DNA of 64,000 nucleotides, taken from Halorhabdus amylolytica (lineage in GTDB: Archaea > Halobacteriota > Halobacteria > Halobacteriales > Haloarculaceae). The position numbers and the translations under genes are program-made. Below are positions 1-64,000 of the stretch, piece after piece. Within the stretch, counting starts at the first letter, position 1; every line of letters starts with the position of its first letter. Under the pieces are notes generated by a model. It was not told the DNA's origin, did no database searches, and saw nothing but the letters and a program-made list of their open reading frames with translations. The stretch is from assembly GCF_004944975.1 (NCBI RefSeq), contig NZ_SPQG01000001.1, positions 33,157-97,156 on the forward strand, read 5' to 3'.

Positions 1-101
1 GAAGCGCCGCACGCCCGGAACATCTCCATTCGGTTCAAATCCCTTCCGGCCTCTTTCGTCATCCGGTTCCTCCCGAGGCAACGGCCGTCTACAGTCACGG
101 A

Positions 102-2054
102 TCAGACGACCTCGACGTCAGTGAACTCGAAGCGGGCGCCGCCGGCTTCACTTTCGGAGACAGTGATATCCCAGCCGTGGGACTCGGCGATCTCGGCGAC
201 GATGGCAAGTCCGTAGCCGGTGCCGTCCTCGGTCGTCGTGTACCCCGATTCAAGCACATCATCGCGTTCCTCAGGAGGAATCCCGGAGCCGTCGTCCGCG
301 ACGTAGAAACCGTCTTCGAGGTCGCCAACAGTTACTGTTACAGCTGTATCTGCGTGTTCGAAAGCGTTCCTGACGAGATTCTCGAGAAGTTCCCTGAGCT
401 GGCCGGGATCGGCACGGACGGTCCGATCGGTCTCGACCGAGAGCGTCGCGTCCCCCGTCTCGACGGTGTCCCAACAATCCCTGGCGGCAGCCGAAAGCGC
501 GATCGGTTGGGGATCGGTCGCGGATTCACCTTCGTGAGCGAGCGTCAGCAAGTCGTCGATGAGTGTCTCCATCCGTTCGTGGGCCCCCGCCACGTCTTCG
601 ATGTGCTCGCTGTCGCATTCCTCGGCGACGAGACCGAATCGGGCGACTGCGACGTTCAGCGGGTTCCGGAGGTCGTGGGAGACGATGCTCGCGAACTCTT
701 CGAGGCGGTCGTTCGTCGACTCCAATTCCTCGCGGGCGCGCTTTCGTTCGAGTTCGTAGCTGGCCCACTTGTTCATCAACCGGACGAGCGTCCGTTCGGC
801 GGCAGTGAACGGACGGGTGCGTGGCTCCGACGCGGCGAAACACAGCGTCCCGTAGAGCTCGCCGTCGACGACGACTTTGCCACCGATGTAACTGCCGAGT
901 TCGAAGACGTCGTATGCGTCGTCGTCTTCCCAGCCCGCGGTGATGGCGTCCTGGATGGCGAGCAAGCCGTCGGTTTCGATCGTCCGCCGACAATAGGCTT
1001 CCGACAGCGGACAGGACTCCCCGGGTTGTAGTAACTCGTGGTCTCCAGAAGACTGGACGATCGTCTGTGTCCCGGGATCTGGGGGGTCACCGGACTCGAT
1101 CCGTGAGAGGAAGCCGTAGGGTAGATCGAGTTTCTCACAGCCGAGTTCGAGGAGACGGTCGATCTTGGTCCCGAATCTGAGCTCCGGGTCGGTCGTCACG
1201 TCGTAGATCCCCTGTAAGAGATCGACTGTAGCTTCCCGGTCGCGGCTCCGTCGTCGGCGTTCCGTGATGTCCTCTTGAAACCCGACAAAGTGCGTGACCG
1301 CACCCTCGTCGTCGGTGACTGGCGCTAACGTCACCCGATTCCAGAACGGCGAGCCGTCCTTTCGATAGTTGCGGAGTTCCACCGTCACGGGCTCCTCGTC
1401 GTCGACCGCCCGTTGCATCTCGTCGACAGCCGACGGATCGGTGTCCGGGCCCTGCAGGAATCGGCAGTTCCGGCCGAGCACGTCGGACTCGTCGTAGCCC
1501 GTCAACTCCTGGAAACGCTCGTTGGCATAGACGATCGGGTTGTCCGGCTGTCCGGGATCGGTGATGACGACGCCGACCGGCGCCGCGTCCATGGCTCGTG
1601 CGCGCGGACCGATCGGTCGCGTACGACTCCCCTCGTCCGTCACAGGCGCGAGACGGTGGCGATCCGACCTGTCAGAACGATCCACGCGATCCTCAACGGC
1701 AGCTTCGACGCGTTCGACGAGTCGCTCGACCCCGTCGCGCTTCGGGACGTACTCGGATACCCCTGCGGCGATGGCCCGGCTGGCGACCCGTTCGTCGCCC
1801 GCGACGCTGTACAGCACGATGGGGAGCTCCGGGCACGTCTCCCGAACCGTTTCGAGGAACTCGATGCCGTCTCCATCGGGCAGTTCGTCCGCTGTGACGA
1901 TGGCGTCGATCGACTCCCTTCGGCATCGTTTTAGGGCCGTCTCGGGATCCGTGACGGAATCGACGTCGAGACTGTTGGCACTCGTCTCGAGCCCAGTCGC
2001 CACTGATCTGGGATTCGGACCGACGTAGAGAACTCGTCTCGTCCCTTCACTCAT
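102..2054 (-). CDS. LOV-domain sensor histidine kinase with N-terminal receiver-like domain
   Basis: A 650-residue cytoplasmic signalling protein with no membrane segments. Order of domains: receiver-like (about 7-120), PAS/LOV (about 154-268), GAF (about 280-425), HisKA with phospho-acceptor His460 in SHDLRNP, then an HATPase domain with ADDGSGI and GTGYGLAI boxes. The PAS domain carries the LOV core GRNCRFLQG with Cys197, plus Asn229, Asn239 and Gln260 where LOV proteins contact flavin, so blue-light sensing by a flavin-cysteinyl adduct is expected. The receiver keeps Asp56 and Lys105 but has GPNP where the Mg-binding acidic pair normally sits. The gene lies 120 nt downstream of mutL on the same strand. 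No output domain is present, so its partner regulator is unknown. Confidence 0.9.
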   Translation of the reverse strand: MSEGTRRVLYVGPNPRSVATGLETSANSLDVDSVTDPETALKRCRRESIDAIVTADELPDGDGIEFLETVRETCPELPIVLYSVAGDERVASRAIAAGVSEYVPKRDGVERLVERVEAAVEDRVDRSDRSDRHRLAPVTDEGSRTRPIGPRARAMDAAPVGVVITDPGQPDNPIVYANERFQELTGYDESDVLGRNCRFLQGPDTDPSAVDEMQRAVDDEEPVTVELRNYRKDGSPFWNRVTLAPVTDDEGAVTHFVGFQEDITERRRRSRDREATVDLLQGIYDVTTDPELRFGTKIDRLLELGCEKLDLPYGFLSRIESGDPPDPGTQTIVQSSGDHELLQPGESCPLSEAYCRRTIETDGLLAIQDAITAGWEDDDAYDVFELGSYIGGKVVVDGELYGTLCFAASEPRTRPFTAAERTLVRLMNKWASYELERKRAREELESTNDRLEEFASIVSHDLRNPLNVAVARFGLVAEECDSEHIEDVAGAHERMETLIDDLLTLAHEGESATDPQPIALSAAARDCWDTVETGDATLSVETDRTVRADPGQLRELLENLVRNAFEHADTAVTVTVGDLEDGFYVADDGSGIPPEERDDVLESGYTTTEDGTGYGLAIVAEIAESHGWDITVSESEAGGARFEFTDVEVV

Positions 2055-2174
2055 TGCTGATCGATTGTCGGAGGTTCGCCCCCCTCGATCATAAGGCCGT
2101 GGATGGTTCGGGTAGGGAAGACGAGTTCTTTCGTCCAGTCACGGGTTTGACGGACAGTCACGGCGACGAGCCGC

Positions 2175-4337
2175 TCAGTCCAGCCGGCGGACGCCGTGGC
2201 CGGGATAGTCACGTTCGAACCGGTCGGCGAGTTCGTCGTCGTCGACCTCGATGAGGACGGGGCGGCCGTGCGGACAGGCGTAGGGGTTCTCACACTCGTC
2301 GAGCCGTTCTAGCAGGTCGACGATTGAGCCCTCGGTCAGCGACGTATTGCCGGTGATCGAGGGGTAACACGCCAGGTCCGCCAGCAGGTCGTCTGCGGCG
2401 GCCTCGACGGTCGAACCCGGTTCAGTGTCCGTATCGACGAACGAGGCGAGGACGTCGCACAACAGTTCCGGATCAGCAGTGTCGGCCAGCAACGTAGGGA
2501 CCGTCCGGACTGCGATCGTCCGATCGTCGACGCGTTCGGCCGCGAACCCGAGTCGCGAAAGCGCCGGTTGAAACGAATCGAACAGTTCGACTTCACGGGC
2601 GGTAAGCGTGAGTTCCACCGGCTCCGCGAGCGTCTGGGTCGTCGTCTGTCCATCGAATTCCGCCCGAAGCCGCTCGTAATTGATCCGTTCGTCGGCGGCG
2701 TGCTGGTCGATCACGATCAGTCCGGTGTCCGCTTCGGCGACGACGTACGTCTCCCGGAACTGTCCGAGGAGCCGCATCGCCGGGAGCGAGTCGAATTCCC
2801 GGTCCAGCGCCTCACCTTCCCCGAAAGTGACCTGCTGACCGCTGTCGACGACGCGACTGTCAGTCGGCGGCTTGCCGTCCGTCTCCCGATCCGTCACCGA
2901 GTCATCGGATCGATCGACCGATCCGGACTGCGTCTCTATGTCGTCACCGTCGTCTGGTGAGTCCTGAACGCTCGCGTCATCCGTCGTGCCACCTGGCCGT
3001 GTGTCGGCCGATGCACTGGCAGTTCGCTCGCCTGTAGTCTCCGGGTAAACTGTTTCGTCGTCGTTTGACGGGGCAGTATCGGACGGTCCGGACGAACCGC
3101 CAGTCCAGTCGGCCGACTCGGACGGGCGACCGTCTTCGGGAGAGGACTCAGGCGTCGTCGGACGGGCGTCTTCGCCAAAAGCGGTCTCTGTCGTCGTCGG
3201 ACGGGTGTCTTCGTCGGGTTGACCGGACGGTTCGGACCCTTCGTCAGGGGCTTCCGATAAGTGAGGGTCGACGGTCGTCTGTTCGGGCGCGGACCGCCCG
3301 CGCGGCGCGCTCGACCGGAGCAACCCTTCCCGCAGGAGGGCGGACTCGACAGCAGTCTCGATCTGTTCGCGGAGCCCCGCCTCGTCGACGAATCGGACTT
3401 CCATCTTGCGGGGATGGACGTTCACGTCGACAGTGCCGGCAGGCAACGACAGGTTCAACACGGCGAACGGATAGCGATCGGCGGCAAGTTGCTTTCCGTA
3501 CGCGGAGACGACGGCGTTACGGGCCGCCTTCGACCGGACGTAACGGCCGTTGACGAACATCGAGAGGTACTCTCGGCCGGCGCGGTTGGTCTCGGGATGG
3601 CTCACCAGTCCAGAGACGTCGGTCAGCGGGCCATCGGGGAGATCCCCGGAACCGAGTTCGATCATCGATTCGGCGACCTCGCGGCCATAGACCGCCATGG
3701 TAGCCTCTCTGAGTGATCCGTGCCCGCTCGTGGCGAAAATCTCCCGACCATCGTGTTCGAGTGCAACGGCGACGTCCGGGTTAGCCAGCGCGTAGTTCGT
3801 GACGATCGTGTTGACGTGGTCGAACTCCGTCGCGTCCTGGCTGAGATACTTCCGGCGGGCAGGAACGTTGTAGAAGAGATCGTCGACTTCGACAGTGGTC
3901 CCTTCAGGACAGCCGGCGGACTCGACGGTTGTGACTTCGCCGCCCTCGACGTGCAGGCGCGTTCCGCGATCGCCACCGCGGGGACGCGTTGTTATCGTCA
4001 GCCGCGAGACGGCCCCGATCGCGTGCAGCGCTTCCCCGCGAAATCCCAGCGTTGGGACCCCCGATTCCAGGTCGTCGATGTCGCTGATCTTGCTCGTCGT
4101 GTGCTCCCGGACAGCCGTCCGGACCTGTGACTCGGTCATGCCGACGCCGTCGTCGCTGACGCGGATCCCGTCGGTCCCGCCAGCTTCGATCGCCACCCGG
4201 GCGCGTGAGGCGTCGGCGTCGAGACTGTTCTCTAGGAGTTCCTTGACGACCGACGCCGGACGCTCGACGACCTCCCCGGCGGCGATGCGCTCGACGGTCG
4301 CCCCGTCGAGTTCCTTGATCTCCGTCACTTCTGTCAT
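2175..4337 (-). CDS. mutL: DNA mismatch repair protein MutL with endonuclease motif
   Basis: 720 residues from the chosen start; an in-frame ATG 54 nt upstream only adds a non-conserved leader. The N-terminal GHKL ATPase domain shows ERIAAGEVVERPASVVKEL, DDGVGM and GFRGEAL motifs. A long acidic Ser/Thr-rich linker (roughly residues 350-520) joins a C-terminal dimerisation domain. This domain contains the nicking-endonuclease signature DQHA-x2-E-x4-E starting at Asp544 and a late CPHGRP metal-site motif. These features mark the MutH-independent MutL type that nicks DNA itself. It faces mutS (6691-9411) across two genes on the other strand, and the LOV kinase follows it. Confidence 0.97.
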   Translation of the reverse strand: MTEVTEIKELDGATVERIAAGEVVERPASVVKELLENSLDADASRARVAIEAGGTDGIRVSDDGVGMTESQVRTAVREHTTSKISDIDDLESGVPTLGFRGEALHAIGAVSRLTITTRPRGGDRGTRLHVEGGEVTTVESAGCPEGTTVEVDDLFYNVPARRKYLSQDATEFDHVNTIVTNYALANPDVAVALEHDGREIFATSGHGSLREATMAVYGREVAESMIELGSGDLPDGPLTDVSGLVSHPETNRAGREYLSMFVNGRYVRSKAARNAVVSAYGKQLAADRYPFAVLNLSLPAGTVDVNVHPRKMEVRFVDEAGLREQIETAVESALLREGLLRSSAPRGRSAPEQTTVDPHLSEAPDEGSEPSGQPDEDTRPTTTETAFGEDARPTTPESSPEDGRPSESADWTGGSSGPSDTAPSNDDETVYPETTGERTASASADTRPGGTTDDASVQDSPDDGDDIETQSGSVDRSDDSVTDRETDGKPPTDSRVVDSGQQVTFGEGEALDREFDSLPAMRLLGQFRETYVVAEADTGLIVIDQHAADERINYERLRAEFDGQTTTQTLAEPVELTLTAREVELFDSFQPALSRLGFAAERVDDRTIAVRTVPTLLADTADPELLCDVLASFVDTDTEPGSTVEAAADDLLADLACYPSITGNTSLTEGSIVDLLERLDECENPYACPHGRPVLIEVDDDELADRFERDYPGHGVRRLD

Positions 4338-4492
4338 ACGGGTGTCGATGCCCGATTGTGACGGCAGCGACTTGAGTCCCCCGCTCACCACGTGATACGG
4401 AACGTCCTATCATCTCGTCATAATGCTCTCTCCCATCAAAACGTCCCCAATCACGCCAAACAGTTACGGTACGTGCCCTCTTACCGTGACAC

Positions 4493-4999
4493 ATGGACCT
4501 CTCGGACGTCTTCGAGAACCTCCCCGATCCAGGGTCGTACTCGTTCCCCGACTACACCATCCCACAGGGTGAACCCGTCATGCCGATCGCGGTGACGGAC
4601 GAGGAACTCGACGCCATGCTCAACCTCTACGAGACGTTCGCGGCGGTCGATCCGACGGGGATCGATTCGAACCCCTTTCTCGCGACCACCACGGAGTTCC
4701 TCCAGCAGACCTTCGGCGCGCCCGCGTATCGCCCGGACGAACAGCTCGACGACGACATCGCCGCGATGCTCAACGACTTCGCGGACGACCTCGGCGGTGC
4801 GGAGATGGGAGTCGTCGACGCCACGCCCAAACACCACCAGACGCTGTACTTCTTTTTGGTCAGTGCGAAGGGATACCACATGGCTCCCCACATTCGGTTC
4901 GATCCCGATCCCGACGCAGTCGAGACACTCTATCGTCTCTATCAGCGCGTCACCGAACAGGACTACTATCTCAAGCGTCCCTCGACAGTCTTGGAGTGA
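4493..4999 (+). CDS. conserved haloarchaeal protein of unknown function
   Basis: A 168-residue acidic soluble protein that I do not assign to a family. It has no signal peptide, membrane segment or cysteine. The region around residues 100-125 (DATPKHHQTLYFFLVSAKGY) is the least charged part and probably the folded core. ATG at 4493 follows the divergent mutL promoter region, so mutL and this gene are read outward from a shared spacer of about 155 nt. The aldo/keto reductase gene begins 74 nt downstream on the same strand. Coding character is clear from the wobble G+C pattern and the full-length open frame. Confidence 0.8.
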   Translation: MDLSDVFENLPDPGSYSFPDYTIPQGEPVMPIAVTDEELDAMLNLYETFAAVDPTGIDSNPFLATTTEFLQQTFGAPAYRPDEQLDDDIAAMLNDFADDLGGAEMGVVDATPKHHQTLYFFLVSAKGYHMAPHIRFDPDPDAVETLYRLYQRVTEQDYYLKRPSTVLE

Positions 5000-5073
5000 C
5001 GGTAATCGCGCCCTCGGAACCACCAGCTTCCCGATGGCTGGACTTTTGGTGGCGGGGGACCAACCATTGTGGT

Positions 5074-5958
5074 ATGCAGACTCGTACCCTGGGAGCCACT
5101 GGACAGCGGAGTACCGTCGTCGCGTTCGGAGCGATCGCGCTGAACTGGCTCGAACAGGAGGGCGCGAATCAGATGGTCGAACTCGTCCGTGAGCACGGCA
5201 TCAATCACTTCGACGTCGCGCCGACTTACGGCGACGCCGAACTCAAACTCGGGCCGAAGCTCCGCCAGTACCGCGAGGACATCTTCCTGGGCTGTAAGAC
5301 CCAGGAACGATCCTACGAGGCGGCCTGGAAGAAACTGGAGCGGTCGCTCGACAGACTGGGCGTCGACACGATCGACCTCTACCAGGTTCACGGCCTGGAG
5401 TACGAGGACGAACTGGAAACGATCACCGCCGAAGACGGCGCGTTGCGGGCGTTCCGAGAGGCACAGGAGCAGGGACTGATCGACCACATCGGGTTGACCA
5501 GCCACGGGAATCCGGACCTGATCCTGGACGCCATCGGGGAGATCGACGACATGGATTCGTTGATGTTCCCACTCAATCCCGTAGTGGATGCCAGGGACGA
5601 CGCGGATCACGACTACGACGCGGTCCTGCAACGGGCCGATCAGGAGGACATCGGGACACTCGCGATCAAGACCTTCGCGAAGGGGCCCTGGCCGGACACC
5701 GACGAGTTGCCCGAACACGAGCGGCCCTACGCCAACTGGTACGAGCCGGTCGACGACCCGGAGACGATCCGCGAGCGGCTGAACTACACTCTTTCCCGTG
5801 GCGTGACGAGTGTCTTGACGCCGGGCGATCCCAAACTCGTGAAGATGGTGCTGGACGCCGGTGACCGCTTCGAGGAACTCGACGAGGCGGCACAGCGCGC
5901 CATCGTCGAGCAAGCCCGTCACGACGAGAGTCCGGTCCCGGAGCAACTCCACCACTGA
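5074..5958 (+). CDS. aldo/keto reductase
   Basis: 294 residues from ATG 5074; the longer open frame upstream lacks conserved sequence. The fold is the NADPH-dependent aldo/keto reductase TIM barrel. Visible family features are the N-terminal LGATGQRSTVVAFG segment, the catalytic Asp/Tyr pair in FDVAPTYGDAE, a Lys in GCKTQ and the catalytic His in DLYQVHGLEY, then GLTSHG. It belongs to the prokaryotic general aldo/keto reductase group and its substrate cannot be read from sequence. Its stop is one base before the next ATG (5960), so the methyltransferase gene is almost certainly co-transcribed. Confidence 0.93.
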   Translation: MQTRTLGATGQRSTVVAFGAIALNWLEQEGANQMVELVREHGINHFDVAPTYGDAELKLGPKLRQYREDIFLGCKTQERSYEAAWKKLERSLDRLGVDTIDLYQVHGLEYEDELETITAEDGALRAFREAQEQGLIDHIGLTSHGNPDLILDAIGEIDDMDSLMFPLNPVVDARDDADHDYDAVLQRADQEDIGTLAIKTFAKGPWPDTDELPEHERPYANWYEPVDDPETIRERLNYTLSRGVTSVLTPGDPKLVKMVLDAGDRFEELDEAAQRAIVEQARHDESPVPEQLHH

Positions 5959-5959
5959 C

Positions 5960-6679
5960 ATGGACGTCCCGGCGACGGTGAGGACGGCGCTCGCGGACCG
6001 TCCGGTCGAAGGGCGGCGCTGCCTGGAAGCCGGGGCGGGCGCGGGCAATGCCGCCGCCGGACTGCTCGACGCTGGAGCGGCGGACGTACTCGCGGTGACA
6101 AACGACCGTGAACACGCCAGAACCGTCCGGGAGCGTGTCGGGACGGATCACCCCGGCCGCGTGGGGGTCTTCGAGGCCGATCTCCGGTCGATTCCGCTTC
6201 CCGACGACTCCGTCGCGGTCGTCACCGCACACGCGCTGTTCAACGTCGTCCCGACGACGGACCTGGACGTGATCGCGAGTGAGATCACACGTGTCGCTGC
6301 ACCGGGAGCACACCTGCTGGTCGACGATTACGCGCCGCTGCCGGACGGTGCGTCGATCCGCGACCTCTTCGCCCTGGAGAACGCAGCACGTGAACTCGCC
6401 GACGCCAGACCGGCACTGACGTTCTATCCCGGGGGCGTCCTCCGTGGCGTCTTCGAGACGCGGGGCTGGGAGTTCGACCGCCGGAAGACGCTGCTCGATC
6501 CCGTGCCCTGGACGGAAAGTCACGTCACCGCACACGCCGATACCGTCCGGGACGCGGCTGCCCGGATCGATGGCGACCTCCGTAATGTCTTGGTCAACCG
6601 GACGGACAGTCTCGTTACCGAGATCGGCTCGGAATCGGTCGGCGAGATGTACAGCCTGGCATTTCAGTTGCCGGAGTGA
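5960..6679 (+). CDS. class I SAM-dependent methyltransferase
   Basis: 239 residues from ATG 5960. The Rossmann-type S-adenosylmethionine site is seen as CLEAGAGAGNAAAGLLDAGA (motif I, near residues 19-38), followed by an acidic FEADLRSIPLP (motif II/III) and VVTAHALFNVVP (motif IV). The substrate is unknown; neither a DNA nor an rRNA target domain is recognisable. It is separated by a single base from the aldo/keto reductase, which suggests coupled translation. It converges with mutS, whose stop lies 11 nt beyond. The 272-residue open frame that starts at 5861 would overlap the upstream gene and is not needed. Confidence 0.9.
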   Translation: MDVPATVRTALADRPVEGRRCLEAGAGAGNAAAGLLDAGAADVLAVTNDREHARTVRERVGTDHPGRVGVFEADLRSIPLPDDSVAVVTAHALFNVVPTTDLDVIASEITRVAAPGAHLLVDDYAPLPDGASIRDLFALENAARELADARPALTFYPGGVLRGVFETRGWEFDRRKTLLDPVPWTESHVTAHADTVRDAAARIDGDLRNVLVNRTDSLVTEIGSESVGEMYSLAFQLPE

Positions 6680-6690
6680 TCTAGTGTCGA

Positions 6691-9411
6691 TCAGCGTCCG
6701 TCCAATTCGTCCTGCAACTCCTGGACGCGGGCCATCAGTTCGACCGGCGGCGTCTCGTTGACGTCCAGCGACGACAGCTCCTCGAGGACATCCTCCGCAC
6801 TATCGCCGAACCGGTCGGCGATTCGATCGCCGTCGCGACCACCCGAGTCAGCGTTCGCCGCCGGATCGCCGCCGTCCGCACTCCTGGCGCCGCTTGCAGT
6901 GAACGTCCCTGCAGAGAGGTCGAAAACGGCCTGTGTCGTTGCGCCGGATCCCCCTTTGGCTTCGATGGCCTTCTCCTCGCGCAGGCGATCGAGTACGTCC
7001 TGCGAGCGATCGACGACGGGATCGGGAACGCCCGCCAGATCGGCGACGTGGATGCCGTAGGAACGGTCGGTCGCGCCCTCACGGACGGTCCGGAGGAACG
7101 TTACCTCGCCGTCGTTTTCGTCTGTAGGGCGGGACGAACTCCCGCTCGAAGACGGCGATCGGGGTTCGCCGTCGACCGCGACGTGGACGTTCTCGACGCG
7201 GGGGAGATGCTCAGCCAGGCTCGTGAGTTCGTGGTAGTGAGTGGCAAAGAGGGTCTTCGCTCCCACCTCGTTGTGGAGGTACTCCGTCGCGGCCCACGCG
7301 ATCGAGATGCCGTCGAACGTCGCGGTCCCTCGCCCCACCTCGTCGAGGATGACGAGGGATTCGTCGGTCGCCGAGTGGAGGATGTTCGAGAGTTCTTGCA
7401 TCTCGACCATGAACGTCGAGCGGCCCTGTGCAAGTTCGTCTAAGGCACCGACACGGGTGTAGATACCGTCGACCAGGCCCACCCGGGCCGAGCGGGCTGG
7501 CACGAACGAACCGATCTGGGCCAGCAGGACGATCAGGGCGGCCTGGCGCATGTACGTCGATTTCCCGCTCATGTTCGGCCCCGTGACGACCAAGAATCGG
7601 CGGTCGTCGTCCATGTACAGGTCGTTCGGTACGAACTCTGTCGTCTTCTCGACGACCGGGTGGCGACCTGCCTCGATCTCTAAAGCGCCGGAGTCGTGCA
7701 GTTCGGGTCGCGTCCAGTCGTTGCGGACGGCGTGGGTCGCCAGTGCCGCGAGGACGTCCACTTCAGCCAGCGCGGCCCCCACGTCCTGAAGCAGTTCGGC
7801 TCGTGCTGCCACACGATCGCGCACCTCCTCGAACAGGCCCCGTTCAAGTTCGTGCCGTTGTTCCTCCAGTCGGAGGATTTCCCGCTCTCGCTCTTCGAGT
7901 TCGTCGGTCGTGTAGCGCTCGGCGTTTTTCAGCGTCTTGACGTTCTCGTAGCGGTCGGGAACCTTTTCGACCTCGCTCTTGCCGACCTGGATGTAGTAGC
8001 CGTCAGTCTTGTTGCGGTCGACAGAGAGGTGGGTGATGCCGTGTTCGCGGCTCTCACGGTCGGGCAACGTCTCGATCCATTCCAGAGCCGCTTCGTGCCG
8101 TTCGACGAGGTCGTCGAGTTCCTCGTCGTATCCCCGCCGAATGATCCCCCCTTCGGTGATCGTCCCCGGCGGGTCCTCGACGATCGCCGCGTCGAGTTCC
8201 CTGGCGAGGTCGTCGATCGCGGACCGATCGAGTTCGTCCAGGCGGTCGGCCAGCGGTGAATCGACGAGTTCGGGAGCGTCGGCGACGATTCCCCTGACAG
8301 ACTCATAGAGCGTGAGCGTATCGGCGGCCGCACGCAAGTCGCGGGCGTCGGCGCTGCCGGAAGCGGCCTTGCTGGCCAGCCGCTGGAGGTCGTAGGCCTC
8401 ACTCAGTTCCTCCCGGAGGCGCTCGCGGGCCATCGCGGCCGACGCGAGCACAGCGACGCCATCGTGCCGCCGCCGGAGATCCCCCTCGGATCGACGTGGG
8501 CGCTGGAGCCAGGCGCGCAGCGTCCGCGTACCAGCGCTCGTGACCGTGTGATCGATGGTGTCGAGCAACGATCCGGACTGGTCGCCCTGCATGGTCTCGG
8601 TGAGTTCGAGGTTGCGCTGGGTCGTCGCGTCGAGTTCGACGTGCTCACCGGCGCCGTATCGTTGCAGCCGCGTCATCGAGGCGAGGACACCCTGGCCGGT
8701 CTCTGCCACGTACGCGAGGACAGCACCCGCGGCGGCGATCGCGGCCTCGCTCTCGATCCCGACGCTTTCGATGGTCTCCGCGCCGAACTGTTCACGCAGG
8801 CGGTGACGCGCCCGGCCCGGGGCGAAGTCCTCTGTCGGATGAAGAGAGAGCGAAGCGTCGGTCCGCTCGCGGAGCCGATCGAGCGTCTCGTCGTCGGTCC
8901 TGACCGTGGGTCCGGGGAGGACCTCGGCGGGTTCGAAGCGGTATAGTTCGCTGAAGACAGCCTCCCTGTCGGGCGCGTTCGTGACGAAGAACTGCCCCGT
9001 CGTCACGTCGGCGAAGGCAACCCCCCATTCATCGTCGTCCTCCACGATAGCAGTGAGATAGCGGGCCTGTGCCTCGGTCGTCTCGAGGAGAGTCCCCGGC
9101 GTGACGACCCGGTCGATTGTGCGGGCGTGTCCGTCCTCGGTCTCGTGCTGGTCGGCGACAGCCACGCGAAAACCACGTTCGACGAGGCCCTTGAGGTACG
9201 GCGTGAGTTCGTCGACCGGCACACCGGCCATCGGATAGGAGGAACCGTGGCTGGACTTCTGTGAGACTTTCAGGTCGAGTTCGTCAGCGACGGTTTCGGC
9301 ATCGTCGCCGAAGAACTCGTAGAAGTCACCCACCTGCATCGCCAGGAGGTCCGCGTCAGTCCCCTCCTTGAGGGAGAAAAACTCGCCGACGATTCCCGTC
9401 GCATCGCTCAT
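6691..9411 (-). CDS. mutS: DNA mismatch repair protein MutS (canonical paralog)
   Basis: 906 residues. The N-terminal mismatch-recognition domain has the conserved Phe-Tyr-Glu motif (GDFYEFFGDD, F30-Y31-E32). The connector, lever and clamp domains follow. The C-terminal ABC-type ATPase shows a Walker A box [23 protein letters not shown] (Walker B and signature) and FATHYHEL. A low-complexity acidic insertion sits in the late ATPase region and a helical tail ends in ARVQELQDELDGR. With mutL it provides the MutS-MutL pair. It is the paralog with an intact mismatch motif, unlike the copy at 23377-25944. Confidence 0.97.
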   Translation of the reverse strand: MSDATGIVGEFFSLKEGTDADLLAMQVGDFYEFFGDDAETVADELDLKVSQKSSHGSSYPMAGVPVDELTPYLKGLVERGFRVAVADQHETEDGHARTIDRVVTPGTLLETTEAQARYLTAIVEDDDEWGVAFADVTTGQFFVTNAPDREAVFSELYRFEPAEVLPGPTVRTDDETLDRLRERTDASLSLHPTEDFAPGRARHRLREQFGAETIESVGIESEAAIAAAGAVLAYVAETGQGVLASMTRLQRYGAGEHVELDATTQRNLELTETMQGDQSGSLLDTIDHTVTSAGTRTLRAWLQRPRRSEGDLRRRHDGVAVLASAAMARERLREELSEAYDLQRLASKAASGSADARDLRAAADTLTLYESVRGIVADAPELVDSPLADRLDELDRSAIDDLARELDAAIVEDPPGTITEGGIIRRGYDEELDDLVERHEAALEWIETLPDRESREHGITHLSVDRNKTDGYYIQVGKSEVEKVPDRYENVKTLKNAERYTTDELEEREREILRLEEQRHELERGLFEEVRDRVAARAELLQDVGAALAEVDVLAALATHAVRNDWTRPELHDSGALEIEAGRHPVVEKTTEFVPNDLYMDDDRRFLVVTGPNMSGKSTYMRQAALIVLLAQIGSFVPARSARVGLVDGIYTRVGALDELAQGRSTFMVEMQELSNILHSATDESLVILDEVGRGTATFDGISIAWAATEYLHNEVGAKTLFATHYHELTSLAEHLPRVENVHVAVDGEPRSPSSSGSSSRPTDENDGEVTFLRTVREGATDRSYGIHVADLAGVPDPVVDRSQDVLDRLREEKAIEAKGGSGATTQAVFDLSAGTFTASGARSADGGDPAANADSGGRDGDRIADRFGDSAEDVLEELSSLDVNETPPVELMARVQELQDELDGR

Positions 9412-9505
9412 GCCCGTACCTGTGATCGAAGTGGGTTAAAACGCTACGGGACCGTCCGGGCAGACGGCCACTGGACTGATATACGAGGATCGCAAACTCG
9501 GCACG

Positions 9506-11287
9506 ATGACCGCCCGCTGGATCATCGCGGGACTGATCGCGCTCCTCCTGTCAGCACCGCTTGCCGGGGTCGCGGCCGCGACGGGGGACCGATCCCCGGC
9601 TTCGACCGGTATCGAGGTCCCGGCCGCCCAGACCGGCGGCGACGGGAACATCACCGTTACCCAGCACGTCCGCCTCACGCCCGGGCAACCGGGCGAAGTG
9701 GCGGTGACGATGGCGGTGTCGCTCCCCGACCGCGTCGAGAGTTTTGCCGTCGACATGGCGACTAGAGCGACGGTGACCGGAACGGACGGATTCGACCAGG
9801 ACGGGGGCCAGTACCGCTGGACGGGAGCCACGGACCCGACGATTACCTACACTCTCCGGGCCAACGAGACGGTCACGGGCGAAGGGCCCGAACCCGTGAG
9901 CGGGACCTATCTCTTTGCGGACGCGGGGTCGTGGGCACTGGTCCGTCCACCACGCATGAGTACGAGTTGGAAGTGGTTCGGTGAACGCGTGGGCGTCGAC
10001 TGGAACCTCGACGTTCCAGGTGAGGGAGCCACCGGCGGAACAATGGCCTTCCTCGGACCCCATCGCACGTACACCCAAAGCGCACACGGACAGACCTTCG
10101 CGGTCGTAGTGCCCCGGGCGGCGGAGATGGACGCCGATCCGCAGGGAGTTCTGGACGCGTTCGCGACGGCCTCGGAGGATCTGCGGATGGGCGACCGGGA
10201 CGAGCGGGTGTTCACCGTGGTCGCGCCGACGAGCGTCGACTGGGCGGTGAGGGGACTTCAGACCGGCGACAGCGACATGTACGTCCTCGCGAACGAACGC
10301 CTGGACGCGCCGGACAACGCCTGGCTCCACGAGTACGTCCATACGCGACAGCGACTGGACAGGACCGCCTCGACGAAGTGGCTGACCGAGGCCAGTGCCT
10401 CCTATTACGCTTCTTTGCTCGCTATGGAGGGCGATCTGATCGGGTTCGATGCGTTCCGACACAAACTCGCCCGGGGGGCGGACGCGCGCTACGACGACGT
10501 GGTGCTCGCCGACGAGTCGACGTGGGTTCGCCGGGCGGAGTACGAGAAGGGCGCGCTGGTGGTCGGGGAGATCGATCGCCGGATCAGGCTGGCGACCGAC
10601 GGGGCGAAGTCCTTCGAGACGGTCCTGGCCGCACTGAACCGAGCGGATCAGTTCGATCACCGTCGCCTGCTCGCGCTCGTCGAACGGGCGGGCAACAGGA
10701 GCGTTCGCGCGGCGACCGACCGCTACGTGCGGACCGATGCCGGCCCGGAGATGTGGTCCCGGGCCGACCATGCGGCGGCCTTCGACGGGTCGCCGGCACA
10801 CATCACTACCCGGGTGGCCGAGGACGCGACCTACCGGATCGAGGGGTCCGACCGCAACGAGTCGGTGAAGACGATCCCGACGCTGACGGCCGGCGAGCGG
10901 TTGATCGTCCCCGTCAGGGTCACCAACGACGGCGGTGCCGACGGGGACTACGAAGTGGCGCTGACGGTTGATGGGACCGTCGTCGAGCGTGCGACGGGGA
11001 CGCTCGGTGCGGGGGAAACGATCACGGTCGAACTGGGACACGGCTTCGGGGAGGCGGGGACTTACCGGCTCTCCGTCGCCGGAAAGACCGTCGACGTGAC
11101 GGTGACAGCGGCGATTGAGTCGACTCGGACAGCGACGGAACAGGAGAGGACCGACGAACCGACGGACAGGGGGACCGAGACACCGGCTCCGTCGACCGAG
11201 ACCGCGACGACGGGCACGTCTGGCCCGGGGTTCACCGCGCTGGTGGCGCTGTTCGCGATCGCGATCGTGGCGTGCCGGAAGCGGTAG
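9506..11287 (+). CDS. secreted HEXXH metalloprotease-like protein with PGF-CTERM anchor
   Basis: 593 residues. An N-terminal signal peptide (residues 1-26, hydrophobic core IIAGLIALLLSAPLAGVAA) leads to an extracellular body. A zinc-peptidase motif HEYVH lies at 275-279, followed by Glu295 in TEASASYYASL, a gluzincin-like HEXXH-plus-downstream-Glu arrangement. A beta-rich CARDB-like segment (about 455-530) precedes a Thr/Glu-rich linker and a C-terminal GPGF-hydrophobic-CRKR tail. That tail is the PGF-CTERM sorting signal, which archaeosortase removes when the protein is lipid-anchored at the surface. The catalytic role is inferred from the motif. The neighbours do not suggest a substrate. 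Confidence 0.87.
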   Translation: MTARWIIAGLIALLLSAPLAGVAAATGDRSPASTGIEVPAAQTGGDGNITVTQHVRLTPGQPGEVAVTMAVSLPDRVESFAVDMATRATVTGTDGFDQDGGQYRWTGATDPTITYTLRANETVTGEGPEPVSGTYLFADAGSWALVRPPRMSTSWKWFGERVGVDWNLDVPGEGATGGTMAFLGPHRTYTQSAHGQTFAVVVPRAAEMDADPQGVLDAFATASEDLRMGDRDERVFTVVAPTSVDWAVRGLQTGDSDMYVLANERLDAPDNAWLHEYVHTRQRLDRTASTKWLTEASASYYASLLAMEGDLIGFDAFRHKLARGADARYDDVVLADESTWVRRAEYEKGALVVGEIDRRIRLATDGAKSFETVLAALNRADQFDHRRLLALVERAGNRSVRAATDRYVRTDAGPEMWSRADHAAAFDGSPAHITTRVAEDATYRIEGSDRNESVKTIPTLTAGERLIVPVRVTNDGGADGDYEVALTVDGTVVERATGTLGAGETITVELGHGFGEAGTYRLSVAGKTVDVTVTAAIESTRTATEQERTDEPTDRGTETPAPSTETATTGTSGPGFTALVALFAIAIVACRKR

Positions 11288-11307
11288 TCACGCGACCGCG
11301 ACGGGCG

Positions 11308-12630
11308 TCACGCGACCGCGACGAGGAGGTGTTCCGTCCGTTCGACGAGTTCTTTGGGGGAGGTCGCCAGACAGATCGTGACCGGCACTCGACCCTCACC
11401 GCCGGGATCGACGACAACGGCCGGATCCTCGACGCCCGCGAGCGCGGGTTCGATCCCGGATTCGAGCGTGAGCGGGCCATCGAGCGTGACCACGGTCCCG
11501 GGAAGGGTCGCCAGCGCGTCCCCGATCGCGTCGTCGTACCGCCAGTTCGCGGCGAAGCGATAGTCCGCATCGATCTCACGGGCGTCGAGCAAGTATCTGG
11601 CGGCGTGGGTGGAGGCGCCGAACCGAACGCCCCGACCGGTCGCGATCCCGTCACGAGTGCGCGTGAGCCGTCCGTCGACGGCGGCGATCTCTTCGATACG
11701 CTCGGCGAACGGCGTCGCGCCGACCACGTTCGTTCCGACTTCAGGGATCAACGAGCCGACGTCCCGCTCGACGAACGATTCGACGAGACGTCGGACGGCC
11801 TCGGCCGTCTCGGTCCGGGCAGCACGCTCGCGTATCTCGACGAGGTGGTGGACCCCGCCCGGTCCCTCGCCGACGTCGAGATTGTACCGGACGGCCCGTG
11901 CGAGCAAGTCGATCCCCCTGCTCACGCTGTCGGTCAGCGACTCGCCTTGGGCCAGGTGAGTCGCGATCGCTGCCGAGAGCGTACAGCCCGAGCCGTGAGT
12001 CGCGTCAGTCCGGATGCGTTCGTGACGGAATGTCCGGACATCCTCGTCGGTGACCAGCACGTCCATGACGTCCTCGCCGGCGATGTGACCACCTTTCACG
12101 AGAGCGGCCTCGGCCCCCATGTCGAGTATTTCCTCGCCGGCCTCGACTGCCGTCTGTTCATCGGTGGGCTCGATTCCCGTCAGGACGGCCGCCTCGTCGG
12201 CGTTGGGCGTCACGAGCGTCGCCTCGGCGATCAACTCCTCGTATGCTTCTTCGCCGTCCGGTTCGAGCAGTCGGTCGCCTGACGCGGCCACCATCACCGG
12301 ATCGACCACGAGATCGGGTAGGTCAGCCGCGTATTCGACGACCGTCTCGATGACGTCACTAGTCGCGAGCATACCCGTCTTCGCGGCTTGTACGTCGAAG
12401 TCCCCGATGACGGCCTCGATCTGGGCCTCGATGTGCTCGATCGGCAGAAGCTGACTTCCTTGGACGCCGGTCGTGTTCTGGGCCGTCACGCTCGTGATCG
12501 CACTCGTCCCGAATCCGCCGACCGCCTCGATCGTCTTGATATCTGCCTGAATGCCCGCGCCGCCGCCGGAATCACTGCCCGCGATCGTCAGTACAGTCGG
12601 CGGCTCGTGGGGTGCCTCGTTGCGTGTCAT
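11308..12630 (-). CDS. thiD: bifunctional hydroxymethylpyrimidine kinase ThiD with ThiN thiamine-phosphate synthase domain
   Basis: 440 residues from ATG 12630; the open frame extends upstream but conservation begins with the kinase motif TVLTIAGSDSGGGAGIQADIK. The ThiD domain (about 1-265) phosphorylates HMP and HMP-P and shows TPNADEA, LVKGGH and GSGCTLSAAIA. The C-terminal domain (about 270-440, VGTNVVGATP onward) is the archaeal ThiN domain, which replaces ThiE and couples HMP-PP with thiazole phosphate. So two consecutive thiamine steps are in one chain. No TPP riboswitch was evident in the 94-nt spacer upstream. The cupin gene at 12725 is divergent from it. Confidence 0.95.
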   Translation of the reverse strand: MTRNEAPHEPPTVLTIAGSDSGGGAGIQADIKTIEAVGGFGTSAITSVTAQNTTGVQGSQLLPIEHIEAQIEAVIGDFDVQAAKTGMLATSDVIETVVEYAADLPDLVVDPVMVAASGDRLLEPDGEEAYEELIAEATLVTPNADEAAVLTGIEPTDEQTAVEAGEEILDMGAEAALVKGGHIAGEDVMDVLVTDEDVRTFRHERIRTDATHGSGCTLSAAIATHLAQGESLTDSVSRGIDLLARAVRYNLDVGEGPGGVHHLVEIRERAARTETAEAVRRLVESFVERDVGSLIPEVGTNVVGATPFAERIEEIAAVDGRLTRTRDGIATGRGVRFGASTHAARYLLDAREIDADYRFAANWRYDDAIGDALATLPGTVVTLDGPLTLESGIEPALAGVEDPAVVVDPGGEGRVPVTICLATSPKELVERTEHLLVAVA

Positions 12631-12724
12631 GGGTGGACTTATTTGGCGGTTGTACAAATCCGTGATGCATCCGGGTCGCGCCGGAACAGGATATATCTGC
12701 CCGGCGACCGAATACTGTCTCGCG

Positions 12725-13045
12725 ATGGCATATACCAAAGTCAACTACGAGGACGTCGAACCGGTCGCGGGATCGATGCACTTCCTGCGGGATGCCCTGG
12801 ACTGTGAGACCGTCGGGGTGACGGTGCTGGACTGTGAGGCCGGCTGGTCGGGGAAGGCGCACGATCACGCCGAAGAAGACCACGAAGAGGTCTATCTGCT
12901 GGTGGACGGGGAAGCCACCGTGACGATCGACGACGAAGACGTCGAGATGGAGTCAGGCGACGCCGTGCGCGTCCCGCCAGAGGCGACCCGCGAGATTCAC
13001 AACGGCGACGTCGACAGTACGTTCGTACTCGTGGGCGCACCCTGA
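12725..13045 (+). CDS. single-domain cupin protein
   Basis: 106 residues from ATG 12725. It is a small beta-barrel with the cupin metal ligands HDHAEEDHEEVYLLVDG (first box: His, His, Glu) and EIHNGD (second-box His). A Gly-rich turn precedes REIHN. The substrate is unknown, since such small cupins include isomerases, dioxygenases and regulators. A TATA-like ATATAT stretch near 12691-12696 lies about 30 nt upstream of the ATG, which suggests a leaderless transcript. It is divergent from thiD. Confidence 0.9.
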   Translation: MAYTKVNYEDVEPVAGSMHFLRDALDCETVGVTVLDCEAGWSGKAHDHAEEDHEEVYLLVDGEATVTIDDEDVEMESGDAVRVPPEATREIHNGDVDSTFVLVGAP

Positions 13046-13082
13046 CGCGCCCTCGCTACTCGGGGATTGTCGGAGGCCTCGC

Positions 13083-14081
13083 TCATTCGAGGTGTTCTTC
13101 GACGACATCGGCGTGCTGGTCGACGACGAGGGTTAGCCGATCGCCGTCGTGTTCGATCGGGACGGCGACCCGGAGCGGATCCGTCGAACGGATCTCGGCG
13201 GATGGCTGGACAGCCCATTCGAACTCCCAGACGGGCGTGTCAGTGATGTCGACGCCTCGATCGTGGTAGAATGCGACGACGGCCGGATACCAGCACAGAC
13301 AGGCGCCCACGTTCGCGTACTGGACCTCTCCGCACCGCTGGCAGGCGTAGCTGATGCCGGCCTCGAAGACGTCGTAAATCCCGTCCGGATCGATCTCGAC
13401 CGTACTTTCGATCGGGCCGTGACAGACCGGACAGAAACCTCGATGGGCAGTCTCGAACTCCTGTCGGGTCCACTGTTCGGCCACCAGCGGCCACTCCTCG
13501 CGGGGATAGTGTTCGAAGGTTCCCGGCGGGACGGCCAGGCTTATGACGTCCCGATCACAGTTCCGACAGGCGACTCGAACGTGATCGTCGTCGAAGATCC
13601 CCGCGAGCGTTCCCTCGCAGTAGGGGCAGTCGGCGTCGACGGGGATGGCATCGGCCTCTACCGTCTTCGTGTACGGCCCGGCCAGCAGCGATCCCACGAC
13701 GTCCATGCCTTCCGCGGTCAACTTGTACCCATCCGGCGTCTTCCTGATGAACACGCCTCTGAGTCGATCCAGATGGTAGTTGAACTGGCCGCTGTCGCCC
13801 GTCCCGACGGCGTCGTTGAGATCGGAGAACGATAACGGGTCCGTTGCATCGAACAGTGCCCGGAGTGCCGACAGCCGGGTTTCGTTGCTGAGTAGTTCGA
13901 ACGCGGTGTCGGCCGATAACTGCTCGACGACCGCACCCGACTCGGCAGTCACGTTTTCGGCGTCCGAACCGCCGTCCGTCACACGGCAGGGCCGACTCCC
14001 GAGGGTCGCTCCACGGGCCGACTGTCCGGATCGACCTCCACCGTCGACATACCCCTCGTCAACGTGGTCCCGGTCGGTCAT
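13083..14081 (-). CDS. winged-helix transcription regulator with two zinc ribbons
   Basis: 332 residues from ATG 14081; an in-frame GTG at 13982 is an alternative start because the first 33 residues look unstructured. A winged helix (about 55-130: AFELLSNETRLSALRALF, then QFNYHLDRLRG) resembles the ArsR-like haloarchaeal regulators. It is followed by two four-cysteine clusters, CPYC with CRNC and CPVC with CQRC, each able to bind zinc. The protein probably binds DNA as a dimer; the zinc ribbons may sense metal or simply fold the effector domain. It may control the small gene at 14277, which is divergent and has paired 10-bp repeats in its promoter. Confidence 0.88.
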   Translation of the reverse strand: MTDRDHVDEGYVDGGGRSGQSARGATLGSRPCRVTDGGSDAENVTAESGAVVEQLSADTAFELLSNETRLSALRALFDATDPLSFSDLNDAVGTGDSGQFNYHLDRLRGVFIRKTPDGYKLTAEGMDVVGSLLAGPYTKTVEADAIPVDADCPYCEGTLAGIFDDDHVRVACRNCDRDVISLAVPPGTFEHYPREEWPLVAEQWTRQEFETAHRGFCPVCHGPIESTVEIDPDGIYDVFEAGISYACQRCGEVQYANVGACLCWYPAVVAFYHDRGVDITDTPVWEFEWAVQPSAEIRSTDPLRVAVPIEHDGDRLTLVVDQHADVVEEHLE

Positions 14082-14196
14082 AGCATCCGGTCAGTCTCCC
14101 CGGAGTAAATAGGTCAGGGCCGAGGCACCCGCGGCTGGTTTCGTCCGTCGAGACGGACCGCCGAACTGATCGTTCCCGCCAGGAATCCAACAGGAG

Positions 14197-14276
14197 TGTG
14201 TTTCAGTAATGGTGCTTACAGAAATGTGTTTCAGATTATGTTTATAGTCTTTCGTTCCATTGGTTCATACGTACCG
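14197..14276 (+). promoter_or_regulatory. promoter with 10-bp direct repeat and TATA-like element
   Basis: The word TGTGTTTCAG occurs at 14197-14206 and again at 14225-14234, 28 bp apart, upstream of a TATA-like GTTTATAGTC at about 14239-14248. The ATG at 14277 lies about 30 nt further on, as expected for a leaderless haloarchaeal transcript. The repeats could be an operator for the divergent regulator at 13083-14081. This is an inference from position only. Confidence 0.45.
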
Positions 14277-14534
14277 ATGGACCGACCACATACCCCAACA
14301 CAGGGACGGACGTTGTCGTCCACTCACAGTCTCGGCCGGGTCATGACGGTCACCTTCGTAGTGACGTTGGCCCTACCGGCGATCGTCGTCGCGCTTGCTG
14401 GCCCGCACCTGGCGCTCGCGTTCGTCGCCGGGCTTGCGACGGCAAGAGTCTACACTCGCCTTCCGGCGGCAACTCGGTTGGTGGGACGGTTCCGTTCCAC
14501 CGACACGCCACCCGGGCGACCGGCTGGCCAGTAA
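14277..14534 (+). CDS. small membrane protein, unknown function
   Basis: 85 residues from ATG 14277, chosen because the TATA-like box is about 30 nt upstream; the longer frame from 14196 would run through the promoter. It has a polar N-terminus and two adjacent hydrophobic segments (about 22-40 and 43-56, VMTVTFVVTLALPAIVVAL then LALAFVAGLATARV), and ends in a basic-polar tail. The topology is probably a membrane hairpin. I do not recognise a family. The possible regulator at 13083-14081 is divergent from it. Confidence 0.6.
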   Translation: MDRPHTPTQGRTLSSTHSLGRVMTVTFVVTLALPAIVVALAGPHLALAFVAGLATARVYTRLPAATRLVGRFRSTDTPPGRPAGQ

Positions 14535-14681
14535 TATCCCGTCCCCGCGACTGACGTATCGGCTCTCCAATCGTTCCATTGTGGCCGTGCAGACAGACCA
14601 GAGGCCTACGACATCCACAGCCCAACGGTAGAGAGATCACGGCTTGACGGCGACTGTATCGAACCGAGACGTGACAGGCGC

Positions 14682-15722
14682 CTATTCGGACTGTGCCGCC
14701 TGTAACTTCCCCATGTACTTTTCGAAGGCCGCCCAGTAGGGGTCCTTCCCGGGGTGATCGACCTCCTCGTCGTCCACGGTCAGTCCCGAGCCGTCGGTAA
14801 CCCGTCCGGCGTCTGCGGCCGGAATACCTTCGTCCTCAAGGGCGGCGAGCACGTCGTCGACGCCGTCGGGATCAACCGTCGCCAGCAGCGTCCCCTCGCT
14901 GATGGAGATCCACGGGTCGATGTCGAAGAACTCGCAGGCGGCCTCGACGCCCGGCTGAATCGGGATCCGGTCGCGCTCGATTTCGAAACCGACGTCCGCC
15001 GAGCGGGCCATCTCGAAGAGCCCACCGTAGACACCACCCTCCGTGGCGTCGTGCATCGCCGTGACCGGGCCGGCCGCGGAAGCGACCATCGCCTCCTCGA
15101 TCGGGCTCATGTCGTAGAAGCGGTCCTTCGCGGCCTGGATCTGTTCGTCCGGCACGTCACCCTCCATCAGCGAATCGAAGTGAACTGACAGCAGGCCAGT
15201 GGCCTCGATGGCCGGCCCCTTCGTAACGATCACACGGTCGCCGGGTCGGGCGCCGTCGGGTGTCACCAGATCCTCGAAGTCACCCACTGCCAGAGAGGTG
15301 CCGCCACCGACCATCGGGTAGTTACACCCGGCGTAGCGGCCGGTGTGACCGGTGACGATCGAAACGCCCAGTTTCTCGGCCTCCTCGTGGAACGTCTGCC
15401 AGACGGTCTCGAACTGTTCGTCGGTGATCTCCGGCGGGAGATTGAAGTCGACGCTGAGATACGCGGGATCGAGTCCCGACACCGCCACGTCGCTGATGAG
15501 GATGTGGAAGGCGAACCAGGCCGCCCGTTCGAAGCCCGCAGCGGGCACGATGAACACGGGATCGGTCGCCATCGCCAGCGCCTGCCCGCCGACATCGGCC
15601 ACGCCGAAGTCGACGCCGTGCTGGGGCTTCAGGCGGACGTCCTCGCGGTCGGCCCCCAGGCGCGGATAGATGTACTCGTCGAAGAATTCGCGATCGGCCT
15701 TGCCGAGTTCCGGGTCGCTCAT
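14682..15722 (-). CDS. AIR synthase-related (HypE/PurM-like) protein
   Basis: 346 residues from ATG 15722; an upstream in-frame ATG adds six residues. Sequence traits of the PurM-like ATP-binding superfamily are visible: the Gly-rich GGGTSLAVGDFEDL, the MHDATEGGVYGGLFEMA segment typical of HypE/AIR-synthase C-terminal domains, and ISEGTLLATVDPDGVDDVL. Relatives phosphorylate or dehydrate small substrates using ATP. No hydrogenase maturation genes lie nearby, so a HypE role is unlikely, and the true substrate is unknown. It is transcribed alone, with the DMT transporter upstream on the same strand 164 nt away. Confidence 0.85.
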   Translation of the reverse strand: MSDPELGKADREFFDEYIYPRLGADREDVRLKPQHGVDFGVADVGGQALAMATDPVFIVPAAGFERAAWFAFHILISDVAVSGLDPAYLSVDFNLPPEITDEQFETVWQTFHEEAEKLGVSIVTGHTGRYAGCNYPMVGGGTSLAVGDFEDLVTPDGARPGDRVIVTKGPAIEATGLLSVHFDSLMEGDVPDEQIQAAKDRFYDMSPIEEAMVASAAGPVTAMHDATEGGVYGGLFEMARSADVGFEIERDRIPIQPGVEAACEFFDIDPWISISEGTLLATVDPDGVDDVLAALEDEGIPAADAGRVTDGSGLTVDDEEVDHPGKDPYWAAFEKYMGKLQAAQSE

Positions 15723-15886
15723 ACACTCCGTGGTAATCACGGGTGGTACTTAGGCTACCTGTCCTGGTCCGACCGATCCAGCGGGCGCGCGCATCGTCGG
15801 CGTGCACCGGGAACGACGAAGGACCGCTTCGAGAACAACGCTGAGGAGAGAACGCACGCAACGATCGGTCCCGATGGCCCGGTCGA

Positions 15887-16765
15887 TCATCCCACGGCGA
15901 TCAATGCGATCCCACAGATCGCGAGTCCGCCCGCGATCAATCTGACGCGGAAATGTTCCTCTCCGAGCAGGACCCCACCGGCGACCACCGCGACGATCGC
16001 CTGGGCGTTGATGATCGGCGAGGCGATGCTCGCCGGCAGGATCTGGAACGCGAGCAAGACGACGTGGTTGCCGACCGCAACGATCAATCCGGCGAGGGCG
16101 AACAGCCACGCGTCGTCCCGGAAGGTGTCGGGGATCGGTCGCCGTCGGGCGAACGGGACGACCATGGCTGTGGTGATGGCGAACATCACCGGCAAGTACG
16201 TCTGGGGTGGCAGGGCGAGTTCCTGCATCATGACCCGCTTGCCCACGTCGACGAAACCGAAGACCGCCGCACTGGCGAGTGCGAGCTGTGGCGCCCGCGT
16301 CCTCAGCGCCCGGCGGAACGGTTCGAGCAACTCGCCCGGCTCGTAGTTCGCCACGTAGATCGCAGCCGTCGCGACCAGCACGCCCGCGATCTGCACTGGA
16401 GTGAGTACCTCTGCGAGCAGGACGACCTCCAGCGGCAACACGAACAGCGGGACCAGTTTGCTGATCGGGGCGACGTAAGACACCTCCCCCTCGACGATCG
16501 CTCGAAACATGGTCAGGATCGCGATCCCTGTAAGCAGCGATACACCTACCATCAGCGCCACGCCCTGCATCGAGAAGTTGGGGAAAAGAGGTCCGTCGAG
16601 AGTCAGGAGGCCGATCGGCAGATACGTGAGAAATGCAAAACCGTTGACGCCGGCGAGATACACCGGGGCCGGGTACGCCGTGAATCGTTGTTTGATAAGG
16701 ACCAGATAGCCACCGAACAGCAGGGCGGACGCGATCGCATAGCCGAGTCCGAGTTCGAACGACAC
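15887..16765 (-). CDS. EamA/DMT superfamily transporter
   Basis: 292 residues with about ten predicted transmembrane helices in two homologous halves, the layout of EamA drug/metabolite transporters. Each half carries the family's Gly/Pro-rich helix ends (for example APISKLVPLFVLPLEVVLLAEVL in the first half and SPIINAQAIVAVVAGGVLLGEEHF in the second). It probably exports or imports a small metabolite across the cytoplasmic membrane; the substrate cannot be predicted. No operon partner abuts it. Confidence 0.88.
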   Translation of the reverse strand: MSFELGLGYAIASALLFGGYLVLIKQRFTAYPAPVYLAGVNGFAFLTYLPIGLLTLDGPLFPNFSMQGVALMVGVSLLTGIAILTMFRAIVEGEVSYVAPISKLVPLFVLPLEVVLLAEVLTPVQIAGVLVATAAIYVANYEPGELLEPFRRALRTRAPQLALASAAVFGFVDVGKRVMMQELALPPQTYLPVMFAITTAMVVPFARRRPIPDTFRDDAWLFALAGLIVAVGNHVVLLAFQILPASIASPIINAQAIVAVVAGGVLLGEEHFRVRLIAGGLAICGIALIAVG

Positions 16766-17185
16766 GCGTTGATTTCGTCCGACCGCCTGAAGAGTATCCC
16801 GATTCGATCTCGACGTGACCGCCGAAACAGACGCTGTCTCCCGATTTGAAGCCGATACAGGCCCAGTTCAGGTCGGACGCGACGACCACCTCGTTGTCGA
16901 TTCTACACTGATCAGTCTCGCCAGTGGTCCGATCGACTCTACAGGCCGGGGGACACAGCCACTGGCCCGGTATCGGTCACGAAGTGCGTCCGCACGCGAT
17001 CGGAGAGTCTCCGTGGAGATTCTCTGATAGGCGGGTGTGGTCGACCTGACCCATCGAGAGAACTCGGAGGGCCATCGACAAAACGGCAGCGAGAGTTCCC
17101 GGGACGCTGGATCGACCGATCCTTCGCTCGGTCGCCGTGCAGTTCGCGGAGCAAGCTTTTGAGCGTCTGGACCCAACGATCAAAC
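16766..17185. other. 420-bp divergent intergenic region with a 9-bp hairpin
   Basis: This is the longest stretch without a recognisable gene. It separates the DMT transporter (leftward) from the AmrS-like gene (rightward). Short open frames on both strands show no known motif and no coding bias I can defend. The one clear structure is an inverted repeat at 17003-17024: nine base pairs including one G-U, with a 4-nt CGTG loop. Nothing marks it as an insertion-sequence end. Confidence 0.5.
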
Positions 17186-18226
17186 ATGTCCACGTTCGGC
17201 GACGAAAGGGGTGTCCCGGCCGATCTGGTCGTCGAGACTGGCGACGGGTTGCAGTGTACCGCCTGTGCTCACAGGTGTACGCTTTCGCCCGGCCAACGCG
17301 GGATCTGTGACGTCCGCGAGAACGTCGACGGGGAGTTGCGACTGTTGACCTACGGGACGGTCCACGACCCGACCCCCGGTCCGCCCGGGACGGCCGATCC
17401 GATCGAGAAGAAGCCACTGTATCACTTTCACCCGACGACGCGCGTGTTGAGTTTCGGCGGGGCCTCGTGCAACTTTGCGTGTCAGTGCTGCCAGAACCAC
17501 CATATCGCGTTCGCTGCACCCGAGGACGTCCCGCTCAGAAACGTCAGTCCGGAGGAGATTACGACGAGTGCCGACCGACAGGACTGTGCAGGCGTGGCCT
17601 GGACGTACAACGAGCCGACGATCTACGCTGAATACGTCCGGGACGGTGCCCGTAGAGCAAAGGAAGCGGGACGCTACACGGCAATCGTCACGAACGGCTA
17701 CTTCACCGAGGAGTTCGTCACAGAGGTAGCTCCACATCTCGACGCCGCCAACGTCGACATCAAGGGTTTTCGCGAGCAACCCCACGTGAAGTACATGGGT
17801 GGACGCCTGGAGCCGACGCGACACGGAGCCGAACTCCTCCAGGAGACGGACACCCACCTCGAAATCACCTACCTCACGATCCCCGACCTCAACGACGACC
17901 CCGAGGAGATTCGGGAGTTCGCCGAGTGGGTCTCCGGGGATCTTGACCCCTCGGTACCAGTGCACTTCACCCGATTCCATCCCGATCACAAGATGCGCGA
18001 CCGTCCGGCGACGCCCGTCGAGACGCTCGAACGGGCCGCCGAGATCGCCCGCGACGTGGGTCTCGAGTTCGTCTATGTCGGTAACGTCCCCGGTCACGCC
18101 GACAACGACACGCGGTGTCCGGACTGCGGGAGAACGTGGATCAGGCGCGACGGGTTCCGGGCGAGCGTCGAAGTGGATCTCGAGGGGACGTGTGACTGCG
18201 GGCGCGAGATCGACATCGTTGTCTGA
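17186..18226 (+). CDS. amrS: AmmeMemoRadiSam-system radical SAM enzyme (AmrS-like)
   Basis: 346 residues from ATG 17186. The radical-SAM 4Fe-4S motif CNFACQCC (C-x3-C-x2-C) lies in GGASCNFACQCCQNHHIAF. An N-terminal cysteine cluster CTACAHRCTLSPGQRGIC resembles that of pyruvate formate-lyase-activating-like AmrS proteins. A third cluster near the end (CPDCGRTW ... CDCG) looks zinc-binding. The named system pairs this enzyme with Memo and AMMECR1-domain proteins, but neither is encoded in this window. The reaction of the family is not settled; relatives cleave SAM to a 5'-deoxyadenosyl radical. Confidence 0.9.
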   Translation: MSTFGDERGVPADLVVETGDGLQCTACAHRCTLSPGQRGICDVRENVDGELRLLTYGTVHDPTPGPPGTADPIEKKPLYHFHPTTRVLSFGGASCNFACQCCQNHHIAFAAPEDVPLRNVSPEEITTSADRQDCAGVAWTYNEPTIYAEYVRDGARRAKEAGRYTAIVTNGYFTEEFVTEVAPHLDAANVDIKGFREQPHVKYMGGRLEPTRHGAELLQETDTHLEITYLTIPDLNDDPEEIREFAEWVSGDLDPSVPVHFTRFHPDHKMRDRPATPVETLERAAEIARDVGLEFVYVGNVPGHADNDTRCPDCGRTWIRRDGFRASVEVDLEGTCDCGREIDIVV

Positions 18227-18287
18227 GAGAGGTTTGTGTTCCGCTGGTCGCTGTTCGCTCACAGCGTTCCCGGACTGGCCGCGATCA

Positions 18288-19637
18288 TCACGCCTCTTTG
18301 GCTGTCCTGCTGTCGTCTCTTCCGCCGCTAGAAAGATCGACCCGGACCTCGAGTAGCCGGTTGTTCGCCATCGTCTCGGCTGTGAGGTCGATACCATCGT
18401 ACGTCGCACGGTCGCCTTCGTCGACCAGGCGGCCGGTCTGATCCATGATCAACCCGGCAATGGTCTCGAACGTGCCGTCTTCGGGAAAGTTCGTACCGAG
18501 CGCCTCGTTTGCCTCGTGAACGTTGAGTTCACCTCGGACGATCGCAGTGTCGTCGTCGAGCCAGCGGATCGGCGGGGCTTCCCGCTCTGCGAGGACTTCT
18601 CCGATGATCTCCTCGACGATGTCTTCGATGGTCACAATCCCGGACGTCGTCCCGTACTCGTCGACGACGACTGCCATTCGACGGCGCTGCTCGCGCAACT
18701 CGGTCAGCAGCTCGTCTACATCCTTTGTCTCCGGAACGACGTATGGATCTCTAGTCACAGACCGAAGTGACGGATCGTCCCCCCGGAATCGCGCCTCGGT
18801 CAGATCGCGAACGTGAACCGTCCCGACAACCGTATCGAGGACGCCCTCGTACACTGGAAGTTCGTTGCGTTCGTTCTCCAGACACGTTTCGATGGCCGTC
18901 TCGATGTCAGTATCCACCTCGACAGCGACAACGTCCGGGCGCCGAACCATCGTTTCCCTGACGATCCGGTTGTGAAATCGGAGCAAGCGCTGGAGCATTC
19001 GGTGTTCGGCCTCGGTGAACACGCCCGCCCGCTGGCCGGCTGTGATCACCTCCCGGACCTCCGAGCGCGTGACGTACGCCCGCTCTAAGTCCCTCTCGTT
19101 CCCCATGAGTCCGTTGATGGCGTCGGTGAGTACGTCGAAGACCGCAACCAGCGGGTACATGAGTTGTTGGGTATATCGTAGCGGGCGGGCGATCCGGAGT
19201 GCCCAGGACTCGCTGTGTTCGACGCCGTAGGACTTGGGTGCGCTCTCGCCGAACAACAATACGATTGACGTGACACCAAACGTGGCGATCAACACCGACT
19301 GGCCGGGATCGAAATATAGTCCCAACAGTCCGGTCGTGATCGCCGACATACCGATATTCGCAACGTTGTTCCCGACGAGAATCGTCACCAGCAGTCGACG
19401 CGGGTCGGATTTGAGCGTGGACAACGTCTTTGCGCCGGCAACCCCGTCCTCGACGAGCGTCGCGATACGATGATCGGCCAGCGAGAAGATGGCGATCTCC
19501 GAGGACGCAAAAAAGGCCGAGAACAGCACGAGGATCACGACCGCGAGAATCCCGATCCCCGTGATCGTCCCCCGAGACATATCGAGAGCCGCCACGAACC
19601 CTCCGTCAGGTATCAAAGATACGACTGGCGTATGCAT
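18288..19637 (-). CDS. CNNM/CorC-like membrane protein with CBS domains
   Basis: 449 residues from ATG 19637; an in-frame ATG at 19580 (MSRGTITGIGI) is an equally good start. The N-terminal CNNM (DUF21) domain has about four transmembrane helices (LAVVILVLFSAFFASSEIAIFSL first). It is followed by a pair of CBS domains around MVRRPDVVAVEV and the VVDEYGTTSGIVTIEDIVEEIIGE signature, then a CorC/HlyC-type C-terminal domain. Family members are linked to divalent cation (Mg, Co) transport or its regulation. It is head-to-tail with ldh, 49 nt away, on the same strand, so the two may share a transcript. Confidence 0.9.
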   Translation of the reverse strand: MHTPVVSLIPDGGFVAALDMSRGTITGIGILAVVILVLFSAFFASSEIAIFSLADHRIATLVEDGVAGAKTLSTLKSDPRRLLVTILVGNNVANIGMSAITTGLLGLYFDPGQSVLIATFGVTSIVLLFGESAPKSYGVEHSESWALRIARPLRYTQQLMYPLVAVFDVLTDAINGLMGNERDLERAYVTRSEVREVITAGQRAGVFTEAEHRMLQRLLRFHNRIVRETMVRRPDVVAVEVDTDIETAIETCLENERNELPVYEGVLDTVVGTVHVRDLTEARFRGDDPSLRSVTRDPYVVPETKDVDELLTELREQRRRMAVVVDEYGTTSGIVTIEDIVEEIIGEVLAEREAPPIRWLDDDTAIVRGELNVHEANEALGTNFPEDGTFETIAGLIMDQTGRLVDEGDRATYDGIDLTAETMANNRLLEVRVDLSSGGRDDSRTAKEA

Positions 19638-19686
19638 ACGGACAGATGGGACAACAGCCCTGAAAAGGTCGGGGGCCGCTCGACAA

Positions 19687-20643
19687 TCAGATATCCAGCT
19701 TCGCGATCTCCTCTTTGAGTAGTTCGCCGGATTCGACGAACTGCTCGCGTTCGCGATCGTCGAGATCCAGATCGACAACCCGTCGGATCCCGCCGCGGTT
19801 GACGACGGCGGGAAGGCTCAGATAGACATCCTCGAGGCCGTACTGGCCGTCTAGAAGCGTCGAGACGGTCAGGATCGAGTTCTCGTCGCGAATGATGCTC
19901 TCGACAATCTCTGTCGTCGCAAGCCCGATCGCGTAGTAGGTCGCGCCCTTGCGCTCGATGATCTCGTAGGCGGCACCGCGGACTTCCTCGGCGATCAGTT
20001 CCCGGTTTTGCAGATCACAATCCAGATCACAGACCGGACAGTAATCGTCGAACGGGACGCCGGCCATGTGGGTCGCACTCCAGACGAGGACCTCACTGTC
20101 GCCGTGTTCGCCGATGACGTACGCGTGGATGTTTCGCGCGTCGATGCCACAGTTCTTGCTGAGAACGTTGCGGAACCGGGAGGTGTCCAGAACCGTACCC
20201 GTCCCGATCACTCGATGCCAGGGGAGATCCGAGACCTTCCAGGTGACATAGGACAATACGTCGACAGGATTCGCGACGACGAGGACGACAGCGTCGTCGG
20301 CGAGTCCTTCCGTAACTTGTGGAATCATGTCGTGGAAAATGTCGACATTGCGTTCGAGCAGTTCGAGACGGGTCTCGCCAGGCTTCTGACTCGCGCCTGC
20401 CGCGATGATGACGACATCAGCGTCGTGAGCGTCTTCGTAATCGCCGGCATAGATGTTGACCGGCTTGACGAATGCGGCACCATGACGCAGGTCCATCGCT
20501 TCCCCTTCCGCCTTTTGGTGGTCGATGTCGACGAGAGCGATCTCCGAGACCGAGCCGCTCATCATCAGCGCGTACGCCGTGGTGGCACCGACGTCACCTG
20601 CTCCGATGATCGCGACCTTCCCCTTGATTGGTGTTTCTGGCAT
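19687..20643 (-). CDS. ldh: L-lactate dehydrogenase, bacterial type
   Basis: 318 residues. It interconverts pyruvate and L-lactate with NAD. The Rossmann motif GAGDVGATTAYAL is at 15-27 and Asp39 marks NAD preference. Gln86 in GASQKPGETRL occupies the substrate-discriminating position, where malate dehydrogenases carry Arg, and Arg92, Arg157 and the catalytic His180 (GEHGDSE) are present. The sequence resembles bacterial LDH more than the haloarchaeal malate dehydrogenases, which suggests ancient transfer. An unusual loop has Cys202, Cys205 and Cys209. Lactate formation fits the fermentative profile of the window. The promoter lies in the 147 nt before the small zinc protein gene. Confidence 0.93.
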   Translation of the reverse strand: MPETPIKGKVAIIGAGDVGATTAYALMMSGSVSEIALVDIDHQKAEGEAMDLRHGAAFVKPVNIYAGDYEDAHDADVVIIAAGASQKPGETRLELLERNVDIFHDMIPQVTEGLADDAVVLVVANPVDVLSYVTWKVSDLPWHRVIGTGTVLDTSRFRNVLSKNCGIDARNIHAYVIGEHGDSEVLVWSATHMAGVPFDDYCPVCDLDCDLQNRELIAEEVRGAAYEIIERKGATYYAIGLATTEIVESIIRDENSILTVSTLLDGQYGLEDVYLSLPAVVNRGGIRRVVDLDLDDREREQFVESGELLKEEIAKLDI

Positions 20644-20790
20644 GGGTTATGCTCCGGTTTTACTGACAGGCAGGGATAAAGATTCGGAGGGAGGCCAACG
20701 GCCCGGGGCGGACCGTGGAATACAGATCGCTCCGGCGACAGAGAAGTCATGAAGTGTCTGGCGGACGCAGTCACTGACGAGTGACGTCCC

Positions 20791-20967
20791 GTGACGCGAA
20801 CGACCTACACCTGTGACGGCTGCGGGGCACGATTGGACAATGAGAAGGATCTCACGAAGGAAGACGGGAGGGTCCGGCCGTCCTGGAAGTGCCGGCGCTG
20901 TCAGACGAGTGTTCCCCCGGTCGTCGCCGAACGACTCACCCACCAGAAGCAACACGGCCGGGAATGA
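20791..20967 (+). CDS. small zinc-finger protein with GTG start
   Basis: A 58-residue open frame from GTG 20791 to TGA 20967. Two CxxC pairs, CDGC at 8-11 and CRRC at 34-37, can hold one zinc ion, and the tail is basic and His-rich (ERLTHQKQHGRE). No ATG is available in the frame, so GTG is the likely start. Haloarchaeal genomes carry many such mini zinc proteins with regulatory roles. It sits 48 nt upstream of the SDR gene on the same strand, so co-transcription is likely. Confidence 0.65.
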   Translation: MTRTTYTCDGCGARLDNEKDLTKEDGRVRPSWKCRRCQTSVPPVVAERLTHQKQHGRE

Positions 20968-21014
20968 CCGGTGGGCGCCGGGCGACTTATGTCCTGTCAG
21001 CTCCGAACTGTCAT

Positions 21015-21905
21015 ATGCGCGTACTGGTCACCGGAGCGACCGGATTCGTCGGCAGCTATCTCGTCCCCGCGCTCCGGGACGCGGGTCACGATGTCGTCGC
21101 GATGACGCGCGACGCGGGCACGTACGATCCGCCAGCGGGCGTCGAAGTCGTCGAAGGGGACCTGCTCGAAGCGGACTCGCTTTCGTTCTCCGACGGTATC
21201 GACGCAGCCTACTATCTCGTCCACTCCTTAGAGACCGGCGGGTCGTTCGCCGATCGCGACCACCGAGCTGCGGAGAACTTCGTCGACGCCGCCGACGCGG
21301 CGGGAATCGATCGCGTCGTCTATCTCGGCGGCCTCGGCGAAGCCGGCGATGACCTCTCGGAACACCTCCGCTCGCGCCAGGAGGTCGAGGCCGTCCTGGC
21401 GAGCGGGGAAGCCGATCTCACGACCCTTCGGGCAGCGATCATCGTCGGCGAGGGCAGCGCAAGCTTCCGGATGGTACGCCAACTCGTCGCCCGACTTCCC
21501 GTGATGATCGCCCCGCGATGGCTGCATACGGAATGCCAGCCGATCGCCATCGGAGACGTGATAACGTACCTCGTCGGCGTTCTCGATCACCCGGAGACGG
21601 CAGGGGAGACCTACGAGATCGGCGGTCCCGAAATCCTGACCTACCGGGACATGCTCGAACGCACGGCGGCTATCCTCGGCAAGCGACGGTACATCGTTCC
21701 GGTACCTGTCCTGACGCCGCGGCTCTCCTCGTACTGGGTGGAGTTCGTCACTGACGTCCCGCGGGCGATCTCCCGACCGCTGATCCTCGGACTGAAGAAC
21801 CCGGTCGTCGTCACTGACGACAGCATCGGCGACGTGATCGATATCGAGAAGACGCCCTTTGACGACGCCGTCGCGCGGGCGTTCGCTGACAAGTCCGGCG
21901 AATGA
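21015..21905 (+). CDS. atypical short-chain dehydrogenase, NDUFA9/NmrA-like
   Basis: 296 residues from ATG 21015. The N-terminal Rossmann motif GATGFVGSYLVPAL binds NAD(P). YLVHSLETGG and VVYLGGLGE follow the pattern of the extended NAD(P)-binding subfamily that includes complex I subunit NDUFA9 and NmrA-like proteins, in which the classical SDR Tyr-x3-Lys catalytic pair is missing. It may bind a nucleotide as a sensor or act on a quinone-linked substrate. Its stop overlaps the start of the membrane protein gene by four bases, which implies a functional pair. Confidence 0.87.
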   Translation: MRVLVTGATGFVGSYLVPALRDAGHDVVAMTRDAGTYDPPAGVEVVEGDLLEADSLSFSDGIDAAYYLVHSLETGGSFADRDHRAAENFVDAADAAGIDRVVYLGGLGEAGDDLSEHLRSRQEVEAVLASGEADLTTLRAAIIVGEGSASFRMVRQLVARLPVMIAPRWLHTECQPIAIGDVITYLVGVLDHPETAGETYEIGGPEILTYRDMLERTAAILGKRRYIVPVPVLTPRLSSYWVEFVTDVPRAISRPLILGLKNPVVVTDDSIGDVIDIEKTPFDDAVARAFADKSGE

Positions 21906-22636
21906 CGGCCCGTCGATCGGACAGCCCGGACGTGACAGGTTCACGGAGCAACCAGCGATGGGTGTATGAGAGTATCGCCGGTGCCCTGCCCGGGATCGAG
22001 CTGTCGCGACCGGCGGCACTCCTCGTGCAACTCCTGGCCTTCGGCACGGGTGTAGTCGTACTCGCGGTCGGGTACGATCGCTGGGGCAGTCTGCCAGCGG
22101 GTCTGGCCGCAGTCGCCGTCGCGTCGGCCGGCAGCGCGTTCCTGTTGACACTGGGCCGACGCATCCGGGATCTGGATGTCCCCGAGAGTTACACCCAGGC
22201 GCTGTTCGGGACGAAAATCGAGATCGTCCTCGGGCTGATGTCGTTCGTCGCGCTGGTGACCTACCTGTTCGTGATCGACCAGCGGAACGGCGGCGAAACG
22301 TTGCTGGTCGGAGTACTCGGCGACCCGCTCCCCGCGCCGGGCGTATTCCTCACGTTGCTGGTGTTGTGGGACGTCTGCTACCGCATCGGAACAGGGTGGT
22401 GGGCGAGCCTGATCGGTCTGTGGCGGAGCCTATCCCTGGCAGAGGCGATCGACACAGGGACGCGTCGGGAACTGCAACACCTCGATGTGGTGACGATCGG
22501 CTTCGCCTGGACGCAACTCGCCCTGGTACCGTTCGTCCGCGGGCACCCGTTGCTCGTGGTCGCGCTGGTGGGACACGTCGTCGCGGTGTCAGCCGTCTCC
22601 AGCGCGTCGATCATCGTCCTGCGCCGGGCAACGTGA
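21902..22636 (+). CDS. membrane protein, unknown family
   Basis: 244 residues with five or six hydrophobic segments (around 40-60, 65-85, 105-125, 140-158, 195-212 and 217-237) and a cytoplasmic charged N-terminus. I see no catalytic motif. ATGA overlap with the SDR gene upstream suggests translational coupling and a shared role at the membrane, perhaps with a bound cofactor on the SDR partner. The charged segment DLDVPESYTQALFG is the only conspicuous soluble loop. Confidence 0.78.
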   Translation: MTARRSDSPDVTGSRSNQRWVYESIAGALPGIELSRPAALLVQLLAFGTGVVVLAVGYDRWGSLPAGLAAVAVASAGSAFLLTLGRRIRDLDVPESYTQALFGTKIEIVLGLMSFVALVTYLFVIDQRNGGETLLVGVLGDPLPAPGVFLTLLVLWDVCYRIGTGWWASLIGLWRSLSLAEAIDTGTRRELQHLDVVTIGFAWTQLALVPFVRGHPLLVVALVGHVVAVSAVSSASIIVLRRAT

Positions 22637-22683
22637 ACGCTCCGGTAATGACGGTTTCATCTTGATCGATCGTTTAGGTAACG

Positions 22684-22859
22684 AGTGTCTATCCCTGGGA
22701 TACCGTGGCTGGAGCTCACATGGTCGCACGGGCCGGCGGTACAGTGACCGATCTCTCCGGCGATCGCTGGACGCCGAGGGCAATGGGATCGTCGCCTCGA
22801 ACGGCGAGGTTCACGACGAACTGCTCGACGCACTCATGCAGGACGATCTCGATAGCTGA
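22684..22859 (+). pseudogene. C-terminal remnant of an inositol monophosphatase-family gene, frameshifted
   Basis: Reading from 22684, the peptide VYPWDTVAGAHMVARAGGT matches the second metal/substrate motif of inositol monophosphatases (WD-x-x-AG, here with Val before Ala). The frame then breaks near 22776, and the continuation GNGIVASNGEVHDELLDAL lies in another frame up to TGA 22859. About three quarters of the gene, including the first metal motif, is absent. The remnant is only about 58 codons and has no credible promoter, so it is a decayed gene left between the membrane-protein operon and the thioredoxin-like gene. Confidence 0.75.
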
Positions 22860-22889
22860 GGGGAGACGCCCCGAGATATACCGACTGCG

Positions 22890-23246
22890 TCACCGATTTC
22901 TGTCGATCAGCGCGATCACGTCCTCGGCGGACTGGAACCCGTCGGCGAGGCGTTCGACGGGGTCGCTGTCACGGAACACGACCAACAACGGGACGCTACG
23001 CACGTCGAAACGATCGACCAGCGGCGGGTCGTCACGTGGGTTGACCGTCGCGATCACGGCATCGCTCTCCCGGGCGACGACCCCGAGGACAGGTTCCATC
23101 GACGCACAGACGCTACACCCCTCTGTATAGAACTCGACGAGGACAGTATCGTAGGTCTCGACAAGCGCGTCAAGGTCCTCGGCGTCGTCGAGAGAAACCG
23201 GGCGTTCGGGCGGGTCTGAAGTGTCGAAGCGTGTGGCGACTGTCAT
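22890..23246 (-). CDS. thioredoxin-family protein with CSVC site
   Basis: 118 residues from ATG 23246. It has the thioredoxin fold with a redox site CSVC in [16 protein letters not shown], followed by the cis-proline SVP in [15 protein letters not shown]. The CxxC dipeptide Ser-Val differs from the classical Gly-Pro, so its potential and partners may differ from the CGPC thioredoxin at 38552-38965. It has no signal peptide and is cytoplasmic. It is divergent from mutS paralog 2 across a 130-nt spacer. Confidence 0.88.
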
Positions 23247-23376
23247 TGATAGCTGTTGGTACTGGAAGGGGAAAGACCACTCGATATTGTTCGACAGATG
23301 CAAGTCCGGCTGTTATGACCGGCCACCGAGCCGGCGACCAACGGGTATTTGTCCGCCGGGCCGCACTCGTTCGGGC

Positions 23377-25944
23377 ATGGACGCGGCGCTGGGACCGCCG
23401 GCGAAGATGGCCGAGCGGCGCGAGGATCTCACCCCGATGTTGAGCCAGTACGTCGAGTTGACCGAGCGCTACGACGACGCACTCGTTCTGTTCCAGTCCG
23501 GTGACTTCTACAAGGCGTTCTGTGAAGCAGCCGACGTTCTCGCCAGGATCTGTGAGGTGACGCTGACCGAACGCGAGGACTCGACCGGCACGTATGCGAT
23601 GACCGGCGTTCCGATCGACAACGCCGAATCCTACGTCGAAAAGTTGCTAGACGCGGGTTATCGAGTGGCGATCGCCGATCAGATCGAGGATCCCGACGAA
23701 GTCAGCGGCGTTGTCGAGCGAGCGGTCACGCGGATCATCACACCGGGGACACTTACTGAGGACGAACTGCTCGGCGGGGCCGAGAACAACTACGTCGCCG
23801 CGCTCGCCGCCGAAGACGGGCGCCTCGGCCTCGCCGTCCTCGACATCTCGACCGGCGATTTCTACGCGACCAGCACCGATGATCGGGAGACAGTCCGGGA
23901 CGAACTCGGCCGCTTCGCCCCTGCAGAGGGGATCGTCGGTCCGGACGCGCCGGATCTGTTCGGGGCCGACTGTACGGTCAGTCCCGTCGATCCGGGATAC
24001 TTCCATCACGGGCAGGCACGCCAGCGAGTCAGCGAGTACTTCAGCGTCCCTGACCGGCTGCTTGGGACCGCCGCCGAGATCCGAGCCTGTGGCGCCTTGC
24101 TGTCCTACGCCGAGTACGCCCGCGGCGGGGAGGATGGGCGACTGAACTACCTCAATCACCTCACGCGATATGATCCCCGGGAGTACATGGTTCTCGACGC
24201 GGTCGCCATAGAGAGCCTGGAGATCTTCGAGCGCCGGAGCGTCACCGGCGGCGCGGACCTGACGCTCCTGGACGTGATCGACGAGACGGCGTGTGCCCTC
24301 GGTCGCAGACGGTTGACCGAGTGGCTCCGCCGGCCGCTGATCGATCGAGATCGGATCGAAGCACGACACGCGGCCGTCGGGGAACTCGTCTCGGATCTGC
24401 AAACCCGCGAGCGACTCCACGCGCTGCTGGCGGACGTCTATGATCTGGAACGACTCATCTCCCGTGTCTCCCGATCTCGGGCGGACGCACGGGATCTCCG
24501 CTCCCTGAAAGACACCCTCGACGTGATCCCGGAGATCAAGGCGGAACTGGCTGGGGCGGACACCGCGTTGCTCGCCGATCTCCACGATCGTCTCGACGAG
24601 ATGGACGACGTCCGTGGGCTGATTGACGATGCGATCGCGGTCGATCCGCCGACTGAGATCACCGAGGGCGGGATCGTCAGGGAGGGATACGACGACCGAC
24701 TGGACGAATTGCGCGCGACCGAACGGGAGGGCAAAGAGTGGATCGCCGATCTGGAGGAGAGCGAGCGCGAACGGACCGGTATCGACTCGCTGAAAGTCGG
24801 ACACAACGCCGTCCACGGCTACTACATCGAAGTGACCGACGCGAATCTCGACCGGGTACCCCAGGACTATCAGCGCAGACAGACGTTGAAGAACGCAGAG
24901 CGGTACTACACGCCGGAGCTCAAGGATCGCGAGGACGAGATTCTCCGCGCGGAGGGACGGGCTGACGATCTGGAGTACGACCTGTTCGTCGAGGTACGCG
25001 ATCAGGTCGCCGCCGAATCCGAGCACGTCCAGGCAGTCGCCGACGCCGTGGCGACGCTGGACGTCCTGGTTGGGTTTGGGACAGTCGCGGCCGAACGGGA
25101 CTACTGCCGCCCTACCTTCGACGACGGGATCCACGTCGAGGGCGGTCGTCATCCGGTCGTCGAGCGGACTGAAAACGCGTTCGTCCCCAACGACACACAC
25201 CTCGACGAGGAAGCCTTCCTCGCGGTGATCACGGGGCCGAACATGAGCGGGAAGTCGACGTACATGCGCCAGGTCGCCCTGATCGCAATCCTTGCCCAGG
25301 CCGGGAGTTTCGTGCCTGGGGAATCTGCCGATCTGGAGATTGTCGACCGCGTGTTCACCCGCGTCGGGGCCAGCGACGACATCGCCGGCGGGCGTTCGAC
25401 GTTCCTGGTGGAAATGAGCGAACTCGCGACGATCTTAGAGAGCGCGACCGACGAGTCGCTCGTGTTGCTCGACGAGGTCGGCCGCGGGACGAGCACGACC
25501 GACGGCCTGGCGATCGCCCGTGCCGTCACGGAGTTCGTTCACGACGAGATCGGCGCGACGACGCTGTTTGCCACTCATCATCACGAACTGACCGACGAGG
25601 CGGCGGGGCTGGAGAACGCGGTGAACCGCCACTTCCGGACCGAACGCGAGGGCGGTGACGTCTCGTTCCCCTACGAGATCGCGCCCGGCGCGGCCGCCGC
25701 GTCCTACGGCGTCGAGGTGGCCGGGGTCGCCGGCGTACCCGAGCCGGTGGTCGAACGCTCGCGGGAATTGCTCGACGATCGTGACGAAAGCCGTCCAGAG
25801 ACAACGTCGTCGGGGTCCGGGGGCGAACGTGGTGACGGCCCGGACGAGGAACTCGCCGAGGAACTCCGTTCGCTCAACGTCGCCGAAATGACACCGATCG
25901 AGGCGTTGAACGCGCTGGCGGCGTTACAGCGCCGTGTAGAGTAG
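23377..25944 (+). CDS. MutS paralog with altered mismatch motif (F-Y-K)
   Basis: 855 residues from ATG 23377; the open frame upstream to 23221 has no conserved sequence. Overall it is a full-length MutS1-type protein: N-terminal domain, connector, lever/clamp, and an ATPase with [23 protein letters not shown] and FATHHHEL. The mismatch-reading site reads GDFYKAF (F44-Y45-K46), so the normally invariant Glu of Phe-x-Glu is Lys. The protein may still dimerise and bind DNA but is unlikely to read mismatches in the classical way. It ends in an acidic linker and a short tail similar to the canonical copy at 6691-9411. Confidence 0.93.
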
Positions 25945-26031
25945 AGTTGCGAGTCGGGTAATTGCTGTCGTGAGGATCAGTATCGTGGGCGAGATCAAAA
26001 GATACGCGACCCCGGAGTGCCGAATCCGCAT

Positions 26032-26466
26032 ATGGACGATACCGGAGACGACGAAGCACTCAGCGATCGACGGCGCGAGGAGTTACTTGAGCGCGTCCAG
26101 CGCAAGAGCGCCACGGTCGGCCAACGCCTCCCGGAGTCCGTCGAGATCCAGGGGACGGAGATGAACTTGAAGGAGTTCGTCTGGGAGACCAAGCGTCAGG
26201 GGAGTGTGCCGCCGGAGTTGCGTGACCGGGTCCGGGAGGTGCGGGCGAAACTCACCACCGAGCGGAAAGAACGGAAACAGTGCCTGGAGTCGGCCGAATT
26301 GACCGAGACGCACGCCGAGGAACTCGCACAGTCCATCGTCGGCATCGACCGTGCGCTCTCGGCGCTACAAAACCTCCACGAGCCCGATCTCGCAGATAGC
26401 GCCCGTCAGCAGGAAGTCGAAAGCAACCGGCGGTGGGTATCGTTCCTCGACAACATTCTGGATTGA
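26032..26466 (+). CDS. conserved haloarchaeal protein, possibly DUF5788
   Basis: 144 residues from ATG 26032 (a GTG at 26017 in the same frame is possible). It is all-helical, charged and free of cysteines and membrane segments. The central block LPESVEIQGTEMNLKEFVWETKRQG looks like the conserved core, followed by a long Arg/Lys/Glu coiled coil region (residues about 65-125). I recall this type as DUF5788 but cannot confirm it. Function unknown. It converges with the KaiC-like gene downstream. Confidence 0.75.
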   Translation: MDDTGDDEALSDRRREELLERVQRKSATVGQRLPESVEIQGTEMNLKEFVWETKRQGSVPPELRDRVREVRAKLTTERKERKQCLESAELTETHAEELAQSIVGIDRALSALQNLHEPDLADSARQQEVESNRRWVSFLDNILD

Positions 26467-26484
26467 AAGAGCGACTGGACGGGC

Positions 26485-27168
26485 TTACAGTTCCAGCCAC
26501 TCGCTGGGTTCGGACGTGAGTCCGCGGACGCGTGCTTCCCTGACCCCCTCGCGTTCGCGGATCTCGATCATGCCGTCGAAGGCCTGTTTGATCACCTGCA
26601 GCGTCTGCTCGTCGTGTGCGCTGGCGTCGATCGTGAACAGGCCGAGGTAGTCGGCGGCGTCCAGCCGCGAGGACAGGACGTGACAGAGCTTGAAAACCGT
26701 CTTGCGGTCAGTGTAAGTCAGCATCGTCGACAGCGACGACAGTGAGAGGCGACCCCGTTGGACGCCCCTGTCGTGGAGGGTTTCGAGAGCTTCCGTGATG
26801 CCGATGCCGATGCCAGTCAGATCACCGGGAGAGGACGCGTGATAGACGAAGACGTCGCTGTCTTCTGGATCACTCGCCGTGGCGTCCCCGGCACAGTCGA
26901 TGACCGCGAGCGGGAACGAATCGGTGGCGACGTGTTCGTCGAACTCCTCGACGATAGTGCCGGCCCGATCTCCGGTCGAAAGAATAACCGTCCCCTCGCC
27001 GGCGGCGACGCCGTCTGCAAGTATGTCGTAGACTAGACCCTGCTTACCGGTCATGGCCGGCCCGGAGATCAGGATGCTCGTTCCCGGTCGGACGGATTCG
27101 AGGGCGTCGACGTCGAGTACTGATGAGAGATCGTACATGGTCCCGGATCGGTCAGTGTTCGTCGCCAT
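26485..27168 (-). CDS. KaiC/RecA-like protein with degenerate Walker A
   Basis: 227 residues. The fold is RecA/KaiC-like (SVLDVDALESVRPGTSILISGPAM, then LSLSSLSTMLTYTD and LGLFTIDASAH). The P-loop reads GPAMTGKQ, with Gln replacing the Ser/Thr that coordinates Mg, so ATP binding without normal hydrolysis is plausible. Haloarchaea have many such proteins beside signalling genes. The first 17 nt of the gene overlap the 3' end of the HalX regulator gene, so they are co-translated. A role as output of that regulator is an inference. Confidence 0.85.
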   Translation of the reverse strand: MATNTDRSGTMYDLSSVLDVDALESVRPGTSILISGPAMTGKQGLVYDILADGVAAGEGTVILSTGDRAGTIVEEFDEHVATDSFPLAVIDCAGDATASDPEDSDVFVYHASSPGDLTGIGIGITEALETLHDRGVQRGRLSLSSLSTMLTYTDRKTVFKLCHVLSSRLDAADYLGLFTIDASAHDEQTLQVIKQAFDGMIEIREREGVREARVRGLTSEPSEWLEL

Positions 27169-27736
27169 TGCTCAACTCCCGCAACGTGGCGATGAAGTCC
27201 TCGTCGTTCTCGACGCCACCGAGCGTCCCCGAGAGTTCCCCTTTGAGTTCCTCGACGCGCTCGGTGAGTCGTTCGTACTCGTCGCTCTCTGCGAGTTCGG
27301 CGCTGTTCTTCGTGGCCTCCAGCGTCGCCTGTTTCTCCACCAACGAGTAATACTGCTGGAGAAGGTCGTCGTAAGTCGAACGTTCGAGCAAGTTCGAAAC
27401 CGTTTCGTGGAGTTCCTGACTTCGGATGGGCTTGGTGAGATACGAGTCGAAACCCATCTCAAGGATGTCGAAGTCCGGTTCGACGGCCGTAACCATCGCG
27501 ACCCGGCAGTCGCTATCGCTTTTCCGGATCCGCTCGAGTACCTCGTCGCCCGAGAGCCCGGGCATCATCCGATCGAGCAACACGACATCGACGTCGTCGT
27601 CCAGCAGGTCAAGCGCTTCGCTCCCGTTCCCGGCCATGCGAACCTCGTACTCGTCCTGAAGCCAGAGATTGTACGTCTCGGCGACATCCGGTTCGTCTTC
27701 GACGATGAGGACGACTGGGGGGTCGGAATCTGACAT
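27152..27736 (-). CDS. response regulator with HalX domain
   Basis: 194 residues. A canonical receiver (about 8-120) has the acidic pair in VEDEPDVAE, the phospho-acceptor Asp in VVLLDRMMPGLSGDE, Thr/Ala in VTAVEP and Lys in LTKPI. The C-terminal helical part (about 125-190, STYDDLLQQYYSLVEKQATLEATKNSAEL) is the HalX domain, which is found only in haloarchaeal regulators and is thought to mediate output. No kinase adjoins it, so the partner kinase may be one of the orphan kinases in the window. It overlaps the KaiC-like gene. Confidence 0.93.
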   Translation of the reverse strand: MSDSDPPVVLIVEDEPDVAETYNLWLQDEYEVRMAGNGSEALDLLDDDVDVVLLDRMMPGLSGDEVLERIRKSDSDCRVAMVTAVEPDFDILEMGFDSYLTKPIRSQELHETVSNLLERSTYDDLLQQYYSLVEKQATLEATKNSAELAESDEYERLTERVEELKGELSGTLGGVENDEDFIATLRELSNGDEH

Positions 27737-27874
27737 CGCCTATCTACCTGACGATAATTACCTCCTGGTACATATCCCTGTGGGTCCGGGGAAGACGCGA
27801 CGGGTCGACCGTCCGCGTGGCTACCCTTGGCCCGACACGACAACACGAAAAGGCAGCCACTCCAAGGACCCAAC

Positions 27875-28453
27875 ATGATCGAAAATATCGCGGCTGAGAC
27901 GGGTGGGTTCACGTCCAACGTGTTCCTCGTCACGGGGGAGCGAACCGTCCTCGTCGACGCCGGCAACGGGTTCGACGTCGTCGGAAAGGTTCGAGATCGC
28001 GTCGATCACCTCGACGCCGTGGTTCTCACGCACACCCACCCGGATCACGTGGGGAATCTCGAAGCCCTGACCGATGCCTTCGAAGTCGATGTCTGGGGCT
28101 TCGATCCGGACACAACGGGTGTCGACCACGAACTGACAGACGAGGCTACGATCACGCTGGGCGATGACGCCTACACCGTGTTGCACACGCCCGGACATAA
28201 GGACGACCACGTCTGTCTGTACGCCGCGGAGCCAGGAATCCTGTTCGCCGGTGACCTAATCTTCGAGAATGGCGGGTTCGGACGGACCGACCTCGAGGAA
28301 GGCGACCGCCAGGTGCTCGTAGAAAGCATCGACAGACTGCTCCGCACCGTCGAAGAGGACCTCTCGGAACTACACGCCGGCCACGGCAAGAGTGTGACCG
28401 TCGACCCGTACGGGACGATCGAACTCGCCTCCCGGGCGGCCCGCATGGGGTAG
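27875..28453 (+). CDS. metallo-beta-lactamase-fold hydrolase
   Basis: 192 residues from ATG 27875. The metal-binding motif HTHPDHVGN, a second His in HTPGHKDDH and the Asp in FAGDLIF are in the right order for the MBL fold, followed by a C-terminal HAGHG His. Substrate unknown; glyoxalase II-like or quinone-related hydrolases share this pattern. It is a stand-alone gene between the HalX regulator (divergent) and the P-loop gene (convergent). Confidence 0.92.
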   Translation: MIENIAAETGGFTSNVFLVTGERTVLVDAGNGFDVVGKVRDRVDHLDAVVLTHTHPDHVGNLEALTDAFEVDVWGFDPDTTGVDHELTDEATITLGDDAYTVLHTPGHKDDHVCLYAAEPGILFAGDLIFENGGFGRTDLEEGDRQVLVESIDRLLRTVEEDLSELHAGHGKSVTVDPYGTIELASRAARMG

Positions 28454-28508
28454 CCAGTGAGCGGGGTCACGCCGTCACGAGTGCGACGACCGAACACCGA
28501 CAACACTG

Positions 28509-29312
28509 TTACTCGAACGCAGTCGCTAACAGCGCGTCATAAGCCGGTTCGTACGCGTCCGCCACGGCTCCCGGGTCGCGTCGAACGTCCGCACTAAGCG
28601 CCGGCAACTCGACGGACGCCGTTGGTTCCAGCAACTCGACGACCGGAGGTACCCGTTCCTCAAGGCGGCCCTCAGCTGCCGACCCCGCGGCAACGGTACA
28701 GGCTTTCGCGTAGCGGTCACCCGGATAGATCCGCGCCCGTCGCGGTTCGACGATGGCGACCACATCGGGCTCGAATCCCGTCAGCGGGCGGGCGATGTCC
28801 CCGTACGACTCGACGACCGCCCGATCGGTCGCGTCGATCTCCTCGGCGATCGATCCGAGCGCGGGCACGTGCAGTCGCTCCATGGCCGCATCGAGTTCGG
28901 CGGTCGACTCGACGACGGTGGCGTCTCCGAGCGCAAGCCCTTCACGGAGGGTGCCCGGCAGTTCGACCGTCCCGTTGACTAAGTACTCCCCGCCGACGCG
29001 GTCGAGAAGGAATTCCCGATCAGTCTTCCCGAGCAGACCGGGTCCACCGCCGGGACTCGGTCGCCAGAGACGATGGATCGGGTTCAACGACTCCGGCCGG
29101 CGATCGCCGGGACTGGCCGCGGCCAGACGCTTGGCGTCCTTTCCGTAGAGCAGTCCCTCCTCGATCGCCCGCCGGTAATCGTCGTGATCGAACCAGTAGT
29201 CGTTGCCGGCACGCGGTTTGAATCCGACCGATCCGGTGTGTTCGAGCAAGCCCACGGAAAAGGTGGTCTTCCCGGCGTCGACACGGTCGGCACCGGCCAC
29301 GAGCAGATTCAT
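28509..29312 (-). CDS. P-loop ATPase, BioD/ParA-like
   Basis: 267 residues. The start MNLLVAGADRVDAGKTTFSVGLL is a deviant Walker A box of the SIMIBI type seen in dethiobiotin synthetase and cobyrinate synthase-like enzymes. The rest holds no motif I can name, though VVAIVEPRRARIYPGDRY late in the chain resembles a nucleotide-base-recognition region. It overlaps the 3' end of the small gene at 29309-29581 by four bases (ATGA), so the two are coupled. Function unknown. Confidence 0.82.
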   Translation of the reverse strand: MNLLVAGADRVDAGKTTFSVGLLEHTGSVGFKPRAGNDYWFDHDDYRRAIEEGLLYGKDAKRLAAASPGDRRPESLNPIHRLWRPSPGGGPGLLGKTDREFLLDRVGGEYLVNGTVELPGTLREGLALGDATVVESTAELDAAMERLHVPALGSIAEEIDATDRAVVESYGDIARPLTGFEPDVVAIVEPRRARIYPGDRYAKACTVAAGSAAEGRLEERVPPVVELLEPTASVELPALSADVRRDPGAVADAYEPAYDALLATAFE

Positions 29313-29581
29313 GCGTCGGGTGCGAGACCGTAATACCCGGGTTCATCGTCGCCGTCCGGTTCGGCGAAGACGAACGATCCCGCGAACTTGAGCATCCACG
29401 GGATCGCCCAGTCGAGCAGGACGTTCTCGGTTTCGACGTCGAGTTCGGCGTCAGGGTCGACGCCCTGTAGCAGGCGGGCGAGCTCGTAAATCGTGTACAT
29501 CTGATCGGCATCCAGAACCTCCGTGGGTTCGCGGAACTCGAGCGGTCGCAGGTCGTCGAAGTCGGCTTTCGGGCGCGGCAT
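29309..29581 (-). CDS. small conserved protein, unknown function
   Basis: 90 residues from ATG 29581. The opening MPRPKADFDDLRPLEFREP is followed by a helical mid part (MYTIYELARLLQGVD) and a more hydrophobic end (LLDWAIPWMLKFAGSFVFAEP). I recognise no family. Four-base overlap with the P-loop ATPase gene downstream suggests the two proteins work together. The longer frame from 29695 lacks conservation signals. Confidence 0.72.
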   Translation of the reverse strand: MPRPKADFDDLRPLEFREPTEVLDADQMYTIYELARLLQGVDPDAELDVETENVLLDWAIPWMLKFAGSFVFAEPDGDDEPGYYGLAPDA

Positions 29582-29711
29582 ACATCTCAGTAGGTCGATC
29601 GACGGCCTAAAGGTCACGTTCCAGTCACGGCCGAATCCTCGCCATCGAGTGCGTCCGAACGCCTGCCGGGAAACACGGCTGGCCGACGTGAACAAAACGG
29701 CGTGAGATAGT

Positions 29712-29733
29712 GTAGGGTAGGGTAGGGTTCGGC
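29712..29733 (+). repeat. short GGGTA tandem repeat downstream of sod
   Basis: The sequence between 29712 and 29733 contains three consecutive GGGTA/GGGTT units followed by further G runs, located just past the stop of the superoxide dismutase gene. On the sod strand it is a C-rich stretch (CCCTA repeats). It could form a G-rich structure and may help end transcription, or may simply be a low-complexity slippage tract. Confidence 0.5.
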
Positions 29734-29737
29734 GGCG

Positions 29738-30349
29738 TTACTCGAAGTGATCGAGACACTTCTGGTACTCTTCGTCGACTGTCTCCCAGTTGACGACCTC
29801 GAAGAAAGCGTCGATAAAGCTGCCGCGGTCCGGCCCGTAGTCGTAGTAGTAGGAGTGTTCCCAGACGTCTAGGGCCATGATCGGGTGAGAGCCCCACAGC
29901 GCACCGTTGTCGTGCTTGTCGACAGCGACGTTCCGAAGCTGCTTTGCGACGGGGTCATAGACCAACAGTGCCCAGCCGCCGGCAGCACCCGCGGCGGCTT
30001 CGAACTCGGCCTTCCAGGCGTCGTAGGTCCCGAAGTCCTCCTCGATCCGCTCGCGAAGCTCACCCTCGGGCTCGCCGCCGCCGTTCGGGGACATGTTCTC
30101 CCAGAACAGCGTGTGCAGGTAGTGACCGGAGCCGTTGTGGGTGACGTTGCCCAGCGCGCCGCCAGTGGTGCTGTGATCGCCCGATGCGCGGTTCTCGGCG
30201 AGCGTTTCCTCGGCCGCATCGAGGCCGTTCACGTAGCCCTGATGGTGGGTGTCGTGGTGCCACTCGAGAACCTGCTCCGAGATGTGTGGTTCGAGGGCAT
30301 CGTAATCGTACGGCAAGGGCGGCAGTTCGGGGTCGGATCGCTCTGACAT
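29738..30349 (-). CDS. sod: superoxide dismutase (Fe/Mn type)
   Basis: 203 residues. It converts superoxide to hydrogen peroxide and oxygen with a single Fe or Mn ion in the cytoplasm. Family marks are YDALEPHISEQVLEWHHDTHHQGYV near the N-terminus (metal His), LFWENMSPNGG, and ALDVWEHSYYYDYG near the C-terminus, with Asp and His of the DVWEH metal site. Haloarchaeal enzymes mostly use Mn, but Fe/Mn choice is not readable here. It is monocistronic, with a promoter in the 220-nt gap before the photolyase stop. Confidence 0.97.
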   Translation of the reverse strand: MSERSDPELPPLPYDYDALEPHISEQVLEWHHDTHHQGYVNGLDAAEETLAENRASGDHSTTGGALGNVTHNGSGHYLHTLFWENMSPNGGGEPEGELRERIEEDFGTYDAWKAEFEAAAGAAGGWALLVYDPVAKQLRNVAVDKHDNGALWGSHPIMALDVWEHSYYYDYGPDRGSFIDAFFEVVNWETVDEEYQKCLDHFE

Positions 30350-30569
30350 GTGAAATTCCTCCAGCTTTTCTGATGTTCGGACTCCTGTTAAAGCTTTAGA
30401 TGGGGGATGTTAACGAATGACTGCGACCGACAGAGAGAACTCCGTTGTCCGGCGAAACGGACCTCTCAGCGATCTGACCGCGAACTGTCTAGAAGTGTAT
30501 CCATTCGCAGGAAAGTTCGGGACACTGCAACGATTGTCGATCCACATCGAGTCGTCGCCACGGAATCAG

Positions 30570-31979
30570 CTACTCCTCACCGCGCGCTCGTTCGAAGGTG
30601 GCAAGCGCCTGCTCGCGTCGATCACCGTGATCGACGATCGGTGCCGGGTAGTCGGGCGCGTGCATCTCGCGGGCGTCGGGGTCGAGTTCGTGCCAGGAGT
30701 GGACGATATCAGCCGGGACGCCCGCGAGTTCGGGGACGTATTCGCGGATGTACTCGGCGTCAGGGTCGTACCGCTCGCCCTGGGTCATCGGGTTGAAGAT
30801 CCGGAAATAGGGCTGGGCGTCGGTCCCGGTCGAGGCCGCCCACTGCCAGCCGCCGTTGTCGTTTGCGGTGTCGTGATCGACGAGTTTCTCTCGGAACCAG
30901 TCGTACCCCTCACGCCAGTCGATCAGCAGATCCTTCGTCAGGAACGAAGCGACGATCATCCGGACGCGATTGTGCATGTACGCCTCCTCACGGAGCTGGC
31001 GCATGCCGGCATCGACGATCGGATACCCCGTCATCCCGTCTTTCCAGGCTTGCAGTGTTTGGGGGTTCTCCTGCCACTCGATGGCGTTCTCGTAGGTCTT
31101 GTAGTTCTCCGAGACGACTTCGGGGTTGAACCAAAGCACCTGCGCGTAGAACTCCCGCCAGGCCAGTTGTGACTGGAACTCTTCGACGGACTCGCGGGCC
31201 TCTTCGTTCGGGGCTGTTTCCTGAGCCGCCTCGGTGGCGTCGTAGACCTCCCGGACGCCGATAGTCCCGAACTTCAGGTGGGGCGACAGCCGGGACGTAC
31301 AGCCATCAGCTGGAAAGTCACGACGCTCCTCGTAGCTGTAGATGTCCTCCGCACAGAAGTCGTCGAGCAGGTTCCGAGCGACGGCAGGGCGCGCCTCGGG
31401 AATCGTCGCTTCGGGCTCCGGAACGTCGAGGTCAGCAAGCGCCGGGATCTCGATGTCGTCTTCGATCGACGCCAGGTCGTTCTCCGTGGGAGCGTCGACC
31501 GACACAGCCTTCTCCCGGTCCTTCCACTTTCGCCAGAAATAGGTGAATACCTGGTAGGGATCGCCGTCGTTGGTGCGGATCGTACCAGGCTCGTGGAGAA
31601 CGCTGTCGTGGACGGCTTCGCGCCCGATATCCGCAGCGTCGAGTGCTTGCCGAACGGCCGTGTCACGTTCCCGGGAGAGTCCAGAGTAATCACGGTTCCA
31701 CGTGACTACGTCGGCATCGTGGCGCTTCGCGATAGTCACCAACACGTCGGTCGGATCGCCACGCCGGACGAGGAGATCGCTCCCACGATCGCGGTAGGCC
31801 TCCCGAAGCGATGCGAGTGCGTCGAGGGCGAACGCGATCCGCGGAGGACTGGCGTGTTCGAGAATAGCCGGGTCGAAGACGAACACCGGGACGACTGGTC
31901 CGGACACGTCGATTCCGTCACCGACGAGGGCCCGATTGTCCGCGAGTCGGAGATCACGCCGGTGCCAGTGAATGCGCAT
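30570..31979 (-). CDS. phr: deoxyribodipyrimidine photolyase
   Basis: 469 residues from ATG 31979. It repairs UV-induced pyrimidine dimers with light energy, using FAD. The N-terminal photolyase-type Rossmann domain (RIHWHRRDLRLADNRAL) and the C-terminal FAD domain are both complete, with FGTIGVREVY, WREFYAQVLWFNPE, GMRQLREEAYMHNRVRMI and the motif NDNGGWQWAASTGTDAQPYFRIFNP typical of class I CPD photolyases. The second cofactor cannot be assigned. It would complement the LOV kinase and MutSL as a light/DNA-repair function, but it stands alone. Confidence 0.96.
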   Translation of the reverse strand: MRIHWHRRDLRLADNRALVGDGIDVSGPVVPVFVFDPAILEHASPPRIAFALDALASLREAYRDRGSDLLVRRGDPTDVLVTIAKRHDADVVTWNRDYSGLSRERDTAVRQALDAADIGREAVHDSVLHEPGTIRTNDGDPYQVFTYFWRKWKDREKAVSVDAPTENDLASIEDDIEIPALADLDVPEPEATIPEARPAVARNLLDDFCAEDIYSYEERRDFPADGCTSRLSPHLKFGTIGVREVYDATEAAQETAPNEEARESVEEFQSQLAWREFYAQVLWFNPEVVSENYKTYENAIEWQENPQTLQAWKDGMTGYPIVDAGMRQLREEAYMHNRVRMIVASFLTKDLLIDWREGYDWFREKLVDHDTANDNGGWQWAASTGTDAQPYFRIFNPMTQGERYDPDAEYIREYVPELAGVPADIVHSWHELDPDAREMHAPDYPAPIVDHGDRREQALATFERARGEE

Positions 31980-32156
31980 GGGGACTCCTCGGGCGCGATT
32001 CACGTCAATGCTCGGCTCGAATCACGCCAGACGGTGACAGCCAACCCGTTCGATACCGCAAGCCTGCTCCAGATACAGTAGGCCGCCATCGAGACCGGTG
32101 ACCCCGGAGCGTTCCCCACCTCAAGCCTTATGCGCGTACCGCGTTCGAGAGGTGAC

Positions 32157-32960
32157 ATGGCCGAACCGGTCCACTACCGGGTCGCCGACGGGATCGCAAC
32201 AGTGAGCATCGTCAACCCGAACCGACGGAACACGTTGACACCGGCGGTCGTCGACGGACTGGACGAGGCGCTCACGGCCGCCACGGACGCCCGCTGTCTC
32301 CTCCTGCGGGGAGAGGGCGATACGTTCTGTACCGGTGGTGACCTGGTCGGGATCGTCGAACACACTCACGGCGAACTCACACGGGAGGCGTTGCTGGATC
32401 GCCTTGCCGGGATCGACGACCTGATCGAGCGGCTCTATCGGTTCCCGATTCCCACAGTTGCGGCAGTCGACGGTCCGGCTTTCGGCATCGGCGGGACGCT
32501 GGTGCTGGCCTGTGACCTCGCGGTGGCCGCCGAGACAGCCAAAATCGGCTTCGGGTTCGGCCGGATCGGCATGCCACCAGGGGGCGGGACGTCGGCTCTC
32601 CTCCCGCGCGCCGTCGGCCCCTCGGCCGCCAGAGAACTGTTGTTCACCGGCGAACTCCTCGAAGCCGGCCGCGCGGCGAAATTGGGGCTCTTCGATCGCA
32701 CCTATCCCGCATCCGAGTTCACGGCGGGCGTGGCGTCGCTTGTCGACGCGATCGTCACTGACGGGATCGCCCTCCACAACGAGACGAAGCAGCTCTTGAT
32801 CGAGAACGACGGACTCTCGCTGTCGGCGACGATGGCTGCCGAACGGGCGGCAACGCGGCGGCTACTCGGGACAGAACAACAGCTCGAACGCATCCGGTCG
32901 TTTCTCGAAGCCGGCGGATCGAAACACGGGCGTGATCCCACTACTGTCGACAAAGAGTGA
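32157..32960 (+). CDS. enoyl-CoA hydratase/isomerase family protein
   Basis: 267 residues from ATG 32157. The crotonase-fold oxyanion hole segments are in LRGEGDTFCTGGDLVG and AVDGPAFGIGGTLVLACDLAVA, followed by KIGFGFGRIGMPPGGGTSALLPRAVG, which matches the family's second loop with a Gly-rich acidic region. It probably hydrates or isomerises an enoyl-CoA; the exact substrate and whether it serves fatty-acid breakdown or another pathway cannot be told. It stands alone downstream of the photolyase promoter region. Confidence 0.93.
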   Translation: MAEPVHYRVADGIATVSIVNPNRRNTLTPAVVDGLDEALTAATDARCLLLRGEGDTFCTGGDLVGIVEHTHGELTREALLDRLAGIDDLIERLYRFPIPTVAAVDGPAFGIGGTLVLACDLAVAAETAKIGFGFGRIGMPPGGGTSALLPRAVGPSAARELLFTGELLEAGRAAKLGLFDRTYPASEFTAGVASLVDAIVTDGIALHNETKQLLIENDGLSLSATMAAERAATRRLLGTEQQLERIRSFLEAGGSKHGRDPTTVDKE

Positions 32961-32977
32961 GTTCGAAAGGAGGGCGA

Positions 32978-33256
32978 TCAAAGCTTGCTCTCTGCATCCT
33001 CGGCGAGTTCCTTCATGCGCTTGCCAACGCGGCCGGCGTCGGAGAACTCGTCCTCGCTCATGGCGTTGGCCAGCGCGTTGCCCAGGACGAAAACGGCATG
33101 TTTGTGCTCGCTCTTGGACATGTGAACGTCCGCAGGCGTAACGTCCAGCTCCTCGTATGGATCGAACAGCGTCTCGTCGACGCTGTCCTGTTCGCGGAAG
33201 TAGTCTTTTATCTGGACCATGTGCTCGTGTAACTCCAGAAGTTCGTCTTTGTGCAT
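32978..33256 (-). CDS. UPF0058 family protein (copy 1)
   Basis: 92 residues from ATG 33256. It is a helical acidic protein with the family's typical opening MHKDELLELHEHMVQIKDYF and the block PADVHMSKSEHKHAVFVLGNALANAM. Its function is unknown; the family is widespread in archaea and probably forms a small oligomer. A paralog occurs at 40077-40313. It converges with the enoyl-CoA hydratase gene 17 nt away. Confidence 0.88.
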   Translation of the reverse strand: MHKDELLELHEHMVQIKDYFREQDSVDETLFDPYEELDVTPADVHMSKSEHKHAVFVLGNALANAMSEDEFSDAGRVGKRMKELAEDAESKL

Positions 33257-33454
33257 TCCTACCCCTGAATTGTGGAGAGTACGGCTTAAGTATTGTCCGT
33301 GGACGGCTACCAGACTTCCTCCACTGGCCGTTATCGCCCTCAACGATCGATGCCGGTGTGAGTATCTAGATCCACGACAGTCCGAGCGTGAATCGACCGT
33401 AGCCCATGCCGGCGGCTGCTCGACACGCGACGCCGAACAACCAGAGGGACGGCA

Positions 33455-33670
33455 TCAGAACACGTACTCGTCCTCGTGGCCCATCATGCCGTCGTCCTCG
33501 AAGCCTGGCTCCTCCTCGTCGTCGATCGGGCCACTCGTCTTGTAGGCCTTCAATCCCGTCGAGAGGAGGTCTTCGATCGCATCCTCGCGGTTCAGGAACT
33601 CGCCTTCCTCGACCAGTTGCGCGATCTGCATCTCGAGATGTTCCGGGACCGTGATCTCTACTTTCGCCAT
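33455..33670 (-). CDS. ribbon-helix-helix-type small protein
   Basis: 71 residues from ATG 33670. The first 44 residues, starting MAKVEITVPEHLEMQIAQLVEEGEF, follow the beta strand-helix-helix pattern of ribbon-helix-helix DNA-binding proteins, with a Lys in the strand and FLNREDAIEDLL in the second helix. The C-terminal 25 residues are strongly acidic and Met-rich, an unusual tail that may gate binding. It is probably a transcription regulator of unknown target. A TATA-like TTAAATAC lies about 30 nt upstream. Confidence 0.82.
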   Translation of the reverse strand: MAKVEITVPEHLEMQIAQLVEEGEFLNREDAIEDLLSTGLKAYKTSGPIDDEEEPGFEDDGMMGHEDEYVF

Positions 33671-33893
33671 CGGGTCGTTCGAGGGGTTATCGGGAGGGGT
33701 ATTTAAGCTTGACGGGGAAAATACCAGACGTGATACGAATACTTCCCGTTACGTCAACTTTCTTTCGGTATTTCACTCCAGTTCCTTCATCTTTTGGGAT
33801 CTTTCGGCATGTTTTGCACTCTCTGGAGATATCTAAACCCGAAAAGTCGGGCTATCGTCAGCCCTTAATGGATCGTGGCCCAAGTGCAGCGAG
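33671..33893. other. AT-rich spacer with a 5-bp hairpin upstream of menF
   Basis: This 223-nt divergent spacer is clearly poorer in G+C than its neighbours, particularly 33715-33840. It holds the promoter of the ribbon-helix-helix gene on the left and that of menF on the right. A perfect 5-bp hairpin with a 4-nt loop (CCCGA / TCGGG) lies at 33838-33851, about 45 nt before the menF start. No open frame of coding quality was found. Confidence 0.5.
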
Positions 33894-35249
33894 ATGGAGT
33901 CAGCGCGCGCCGACCTGGTCGAGTCGGATGACGACGGTGGGTCACTCGTCGTTCGCGGGGTGCCCGTCGCCGACGGATCGTCGCTCCCCGTCCTCGCCGG
34001 AAAGGGGGCCGAGCGACCGTCGATCGTCTGGCAGGGACCACAGGAGCGTCTCGAGGCGCTGGGCGCCGCGGGAACGATCACTGCCGACGGACGCGGTCGG
34101 TTCGAAGCGGTCCGTCGTCGCGCGGCGGCGCTGTTCGCCGACCGCGAGGTACCCGCCGAGTTGCCGGCTTTCGCACGGCCACGACTGTTCGGCGGGTTCG
34201 CCTTCCACGGGGGGACGACCGACCGACACGAGGAGCCAGACTGGACCGGGTTCCCGGACGCGTGGTTTGTCCTGCCGGCAGTGAGTCTGATCGAACGCGA
34301 CGGGGAGCGGTGGCTCACCGCGAGTGCCGTTGGACCGAACGCCGAGAGCGAGGCCGAACGGATGCTCGAACGGTGGCAACCCAGGCTGGACGACGGGACC
34401 GATACCGAGAGGGTCCCGCCGGGGATCGACGGTCGCCGTCAACTCCCCGAACGCGACGCCTGGACCGCACAGGTCGAGGCGGCGATCGATCGCGTCGAAG
34501 AGGGCGAGTTGCGAAAGGTCGTACTCGCGGGCGCGCAGTCTGTGGACCTACAGGAGAGCCTGTCGTTACCGGCCGTGATCGATCGCCTCGGCGCGACCTA
34601 TCCCGACTGCGTCCGGTTCGCCTTCCAGCCCGAGAAACCGGGCGCCGGAGTGTTCTTCGGGGCGACGCCCGAACGACTCGTCACGCGTCGTGGACCGACC
34701 GTCGAAACCACGGCACTCGCGGGGTCGACGGGTCGTGGCGAGACGGAAGCCGAAGATGCGTGGCTCGCCGAGCAGCTGCGCTCGAGCAAGAAGGATCGCC
34801 ACGAACACGCCCTCGTGGTCGAGGCGATCCGCGACCAGCTCGAAACCGTCGCTGAGACGGTCGAGACCGGCGATCGAGCGATCAGGAAGCTCGCGACCGT
34901 CCAGCACCTGCAGACGCCACTCCGAGCGACGCTCGCGGAGGGCGTTCACGTCCTGTCGCTGGTCGCTGCGTTACATCCGACGCCGGCGGTCGGTGGCTTG
35001 CCGCCGGACGCGGCGCTGTCAGCGATCCGTGAGGCCGAGGCGTTCGACCGCGGCTGGTACGCCGCGCCGATCGGCTGGTTCGACCCGGCAGGTGACGGGA
35101 GTTTCGCCGTAGGCATCCGGTCGGCGCTGGCCCGAGATCGCACGGCGACGTTGTTCGCCGGCGCCGGTATCGTCGCCGACAGCGACCCCGACGCTGAGTG
35201 GGACGAGATACAGTTGAAGTACCGACCGATCCTCGACGCCCTACGATGA
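33894..35249 (+). CDS. menF: isochorismate synthase (menaquinone pathway)
   Basis: 451 residues. It converts chorismate to isochorismate, the first committed step of menaquinone synthesis. The C-terminal chorismate-binding domain shows LRKVVLAGAQSV, AFQPEKPGAGVFFGATPERLV, the TALAGSTGRG segment, SSKKDRHEHALVVEAIRDQL and the AALHPTPAVGG and FDRGWYAAPIGWFD motifs. Its final TGA overlaps the menD ATG by four bases. The divergent N-terminal 170 residues are typical of archaeal-type isochorismate synthases. Halophilic archaea use menaquinone as their main quinone. Confidence 0.94.
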   Translation: MESARADLVESDDDGGSLVVRGVPVADGSSLPVLAGKGAERPSIVWQGPQERLEALGAAGTITADGRGRFEAVRRRAAALFADREVPAELPAFARPRLFGGFAFHGGTTDRHEEPDWTGFPDAWFVLPAVSLIERDGERWLTASAVGPNAESEAERMLERWQPRLDDGTDTERVPPGIDGRRQLPERDAWTAQVEAAIDRVEEGELRKVVLAGAQSVDLQESLSLPAVIDRLGATYPDCVRFAFQPEKPGAGVFFGATPERLVTRRGPTVETTALAGSTGRGETEAEDAWLAEQLRSSKKDRHEHALVVEAIRDQLETVAETVETGDRAIRKLATVQHLQTPLRATLAEGVHVLSLVAALHPTPAVGGLPPDAALSAIREAEAFDRGWYAAPIGWFDPAGDGSFAVGIRSALARDRTATLFAGAGIVADSDPDAEWDEIQLKYRPILDALR

Positions 35250-37009
35250 CAGCACCCAACCGGAACACACTCTGGGCGGAAACACTGGTCGACGAACTGG
35301 CCGCCGCCGGCGTCCGGACTGTGGTTCTGGCACCGGGCAGTCGCTCGACGCCGCTGACGGTCGCTTTCGCCGACCACGAGGACGTCGAGGCGCTGTCACT
35401 GTTGGACGAACGCTCCGCCGGATTCTTCGCGCTAGGTCGAAGCAAGCGGACGGGTGAACCAACGGCCGTCGTCACGACATCCGGAACCGCGACGGCGAAC
35501 CTCCACCCGGCTATCCTCGAAGCCGACGCCGCGCGCGTCCCGCTGATCGTCCTCACCGCCGACCGACCGCCGGAACTCCACGATAGCGGCGCAAACCAGA
35601 CAATGGGCCAGGAGGATCTCTACGGCGATGCGGTCCGTCGCTACCGGACGCTCCCGGAGCCAGCACCGCGACCGCGGGCGCTACGTTCGCTCCGCGTGAC
35701 TGCCTCGCGTGCCGTTGGGACTACCAGGGGCACGCCGCCGGGACCGGTCCACCTCAACGTTCCGTTCAGGAAACCCCTGGAACCGACGCCGGTCGAGGGC
35801 GACGTGCCGACGGACCTTGCTGAACGGGCACCCCTGGCCGTGAACGGTCGCGACGGACCGTTCGTCCGAGTCGATCAGGGGCGTCCGGAGTTATCGGGGG
35901 ACGAGCTATCACGCGTTGCCTCGACACTCGATGACGCCGAGCGGGGATTGATCGTCACCGGTCCGGCGAACCATCCAACGCCCGCTCGGGACGCCCTGGC
36001 GGCGCTGGCGCGGGCGACTGGGTTCCCGGTCCTGGCCGATCCACTCTCGGGACATCGATTCGGACACGACCCGGGCGAAGTGGTGGTCTGTGGCGGATAC
36101 GACTCGTATCTCGACGCAGCCGACGCGTGGAGGTGGCCCGATCCCGACGTCGTCCTCCGGTTCGGTGCATCGCCGACTTCGAAGGTCACGCGACACTATC
36201 TTCGGGACGCCGACGCGAGGCAGTTCGTCGTCGATCCGGCGGGAGAGTGGAGAGAGGCTGAGTTCACCGCGAGTGATCTCCTCGTGGCCCACCCGACCCG
36301 ACTCGCCCGTCGACTGTCTGACCTGGTGGATCACGACGGGAACGACGCGTGGCGCGAGCGGTTCGAAGACGCCGAGTCGGCCTACTGGTCGCTGATCGAA
36401 CGCGAGTTCGAATCCCATCCCGAAGATTTCGAAGGGACGATCCTCTCGACGGTCGCCGCGGAGATGCCGCCAGCGGGGACTCTCGTCGTCTCGAACAGCA
36501 TGCCCGTCCGCGATCTGGACCGGTTCGGGCGTCCCCGATCGAGTGACCTTCAAGTACTCGGCAACCGGGGCGTCAGTGGTATCGACGGCGTCATCAGTAC
36601 TGCTCTGGGGGCTGTCGGGGACGGGCCGCTGGTCCTCGCGATCGGCGACCTGGCGTTCTACCACGACATGAACGGACTGCTCGCGCTGGATCGCTGTGAC
36701 GTCGACGCGACGATCGTCCTGCTCAACAACGACGGCGGCGGAATCTTCCACAAACTGCCGATCGAGGACTTCGACCCGCCGTTCACGGGCTACTTCGAGA
36801 CGCCCCACGGGCTGGATTTCTCCTCCGTTGGGGACCTCTATGGGGCCGAGTTCGTCCGTATACAATCTCCCGACGTGTTCCGGTCACTGTACGCCGAGTC
36901 ACTCGAAAGCGACGGCACTCAGATTCTCGAGGTCCGAACGGACGCGACCGAGAGCCATCGCCGTCGCGAGGGACTCCACGAACGCGTTCGCGAGTACGGT
37001 CCCCGGTGA
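35246..37009 (+). CDS. menD: 2-succinyl-5-enolpyruvyl-6-hydroxy-3-cyclohexene-1-carboxylate synthase
   Basis: 587 residues from ATG 35246. It adds 2-oxoglutarate-derived succinic semialdehyde to isochorismate using ThDP. Family motifs present: TVVLAPGSRSTPL and GTATANLHPAILEA in the PYR domain, and the ThDP-binding GDLAFYHDMNGLLAL ... VLLNNDGGGIFHKLP in the PP domain. It is translationally coupled to menF (ATGA), so the two early menaquinone steps form one operon. The rest of the pathway is not in the window. Confidence 0.95.
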   Translation: MTAPNRNTLWAETLVDELAAAGVRTVVLAPGSRSTPLTVAFADHEDVEALSLLDERSAGFFALGRSKRTGEPTAVVTTSGTATANLHPAILEADAARVPLIVLTADRPPELHDSGANQTMGQEDLYGDAVRRYRTLPEPAPRPRALRSLRVTASRAVGTTRGTPPGPVHLNVPFRKPLEPTPVEGDVPTDLAERAPLAVNGRDGPFVRVDQGRPELSGDELSRVASTLDDAERGLIVTGPANHPTPARDALAALARATGFPVLADPLSGHRFGHDPGEVVVCGGYDSYLDAADAWRWPDPDVVLRFGASPTSKVTRHYLRDADARQFVVDPAGEWREAEFTASDLLVAHPTRLARRLSDLVDHDGNDAWRERFEDAESAYWSLIEREFESHPEDFEGTILSTVAAEMPPAGTLVVSNSMPVRDLDRFGRPRSSDLQVLGNRGVSGIDGVISTALGAVGDGPLVLAIGDLAFYHDMNGLLALDRCDVDATIVLLNNDGGGIFHKLPIEDFDPPFTGYFETPHGLDFSSVGDLYGAEFVRIQSPDVFRSLYAESLESDGTQILEVRTDATESHRRREGLHERVREYGPR

Positions 37010-37021
37010 TCGGGCGAGAGG

Positions 37022-37867
37022 TCAGAGTCTGCGAGACGAGAACAGAGCGAGCGAGAGGGGACCCGCGGTCGCGACGATCGCCCCGAAACTCTCGATTGAC
37101 AGGAGAGGGACGTTCCCGAGACCGATGAGAATGGCTGTTATCAACGTCCAGAAACCGAATACGGGGATACTGATCGACGGAACCGCCACGAGATAGATCA
37201 CCAGCGCGATCGCACAGGCTCCGATGACAACCCTGAACCCCAGCGGGAACTGCGGGACGAGACTCGAAACTGCGAGGATGGGGTAGGCCACCAGCGTGGA
37301 CAGAAGCAGGATCGAACGTTCGCTCCGCGGACCTGCGTACCCGGTTGCCGAGTTCGATTCGTAGGATGGGGTCCCGCTACGGGTCGCCCAGGGGACACCC
37401 TCTGGGTTGACGTTTGCGGTCGCGCTGTTCGTCACACCTGTCCGCCGTCGGTATCCTGCGTTGTGACTTCCGGTCGAAAACTCGTGGTCGTCCACACTAG
37501 CCCGCCGTCGATGCCCGGGTTTGTCACGCCCGGGCGGATACTCGTGATCTTCCGTGCTTGCGGATGTCCGGGCCCGGTCTTGCTCGGTCGAACGCGACCG
37601 TTTCGACGGCTCCCCGTTCGGATCGTGTGTGTCCGTGACGGTCACGTAAGCCTCGTGACCGAGGCGATCGTAGCGCAATCGCTCTTCTTCGTCGGTGAGG
37701 ACGTCACCCGCCTCGATCACGGCTTTGACCGCGTCAGTCGACGATCCTTCCTCGCCCAGGTCCGGATGGGTGTCCTTGAGCCGTTCGCGGTAGGCGGCTT
37801 CGACATCCTCGGCCGTGGCGGAGGGCGAAACCCCGAGCACGTCGTAGAACGTCCGGACCATCGACAT
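37022..37867 (-). CDS. J-domain protein with C-terminal membrane segments
   Basis: 281 residues from ATG 37867 (a second ATG at 37861 is possible). The N-terminal J domain (about 5-70) has TFYDVLGVSPSATAEDVEAAYRERLKDTHPDLG with the HPD motif that stimulates Hsp70 (DnaK). A long polar, Arg/Ser-rich linker (about 75-165) follows, then four hydrophobic stretches (about 180-275). It is thus a membrane-anchored co-chaperone that could recruit DnaK to the inner face of the membrane. It is not the general DnaJ, which has zinc fingers that are missing here. Confidence 0.88.
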   Translation of the reverse strand: MSMVRTFYDVLGVSPSATAEDVEAAYRERLKDTHPDLGEEGSSTDAVKAVIEAGDVLTDEEERLRYDRLGHEAYVTVTDTHDPNGEPSKRSRSTEQDRARTSASTEDHEYPPGRDKPGHRRRASVDDHEFSTGSHNAGYRRRTGVTNSATANVNPEGVPWATRSGTPSYESNSATGYAGPRSERSILLLSTLVAYPILAVSSLVPQFPLGFRVVIGACAIALVIYLVAVPSISIPVFGFWTLITAILIGLGNVPLLSIESFGAIVATAGPLSLALFSSRRL

Positions 37868-37929
37868 CAGGTAGTACGACTGTCAGGTACAAACGAGCTT
37901 CGGTCGACGGGACCCGAACGTCGTCGCGA

Positions 37930-38331
37930 TCAGCCTCGCTCGCCGGCAGAGGTAATCTCGGACTCGTACTTCTGGCGGAACTCGCCGATGAGCTGGCCCA
38001 TTTTGGCGTACCAGTCGTTGAGCGTCCGCTGCATCTCGTCGGCGATCTCCTCGGGATCGGTCGGATGGTAAACGTGGTAGTATCCACCCTGCTCGTAGTT
38101 GACCTGTTCCTTCTGGATGAACCCTGACTGCAGGAGTCGCTGGACTGACCGATAAGCCGTCGAACGCTCGCGATCGACGGACTCTGCGATCTCGTCGATC
38201 GTCAGCGGCTCCTCGGTCGCGGTCAGGGTCCTGAAGACCTCCTTGTCGAGTTCCTTGAGCCCGTGGATGCACTCCAGCAACCCCTCACATTCCATGTCCT
38301 GTTTGAGATACTCGGCCATCGACGCTGACAT
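37930..38331 (-). CDS. helix-turn-helix transcription regulator (TrmB-like)
   Basis: 133 residues. A winged-helix region (about 27-85) reads LDKEVFRTLTATEEPLTIDEIAESVDRERSTAYRSVQRLLQSGFIQ, matching the TrmB/MarR-like pattern in haloarchaeal regulators. The end (about 95-130) is a helical coiled region that could dimerise. It is a probable DNA-binding regulator; its target and inducer are unknown. It is divergent from the thioredoxin gene at 38552, whose promoter has repeated words that might be an operator. Confidence 0.83.
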   Translation of the reverse strand: MSASMAEYLKQDMECEGLLECIHGLKELDKEVFRTLTATEEPLTIDEIAESVDRERSTAYRSVQRLLQSGFIQKEQVNYEQGGYYHVYHPTDPEEIADEMQRTLNDWYAKMGQLIGEFRQKYESEITSAGERG

Positions 38332-38492
38332 TACTGGAACGTAGTTGGGGAGTGCCGTTCAAAAGTGTTGTGTGAAAAGTGCATCACTGTGGATCTGAAT
38401 GTCGGTTCTCGGTCACTACGGACTCGACCAAGGGGCCGAATCAGTCCGACTGACAGATCACAAAGCCGATCTCAGTGCCGGCAGATCGACCA

Positions 38493-38510
38493 ACAGTATT
38501 GTACAGTATT
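38493..38510 (+). promoter_or_regulatory. tandem 8-bp repeat in the thioredoxin promoter
   Basis: ACAGTATT occurs at 38493-38500 and again at 38503-38510, one helical turn apart, just upstream of the AT-rich promoter element ahead of the thioredoxin gene at 38552. Two closely spaced copies on the same face of the helix suggest an operator, possibly for the divergent regulator at 37930-38331. Function is inferred from position. Confidence 0.45.
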
Positions 38511-38551
38511 TCAAAATCCTTAAGCCGCTCTGGGGTGTATGATCAGTCGAG

Positions 38552-38965
38552 ATGACCGACGCGGAGGACATCGAAGCGATCAAACATCGCAAGAAGGAGC
38601 AACTCATGCAACAGGAAGACTCAGAGACGAGCCAGCAGGACGCACCGAACGATCCGATCCACGTCGAGAGTTCAGACGAGTTCAATTCGATCGTCGAGGA
38701 CTACGACGTGGTCTTCGTCGACTTCTACGCGGACTGGTGTGGTCCGTGCAAGATGCTCGAACCGATCGTCGAAGATCTGGCCGAAGAGACCGACGCCGCG
38801 GTCGCCAAAGTCGACGTCGATGCTCACCAGCAACTCGCCAGCCAGTTCCAGGTCCGGGGCGTCCCGACGACCGTGCTGTTCGCCGGCGGTGAGGTCGCCG
38901 AACAGGTCGTCGGCGTCCGGGACAAGAGCCACTACGCGTCGTTGATCGAGCGACACGCCGTCTGA
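38552..38965 (+). CDS. trxA: thioredoxin with N-terminal acidic extension
   Basis: 137 residues. The redox site CGPC in FYADWCGPCKMLEPIV and the cis-proline GVPT in QFQVRGVPTTVLFAGGE give a canonical thioredoxin. The first 45 residues are an acidic, charged tail (MTDAEDIEAIKHRKKEQLMQ opening) that precedes the fold. It reduces protein disulfides in the cytoplasm. The partner thioredoxin reductase is not in this window. It is the classical-type copy, in contrast with the CSVC protein at 22890-23246. Confidence 0.93.
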   Translation: MTDAEDIEAIKHRKKEQLMQQEDSETSQQDAPNDPIHVESSDEFNSIVEDYDVVFVDFYADWCGPCKMLEPIVEDLAEETDAAVAKVDVDAHQQLASQFQVRGVPTTVLFAGGEVAEQVVGVRDKSHYASLIERHAV

Positions 38966-39190
38966 GGTCACTCTGACGTCCGTCTTTTCCGCCCCTCTCC
39001 CGCCGTACCGATTCGCCGACATGGACGAAAAAGAGGCCTGGAGCCGACAGGACCCGGAACGTTTCGGTGGTGGAGTGATCGCGCGGCCCTCTCGAAACCC
39101 GACTGGGCTGAACTCCCGAGTGTGACGGAGTCGGTCCAACCCGGATGGCGACAAAGCTTATCATGATTCGTCCGTCAGTGTGAGGCACAG

Positions 39191-39370
39191 ATGGAGGAAG
39201 CGTTCGTTCGCCTGTTATGTCCAGAGTGTACCAAAGAGTGGCAATCGACGCCCCGCGACCTCCCGGCCCCGCAAAACACGTTCAGTTGTCCGGAGTGTGG
39301 CGAACGGCGGCGACTCTCGGAGTTCATGCGCACCGAACACGACCTCGAGACGTTGCGCGATCTACAGTGA
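39191..39370 (+). CDS. small zinc-binding protein with two CxxC pairs
   Basis: 59 residues. Two knuckles, CPEC at about 10-13 and CPEC at about 33-36, can bind one zinc ion. The tail (RRRLSEFMRTEHDLETLRDLQ) is helical. Such mini zinc proteins are common in haloarchaea, often as regulators or protein partners. It is followed after 3 nt by the convergent aIF2 beta stop. It is short, but the frame is intact and the CxxC pairs are exact, so it is probably real. Confidence 0.7.
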   Translation: MEEAFVRLLCPECTKEWQSTPRDLPAPQNTFSCPECGERRRLSEFMRTEHDLETLRDLQ

Positions 39371-39373
39371 GTC

Positions 39374-39778
39374 TCACCCGCTCGTCGACGAGCGGGCACC
39401 ACACGCCTCACAGCGAAGCAAGACTGCGCCCTGTTCGCGGACCAGCTGAGTATCCGGCAGTCCACACTCCGAGCAGATGACGAACTCCTCGGTGTATGCC
39501 TCGATCGCGTCTGCGAGACGACGCTTCCGGAACTCGCCGGTCAGGCGCGCCCGGCCGCTCTCGTCGATGTGGCCGCTCGTCCCCAGCTCGTCCTGCAGGA
39601 ACTTCATGACGTGATCGTCCTCGCGGTCGAGTCGTCGAGTCGTCGCCTGAAAGTTCTCGTAGACCGTGACGTTGCCCTCCTGTCGGACGTCCGGGTCCGG
39701 CACGTCGAACCGATCCGATCCCGACTCGATGTCCGGCGTCCCCTCGATCGCGCGATCGAGCATATCGTCGTATTCCAT
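39374..39778 (-). CDS. translation initiation factor aIF2 beta subunit
   Basis: 134 residues from ATG 39778, the expected size of the archaeal factor; the longer open frame to 39988 crosses a promoter-like region and repeats. It has the N-terminal helix region, the central alpha-beta domain (TVYENFQATTRRLDREDDHVMKFLQDELGTSG) and the C-terminal zinc ribbon with CSEC and CEAC pairs. It assists initiator tRNA delivery as part of the aIF2 complex with gamma and alpha. A TATA-like TTTTTACT lies about 28 nt upstream on the minus strand, so leaderless initiation is likely. Confidence 0.95.
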   Translation of the reverse strand: MEYDDMLDRAIEGTPDIESGSDRFDVPDPDVRQEGNVTVYENFQATTRRLDREDDHVMKFLQDELGTSGHIDESGRARLTGEFRKRRLADAIEAYTEEFVICSECGLPDTQLVREQGAVLLRCEACGARSSTSG

Positions 39779-39843
39779 GCCCGCAGGTTGCTCATCGTCC
39801 AGTAAAAACCTTTCAACCCTCTTCGAACGATCCGTCTGCCCCC

Positions 39844-39939
39844 CGCGCCGGCACAAGCGATCGCGGACTTCGGGACTGTCGGCGCCGGGACGATCGACCT
39901 CCGTATCGCCCGCGCCGGCACAAGCCCATCGCGGACTTC
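39844..39939. repeat. 28-bp direct repeat pair upstream of aIF2 beta
   Basis: A 28/29-bp word is repeated at 39844-39871 and 39911-39939, 67 bp apart, with a one-base insertion and a small substitution in the second copy (CGCGCCGGCACAAGC at its start, GCGGACTTC at its end). The copies lie in the gap between the divergent aIF2 beta and UPF0058 genes, upstream of the aIF2 beta promoter element. No coding role is evident. Interpretation: possible regulatory or duplicated element. Confidence 0.75.
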
Positions 39940-40076
39940 TAGTCTCACCTGTCACTTCGACAGCCGACCCCGAATCGAGATAAATCAACCGTTAGGAACC
40001 GCCTGCTTGCCGGAGACGTATGGTAACAGTTCTCAGAGTAGTACTATAACCCTCCAGTCGTTACGGGCAAGTGACC

Positions 40077-40313
40077 ATGAAAAAGCAGGAGCTCATCCAT
40101 CTCCATGGGCTGCTTGCACAGGTACGTGATCACTACGAAGAAACTGTCGGCGAGGAAGTCGACCACGAGCGATACACGGAACTCGGCGTCAAGCCCACAT
40201 CGATCCATAAGTCCAAGACAGACCACAAAGCAGCCGTCTTTGCGCTTGCTGACGGTATTACTAGCGAATTCGGCGAGGAAGAAGTCGAAACCGTCTCCGC
40301 AGCGGCCGACTGA
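40077..40313 (+). CDS. UPF0058 family protein (copy 2)
   Basis: 78 residues from ATG 40077. The opening MKKQELIHLHGLLAQVRDHY and the block KPTSIHKSKTDHKAAVFALADGI match UPF0058, the same family as the protein at 32978-33256. Both copies carry the family's Lys/His-rich segment. The family is of unknown function. A TATA-like CTATAAC at about 40044-40050 lies roughly 27 nt upstream, supporting this start over the GTG at 40071. Confidence 0.88.
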   Translation: MKKQELIHLHGLLAQVRDHYEETVGEEVDHERYTELGVKPTSIHKSKTDHKAAVFALADGITSEFGEEEVETVSAAAD

Positions 40314-40469
40314 CCGGTTCTGGGGAAACGTCGCTGCTTGCGTGGGGTACTCCATCGACGAAGGAGGGCTCCAGTCCTGAACCGAGCCACTCTGTAGCGA
40401 CTGCTGGGCCACCTGGTAGTCCGGGACGGGCGTATTTTTGGGTCGAAAACGTGGTCCCAGTCTCTCGGG

Positions 40470-40979
40470 CTACTCGTCGATCAGTTCCTCGAACTCGGGT
40501 AAGACGTCGTCCTCGCGGGAGGACTCGGTCGGTGAGGCGTCCCCGTCAGCTTCGGTTCGCTCTTCTCCCGAATCGGTCGTCTCCACATCGTCGTCACCGT
40601 CAGCGTCAGCATCGTCCTCAGCGTCGGCATCGTCATCTTCCGTTTCGAGCTCCTCGATCTCGAGAACGTCAAGTGGGATGTTCTCCAGGCGCTGTCCGAT
40701 CTCCTTGCGGGCGATCCGTGCCGCATGCTCGTCGCGTTCGACGTTGAACACCGTCATCTCCAATTCGAGAGCGACCAGACTCTCGTCGGCGGCGATGAAC
40801 GCCGGGTCCAGTTCCTCGTTACAGTGTGGACACTGGCGCTCGCCCATGTTGATCTCGACGTAGTTGAGATCGGGGTTGAGCATCTCCCCGGTCTTCGAGA
40901 TCGCGATGCGGACTGCCTCGTCTGCAGTCTCCACGTCGTACACTGGGACGGCAGCTTCGACGACAACGCGACAGTTCAT
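40470..40979 (-). CDS. UPF0212 (DUF555) family protein with acidic tail
   Basis: 169 residues from ATG 40979; the protein opens with the family signature MNCRVVVEAAVPVYDV, and the longer open frame has no conserved upstream part. The core (about 1-100) contains AVRIAISKTGEMLNPDLNYV and a CPHCNEELDPAF knuckle. The last 65 residues are an Asp/Glu/Ser-rich disordered extension, which exceeds the usual family length of about 110-120. Function unknown. It is divergent from the OGG1-type glycosylase gene at 41069. Confidence 0.87.
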   Translation of the reverse strand: MNCRVVVEAAVPVYDVETADEAVRIAISKTGEMLNPDLNYVEINMGERQCPHCNEELDPAFIAADESLVALELEMTVFNVERDEHAARIARKEIGQRLENIPLDVLEIEELETEDDDADAEDDADADGDDDVETTDSGEERTEADGDASPTESSREDDVLPEFEELIDE

Positions 40980-41068
40980 ACACTTGAGTTCGATCGCCTC
41001 CGATATGAAGGTTAGCCCGCCCATCGACTCGAAACCGACAAAGGGACGGGTTCCCCACGCCGATACGG

Positions 41069-42013
41069 ATGGATTCAGGGACGCTATCGACGGACGAAGT
41101 CGGGGCTTTCGATCTGCAGTCCACTCTCGAAAGCGGTCAGACGTACCTCTGGGGGCGCGAGGACGGGTCGATGTACGACCGCGGAGACGCGTACGGCGGT
41201 GACGCCAAGTACACGACGGTCGTGCGACCGGAGAACGCCCCGCCGGGGGATCCCCTTGGCACGAAAGTGGGCCCACAAGTGGTCCGCGTCAGGCAGATCG
41301 ACGATTGTCTCGAATGGGAGGCGACGTTCGACGCCGAGACGACCCTCCGCCGCCGGCTCCGTCTCGACGACGACCTTGCGGCGATCAGGGCGGCCACGTC
41401 TGACGATTCGATCTTGCAGGCGGCGTTCGACCGCTACTGGGGGATGCGCGTGGTACGGGACCCCCCTTTCGAGACGTTGATCTCGTTCATCTGTTCGGCC
41501 CAGATGCGCGTCTCCAGGATCTACGACATGCAACGCTCGCTCGCCGACGAGTTCGGCGAGTCCGTCACCGTCGACGATCACACGTACCATGCCTTTCCGA
41601 CGCCGGACGCACTCGCGTCAGCGACCGAATCGCAGTTGCGGGACCTCGGACTGGGCTATCGGGCTCCATACGTACAGCGGAGTGCGGAGATGGTCGCAAG
41701 CGGAGAGGGCCATCCGGCGGAGGCAGCCGGCATGGCTTACGAGGACGCCCGCGAGTCACTCACGCAGTTCGTCGGCGTCGGCGAGAAGGTCGCCGACTGC
41801 GTCGCACTGTTCTCGCTTGGCTTCCTGCAAGCGGTGCCCCTCGATACCTGGATCCGGACGACCATCGCCGAGTACTTCCCAGAGTGTGATCGCGGGAACT
41901 ACGCCGAGACCTCGCGGGCGATCCGCGAGCGCCTCGGCGGGGAGTATGCGGGCTACGCTCAGACGTACGTCTTCCATCATCTCCGGAACGACGGCACCGA
42001 GAGATCGGACTGA
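41069..42013 (+). CDS. ogg: 8-oxoguanine DNA glycosylase (OGG1 type)
   Basis: 314 residues. It excises oxidised guanine from DNA. The N-terminal OGG1-like beta domain (STLESGQTYLWGREDG) is followed by a helix-hairpin-helix region with VGVGEKVADCVALFSLGFLQAVPLDTWI, in which the Lys in GEKVADC is the OGG1 nucleophile and the Asp in VPLDTW is the catalytic acid. The AsnPro-free start and the length are typical of the archaeal/eukaryal OGG1 type. It fits the DNA-repair theme of the window. Confidence 0.92.
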   Translation: MDSGTLSTDEVGAFDLQSTLESGQTYLWGREDGSMYDRGDAYGGDAKYTTVVRPENAPPGDPLGTKVGPQVVRVRQIDDCLEWEATFDAETTLRRRLRLDDDLAAIRAATSDDSILQAAFDRYWGMRVVRDPPFETLISFICSAQMRVSRIYDMQRSLADEFGESVTVDDHTYHAFPTPDALASATESQLRDLGLGYRAPYVQRSAEMVASGEGHPAEAAGMAYEDARESLTQFVGVGEKVADCVALFSLGFLQAVPLDTWIRTTIAEYFPECDRGNYAETSRAIRERLGGEYAGYAQTYVFHHLRNDGTERSD

Positions 42014-42095
42014 GACGGACGGGCTGACACGGAAACTGGAGCGATCGGGAACAGTGGGGAGTAGCGTTTTTGGGCCCGCACTCGGAAACATGGGT

Positions 42096-42374
42096 ATGAG
42101 CGAACGCACGCGTGCACACGTTTTCGTCTCGGGGCGGGTCCAGGGCGTGTTCTTCCGGGCAACGACGCGCGAACGGGCGGCCGAGCACGGCGTCGACGGC
42201 TGGGTGAAGAACCTCGACGACGGCCGCGTCGAGGCGGTTTTCGAGGGGCCCGAGGAAGCGGTCGAGGCGATGATCGCGTTCTGTCAGGAGGGAAGTCCAC
42301 AGGCCAGTGTCGAGGACGTCGAGACAGAGTACGAGGAGCCGACGGGACTGGACGGCTTCGAGATCAGGTACTGA
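42096..42374 (+). CDS. acyP: acylphosphatase
   Basis: 92 residues from ATG 42096 (42090, giving two more residues, is also possible). It hydrolyses acyl phosphates. The catalytic Arg lies in VSGRVQGVFFRATTRERA and the catalytic Asn in WVKNLDDGRVEAVFEG, both in the right order for the classical acylphosphatase fold. A TTTTTGGGCC element about 25 nt upstream may be the promoter. The gene stands between the glycosylase and the small acidic ORF. Confidence 0.94.
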   Translation: MSERTRAHVFVSGRVQGVFFRATTRERAAEHGVDGWVKNLDDGRVEAVFEGPEEAVEAMIAFCQEGSPQASVEDVETEYEEPTGLDGFEIRY

Positions 42375-42377
42375 GAC

Positions 42378-42530
42378 TCAGATCTCCGACAGGGAGTCGT
42401 ACTCCGCCCAGCACTCGCAGTCGAGGTCGTCGATCGACGTCACCTCGTCGGGCAGGTCCGAGAGCGGCATCCAGCCACTCTCCTGTTGTTCACAGTCGTC
42501 GTCGTGAATGGAGAAGTCGTCGTCAGACAT
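42378..42530 (-). CDS. small acidic protein, unknown
   Basis: A 50-residue open frame from ATG 42530 to TGA 42378. The peptide is very acidic (about 18 Asp/Glu), with three cysteines, two in CECW near residue 39. An ATG three codons upstream (42539) is another possible start. It converges with acyP three bases away. The composition matches haloarchaeal proteins, but the small size makes it uncertain that it is translated. Confidence 0.5.
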   Translation of the reverse strand: MSDDDFSIHDDDCEQQESGWMPLSDLPDEVTSIDDLDCECWAEYDSLSEI

Positions 42531-42637
42531 CAACGGCATCGTGGGGCGATTCGGTTTGGATCCGGAAAAACGCCCGGACCCGCTTCGATCGCTGAAAATG
42601 CTGAACAGTTAACCCGCCGGCAGGCCAATCCCCTCCC

Positions 42638-44092
42638 ATGACTTTCGGGAGCGTCATCACCGGCGCCGAGATGGCCGTCGTCGACGCGAACGCCGCCGCG
42701 CTCGGGGTTCCGCCGAAGCAACTCATGGAGTCCGCCGGCAACGCGATCGGTCGAACCGTTCGTGAGCTTGCCGATCCTGACGATCGCGTCGAGATCGTCG
42801 CCGGCACGGGCAACAACGGGGGCGACGCGTTCGTCGCGGCCCGGTTTTTAGAGGCGTACGACCTCCGAATCACGCTGCTCGGGAGTCCGGACTCGATCAC
42901 GACCACGATCGCGCGGGAGAACTGGGACGCCCTCGAACGGACGAGGATCGAGACCCGTACCGTCAGTGATTCGACGGCGTTCGATCTCGACGATCCGGAC
43001 GTGATCGTCGATGCGATGCTCGGGACGGGAATCTCGGGGGGCCTGCGCGAACCAGTCGCGAGCGCCGCAGCGGCGATCAACGACGCCGACGCGACGGTCG
43101 TGAGCGTCGATGTCCCCTCGGGGCTGGACGCTGCGACGGGCGCTATCGCGCCGGGAACTGTCGAAGCGGATCGTGTGATAACTTTTCACAAGCCAAAACC
43201 CGGCCTGGCGGATCTGGATGTTCCAGTCGACGTCGCCGATATCGGCATCCCGGACGCGGCCGAACGGATCGTCGAACGGGGCGACCTCCTGGGACTCTCC
43301 CGCCCAGCGGACAGCCACAAGGGTGACTTCGGCGAAGTGCTGGTCGTCGGCGGCGGACCCTACACCGGCGCACCGGCGCTGGCCGCCCAGTCGGCCCTGC
43401 GGGCGGGCGCTGACCTCGTCCGCGTCGCCTGTCCGGAATCGATCGCCGACACGGTCGGGAGCTACAGCGAGAACCTGATCGTCCGCCCGTTCGCCGGAGA
43501 TCAGTTCGATCCGGACGCCGTCGATCACGTCCGCGAACTGGCGGCGGCCCACGACACGGTCGTCTTGGGTCCGGGGCTCGGACGCGCAGAACCGACACTC
43601 GATGCGGCGCGAGAGTTCCTGGTCGGCTTCGACGGCACGGCAGTCGTCGACGCCGATCCGCTCGCCGTTGTCCCCGACGTGGACAGCGACGCGACGCTGA
43701 TCTGTACCCCTCACCGCGGGGAGTTCGAACGCATGGGCGGGCAGGCATCCGCGGACGTGGACGACCGTGCCGACGCCGTCGCGGAACTGGCTGCAGATCT
43801 CGACGTGACGCTGCTCGTGAAGGGGCCGACGGACGTGATCTCTAACGGCGAGCGAACGCGACTTAACCGGACCGGCAATCCGGGGATGACCGTCGGTGGA
43901 ACCGGCGATGTGCTCGCGGGCGTGACGGGCGCGCTGGCCGCCACGCTCGACCCCCATCCCGCTGGCTCACTCGGCGCGTACGTGACCGGCCGGGCCGGGG
44001 ATCTCGCTGTCGACGAACGGGGGTACGGCCTCGTCGCGACGGATCTGCCCGATCGCGTCCCGACGGCGATGTGGGACGAACGTGACGGGTGA
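42638..44092 (+). CDS. nnr: bifunctional NAD(P)H-hydrate repair enzyme (epimerase + dehydratase)
   Basis: 484 residues. The N-terminal domain (about 1-215, GNNGGDAFVAARFL) is the YjeF/NnrE epimerase. The C-terminal ribokinase-like domain (about 215-484, SHKGDFGEVLVVGGGPYTGAPALAAQSALRAGADLV, and GNPGMTVGGTGDVLAGVTGA with the catalytic Asp) is the ADP/ATP-dependent NAD(P)HX dehydratase. Together they repair hydrated NAD(P)H. The fused order is the usual one. It converges with the six-PAS kinase 49 nt away. Confidence 0.95.
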   Translation: MTFGSVITGAEMAVVDANAAALGVPPKQLMESAGNAIGRTVRELADPDDRVEIVAGTGNNGGDAFVAARFLEAYDLRITLLGSPDSITTTIARENWDALERTRIETRTVSDSTAFDLDDPDVIVDAMLGTGISGGLREPVASAAAAINDADATVVSVDVPSGLDAATGAIAPGTVEADRVITFHKPKPGLADLDVPVDVADIGIPDAAERIVERGDLLGLSRPADSHKGDFGEVLVVGGGPYTGAPALAAQSALRAGADLVRVACPESIADTVGSYSENLIVRPFAGDQFDPDAVDHVRELAAAHDTVVLGPGLGRAEPTLDAAREFLVGFDGTAVVDADPLAVVPDVDSDATLICTPHRGEFERMGGQASADVDDRADAVAELAADLDVTLLVKGPTDVISNGERTRLNRTGNPGMTVGGTGDVLAGVTGALAATLDPHPAGSLGAYVTGRAGDLAVDERGYGLVATDLPDRVPTAMWDERDG

Positions 44093-44140
44093 GCGCCGAG
44101 ATCACCTCCGAAGGCGCGCCCGCACGAGACCATCGACGTT

Positions 44141-47100
44141 TTATCGATTCTCGCTCGTCTCGACGCCGGTGATCTCGAAGCGTGCGCCACCGGCCGCACT
44201 CTCCGTTACTCGTATCTCCCACCCGTGAGCGTCCACGATCTCCTTGACGATCGAGAGGCCAAAGCCGGTTCCGTCGGCTCCAGTCGAAAATCCCGGATCG
44301 AAAACTTCGTCGCGGTCGTCCTCCTGGATACCGACACCGTCGTCCGCGACGTAGAAGCCATCGTCGAGGTCGTCCACTGTCACAGTCACGTCCTCACCGC
44401 CGTGTTCGACTGCGTTCGTGAACAGGTTCTCGAACAGTTGTTTCAACCGGCCAGGGTCAGTGTCGATCGTCTGTTCGGCTTCGACTCTGAGTGTCGCATC
44501 CTGCGTCAGTACTGTCTCCCAACAGCGCGAGGCCGTCGTTCCGAGATCGGTCGGTTCGAGATCGCTGGCCTGCTCGCCCTCTCGGGCAAGCGCGAGTAGA
44601 TCGTCGATCAACGCGAGGCTGCGCTCGATCGCGTCCGCTGCATCGTCGAGCGAATCGCTGTCGGCTGTCTCCCGTGCCAGTTCGATACGGCCGCTCGCGA
44701 CGTGCAATGGGTTTCGGAGATCGTGGCTAATCACACTGATGAATCGATTGAGACGATCGTTGTGCTGTTGTAGTTCTCGTTCCCGTCGCTTCTGGTCGGT
44801 GATATCGACGTGTATCCCGACGGCACGGATCGGCTCACCCTCGGACGTTCGTTCGACCACCTTTCCGATATCCCGGATCCACTTCCAGTCCCCCTCGGCC
44901 GTGCGCATCCGATGTTCGGTATCGTAGTAATCCGTCTCACCCTCGATGTGGGCGTCCAGTACTGCTTGCACGGCTTCTTTGTCGTCCGGATGGACGCGAC
45001 TCTCCCACGCATCGAGATGGGGTTCGATGTCGTCGAGCGTGTACCCGAGCATCTCCGCCCACTGTGCGTTGTACTCGACAGCGTCGGTCAGCATGTTCCA
45101 GTCCCAGACTCCCAGACCCGTCCCCTCGACGACCAGGTCCAGGCGCTCTTTGGTCTTCCGGAATTCACGTTCGGCTCGCTTGCGCTCGGTGATGTCCCGG
45201 ACGATCGACAGGATAGACGATTCGCCGTGGAACGTGACCGTCGTCGCATTGATTTCGACAGGGATCGTCTCTCCGGACCGCGTTCGGTGTTCAGTTTCGA
45301 ACACCGACCGGCCGGCCGCCATGACTTCCTGGACGCGCTCGGCGACCGTCGCTGGCTCGACATCGACGTTGAGGTCCGCCGGTGTCATCGTGAGAAGTTC
45401 TTCCTCCGAGAAACCGTACCGTTCGACGGCTGCCTGATTAACGAACGTGAACGACCCCTCTTCGGGATGAACGAATATCGCATCGTCCATTTCGTCCAGT
45501 ACGGACTCGAGCGTCTCTCGACGTTTCGTCTGGGCTGTGACGTCGCGGTAGACCCAGAGATGACCGTCGCCACTCGGTAACTCGATCGGCTTGTACGTTC
45601 GTTCGAACGTTCGGCCGTCCGCACGTGACAGTTCTTCAGTGACTGGCGACGTCTCCTCGGCAACGAGCTCGTCGATCCGCCCGACGAAGCGTTCCGGATC
45701 GAGGAACTGTTCGCTGACCGTCCGGGCCATCTCTTCACAATCCGCACCGACGACTTCCGCCGGTGTGCCGGGCAGGTCGAACAGTTCGAACAACCGCTCG
45801 TTGGTCGCCAGGACGTTCCGTGCTCCGTCTTCGGCGAGAACGCCGACGGGGAGCGTTTCGATCAGCGTCGAGAGGATCGCCGTCGTCCGTTCGAGTTCCT
45901 GCTCGCGTTCCTTTCGGTCGGTGATGTCGCGGTTGTTCGTAACGATCCCGTTGATTGGATCCGTATCAAGATGGTTCGAACCGTTGACTTCCAGCCAGCG
46001 CCACTCGCCGTCAGCCGTTCGAAACCGACACTCGACGGAGACAGTCTCCGCCGGTTCTTCGAGGAGGTTGTCGAACGCAGCCTCGATCGCAGCGACGTCC
46101 TCGGGGTGGATGTATTCGAATCCGTTCCGTCCGAGCAATTCTCCCGGCCCATATCCCAGAATACGCGTGACTGCGGGACTCTGGTACTTGATCGTCCCGT
46201 CCGCATCGAGAACAGTGACGATATCGGTCGATTGTTCAAGATACGCTTCGTAGCGTTCCAGTTCGTGTTCCCGCCGCTTGCGCTCGGTGATGTCCGTGAT
46301 AAATCCTTCCAGGATTTCAGTATTCTCCACGGTGGCGTCGACCAACCGTCCGCGTTCCCACATCCATCTGATGTCGCCGTCCTTCGTTCGAATACGATAC
46401 GTGACTTCGAACGGCCGCTCCGCGTCGACGGCGTTCTGGACACGTTCCCACATCCGATCTGCATCATCCGGATGCAGGACGTCCTCGCTCCAATCGACGT
46501 CTCCACTCTCGATGGCTTCGGCAGTGTATCCCGTGAGCGTTTCACATTCTCCCCGAACGAACTCCATGGGCCAGCCAAGTTCGTTCCGGCACCGATAGAC
46601 GATCCCGGGCAGGTTGCTGATCAGTGTTTCCAGCCGTCGGCGCTGCTCTCGTCGGTCGGTGATGTCGCGGGTGAAGCCGACAACCCGGACGACAGTCCCG
46701 TTATCGTCGAAGACGGGCTCGCCTTTGACCCAGACTGCGCCCTGTTGGGCATCGCCACGCAGGATTCTGTATTCGATATCGATCTTTTCGCCGTTCGAGA
46801 GGCGTTCCATGGCGTCTCTGACCATGTCGCGATCGTCCGGATGGACTCCGTTCAGGAAGTCCCGCGGATCGTCCCTGATCGCGGATTCGGACCGATTCCA
46901 GACGTCTTCGTATCCTGAAATAAAGATGAGTTTCTCCCAGTCACGATCGAACATCCAAAGACAGTCAGTCGTGCTTTCTGAGAGTTCTGTCAGTCGCTTT
47001 CGCGTCCGTTCGGCTTCCTGCCGGGCGCGATACTGGTCGACACTGTTCGCGATGCGATTTGCCAGGACCGCATACTGGTCAGTGCCTCCCTCCTTTTGCA

Positions 47101-47422
47101 TATACTCGGTCACGCCCACAGAGATGGCCTCACTGGCGACTTCTTCGGACCCTCTGCCGGTATAGAGAATAAAGGGGAGGTCCGGGTGGGTCTCACGGAC
47201 AGTTTCGAGAAATTCGATCCCGTTCCGGCCAGGCATCTCGTAGTCGGAGACGATACAATCGACCTCGACACTGTCTAAGACCTCCAGTCCGTGTTCAGCG
47301 TTCGTCGCCGTTTCGACCGTGAAGCGGTCGTCCTCACGTTCGAGAAACGTCGCGGCTAGATCGGTGAAGTCCGGCTCGTCGTCGACGTGGAGAACTCTGA
47401 TCGTCTCGGGCCTATCCACCAT
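44141..47422 (-). CDS. multi-PAS histidine kinase with N-terminal receiver
   Basis: 1093 residues without membrane segments. A canonical receiver (about 8-120) with LHVDDEPDF, VSDYEMPGRNG and MQKEG is followed by six PAS-type domains, each ending in a DITxRK-like C-cap, then HisKA with His900 in SHDLRNPL and an HATPase with VADDGVGI and GTGFGLSI. The receiver-first order is common in haloarchaea. The PAS domains lack the LOV NCRFLQ motif, so they sense other signals (redox, oxygen or ligands, undetermined). Its catalytic region is closely similar to that of the LOV kinase at 102-2054. No output partner is adjacent. Confidence 0.93.
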   Translation of the reverse strand: MVDRPETIRVLHVDDEPDFTDLAATFLEREDDRFTVETATNAEHGLEVLDSVEVDCIVSDYEMPGRNGIEFLETVRETHPDLPFILYTGRGSEEVASEAISVGVTEYMQKEGGTDQYAVLANRIANSVDQYRARQEAERTRKRLTELSESTTDCLWMFDRDWEKLIFISGYEDVWNRSESAIRDDPRDFLNGVHPDDRDMVRDAMERLSNGEKIDIEYRILRGDAQQGAVWVKGEPVFDDNGTVVRVVGFTRDITDRREQRRRLETLISNLPGIVYRCRNELGWPMEFVRGECETLTGYTAEAIESGDVDWSEDVLHPDDADRMWERVQNAVDAERPFEVTYRIRTKDGDIRWMWERGRLVDATVENTEILEGFITDITERKRREHELERYEAYLEQSTDIVTVLDADGTIKYQSPAVTRILGYGPGELLGRNGFEYIHPEDVAAIEAAFDNLLEEPAETVSVECRFRTADGEWRWLEVNGSNHLDTDPINGIVTNNRDITDRKEREQELERTTAILSTLIETLPVGVLAEDGARNVLATNERLFELFDLPGTPAEVVGADCEEMARTVSEQFLDPERFVGRIDELVAEETSPVTEELSRADGRTFERTYKPIELPSGDGHLWVYRDVTAQTKRRETLESVLDEMDDAIFVHPEEGSFTFVNQAAVERYGFSEEELLTMTPADLNVDVEPATVAERVQEVMAAGRSVFETEHRTRSGETIPVEINATTVTFHGESSILSIVRDITERKRAEREFRKTKERLDLVVEGTGLGVWDWNMLTDAVEYNAQWAEMLGYTLDDIEPHLDAWESRVHPDDKEAVQAVLDAHIEGETDYYDTEHRMRTAEGDWKWIRDIGKVVERTSEGEPIRAVGIHVDITDQKRRERELQQHNDRLNRFISVISHDLRNPLHVASGRIELARETADSDSLDDAADAIERSLALIDDLLALAREGEQASDLEPTDLGTTASRCWETVLTQDATLRVEAEQTIDTDPGRLKQLFENLFTNAVEHGGEDVTVTVDDLDDGFYVADDGVGIQEDDRDEVFDPGFSTGADGTGFGLSIVKEIVDAHGWEIRVTESAAGGARFEITGVETSENR

Positions 47423-47583
47423 GCATTTGTGCTCGTTACGGGGATAACAACGGGAACGAACTTAAGCGATTGTTCCGGGGGAGGAGCCGCCTAGACTGTC
47501 ATCGCCGTCCTGGATTGGGGGTACGGGGGGCGTTCAGAGGGATCTTCGACAGAATCACGAGGCGTCCGACCGTCGCCTGGGAC

Positions 47584-48030
47584 ATGCCGACGATCAGCGA
47601 CACGTACCTGAAGAATCGCTGGCGGGTCCAGCCCAACCACGCCAACAATTACGGCACCGTCCACGGCGGTAACGTCATGAAGTGGATGGACGAACTCGGT
47701 GCGATGTCGGCCATGCGCGCGGCGAGCGAACCCTGCGTCACGGCTTCTATCGATCAGATGAACTTCCACCGGCCGGTACCGACCGGCGAGACAGTGATCA
47801 TCGAGTCCTACGCGTACGAAACCGGACGGACCAGCATCAAAGTGGCACTCGAGGCCGCTCGCGAGAACCCACGGACAGGCGAGCAGGAACTGACTACCAA
47901 GTCGCGATTCGTCTTCGTCGCCATCGACGAGGACGGCGCCCCCGTGGAGGTACCGGATCTCACCGTGGGTAGTGACCGCTGTCGGACGCGACAGGAGAAA
48001 GCCTTCGAACGCGAGCGGAATGGAGAGTGA
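47584..48030 (+). CDS. acyl-CoA thioesterase (hotdog fold)
   Basis: 148 residues from ATG 47584. It has the hotdog-fold thioesterase pattern: VQPNHANNYGTVHGGNVMKWMDELGAMSAMR with the catalytic Asp/Glu region, MNFHRPVPTGETVII, and a hydrophobic core VALEAARENPRTGEQELTTKSRFVFVAI. It hydrolyses acyl-CoA, like the YciA/BACH type. Transcribed divergently from the six-PAS kinase, with about 160 nt between them, and convergent with hflX 11 nt later. Confidence 0.92.
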   Translation: MPTISDTYLKNRWRVQPNHANNYGTVHGGNVMKWMDELGAMSAMRAASEPCVTASIDQMNFHRPVPTGETVIIESYAYETGRTSIKVALEAARENPRTGEQELTTKSRFVFVAIDEDGAPVEVPDLTVGSDRCRTRQEKAFERERNGE

Positions 48031-48040
48031 CGCCGCCGGT

Positions 48041-49354
48041 TCAGGCCGACGCTTCGGGAAGGTTCCCGGCCTTCGCCCGAGACTGTTCGACGACCGCCGG
48101 CCGACCCTCGAATTCGAGGACGATCTGCTCGCCGTACTCGACATCCTCGACGTGGGCGTGGTCGTGGATCCAGGAGACGACGCTCATCGCGTCGTCGGTC
48201 ATCGGCAAGACGAGTCGTTCGCGCCTTAGATCAGGCAGTTCCTCGTCGATCCGTTCACGCAGGCGATCGACGTTATCACCGGTCTTGGCGCTAACGGCCA
48301 CCGGGTTCGGTGCGAGCGCCGAGAGTGCCTCACGCTTGCGTTGTAACTCCTCGTCGTCGACTCTGTCGACCTTGTTCAGGACAGTCAGGATCGGTGCTTC
48401 GTTGCGCTCATAGAGCGTGTCGTGGGACGTTACCAGTTTCTCCCGGATCTCTTCGACTGACTCGCTGACGTCGACCACGAGCAAGACCAGATCCGCCCGA
48501 TAGACCGAGTCCAGCGTCGACTTGAACGACTCGACCAGCCAGTGTGGCAGATCGGAGATAAATCCGACCGTGTCGGTCACGAGGGCGTCCCGCCGTTGTA
48601 GGTCTACGCGTCGTGTGGTCGTTCCGAGCGTCGTGAACAACCGATCCTCGGATTCCGCGGTTTCGTCCAGATCGGGATGGATATCGCGGTTCTCGTCGAT
48701 ATCGAGATCGCTTGCCAGGCGTCGCAACAGCGTCGATTTCCCGGCGTTGGTGTAGCCGGCCAGCGCCACGAGGTCGAACCCCGACTCGCGGCGTTGTTCG
48801 CGGCGCTGTTGATCCGTCTGCTCGATCCGGTCGAGTTCGTCCCGGATGCGGGAGATCTGGGCTTTGATGTCCTCCTCGCGACTCTCGTCGTACTCGCCAA
48901 GCCCCATGAACCCGGGGCGCTCGTCGCGTTTGGCCAGACTGGCCTTGGCCTCCGCGCGCGGGAGTTCGTATCTGAGTTCGGCCAGTTCGACCTGTAGCTG
49001 GGCCTTGCGGGTCCGTGCACGCTGGCCGAAGATTTCGAGGATGAGCCGAAACCGGTCCAGCAGCCGGACCCCCTCGGGTAACTCGTTGCCGAGGTTGAAC
49101 GTCTGATAGGGTCCGAGCTGGTTGTCGAAGACGACGGTTGTCGCGTCAGTATCGACGACGCGTTCGGCGACCTCGGCGGCCTTCCCTTCGCCGACGTGAT
49201 AGGCGGGGTCTTCAGTCCGCGTCTGGGTGAGCGTCCCGACGACGCGATACCCCGCGGCCCCAGCCAGGTTCTCGATCTCCGTGGTGTCTCCACTCCCTTC
49301 GTCGACGCGCTTGACTACGATGGCCCGTTCGGTGTCTCCAGTGTCTCCCGTCAC
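48041..49354 (-). CDS. hflX: GTPase HflX
   Basis: 437 residues from GTG 49354. The upstream in-frame ATG at 49432 is disfavoured, since a TATA-like TTTCAATAC lies about 30 nt before the GTG. The N-terminal HflX domain (with YHVGEGKAAEVAERV and RLILEIFGQRARTRKAQLQVELAELRYELPR) is followed by a coiled segment and the G domain: GYTNAGKSTLL (G1), DTVGFI (G3), NKVD (G4). HflX binds ribosomes and in bacteria rescues stalled ones. It converges with the thioesterase gene. Confidence 0.94.
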   Translation of the reverse strand: MTGDTGDTERAIVVKRVDEGSGDTTEIENLAGAAGYRVVGTLTQTRTEDPAYHVGEGKAAEVAERVVDTDATTVVFDNQLGPYQTFNLGNELPEGVRLLDRFRLILEIFGQRARTRKAQLQVELAELRYELPRAEAKASLAKRDERPGFMGLGEYDESREEDIKAQISRIRDELDRIEQTDQQRREQRRESGFDLVALAGYTNAGKSTLLRRLASDLDIDENRDIHPDLDETAESEDRLFTTLGTTTRRVDLQRRDALVTDTVGFISDLPHWLVESFKSTLDSVYRADLVLLVVDVSESVEEIREKLVTSHDTLYERNEAPILTVLNKVDRVDDEELQRKREALSALAPNPVAVSAKTGDNVDRLRERIDEELPDLRRERLVLPMTDDAMSVVSWIHDHAHVEDVEYGEQIVLEFEGRPAVVEQSRAKAGNLPEASA

Positions 49355-49441
49355 TCGTCGTGGGCTACGTGACGCGAAGTATTGAAATCTGGGTCCGGTT
49401 GCCGGCGTCGCCACTGGTCGGTCGGACACCAAAGGGGAACG

Positions 49442-49551
49442 TGGGGGCTGAACCCCCAGCGTGTGACACTACGGAGCCGTTTGGCTCCGGTAAGGCCTAT
49501 GGGCCAGAGGATCATAAGTCCTGAGACGGTTATCAGGCGCTGAAAAGCAGC
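49442..49551. ncRNA. hairpin-dense segment, candidate structured RNA
   Basis: Between hflX and the phosphotransacetylase-like gene, about 110 bp carries a run of near-adjacent hairpins: 49442-49458 (6 bp, 5-nt loop), 49472-49489 (7 bp, GTTT loop), 49494-49505 (4 bp), 49508-49522 (4 bp, 7-nt loop), a mutually exclusive alternative at 49520-49537 (5 bp), and 49539-49551 (4 bp). The strand is unclear, no TATA box precedes it on the plus strand, and it does not fit a tRNA, RNase P or SRP pattern. It may instead be a 3' UTR or a regulatory leader of unknown type. Confidence 0.4.
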
Positions 49552-49552
49552 C

Positions 49553-49570
49553 AACGCCGGGGTCGGCGTT
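49553..49570 (-). terminator. hairpin at the end of the phosphotransacetylase-like gene
   Basis: A perfect 6-bp stem AACGCC/GGCGTT with a 6-nt loop overlaps the stop codon (TAA, plus-strand TTA at 49569-49571) of the minus-strand gene. It is suited to end or slow transcription of that operon before the hairpin-rich segment. There is no strong U-run after it, so its activity is only inferred. Confidence 0.45.
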
Positions 49571-50645
49571 ACTCTTCGTGGCTCGCGACGCCGATGTGCG
49601 GACCGACGTCTGCGTGATCGTCCAGCAGTTCCTGCATCCGTTCGACGGTCGCCACGCTACGAGTCGGGCCGGTCTTGAGGAAGTCCTCGGTTCGGTCGAT
49701 GACCATGCGCGTGTCCGATTGCAGGAGGAGGATCGGCACGCCTTCCTCCTCGGCGCGGCCGACGATGGCGTTCGACGGACGGAATCCGCCACCGAGGATG
49801 ATACACTTGATCCCCGAGGCTTCCAGGGCAGCCGTGATGATCTCCGGACGGTCGCCGCTGGTAATCATCACCGCGTTCTGCATCCGGCGGAACTGCGTCA
49901 GCGCGGACTCGCCTGACATTGCACCGACGGTGAAGCGCTCGACGAAAAGATCTGTCCCGGCGTCGGAGGTCAACACTTCGGCCCCGAGCCGTTCGGCCAG
50001 GTCGTCAACGGTCAACCCAGCAAGTTCCTGGACGCGCGGGACGACGCCAAGCACGGGGATGTCACGGTTCTCGAGGAACGGCACGACGTCGGTGGTCAGC
50101 TGGTCGAACACCGAGTCCGGAACGGCGTTGAACAGAACACCGGCCAGCGAGTCGCCGAGCGTCTCCGCCGCGGCGAGGATGTCGTCGACGTCCTCCGGTT
50201 CGTCGTAGCGCGAAAGCAGGACGACCTGGGCGTCGAGCATCTCGGCGATGTCGGCGTCCGTGAGGTCGACGATACCGCCGGTAGTGAGCCGGTCGGTCCC
50301 TTCGATGACCATCATGTCCCGTTCGCCGGCCATCTTCTCGTAGTTCTCCAGGACGCGATCACGGAGTTCTTCCGGTCGTTCACGACCCTGGATGGCCTCC
50401 TGAACGAACGTCGGGGTGTAGACGATCGGTTCGAGTTCGTGCATTTCCGAGTCCAGTCCCAGCAGCTGTCGGGCGAGCATCGGGTCTTCGTCACGGGTCT
50501 TGCCCGTCGCGCTCTGGAGGCGCGTGCCCTTGGGTTTCATGTACCCGACGCTGTGGCCGGCCGCGTCGGCCAGCTTCGCGATCGCGAGTGAGACTGCGGT
50601 CTTGCCGGTCGCTTCTTCGGTCGAGGTGACGAGTATGGGATCCAT
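49569..50645 (-). CDS. phosphotransacetylase N-domain-like protein (BioD-like P-loop + DRTGG)
   Basis: 358 residues. The N-terminal P-loop domain opens MDPILVTSTEEATGKTAVS and is of the dethiobiotin-synthetase-like type that is fused to phosphotransacetylase in bacteria. The rest contains a DRTGG-like domain (ALTQFRRMQNAVMITSGDRPEIITAALEASG). The catalytic phosphotransacetylase domain itself is absent, so it is probably regulatory. It lies downstream of acd, 26 nt away on the same strand, which suggests a role in acetyl-CoA/acetate metabolism. Confidence 0.87.
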   Translation of the reverse strand: MDPILVTSTEEATGKTAVSLAIAKLADAAGHSVGYMKPKGTRLQSATGKTRDEDPMLARQLLGLDSEMHELEPIVYTPTFVQEAIQGRERPEELRDRVLENYEKMAGERDMMVIEGTDRLTTGGIVDLTDADIAEMLDAQVVLLSRYDEPEDVDDILAAAETLGDSLAGVLFNAVPDSVFDQLTTDVVPFLENRDIPVLGVVPRVQELAGLTVDDLAERLGAEVLTSDAGTDLFVERFTVGAMSGESALTQFRRMQNAVMITSGDRPEIITAALEASGIKCIILGGGFRPSNAIVGRAEEEGVPILLLQSDTRMVIDRTEDFLKTGPTRSVATVERMQELLDDHADVGPHIGVASHEE

Positions 50646-50671
50646 ATGTTAGTCCTCCGGTGGGAGTGGGT

Positions 50672-52765
50672 TTAAAGTTCCTCCTGATCGACGGTCAGGC
50701 GGATGTCGACCGCCGAGACGCCATCTGGCGTCGCGACGAGTGGGTTGATGTCCAGTTCTAGTATCGCGGGGAAGTCGGTGACGAGTTGGGAGATGCGCTG
50801 AATCGTCTCGACGACGGCATCCTCGTCAACGGGCTCGCGGCCACGAGCACCGCGTAACAGCGGCGCGGAGTCGATCTCGTCGATCATCTCCTCGGCTTCG
50901 GGCTCGCTGACTGGCGCGACCCGGAAGGTGGCGTCCTCCAGCACTTCCACGAAGATCCCGCCGAGCCCGAACATCACCAGCGGGCCGAACTGCGGGTCGC
51001 GGTTGATCCCGACGATGGTCTCGGTCCCGGCGTCGAGATTCGCCATCTCCTGAAGCTGGACACCCAGGATCGTCGCGTCGGGCTGGTAGTTGCGCGCGCG
51101 AGCGATGAGGTCGTCGTAGGTTTCGGCGACCTCGTCGTCGGGGACGCCGACTTCGACGCCACCGATGTCGGATTTATGCAGGATGTCCGGACTGACGATC
51201 TTCATCACGACGTCGCCGTCGATATCGCCGGCCGCCTGTACGGCCTCGGTCTTGTTCGTCGCGATGGCGCTATCGGGCATCGGGATACCGTAGGCATCCA
51301 GCAGTTCCATCGCCTCGACGCCGAGCTTGTTTGTGTCCCGATCCTTCGTTCGTTCGAGGATCTCACGGGCACGCTCGCGATCCACGTCAAAGTCGGTCGG
51401 GTCGACGTACTCGTGTTTCTGAATCTCGGCGTACTCCCGGAGTGCGTCGAGGCTTTCGACGCCGCGGGCGGGATCGAAGTACGACGGGATCCCGGCTTCG
51501 CCGAGGATCTCGTTGGGTTTCTCGGCCGTGTCGCCGCCCATGAGGCTGGCTGCCATCGGGACACCTGACTCCTCGTGTTTCTCGACCATGACGTCCGCCA
51601 GCGTCTCGAAGTCGATAGACTGAGGCGAGGAGACGACGATGACCGACCCGACGTTCGGGTCCTCAAGGACGATGTCCAGCGCCTCTTCGTACCGGTCCGC
51701 GGGGGCGTCCCCCAGAACGTCCACGGGATTGAAGATGTTGGCCTCCGCCGGCATGGCTTCCTCGAGATCCTCGAGGGTTTCGTCGGTGAACGAGGCCATT
51801 TCGAGGTCCGAATCGCCGATCGCGTCGGTCGCCATCACGCCGGGACCGCCGGCGTTGGTGACGATGGCGATATTGTCGCTTTCGGGCAGCGGCTGGTCGC
51901 CGAGGATAGTCGCGTAGTCGAACAGTTCCTGGACGCTGTTGGCCCGGATGACGCCGGCCTGTTCGAGCCCTGCCTCGTAGGCGCGCTCGCTGCCGGCGAT
52001 GGCCCCGGTGTGGGAGGCCGCGGCCGAGGCCCCGGCTTCCGTCCGCCCGGACTTTACGGCGACGATCGGCGTGTCTTTCGTCACGTCTCGGGCAGTATCG
52101 ATGAACTCCCGGCCGTTCTCGATGTCCTCGAGATACCCGAGGATGACGTCCGTGTCAGGGTCGTCGCCCCAGTAGTCGATAAACGACCCCTCGTCGAGGA
52201 CGGCTTTGTTGCCAAGCGAGACGATATCGTTGAACCCGACGTTGTGGTCGCCGGCCCAGTCGAGGACAGCCGAGATGAACGCCCCGGACTGGCTCATAAA
52301 GGAGATGTTGCCCGCGATGGCCGACTTCTCGGTGAACGTGGCGTTCATCCCGACCGACGTCGAGATCACACCCAGACAGTTCGGCCCGACGAGGTTGAGA
52401 TCGTATTCGTCGGCGATCTCTTTCATCTCCCGTTCGCGCTCTACGCCCTCGCTCCCGGACTCGCCGAACCCGGCCGTGATCACGGCGACGTCACGGATGC
52501 CGGCCTCGCCGGCCTGGCGGAGGACGTCGTTGACGATCTGTGGCGGGACGACGACGATCGCCAGGTCGATGTCCTCAGTCCCCGTGAGGTCGTCGTAACA
52601 CTCGAGTCCGAACACCTCCTCGGAACTCGGGTTGACAGGTACGACGTCACCGACGTAGCCGTCGAGAAGATTCTCCATGATTGCACGCCCGACGGCCCCG
52701 TCGCTTTCGGTAGCACCGACGACAGCGACCCGTTCGGGCGCGAACAACGTATCTAATTGGCCCAT
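50672..52765 (-). CDS. acd: ADP-forming acetyl-CoA synthetase, fused subunits
   Basis: 697 residues. It converts acetyl-CoA plus ADP and phosphate to acetate and ATP, the archaeal route for acetate production with energy gain. The N-terminal alpha-type part (CoA-binding, FAPERVAVVGATESDGAVGRAIMENLLDG) has the phosphorylated His in AASHTGAIAGSERAYEAG, and the C-terminal ATP-grasp beta-type part (about 480-697) follows. A haloarchaeal alpha-beta fusion is typical. A TATA-like AAATATTTC lies 30-38 nt upstream. Confidence 0.95.
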   Translation of the reverse strand: MGQLDTLFAPERVAVVGATESDGAVGRAIMENLLDGYVGDVVPVNPSSEEVFGLECYDDLTGTEDIDLAIVVVPPQIVNDVLRQAGEAGIRDVAVITAGFGESGSEGVEREREMKEIADEYDLNLVGPNCLGVISTSVGMNATFTEKSAIAGNISFMSQSGAFISAVLDWAGDHNVGFNDIVSLGNKAVLDEGSFIDYWGDDPDTDVILGYLEDIENGREFIDTARDVTKDTPIVAVKSGRTEAGASAAASHTGAIAGSERAYEAGLEQAGVIRANSVQELFDYATILGDQPLPESDNIAIVTNAGGPGVMATDAIGDSDLEMASFTDETLEDLEEAMPAEANIFNPVDVLGDAPADRYEEALDIVLEDPNVGSVIVVSSPQSIDFETLADVMVEKHEESGVPMAASLMGGDTAEKPNEILGEAGIPSYFDPARGVESLDALREYAEIQKHEYVDPTDFDVDRERAREILERTKDRDTNKLGVEAMELLDAYGIPMPDSAIATNKTEAVQAAGDIDGDVVMKIVSPDILHKSDIGGVEVGVPDDEVAETYDDLIARARNYQPDATILGVQLQEMANLDAGTETIVGINRDPQFGPLVMFGLGGIFVEVLEDATFRVAPVSEPEAEEMIDEIDSAPLLRGARGREPVDEDAVVETIQRISQLVTDFPAILELDINPLVATPDGVSAVDIRLTVDQEEL

Positions 52766-53026
52766 CGTATCTCCTATAAGTTGGGTATCACGGGGGAAAT
52801 ATTTACCTGAATCGTCTCCGTCTGGGTACGAGTGTCGTGCAGATTCATGGAAGATAGACGGCCGGTACCGTCCGATCTTTCGTTCGCCCCGTGATACCGA
52901 ATGACGATACTATCGTTGACATGTAATAAATTTTTTCATTTGTGGCGCGGGTCTGGTCGGGGTGTCCGATCAATCCGGGCAGGACTTGATCGTACCTTTA
53001 TGCGTCTTCCCCCGAAGGGGTATGAC
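52766..53026. promoter_or_regulatory. divergent promoter region with AT-rich island and palindrome
   Basis: This 261-nt gap separates acd (leftward) and the coiled-coil gene (rightward). On the acd side there is AAATATTTC at about 52795-52803. A 13-nt perfect palindrome with a 3-nt centre (ACGAT-ACT-ATCGT) is at 52904-52916, and an AT-rich run at 52921-52940 follows. The palindrome could be an operator. No open frame was found. Confidence 0.45.
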
Positions 53027-53593
53027 ATGAGCAGCGATTCGGTTCGGCCCACGCCGGCCGAGATCGTCGGCGAACTCACGCGAACGTTGCGAGCACTCCG
53101 GCGGGAGTTACGTGAGGCGAACGGTCGGGGAGGACGGAGACTCGATCGTCTCGTCCAGTTCACCAGCGAGGTGACCATCCCGGCGACGATCCTGGTACTC
53201 GAAACGAACATTCGGGCCCTGGGTCTCCTGCAGCGGACGCTCAGACTGGCCCGCGACGCCGAGGCCGAGGAGGGGTCACAATCGGCGGAGCTGTCGTCGG
53301 TTGGACACTCGGTTGTCGACCGCATCGACGAGGCCCTGCGCGAGGCCCAGTCGACTGTCGAGAAGACGTCCACCGACGAGAAAGCACGGGAACTCCTCGA
53401 CGAAGCACGGGAACTCAACCGCCAGTTGGCGGCCCGGCTCGATGCTGACGACGCGGGGAATCGGCTCGATGCTGACGATGCCGGGGCGACCGCATCAGTC
53501 GACGTCGAGTCCGAACTCGCCTCGCTCAAGGACCAGTACGACGACACGGGCGATAGCGAGGCCGACGCGGACGACGGACCTGACGGGGATTGA
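53027..53593 (+). CDS. coiled-coil haloarchaeal protein, unknown
   Basis: 188 residues from ATG 53027. It is helical and highly charged: an amphipathic N-terminal half with ELTRTLRALRRELREANGRGG, then LDEARELNRQLAARL, and an Asp-rich disordered end. The nine-residue-type unit RLDADDAG occurs twice in tandem around residues 144-160. No cysteines or membrane segments. I do not recognise a family; it may be a small scaffold protein. It is divergent from acd. Confidence 0.75.
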   Translation: MSSDSVRPTPAEIVGELTRTLRALRRELREANGRGGRRLDRLVQFTSEVTIPATILVLETNIRALGLLQRTLRLARDAEAEEGSQSAELSSVGHSVVDRIDEALREAQSTVEKTSTDEKARELLDEARELNRQLAARLDADDAGNRLDADDAGATASVDVESELASLKDQYDDTGDSEADADDGPDGD

Positions 53594-53711
53594 TCAGTCC
53601 TGGGTTACAGGGAGGTCGGGTTCGCCGGGCAACAGGGACTCGAAGTGGTCGCTCGGGAACGGCGAATGGAACAGGGGTCTTTTTTACCGTCCGGGTGCCA
53701 ACGAACTGGCA

Positions 53712-54332
53712 ATGAAGTCAGTAGACGACCTTATTGACAGCGCGGAGGAGTTGACCGGTCTGGGGCTGTCGAAAGGCGAAATCGCCGACGAATTGAACGT
53801 CTCCAGGGAGACCGCGAACTGGCTCGTCGAACAGACTGAGGCCAGCGAAACCGTGTCGACGAATACCGATGCGCCCCACGATATCCACGTCGACTGGAGC
53901 GCGATCGGCCGTGACAGTCAACGGCTCTCCTACGTGGGACGGGCGATAGCCGATCTGCTCTCGAAGGAGGGCGAGGAAGTGGACCTCACTATCGGGATCG
54001 GCAAGTCCGGCGGCCCGCTGGCGACGACCGTCGCACGCGAACTGGAGTCCGATCTCAGCGTCTACACGCCGAGCAAGCACCGCTGGAACGATACGGAGAG
54101 CGAGACGACAGGGTCGTTCTCACGGAACTTCGCATCGATCCGCGGGCGGGACTGTTACATCGTCGACGACAACATCGACACCGGCAAGACGATGACTGAG
54201 ACGATCGAGATCGTCCGCGAGAAGGGGGGTAACCCGGTCGCCGGAGCCGTACTCACAGACAAACACGGCGAGGAAACCGTCGAGGGGGTCCCGATCCACT
54301 CGCTGATCCAGATCGTTTCGATGAACGAATAG
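53712..54332 (+). CDS. gfcR: GfcR-like phosphoribosyltransferase-type transcription regulator
   Basis: 206 residues from ATG 53712. It joins an N-terminal helix-turn-helix (about 15-45: GLGLSKGEIADELNVSRETANWLVE) to a PRTase-like domain with the PRPP motif IVDDNIDTGKTM. In Haloferax, the regulator GfcR of the same layout activates glucose, fructose and xylose catabolism genes. The lack of pyrE context supports that role here, next to a PTS cluster 4 kb downstream. A TTTTTTAC element about 25-32 nt upstream gives the promoter. Confidence 0.9.
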   Translation: MKSVDDLIDSAEELTGLGLSKGEIADELNVSRETANWLVEQTEASETVSTNTDAPHDIHVDWSAIGRDSQRLSYVGRAIADLLSKEGEEVDLTIGIGKSGGPLATTVARELESDLSVYTPSKHRWNDTESETTGSFSRNFASIRGRDCYIVDDNIDTGKTMTETIEIVREKGGNPVAGAVLTDKHGEETVEGVPIHSLIQIVSMNE

Positions 54333-54410
54333 AGGTTTCGCCCCGTCCGACCATCCGACGGGCGTCGACCGACCGAAAGTCCGAAAGCCTTCTGCGGGGT
54401 ATGCGGGGAC

Positions 54411-55592
54411 ATGCTCTCGCTGGCGCTCGCCGGGAAGCCCAACGCCGGGAAGTCGACGTTTTACACGGCGGCGACGATGGCCGACGTCGACGTCGCCAAC
54501 TATCCCTTCACGACGATCGACGCCAACCGCGGAGTGACCCACGTCCGGACGGACTGCCCCTGTCTCGATCGTGACGGGCGATGTGACAGCGAGCACTGTC
54601 ACGACGGCAAGCGCTACGTCCCGGTCGAGTTGCTCGATGTCGCCGGCCTCGTCCCCGGCGCCCACGAGGGCCGGGGGCTGGGCAATCAGTTCCTCGACGA
54701 ACTCACGGACGCAGACGCGATCCTCCACGTGGTCGACGCCGCGGGTGCCACCGACGCGGAAGGCGAACCGATCGGCGTCGGCGAACACGATCCCGTCGAG
54801 GACCTGGATTTCATCGAACGGGAGATGGACCTCTGGCTGGCGAGCGTCGTCGAACGCAACTGGGAGACCGTCGAACGCCAGTCCCGATCGCCCGAGTTCG
54901 ATCTCGACGAGGCACTCACTGAGTTTCTCACTGGCGTGGGCGCGACGGAACTCGACGTCGCACGGACACTCAGGAACGTCGAATATCCCGAGGATCCGCT
55001 CGCGTGGACGAACGAGCACCGCGAGGCCCTGGCCCGGGAGATCCGCGAGCGGACCAAGCCGATCGTCGTCGTCGCGAACAAGGCCGACGCCGCCAGCGCG
55101 GAGAACGTCCAACGGCTCAAAGAACGCAACGAGGCGACGATCCCGGCGACCGCCGACGGCGAACTCGCGCTCCGCCGTGCGGCCGAGGCCGGCGCGGTCG
55201 CCTACGATCCCGGCGATCCCGACTTCGAGATTCGCGGTGACGTCAGCGACGACCAGCGTCAGGGACTCGAACAGATTCGCGAGGTGATTGCCGAACACGG
55301 CGGAACGGGCGTTCAGGCGGCACTGGACGAGGCAGTCTACGACGTGCTCGATCACATCACGGTCTACCCGGTCCAGGACGAGACCCACTGGACCGACGGC
55401 CAGGGGAACATGTTGCCCGACGCATTCCTCCTGCCGAGCGGTTCGACGCCGAAAGATCTGGCCTACGCTGTCCACAGTGACATCGGCGACGGCTATCTCC
55501 ACGCCGTCGACGCGCGTGAGGGGATGCGGATCGGCGACGACACGGAACTCGAAGAGGGCGACGTGATCAAGATCGTCTCGACGGCGAACTGA
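54411..55592 (+). CDS. ychF: OBG-family GTPase with TGS domain (YchF/Ola1-related)
   Basis: 393 residues. The G1 box GKPNAGKST, G3 region LLDVAGLVPGAHEGRGLGNQFLDEL and G4-like ANKAD are clear, with an archaeal Cys/His-rich insert CPCLDRDGRC ... CHDGK. The last 80 residues are a TGS domain (TVYPVQDETHWTDGQGNMLPDAFLLPSG). The family is ATP/GTP-dependent and binds ribosomes in other organisms. Its NKAD motif differs from classical ATP-specific YchF, so nucleotide preference is uncertain. It is 11 nt upstream of the ParB-box gene. Confidence 0.92.
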   Translation: MLSLALAGKPNAGKSTFYTAATMADVDVANYPFTTIDANRGVTHVRTDCPCLDRDGRCDSEHCHDGKRYVPVELLDVAGLVPGAHEGRGLGNQFLDELTDADAILHVVDAAGATDAEGEPIGVGEHDPVEDLDFIEREMDLWLASVVERNWETVERQSRSPEFDLDEALTEFLTGVGATELDVARTLRNVEYPEDPLAWTNEHREALAREIRERTKPIVVVANKADAASAENVQRLKERNEATIPATADGELALRRAAEAGAVAYDPGDPDFEIRGDVSDDQRQGLEQIREVIAEHGGTGVQAALDEAVYDVLDHITVYPVQDETHWTDGQGNMLPDAFLLPSGSTPKDLAYAVHSDIGDGYLHAVDAREGMRIGDDTELEEGDVIKIVSTAN

Positions 55593-55603
55593 GGGGGATA
55601 GAG

Positions 55604-56017
55604 ATGATCGACGATGCCGTTCCGGTAGCCGAACTCCGTCCGAGTCAGTGTTACCTCAATGCCCCGAAAGTCGCCGCCGTCGTCGACCGAATCGAGGGGG
55701 CCGTTTTCGATCCGGGACCGCTCCCTGTCTACGAGTTTGACGGCCAGCGGTACCTGACAGATGGACACACGCGAGCGTTCGTCGCCTATCTCACCGGCTG
55801 CGATCGAATCGCTGTCTACGAGGACGAGCAGGTAGCGGCGGAGTACGATCTGTCCGTCTATCGTGCGTGTATCCAGTGGTGTGAGCGCGAGGGGATCGAA
55901 GGAGTCCCGGATCTGGCCGGTCGCGTCGTCGGGCCGGCGACGTTTCAGACCGAATGGATCGATCGATGTCGGGAACTCGCTGACGACAGCGACAGCGATC
56001 CGGCCGGTGGAGGGTAG
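55604..56017 (+). CDS. single-domain ParB/Srx-like protein
   Basis: 137 residues from ATG 55604. The segment VYEFDGQRYLTDGHTRAFVAYL resembles the ParB/sulfiredoxin-fold nucleotide box (DGHxRxxA). The protein has no HTH, so it is not a partitioning ParB. It is placed 11 nt after the OBG GTPase with a GGGGGAT purine tract before its ATG, so it is probably co-transcribed and perhaps translated by Shine-Dalgarno pairing. Its stop abuts that of the convergent aminotransferase gene (no base between them). Function unknown. Confidence 0.78.
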   Translation: MIDDAVPVAELRPSQCYLNAPKVAAVVDRIEGAVFDPGPLPVYEFDGQRYLTDGHTRAFVAYLTGCDRIAVYEDEQVAAEYDLSVYRACIQWCEREGIEGVPDLAGRVVGPATFQTEWIDRCRELADDSDSDPAGGG

Positions 56018-57139
56018 TTACGCCACGGATTCCGTCGCCGAACGCATGATTTCGAGGGCCTCTTTCAGCTGTTCGAGATCGGTCGCGTAGGAGATCCGGG
56101 CATAACCTTCTCCACCGTCACCGAAGGCCTCACCCGGCACGACCACGACGCCGCGGTCGATCACCGCCTCGACCCACCCCTCGGGTACCTTCGGCATCGC
56201 ATAGAACGCACCCCGCGGTTTGGGCGTTTCGAGGCCGATGTCCTCTAGGCCGTCGAGAAGGACATCCCGACGTTCCTCGAAGGCGTCGACCATCTCCTCG
56301 ACCCGGTCCTGTGGCCCCGACAGGGCGGCCTCGGCGGCGTATTGCGCGGGCGCGCTCGCACACGCTTGACTGTACTGATGGACGCGCAACATTCGCTCGA
56401 TGCGATCTTCGCTGCCGGTGACCCAGCCCAGCCGCCAGCCCGTCATCGAGTAGGTCTTCGAGCAAGCGTTGATCACGACGACGTTGTCACGCTCGGCGAA
56501 TTCGGCCGGCGAGCGGTGGTCACCCTCGAAGACGATGTGTTCGTAGACCTCGTCGGAAATACACAGCACGTCGTGCTCGTCGGCGATACGGGCGAATTCC
56601 CGCATGTCCTCGGGAGACTGGACCGCACCCGTCGGATTCGCGGGGCTGTTGACGACGAACGCTGCCGTCTCGTCGGTGATCGCCTCCTCGACGGCCACGG
56701 GATCGAGTGTCAGGTCTTCCCGGAGGCCCACCGGCTTGGGCGTCCCGCCGGCGAGGTGGGTCAGCGCCTCGTAGGAGACGAATCCCGGATCGGGATAGAT
56801 GACTTCCTCGCCCGCATCGACGTGTGCTTCCAGAGCGAGATGTAACGCTTCGCTGCCGCCCGACGTGGCGATAACGTTCGCCGGGTCAACGTCGAGATCG
56901 TTGTCGCGGGCGTGCTTTGTGGCGATGGCCTCGCGCAACCCGCGGGTGCCCTTGTTCGAGGTGTAGGCATCGGCATTGCCCGCCCTGATAGCCTCGACGG
57001 CAGCTTCACGCGCGTGTTCGGGCGCGGGAAAGTCCGGCTGGCCGAGTCCGAGGTTGATCGCGTCCTCGCTGGCAGCCTCGAAGACCTCGCGGATGCCAGA
57101 GATCGAAACCTGCTCGACACGGCTGGAGAATCTGGCCAT
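56018..57139 (-). CDS. class I/II PLP-dependent aminotransferase
   Basis: 373 residues. The PLP-binding Lys is in NACSKTYSMTGWRLGWV, and SPANPTGAVQ and YARISYA are fold-type I class I/II marks. It resembles the archaeal aspartate/aromatic aminotransferase group (MARFSSRVEQVSISGIREVFEAA opening). Probable amino donors and acceptors are Asp/Glu and 2-oxo acids, but the substrate cannot be fixed from sequence. The gene abuts its convergent neighbour and is divergent from glpR. Confidence 0.93.
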   Translation of the reverse strand: MARFSSRVEQVSISGIREVFEAASEDAINLGLGQPDFPAPEHAREAAVEAIRAGNADAYTSNKGTRGLREAIATKHARDNDLDVDPANVIATSGGSEALHLALEAHVDAGEEVIYPDPGFVSYEALTHLAGGTPKPVGLREDLTLDPVAVEEAITDETAAFVVNSPANPTGAVQSPEDMREFARIADEHDVLCISDEVYEHIVFEGDHRSPAEFAERDNVVVINACSKTYSMTGWRLGWVTGSEDRIERMLRVHQYSQACASAPAQYAAEAALSGPQDRVEEMVDAFEERRDVLLDGLEDIGLETPKPRGAFYAMPKVPEGWVEAVIDRGVVVVPGEAFGDGGEGYARISYATDLEQLKEALEIMRSATESVA

Positions 57140-57284
57140 ACTGTGTGCCCGGGCCAGCGTCCCGATAACTCTTGAGGTTCATCCTAACCGGCAGCTCGAT
57201 CAACCGGGGACACCCACGGAGCTCGAAAGCGCACGGTCCGACGACTTTGTCCGAGAAATCCCCGCGATTTCCGCCAATTACCTG

Positions 57285-57304
57285 GATTATTTATAAATAT
57301 AATC
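57285..57304. promoter_or_regulatory. inverted repeat upstream of glpR
   Basis: GATTAT at 57285-57290 and ATAATC at 57299-57304 form a 6-bp inverted repeat around an 8-bp AT-rich centre, about 105 bp before the glpR ATG. It sits in an AT-rich intergenic stretch (57285-57365) that also holds the likely glpR TATA element (about 57355-57365). It is a candidate operator for GlpR or GfcR; this is by position and symmetry only. Confidence 0.45.
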
Positions 57305-57409
57305 AGTTCTCTCTTGATCGGGTAGGAGATATTTTTCTCAATTTCAATTAGAAACAAACATATACGCCAGAGAAAAGTAGAACGGAAGCAAAGACCATCA
57401 CGGTCGGTA

Positions 57410-58177
57410 ATGCTCCCAGAAGAACGCCGGCGACACATCGTAGAACTGGTCGAAGGAGGGGGTGGCTGTTCAGTCCGGGAACTCGCCGAGGAACTCGACG
57501 TCTCGAAGGCGACGATACGCCGTGATCTGGACCAGCTGGAATCGCTAGGTCACGTCAATAGATCCCACGGTGGAGCTGTCCCCGTTCCGTCGGTCGGTGC
57601 CGAAGAATCGTATACGAATCGGGAGATCCAGCACTTCGAGGCCAAGCGGGCTATCGGCGAGCGCGCGGTCGAGGAGATCCGCGACGAGGAGATCGTCTTC
57701 TTCGACGGCGGAACCACCACGCTACAGGCGGCGAAATGTGCCCCCGAGGATCGGGGGTTCGTCGCCGTCACAAACGCTCCGCCGTTGACTGAGGAGTTAC
57801 TTTCGCGGGCGGAAGAAGTCAAGCTGACGGGTGGAACGCTTCGGCTCAAGACCCGAACGCTCGTCGGGCCAACCGCCGAGCACTTCATGGAGCAGAAGTA
57901 CTTCGACCTGGCATTGCTGGGGACTAACGGGGTTCACAACTCCGTCGGATTGACCACGCCAAACGAGGTGACGGCGAAGATGAAGTCCCTCATGATCGAG
58001 CGCTCCCAGCGCGTCGTCATGCTCACCGATGCGTCGAAGTTCGGGGAGTGCAGTTTCTCCCAGTTCGCCCGGATCGACGAGATCGACACGCTGATCACCG
58101 ACGAGTATCCGCCGGAGGCACTCGAACGGGTCTTCGACGATGCGGGTGTCTCGGTCGTCAAGGTCGATGTCGAATGA
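57410..58177 (+). CDS. glpR: DeoR-family repressor GlpR
   Basis: 255 residues. The N-terminal DeoR helix-turn-helix (RRRHIVELVEGGGGCSVRELAEELDVSKATIRRDLDQLESLGHVNRSHGGAV) leads to a C-terminal sugar-phosphate-binding domain (FFDGGTTTLQAAK and GTNGVHNSVGLTTPNEVTAKMKSLMI). In haloarchaea GlpR represses fructose and glycerol/glucose metabolism genes. Here it is first in the PTS cluster and overlaps pfkB by four bases, so it likely controls its own operon, sensing fructose-1-phosphate or a related sugar phosphate. Confidence 0.95.
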   Translation: MLPEERRRHIVELVEGGGGCSVRELAEELDVSKATIRRDLDQLESLGHVNRSHGGAVPVPSVGAEESYTNREIQHFEAKRAIGERAVEEIRDEEIVFFDGGTTTLQAAKCAPEDRGFVAVTNAPPLTEELLSRAEEVKLTGGTLRLKTRTLVGPTAEHFMEQKYFDLALLGTNGVHNSVGLTTPNEVTAKMKSLMIERSQRVVMLTDASKFGECSFSQFARIDEIDTLITDEYPPEALERVFDDAGVSVVKVDVE

Positions 58178-59097
58178 TACTCACCGTCACGTACAACCCG
58201 GCCGTCGATCACACGATCAGCATCGAGACCGAACCCCGGCCGGGACGGGTCGAGCGCGCCACTGAACGTCGTTTCGACGCCGGTGGGAAGGGCATCAACG
58301 TTTCGCAATATCTCGCCGCCCTCGGCGTCGAAACAACCACGACGGGACTACTCGGCGGATTCACGGGCGAATACGTCAGGGATCTCCTTGCGGCGGAGCC
58401 GTTCGACGCCCCGTTCGTCGACGTTGAGGATGCCACGCGGCTGAACGGGACGGTCCACGCCGCCGACGGCGAGTACAAGTTCAACGAGCGCGGGCCGTCG
58501 GTGGATCCCGACGTCGTCGAGGATGTCCTGGCGGTCGTCACCCGCGAGTTGCCCGACCAGGTCGTCGTCGGCGGAAGTCTCCCGCCCGCACTCGGTCCTG
58601 ACGCGATCGACCGGATCTCCCGAGCCGGCGACTGGGAGACAGCGGTCGACGTCGGCGGCGAATTACTGGCGCGACTCGAAGCGCACTACGCCTGCTGTAA
58701 ACCCAACCGTGAGGAACTCGCGGCCGCAACCGGTCGGTCGGTCGATTCCGTCGCCGAGGCGATCGACGCCGCCGAGGAACTTCGCCGGATGGGATACGAT
58801 CGCGTCGTCGTCTCCTTGGGCGCGGACGGAGCGGCGCTGGTCTCGGAAGACGAACGTCTGTACGCCCCTCCACTACAGACGACTGTCAGAGACACCGTGG
58901 GGGCTGGCGACGCGTTGTTGTCGGGCGTACTGGCGGGGTTCGAGCGGGGAGTGTCCCCAAAGCAAGCACTTGCACTGGGTGTCGCAGTCGCGTCCCGTGC
59001 CGTCGCCACGACCGGGTCCGGCGTCCCTGACCTCGATGACGTCGATACGTTACAGAACCGCGTGGACGTGTTGGATCGGTCCAGTGAGCCACCGTGA
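58174..59097 (+). CDS. pfkB: 1-phosphofructokinase
   Basis: 307 residues from ATG 58174. It phosphorylates fructose-1-phosphate (the PTS product) to fructose-1,6-bisphosphate. PfkB-family motifs are present: VTYNPAVDHTI, GGKGINVSQYLAALG and the catalytic DTVGAGDALLSGVLAG with the Asp base. The coupling to glpR (ATGA) and the adjacent PTS genes identify the substrate as fructose-1-P. Translation start is fixed by the overlap. Confidence 0.95.
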   Translation: MILTVTYNPAVDHTISIETEPRPGRVERATERRFDAGGKGINVSQYLAALGVETTTTGLLGGFTGEYVRDLLAAEPFDAPFVDVEDATRLNGTVHAADGEYKFNERGPSVDPDVVEDVLAVVTRELPDQVVVGGSLPPALGPDAIDRISRAGDWETAVDVGGELLARLEAHYACCKPNREELAAATGRSVDSVAEAIDAAEELRRMGYDRVVVSLGADGAALVSEDERLYAPPLQTTVRDTVGAGDALLSGVLAGFERGVSPKQALALGVAVASRAVATTGSGVPDLDDVDTLQNRVDVLDRSSEPP

Positions 59098-59105
59098 CGT
59101 TTTCG

Positions 59106-59192
59106 ACAAACAATTTATTTCGTACATAAACGTACAAAACAATCACGTTCGCGTATTTAATTGCAAAGTGCATCGTCTATTATCCCTGTACC
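59106..59192 (+). promoter_or_regulatory. promoter of the PTS operon with 10-bp repeats
   Basis: A TATA-like TATTTAA at 59154-59160 lies about 33 nt before the ptfC ATG, giving a short or absent leader. Further upstream CGTAC occurs at 59121-59125 and 59131-59135, in consecutive similar 10-bp units, and AT-rich words ACAAACAAT and AAAACAAT flank them. These direct repeats are candidate binding sites for GlpR or an activator. The PTS genes thus have their own promoter in addition to read-through from glpR-pfkB. Confidence 0.5.
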
Positions 59193-60338
59193 ATGTCAGC
59201 TGAAGATAGCACGGATTCGGAACTCAGGAAGAGCCTCGTGAGTCTAAAAGAGGACGTGATGACGGGCGTCTCGTACATGATCCCGTTCGTCACGATCGGC
59301 GGGATTTTCCTGGCGATCGGATTCATGTGGGCGGCGACGCCGTGGTCAGGGACGACCGTCGAGACCATGTTCAACGAGAGCGCCTACGGGACGGCCGCGT
59401 GGTTCCTCGGCCAGATGGGGACAAAGGGACTGTCGATCATGGTCCCGATACTCGGGGCGTACATCGCCTATTCGATCGCCGATCGACCCGGTCTCGCGCC
59501 CGGGTTCATGCTGTCGTATATCATCCAGGACGGGGTCGTGTTGGAACAGTCCGCGACCGTGATCGGGTTCCCGGCGGGCCAGGCAGCGGCGGGGTTCCTC
59601 GGCGCGCTCGTCGCCGGACTCCTCGCGGGGTACGTCGCCAACTGGTTCAAACAGCGAGACGTACCGAACGTGATCAAACCGATGATGCCGGTGTTGATCA
59701 TTCCGGTGGCTACCGTCGCCGTGCTGTTACCGGTCATGCTGTTCCTCATCGGCGTACCTGTCGCGCTGGCCAACGCCGAGATGACTGGCTTCCTGAGCGG
59801 GTTGCGGGGTGGCGAGGCAGTCGTCATCGGGCTCGTCATCGGCGCGATGATGGCCTTCGACATGGGCGGCCCAGTCAACAAGGTCGCGTATCTCTTCGGC
59901 GTTGGCCTCATCTCCGAGCAGGTGTACGGGCCGATGGCGGCGGTGATGATCGCCGGCATGACGCCGCCGTTGGGCATGGCGCTGTCGAACTTCCTGGCGC
60001 CACACAAGTACCCCGACGAGATGTACGAGCAGGGCAAAAGCGCGGTCGTGCTCGGCCTCTCGTTCATTACGGAGGGCGCGATTCCGTACGCGGCGGCCGA
60101 CCCGTTCAGGGTGATCCCGAGTCTGATGGCAGGCAGCGCTGCGGCAGCCGCGACAGCCATGACGATCGGCGTCGAGATGCCCGCACCACACGGCGGTATC
60201 TTTGTCCTGCCGCTGGCAGATCCCATCTGGGGCTTCATCGCAAGTCTGGTCGTCGGCACCGTCGTGACAGGCGTGGTCGTCACGCTGTTGAAGCCCGATC
60301 ACGTTCCCGAATCAGAAACCACAGAGGCAGCCGATTGA
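59193..60338 (+). CDS. ptfC: PTS fructose transporter subunit IIC
   Basis: 381 residues. The membrane channel of the fructose PTS, which brings fructose in as fructose-1-phosphate. Eight to ten hydrophobic segments are seen; family motifs include GGIFLAIGFMW near the N-terminus, AFDMGGPVNKVAY, and SFITEGAIPYAAADPFRVIPS with the substrate-binding GAIPYA. IIC is separate from IIA and IIB, as in haloarchaeal PTS. It lies between pfkB and ptfA. Confidence 0.95.
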   Translation: MSAEDSTDSELRKSLVSLKEDVMTGVSYMIPFVTIGGIFLAIGFMWAATPWSGTTVETMFNESAYGTAAWFLGQMGTKGLSIMVPILGAYIAYSIADRPGLAPGFMLSYIIQDGVVLEQSATVIGFPAGQAAAGFLGALVAGLLAGYVANWFKQRDVPNVIKPMMPVLIIPVATVAVLLPVMLFLIGVPVALANAEMTGFLSGLRGGEAVVIGLVIGAMMAFDMGGPVNKVAYLFGVGLISEQVYGPMAAVMIAGMTPPLGMALSNFLAPHKYPDEMYEQGKSAVVLGLSFITEGAIPYAAADPFRVIPSLMAGSAAAAATAMTIGVEMPAPHGGIFVLPLADPIWGFIASLVVGTVVTGVVVTLLKPDHVPESETTEAAD

Positions 60339-60354
60339 GACCGACTTCCAATTC

Positions 60355-60819
60355 ATGGACGAAGCTACTATCGACCAGGTCATCACTGAGGATCTCATCG
60401 TCCTCGAGGAACCGCCAGCGAACAAGGAAGACGCCATCGAGTACATGCTCGACATTGCCGTCGAGGCGGGCCGGGTCACCGACCGCGAGGCGGCCCTCGA
60501 AGCGGTGCTCGAACGCGAAAGACAATCGACGACGGGTGTCGGCAAGGGGATCGGTATCCCCCACGCTAAAACCGACGCCATGACCGAACCGACGGTCGTG
60601 TTTACCCGCTCGACGGAAGGAATCGACTTCGATTCGATGGACGATCGGCCCGCGAAGTTGCTGTTCCTGTTGCTCGTCCCCGCCGAGGGCGGCGAGGAAC
60701 ACCTCGGAATTTTGAGTTCGCTCTCGCGAGCGCTGATGCACGACGAGGTACGGGAGAACCTGCTGACCGCCGATTCGAGTGCGACCGTCAAGTCCATCAT
60801 CGTCGACGCACTAACATGA
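60355..60819 (+). CDS. ptfA: PTS fructose-type subunit IIA
   Basis: 154 residues. The phosphoryl carrier between HPr and IIB. The active His70 lies in GKGIGIPHAKTDAM. The family's fructose/mannitol IIA fold is complete, and the length matches stand-alone IIA. Its stop overlaps the ptsH start (ATGA), so translation of the two is coupled. It sits 16 nt downstream of ptfC. Confidence 0.95.
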   Translation: MDEATIDQVITEDLIVLEEPPANKEDAIEYMLDIAVEAGRVTDREAALEAVLERERQSTTGVGKGIGIPHAKTDAMTEPTVVFTRSTEGIDFDSMDDRPAKLLFLLLVPAEGGEEHLGILSSLSRALMHDEVRENLLTADSSATVKSIIVDALT

Positions 60820-61124
60820 ACGAGGTACACGATAGCATACCACAGATGATCCAGCGTACAGTCACCGTCGTCCCGGAAGAAGGGTTGCACGCGCGGCCGG
60901 CGTCGGCGTTCGTCGAGGCCGCAAACGAGTACGAGGCCGATCTGCAGGTCGGGCCGCACGAGGAGGATCCGGTCGACGCCCGGAGCATGCTCGGCGTGAC
61001 GAGCCTGGGCGCGAAGGGCGGCGATGAACTCGTCATCTACGCCGACGGCGAGGACGCAGAAGCGGCCCTGGACGCACTGGAGGACGTACTCTCGACTCCG
61101 GAGGACGAGTTCGACGATGAGTGA
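60816..61124 (+). CDS. ptsH: phosphocarrier protein HPr
   Basis: 102 residues from ATG 60816, which overlaps the ptfA stop; ATG 60846 gives the 92-residue form usual for HPr and is also possible. It carries phosphate from EI to IIA on His25 (EEGLHARPASAF; His15 from 60846). The rest includes the SMLGVTSLGAK region, where bacterial HPr holds its regulatory Ser. HPr kinase is not in this window. It is translated with ptsI, 8-nt overlap. Confidence 0.94.
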   Translation: MNEVHDSIPQMIQRTVTVVPEEGLHARPASAFVEAANEYEADLQVGPHEEDPVDARSMLGVTSLGAKGGDELVIYADGEDAEAALDALEDVLSTPEDEFDDE

Positions 61125-62811
61125 ACGCAGGTTCGAGGGTACGGGTGTCACGCCGCTGTCGGGCGTCGGGACGGTCCGGTGGTACGACCAGTCAGTCGAG
61201 TTGCCCGATCCGCCGGCCCCCGAGTCAGTCGACACCGACGCCGAACGCGATCGCTTCGAGGACGCCCGCGCGGAGGCGCGCGATCAACTCCAGGCCGAGC
61301 GCGAGCGGGCCGCCGAGGCCGTCGGGGAGTCCGAGGCGGAGATTCTCGACGCGCACGTGCAGTTCCTCGAAGACCCCCAGATCGTCAGCGGCGTGGAGGA
61401 CGCCATCGACGGCGGGTTGCCCGCCGAACACGCTGTCGAGGAGGGCTTTGCGGACGCGATCGAGACGCTCGCCGCGGCCGGCGGGAAGATGGCCGAGCGG
61501 ACTGACGATCTGCGGGACATCCGTGACCGACTGTTCCGTATCCTCTCGGACACCGAAACCGTCGACCTCGCTGACGTCCCCGAGGGAACGGTCGTGCTCG
61601 CGGAGATGGTCACCCCGAGTGACACGGCGAAACTCGACCCCGAGCGAGTTGCGGGCTTCGCAACCGCGAAGGGCGGGCGGACCTCCCACGCTGCGATCTT
61701 CGCGCGCTCGATCGGCATCCCCGCGGTCGTCGGCGTCGGGGAGTCGCTGTTCGAGATCGAGGACGGGGCCGAGGTCGTCGTCGACGGGATCGAAGGGATA
61801 GTCATTCTCGATCCCGACGAGGAAACCCGCGAGCGCGCGAGCGGCGGTCGGGACGTCGAGATCCGGACCGAACCAGTGGCGACTGAGGACGGGACGGAGA
61901 TCGAAGTCGCGGCCAACCTCGGGACGCTGGCGGAACTGGACGGCGCGGCCGCCCAGGGCGCGGACGGGATCGGGCTGTTCCGTTCCGAATTCCTCTTCCT
62001 CGACCGGGAGTCCCCGCCCGAGGAGGACGAGCAGTTCGAGACCTACGTCGAGGCCCTGGATGCGTTCCCCGATGGGCGGGTCGTCGTCCGGACGCTCGAC
62101 GTCGGCGGCGACAAGCCGATCCCCTACCTCGAACAGCCCGAGGAAGACAATCCCTTCCTGGGAGTTCGTGGGATCCGCCGGTCGCTTTCCTTCGACGACG
62201 AACTCTTCCGGACGCAGTTACGTGCGCTACTGCGGGCCGCGGGCGTGGGCGAGGGGACGCTCAGCGTCATGTTCCCGCTGGTCTCGACCGTCGAGGAAGT
62301 CGAGTCGGCGCTGGCGACTGTCGAGGAGGTGAGTGACGTCCTCGATGACGAAGACGTCACCCACGGACGCCCAGAGCTAGGTGTGATGATCGAGACGCCC
62401 GCCGCCGTGCTGATGGGGCCGGAACTGGCCGAGTGCCTCGATTTCTTCTCGATCGGGACCAACGACCTCACGCAGTACGTGATGGCCGCCGACCGGGAGA
62501 ACGACGACGTCGCCGACCTTCACGACCCGCGCCACCCGGCCGTCCTGCGGGCGATCGACCGGAGCGTCCAGGCCGCCCACGCGGGCGATGCCTGGATCGG
62601 GATGTGCGGCGAGATGGCCGGTAATCCCGAGGTGACGGAACTACTCGTTGGACTCGGACTCGACGAGTTGAGCATGAGTGCTGTCACGATCCCCGACGTG
62701 AAGGCCAACGTCGAAGCGACCGACGACGAGACGGCTCGCCGGGTAGCACAGCGGGCGCTCGCCGCGACCACGAAGTCAGAAGTGATCGAGACACTGAGTG
62801 ATACACAATGA
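61117..62811 (+). CDS. ptsI: PTS enzyme I (phosphoenolpyruvate-protein phosphotransferase)
   Basis: 564 residues from ATG 61117. It starts the PTS cascade with PEP. The phospho-His191 is in GGRTSHAAIFARSIGIPAVVGV. The C-terminal PEP-binding barrel shows GIGLFRSEFLFLDR, VVRTLDVGGDKPIPYL, LGVMIETPAAVLM, FFSIGTNDLTQYVMAADREN and IGMCGEMAGNPE. It overlaps ptsH by 8 nt and ptfB by 4 nt. Confidence 0.96.
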   Translation: MSERRFEGTGVTPLSGVGTVRWYDQSVELPDPPAPESVDTDAERDRFEDARAEARDQLQAERERAAEAVGESEAEILDAHVQFLEDPQIVSGVEDAIDGGLPAEHAVEEGFADAIETLAAAGGKMAERTDDLRDIRDRLFRILSDTETVDLADVPEGTVVLAEMVTPSDTAKLDPERVAGFATAKGGRTSHAAIFARSIGIPAVVGVGESLFEIEDGAEVVVDGIEGIVILDPDEETRERASGGRDVEIRTEPVATEDGTEIEVAANLGTLAELDGAAAQGADGIGLFRSEFLFLDRESPPEEDEQFETYVEALDAFPDGRVVVRTLDVGGDKPIPYLEQPEEDNPFLGVRGIRRSLSFDDELFRTQLRALLRAAGVGEGTLSVMFPLVSTVEEVESALATVEEVSDVLDDEDVTHGRPELGVMIETPAAVLMGPELAECLDFFSIGTNDLTQYVMAADRENDDVADLHDPRHPAVLRAIDRSVQAAHAGDAWIGMCGEMAGNPEVTELLVGLGLDELSMSAVTIPDVKANVEATDDETARRVAQRALAATTKSEVIETLSDTQ

Positions 62812-63308
62812 AACTCGTCGCAGTCACGTCATGTCCGACAGGTATCGCACACAGCCAGATGGCCGCCGAGGGACTCGAGCAGGCCGCCGAGAACCTCGGC
62901 CACGAGATCAAGGTCGAGATCCAGGGCGCGATGGGCGCTGAGAACGAACTCACCGGGGAAGACGTCGCCGAGGCCGACGCGGTCATCATCGCGGCCGACA
63001 CCTCGGTCAGCCGGGACCGCTTCGAGGGAAAACCGCTCGTCAAAGCGCCCGTCAAGGATGGGATCAACGACGCGGAAGACCTGATTCGGACGGCCGTCGA
63101 GAAGGCCGGCGGTAACGTCGAATCCCCCGCCGGGGACGAGCAGCCAGACACCGAAGGGGCTGGCGGGGAACCGGACGCCGAGACCGGGCAGTCACCGGAC
63201 GCAGGGACGGGTTCGACCTCGAAAAGCGAGGAGTCGGACCGCAAAGAGGACGACGGCGGGATCGTCGCCAAGATCAAGTCGCTGTTCAAGGGCGCGGCCG
63301 AACCCTGA
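62808..63308 (+). CDS. ptfB: PTS fructose-type subunit IIB with extended tail
   Basis: 166 residues. The phosphoryl carrier that hands phosphate to fructose at IIC. Active Cys9 is in SCPTGIAHSQMAAE. The IIB fold ends near residue 102. The rest is a low-complexity acidic linker (about 103-150) and a short amphipathic helix GGIVAKIKSLFKG at the very end, an addition to the usual 100-residue IIB. Overlaps ptsI by four bases and completes the operon. Confidence 0.93.
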   Translation: MKLVAVTSCPTGIAHSQMAAEGLEQAAENLGHEIKVEIQGAMGAENELTGEDVAEADAVIIAADTSVSRDRFEGKPLVKAPVKDGINDAEDLIRTAVEKAGGNVESPAGDEQPDTEGAGGEPDAETGQSPDAGTGSTSKSEESDRKEDDGGIVAKIKSLFKGAAEP

Positions 63309-63387
63309 CTGTATCGCCCCGTCCGATTCGGGCCTGACGACGCCGAGTTGCCTACAGTTTTACCCTCCGGGCCAGTAGGCCCGTGCG

Positions 63388-64000
63388 ATGACCGACGACG
63401 AGGTGCACGAGGGGCTGGCGGACGTGACAGTCACGGAGACAAGACTGAGCGATATCGACGGCGAGGCTGGACAGCTGTGGATCGCGGGCTATCCCGTCGC
63501 CGAACTGGCAGCGAACGCGACGTATCCCGAGACGGTCTTCCTGTTGTTGTACGACCGCTTGCCGGACGCCGCGGAACTCGAATCGTTCGAGGATCGACTG
63601 TGCTCGTATCGCACGCTCCCTGAACCCTGCCACGACGCCGTCGTCGCGGCCGCCCAGCGTGGGGCCGGGCCGATGGCCGCTCTCCGAATGGGTGCGGCGA
63701 CGGCGACAGCCGTCGAGCCGAACGATCCCGAGGCCGACGCTCTTCGGTTGATCGCTCGGTTGCCGACGATCACGGCGACATATTGGCGGGTGCTATCCGG
63801 TGAAGAACCGATCGAACCGCGCCTCGATCTCGGCCACGCCGCGAACTACCTGTATATGCTGACCGGCGAGGAACCGACCGACGCTCAGGTCGCGGGCCTG
63901 GAGACGTATCTCACTGCTGTCGTCGATCACGGACTCAACGCCTCGACGTTCACCGCCCGGACGATCGTTTCGACGGAGTCGGAACTCGTCTCGGCGATCA
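63388..64000 (+). CDS. citrate/methylcitrate synthase, 5' part (cut by window end)
   Basis: An open frame from ATG 63388 to the window edge (204 codons). Family traits: GLADVTVTETRLSDIDGEAG near the N-terminus (substrate loop), WIAGYPVAELA, GHAANYLYMLTGE, and VVDHGLNASTFTARTIVST, which contains a catalytic His of citrate synthases. It is either citrate synthase or 2-methylcitrate synthase. It starts 79 nt after the PTS operon; whether it is co-transcribed is unclear. The C-terminal half lies outside. Confidence 0.87.
   Translation, partial: MTDDEVHEGLADVTVTETRLSDIDGEAGQLWIAGYPVAELAANATYPETVFLLLYDRLPDAAELESFEDRLCSYRTLPEPCHDAVVAAAQRGAGPMAALRMGAATATAVEPNDPEADALRLIARLPTITATYWRVLSGEEPIEPRLDLGHAANYLYMLTGEEPTDAQVAGLETYLTAVVDHGLNASTFTARTIVSTESELVSAI

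Follow-up and report, generated by a model that had tools for sequence, protein, structure and literature searches.

A predicted blue-light LOV histidine kinase of Halorhabdus amylolytica and its most likely accidental position beside mutL

The window analyzed here, a 64,000-nucleotide stretch of the Halorhabdus amylolytica genome, carries on its minus strand, at positions 102 to 2054, an unbroken 650-codon frame with normal GC3. It is a genuine gene, whose product is a predicted blue-light LOV sensor histidine kinase. Pfam assigned it five domains, all encoded on the minus strand, in the order degenerate receiver, LOV, GAF, HisKA, and HATPase: Response_reg (residues ∼5 to 122; positions 1689 to 2042; E = 4e-14), PAS_9 (residues 153 to 268; 1251 to 1598; E = 1.5e-25), GAF (residues 299 to 428; 771 to 1160; E = 3.7e-5, with conservation in agreement), the HisKA dimerization and phosphotransfer domain (residues 451 to 507; 534 to 704; E = 5e-10), and the HATPase_c catalytic domain (residues 549 to 645; 120 to 410; E = 2e-19). 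The upstream neighbor, also on the minus strand, is mutL (2175 to 4391, with a likely true start at the ATG at 4337; TIGR00585, E = 4e-155), which we do not count as part of the light system; both mutL and the mutS of the window are clear from family profiles. We recognized no response regulator gene beside the LOV kinase, and no Rfam match to an RNA element anywhere in the window. The LOV histidine kinase proposed by the initial annotation was thus borne out by the ORF, by its Pfam domains, and by a LOV match far beyond chance. The residue positions it gave were all exact: Cys197 of GRNCRFLQG (codon 1464 to 1466, minus strand; the predicted adduct-forming cysteine by alignment with YtvA), Asn229, Asn239, and Gln260. 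The GRNCRFLQG motif starts at residue 194.

The LOV domain is ∼50% identical to that of Bacillus subtilis YtvA, and such identity to solved LOV domains settles its fold. The YtvA-LOV chain 2pr5 was matched by phmmer at E = 5e-36, solved photoactive LOV domains were matched at E ∼1e-36, and the engineered LOV kinase 4gcz, a YtvA-FixL fusion that shares this LOV identity and the photochemical residues, was matched in both its LOV part and its ATPase part. The NCBIfam model YtvA_fam matched residues 153 to 275 at E = 1e-48; its whole-protein score fell under the family cutoff, as expected, because only one domain is common to both proteins. YtvA output is of the STAS type, not a kinase. Residue-by-residue alignment with YtvA and other solved LOV domains placed the GXNCR(F)LQ motif and its adduct cysteine, the hallmarks of a LOV photoreceptor domain, within the PAS fold, and Cys197, Arg198, Gln201, Asn229, Asn239, and Gln260 are all retained; N229, N239, and Q260 are the flavin-ring contacts (N94, N104, and Q123 in YtvA).

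The flavin phosphate site is less typical. Two YtvA arginines, R63 and R79, mark positions that we take to be the FMN-phosphate contacts in LOV structures. The first is kept as Arg198; the second is occupied by Gln214 (codon 1413 to 1415, minus strand). Among 28 other haloarchaeal LOV domains, which were picked by their NCR motif so that the cysteine in them is fixed by selection, this position is Arg in 25 and Ala in three; Gln occurs in the window protein alone. The description of this domain as having a complete LOV core therefore holds for Cys197, Asn229, Asn239, and Gln260 but is slightly too strong at Gln214, where YtvA and 25 of the 28 others have Arg. Flavin binding, and with it the flavin affinity predicted for the domain, may be weakened or altered as a result. 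This unusual residue is one reason to consider that the LOV domain does not sense light in vivo but serves as a redox or constitutive flavin sensor; another is that LOV domains lacking the cysteine, among them the one in a halobacterial Bat, show photoreduction and chemical reduction of flavin with conformational change (PMC4682037). We consider such a role unlikely, since Cys197 and the flavin-ring contacts checked are kept.

LOV proteins are common in these archaea: we found a LOV motif in 304 of 392 genomes, representing 86 of the 95 genera of the order, and the reversed control pattern was rare. The statement that archaeal LOV kinases are known, with few characterized, proved accurate. A 2014 catalogue listed 167 archaeal LOV proteins, either kinases or HTH proteins equipped with RR, GAF, and PAS modules, from either 82 or 85 species, both counts being given in that paper (PMC4844311). 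It was not until 2025 that a canonical archaeal LOV domain was first studied (PMC12202551). ALovD-1, which belongs broadly to the same type of archaeal LOV domain, binds FMN and photocycles at salt concentrations of up to 3 M (PMC12202551). The window kinase is a further member of this widespread, already known family. Like the haloarchaeal LOV histidine kinases of the 2014 catalogue (PMC4844311) and of the 2025 Lake Diamante set (PMC12202551), it has LOV together with RR, GAF, and PAS modules before the kinase, and the full GXNCRFLQG motif; it differs from them in its receiver lacking the phospho-accepting Asp, in the Gln at the second FMN-phosphate position, and in its location beside mutL.

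In alignment with intact haloarchaeal receivers, the N-terminal domain has Ala55 (codon 1890 to 1892) in place of the phospho-acceptor Asp, and Gly12-Pro13 in place of the acidic pair. Since it lacks both of these features of a functional response-regulator receiver, it cannot work in the way that receivers ordinarily do; the receiver is likewise degenerate in the non-LOV kinases of the same genus. The kinase core is intact. His460 of the H box, within the motif HDLRN, and the adjacent Asp461 are invariant in all 35 aligned sequences, the G1 and G2 boxes of the HATPase domain are invariant or nearly so, and this combination of H-box histidine and intact ATPase motifs identifies a HisKA-type sensor histidine kinase. 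In the GAF domain, Cys355 is invariant (35 of 35 aligned sequences) and Cys405 is present in 32 of the 35 aligned GAF-kinases, a hint that this GAF family may have a redox, metal, or cofactor role, possibly as a second, redox input.

The genome of H. amylolytica contains one other exact N-C-R-F-L-Q motif, in a Bat-like protein on contig C20. Nearly full-length relatives of the window kinase, 46 to 49% identical, occur in five of six congeners (G001, G002, G003, G004, and G006). Like the window kinase, they consist of a degenerate receiver, one PAS-fold domain, GAF, HisKA, and HATPase; unlike it, they have a PAS domain without the LOV cysteine and lie at a different locus. In the three genomes inspected (L135:400-6407, L136, and L137), the genes near the non-LOV kinase include one related to photolyase (DPRP), a UspA-like gene, and one for a TauE-like permease, the last two identified by eye. 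The window gene is the only full-length match to the non-LOV congener kinase in its own genome. We rejected orthology with these congener kinases on the grounds of their missing LOV cysteine and of the GAF-kinase tree, in which the five group with a protein of another family (support, 100/99) and the window gene is placed elsewhere, with weak support (83/80). We found no ortholog with the identical full domain arrangement; LOV-GAF-kinases with other N termini do exist (for example, L145 and L147). LOV proteins fall at several separate places in the GAF-kinase tree, which suggests that LOV domains have been joined repeatedly to a GAF-kinase unit. The LOV domain tree is poorly resolved as to the source of the window LOV domain.

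As the initial annotation stated, mutL lies on the same strand as the kinase gene, 120 nt away; it ends at 2175. A single-species adjacency of this kind is weak evidence, because chance alone puts about half of all neighboring gene pairs on a common strand. None of the six congeners, in which mutL was located at 67 to 71% identity, has a LOV kinase beside it: in five, the gene after mutL is an apparent PfkB-type sugar kinase gene (identified by eye), while the sixth, G001, shares mutL, tRNA-Lys, and the TrkA/DHH block with H. amylolytica but has a DUF7344 gene in the place of the LOV kinase. The mutL to tRNA-Lys segment thus holds a DUF7344 gene in one genome and the LOV kinase in the other, with both flanks syntenic (L132:2602-4376 versus L134:8577-9501), and is reminiscent of a small, variable locus next to a tRNA gene. 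Of 44 genomes of the family, only that of H. amylolytica has a LOV motif and mutL within 14 kb of each other; the other 43, congeners included, have none, a test that counts exact motifs among the matches listed, so that some LOV genes escape it. Nor was mutL present in the haloarchaeal LOV loci that we fetched with flanks of up to 6 kb. On the neighborhoods checked across the genus and family, we reject a conserved operon with mutL.

It is improbable, although slightly less so than what follows, that the kinase gene is an accessory gene, decaying or chimeric, with no working signaling role: of the seven genomes of the genus, a single one has it, the segment that holds it, flanked by mutL and a tRNA gene, is different in G001, and its receiver is degenerate, but the 650-codon frame, the GC3, and the kinase motifs have all remained intact or normal. 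The proposal that light is tied to DNA repair, whether as a general coupling of blue light to mismatch repair through cotranscription with mutL or as a capture downstream of mutL in this species alone that would tie the expression of the kinase, or via it a repair response, to mismatch repair, is very improbable in either form: read-through from mutL is possible, as the 120-nt same-strand gap has no T run longer than two on its coding strand (by eye), but other genes follow mutL in all six congeners, the 43 other family genomes lack a LOV motif within 14 kb of mutL among the matches listed, histidine kinases act on response regulators, and we know of no step leading from a histidine kinase to MutL. 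The position of the kinase next to mutL is most likely a chance arrangement peculiar to this species.

A different light-related linkage is conserved. Each of the seven genomes of the genus has a Bat-like regulator clustered, within a span of at most ∼8.5 kb, with a bacteriorhodopsin-like gene and genes for lycopene cyclase, a CrtI/CrtD desaturase, and a Brp/Blh beta-carotene dioxygenase (in H. amylolytica, outside the window at L158:3547-11287, equivalent to G000:C20:367546-375286; congener loci, L178 to L183). The regulator comprises a degenerate receiver, a LOV domain that has the cysteine within the complete motif GVNCRFLQ, GAF, BAT, and HTH_10. LOV-Bat, desaturase, and dioxygenase genes also occur together in two genomes of another genus of the family. 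In a halobacterial Bat LOV domain studied previously, Pro takes the place of the cysteine (PMC4682037), and Halobacterium salinarum Bat was reported to lack the LOV cysteine in a survey that had already noted a LOV-HTH arrangement resembling Bat (PMC4844311). We found no description of the LOV-Bat cluster linkage in the literature searched, the coverage of which was incomplete. The cluster suggests that rhodopsin and retinal synthesis are under direct blue-light control, and, judged by gene neighborhood, it is this cluster, and not the mutL site, that forms the conserved, predicted light linkage of the genus. Congener G001 also encodes an extra large LOV-containing sensor protein besides LOV-Bat (L139:2-2560).

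As for the window gene, we favor, with a probability of about 0.8, a soluble blue-light sensor histidine kinase in which the LOV signal would be relayed to a kinase/phosphatase whose target, a response regulator, would be encoded at another locus; the pseudo-receiver would have a structural role, and the mutL adjacency is most likely accidental. In the mechanism that we infer, which extends to flavin binding, the photocycle, the direction of control, and the target of the kinase, blue light would cause the LOV-bound flavin to form an adduct with Cys197. The signal would then pass along the helix after the DIT motif to the GAF domain and through the signaling helix to the HisKA/HATPase dimer, where it would alter either His460 autophosphorylation or phosphatase activity toward the response regulator; the latter output is considered because HDLRN is a motif of the kinase/phosphatase type. 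The N-terminal receiver, which cannot undergo phosphorylation in the usual way, is probably a dimerization or docking module, and the GAF domain with its invariant Cys355 is probably a second input.

Although archaeal LOV kinases abound, hardly any has been studied, so that a soluble representative whose domain order is clear can serve as a test protein. The absence of mutL linkage in the relatives checked spares a misleading hypothesis, and the LOV-Bat/rhodopsin cluster is the better place to seek what blue light controls in these archaea.
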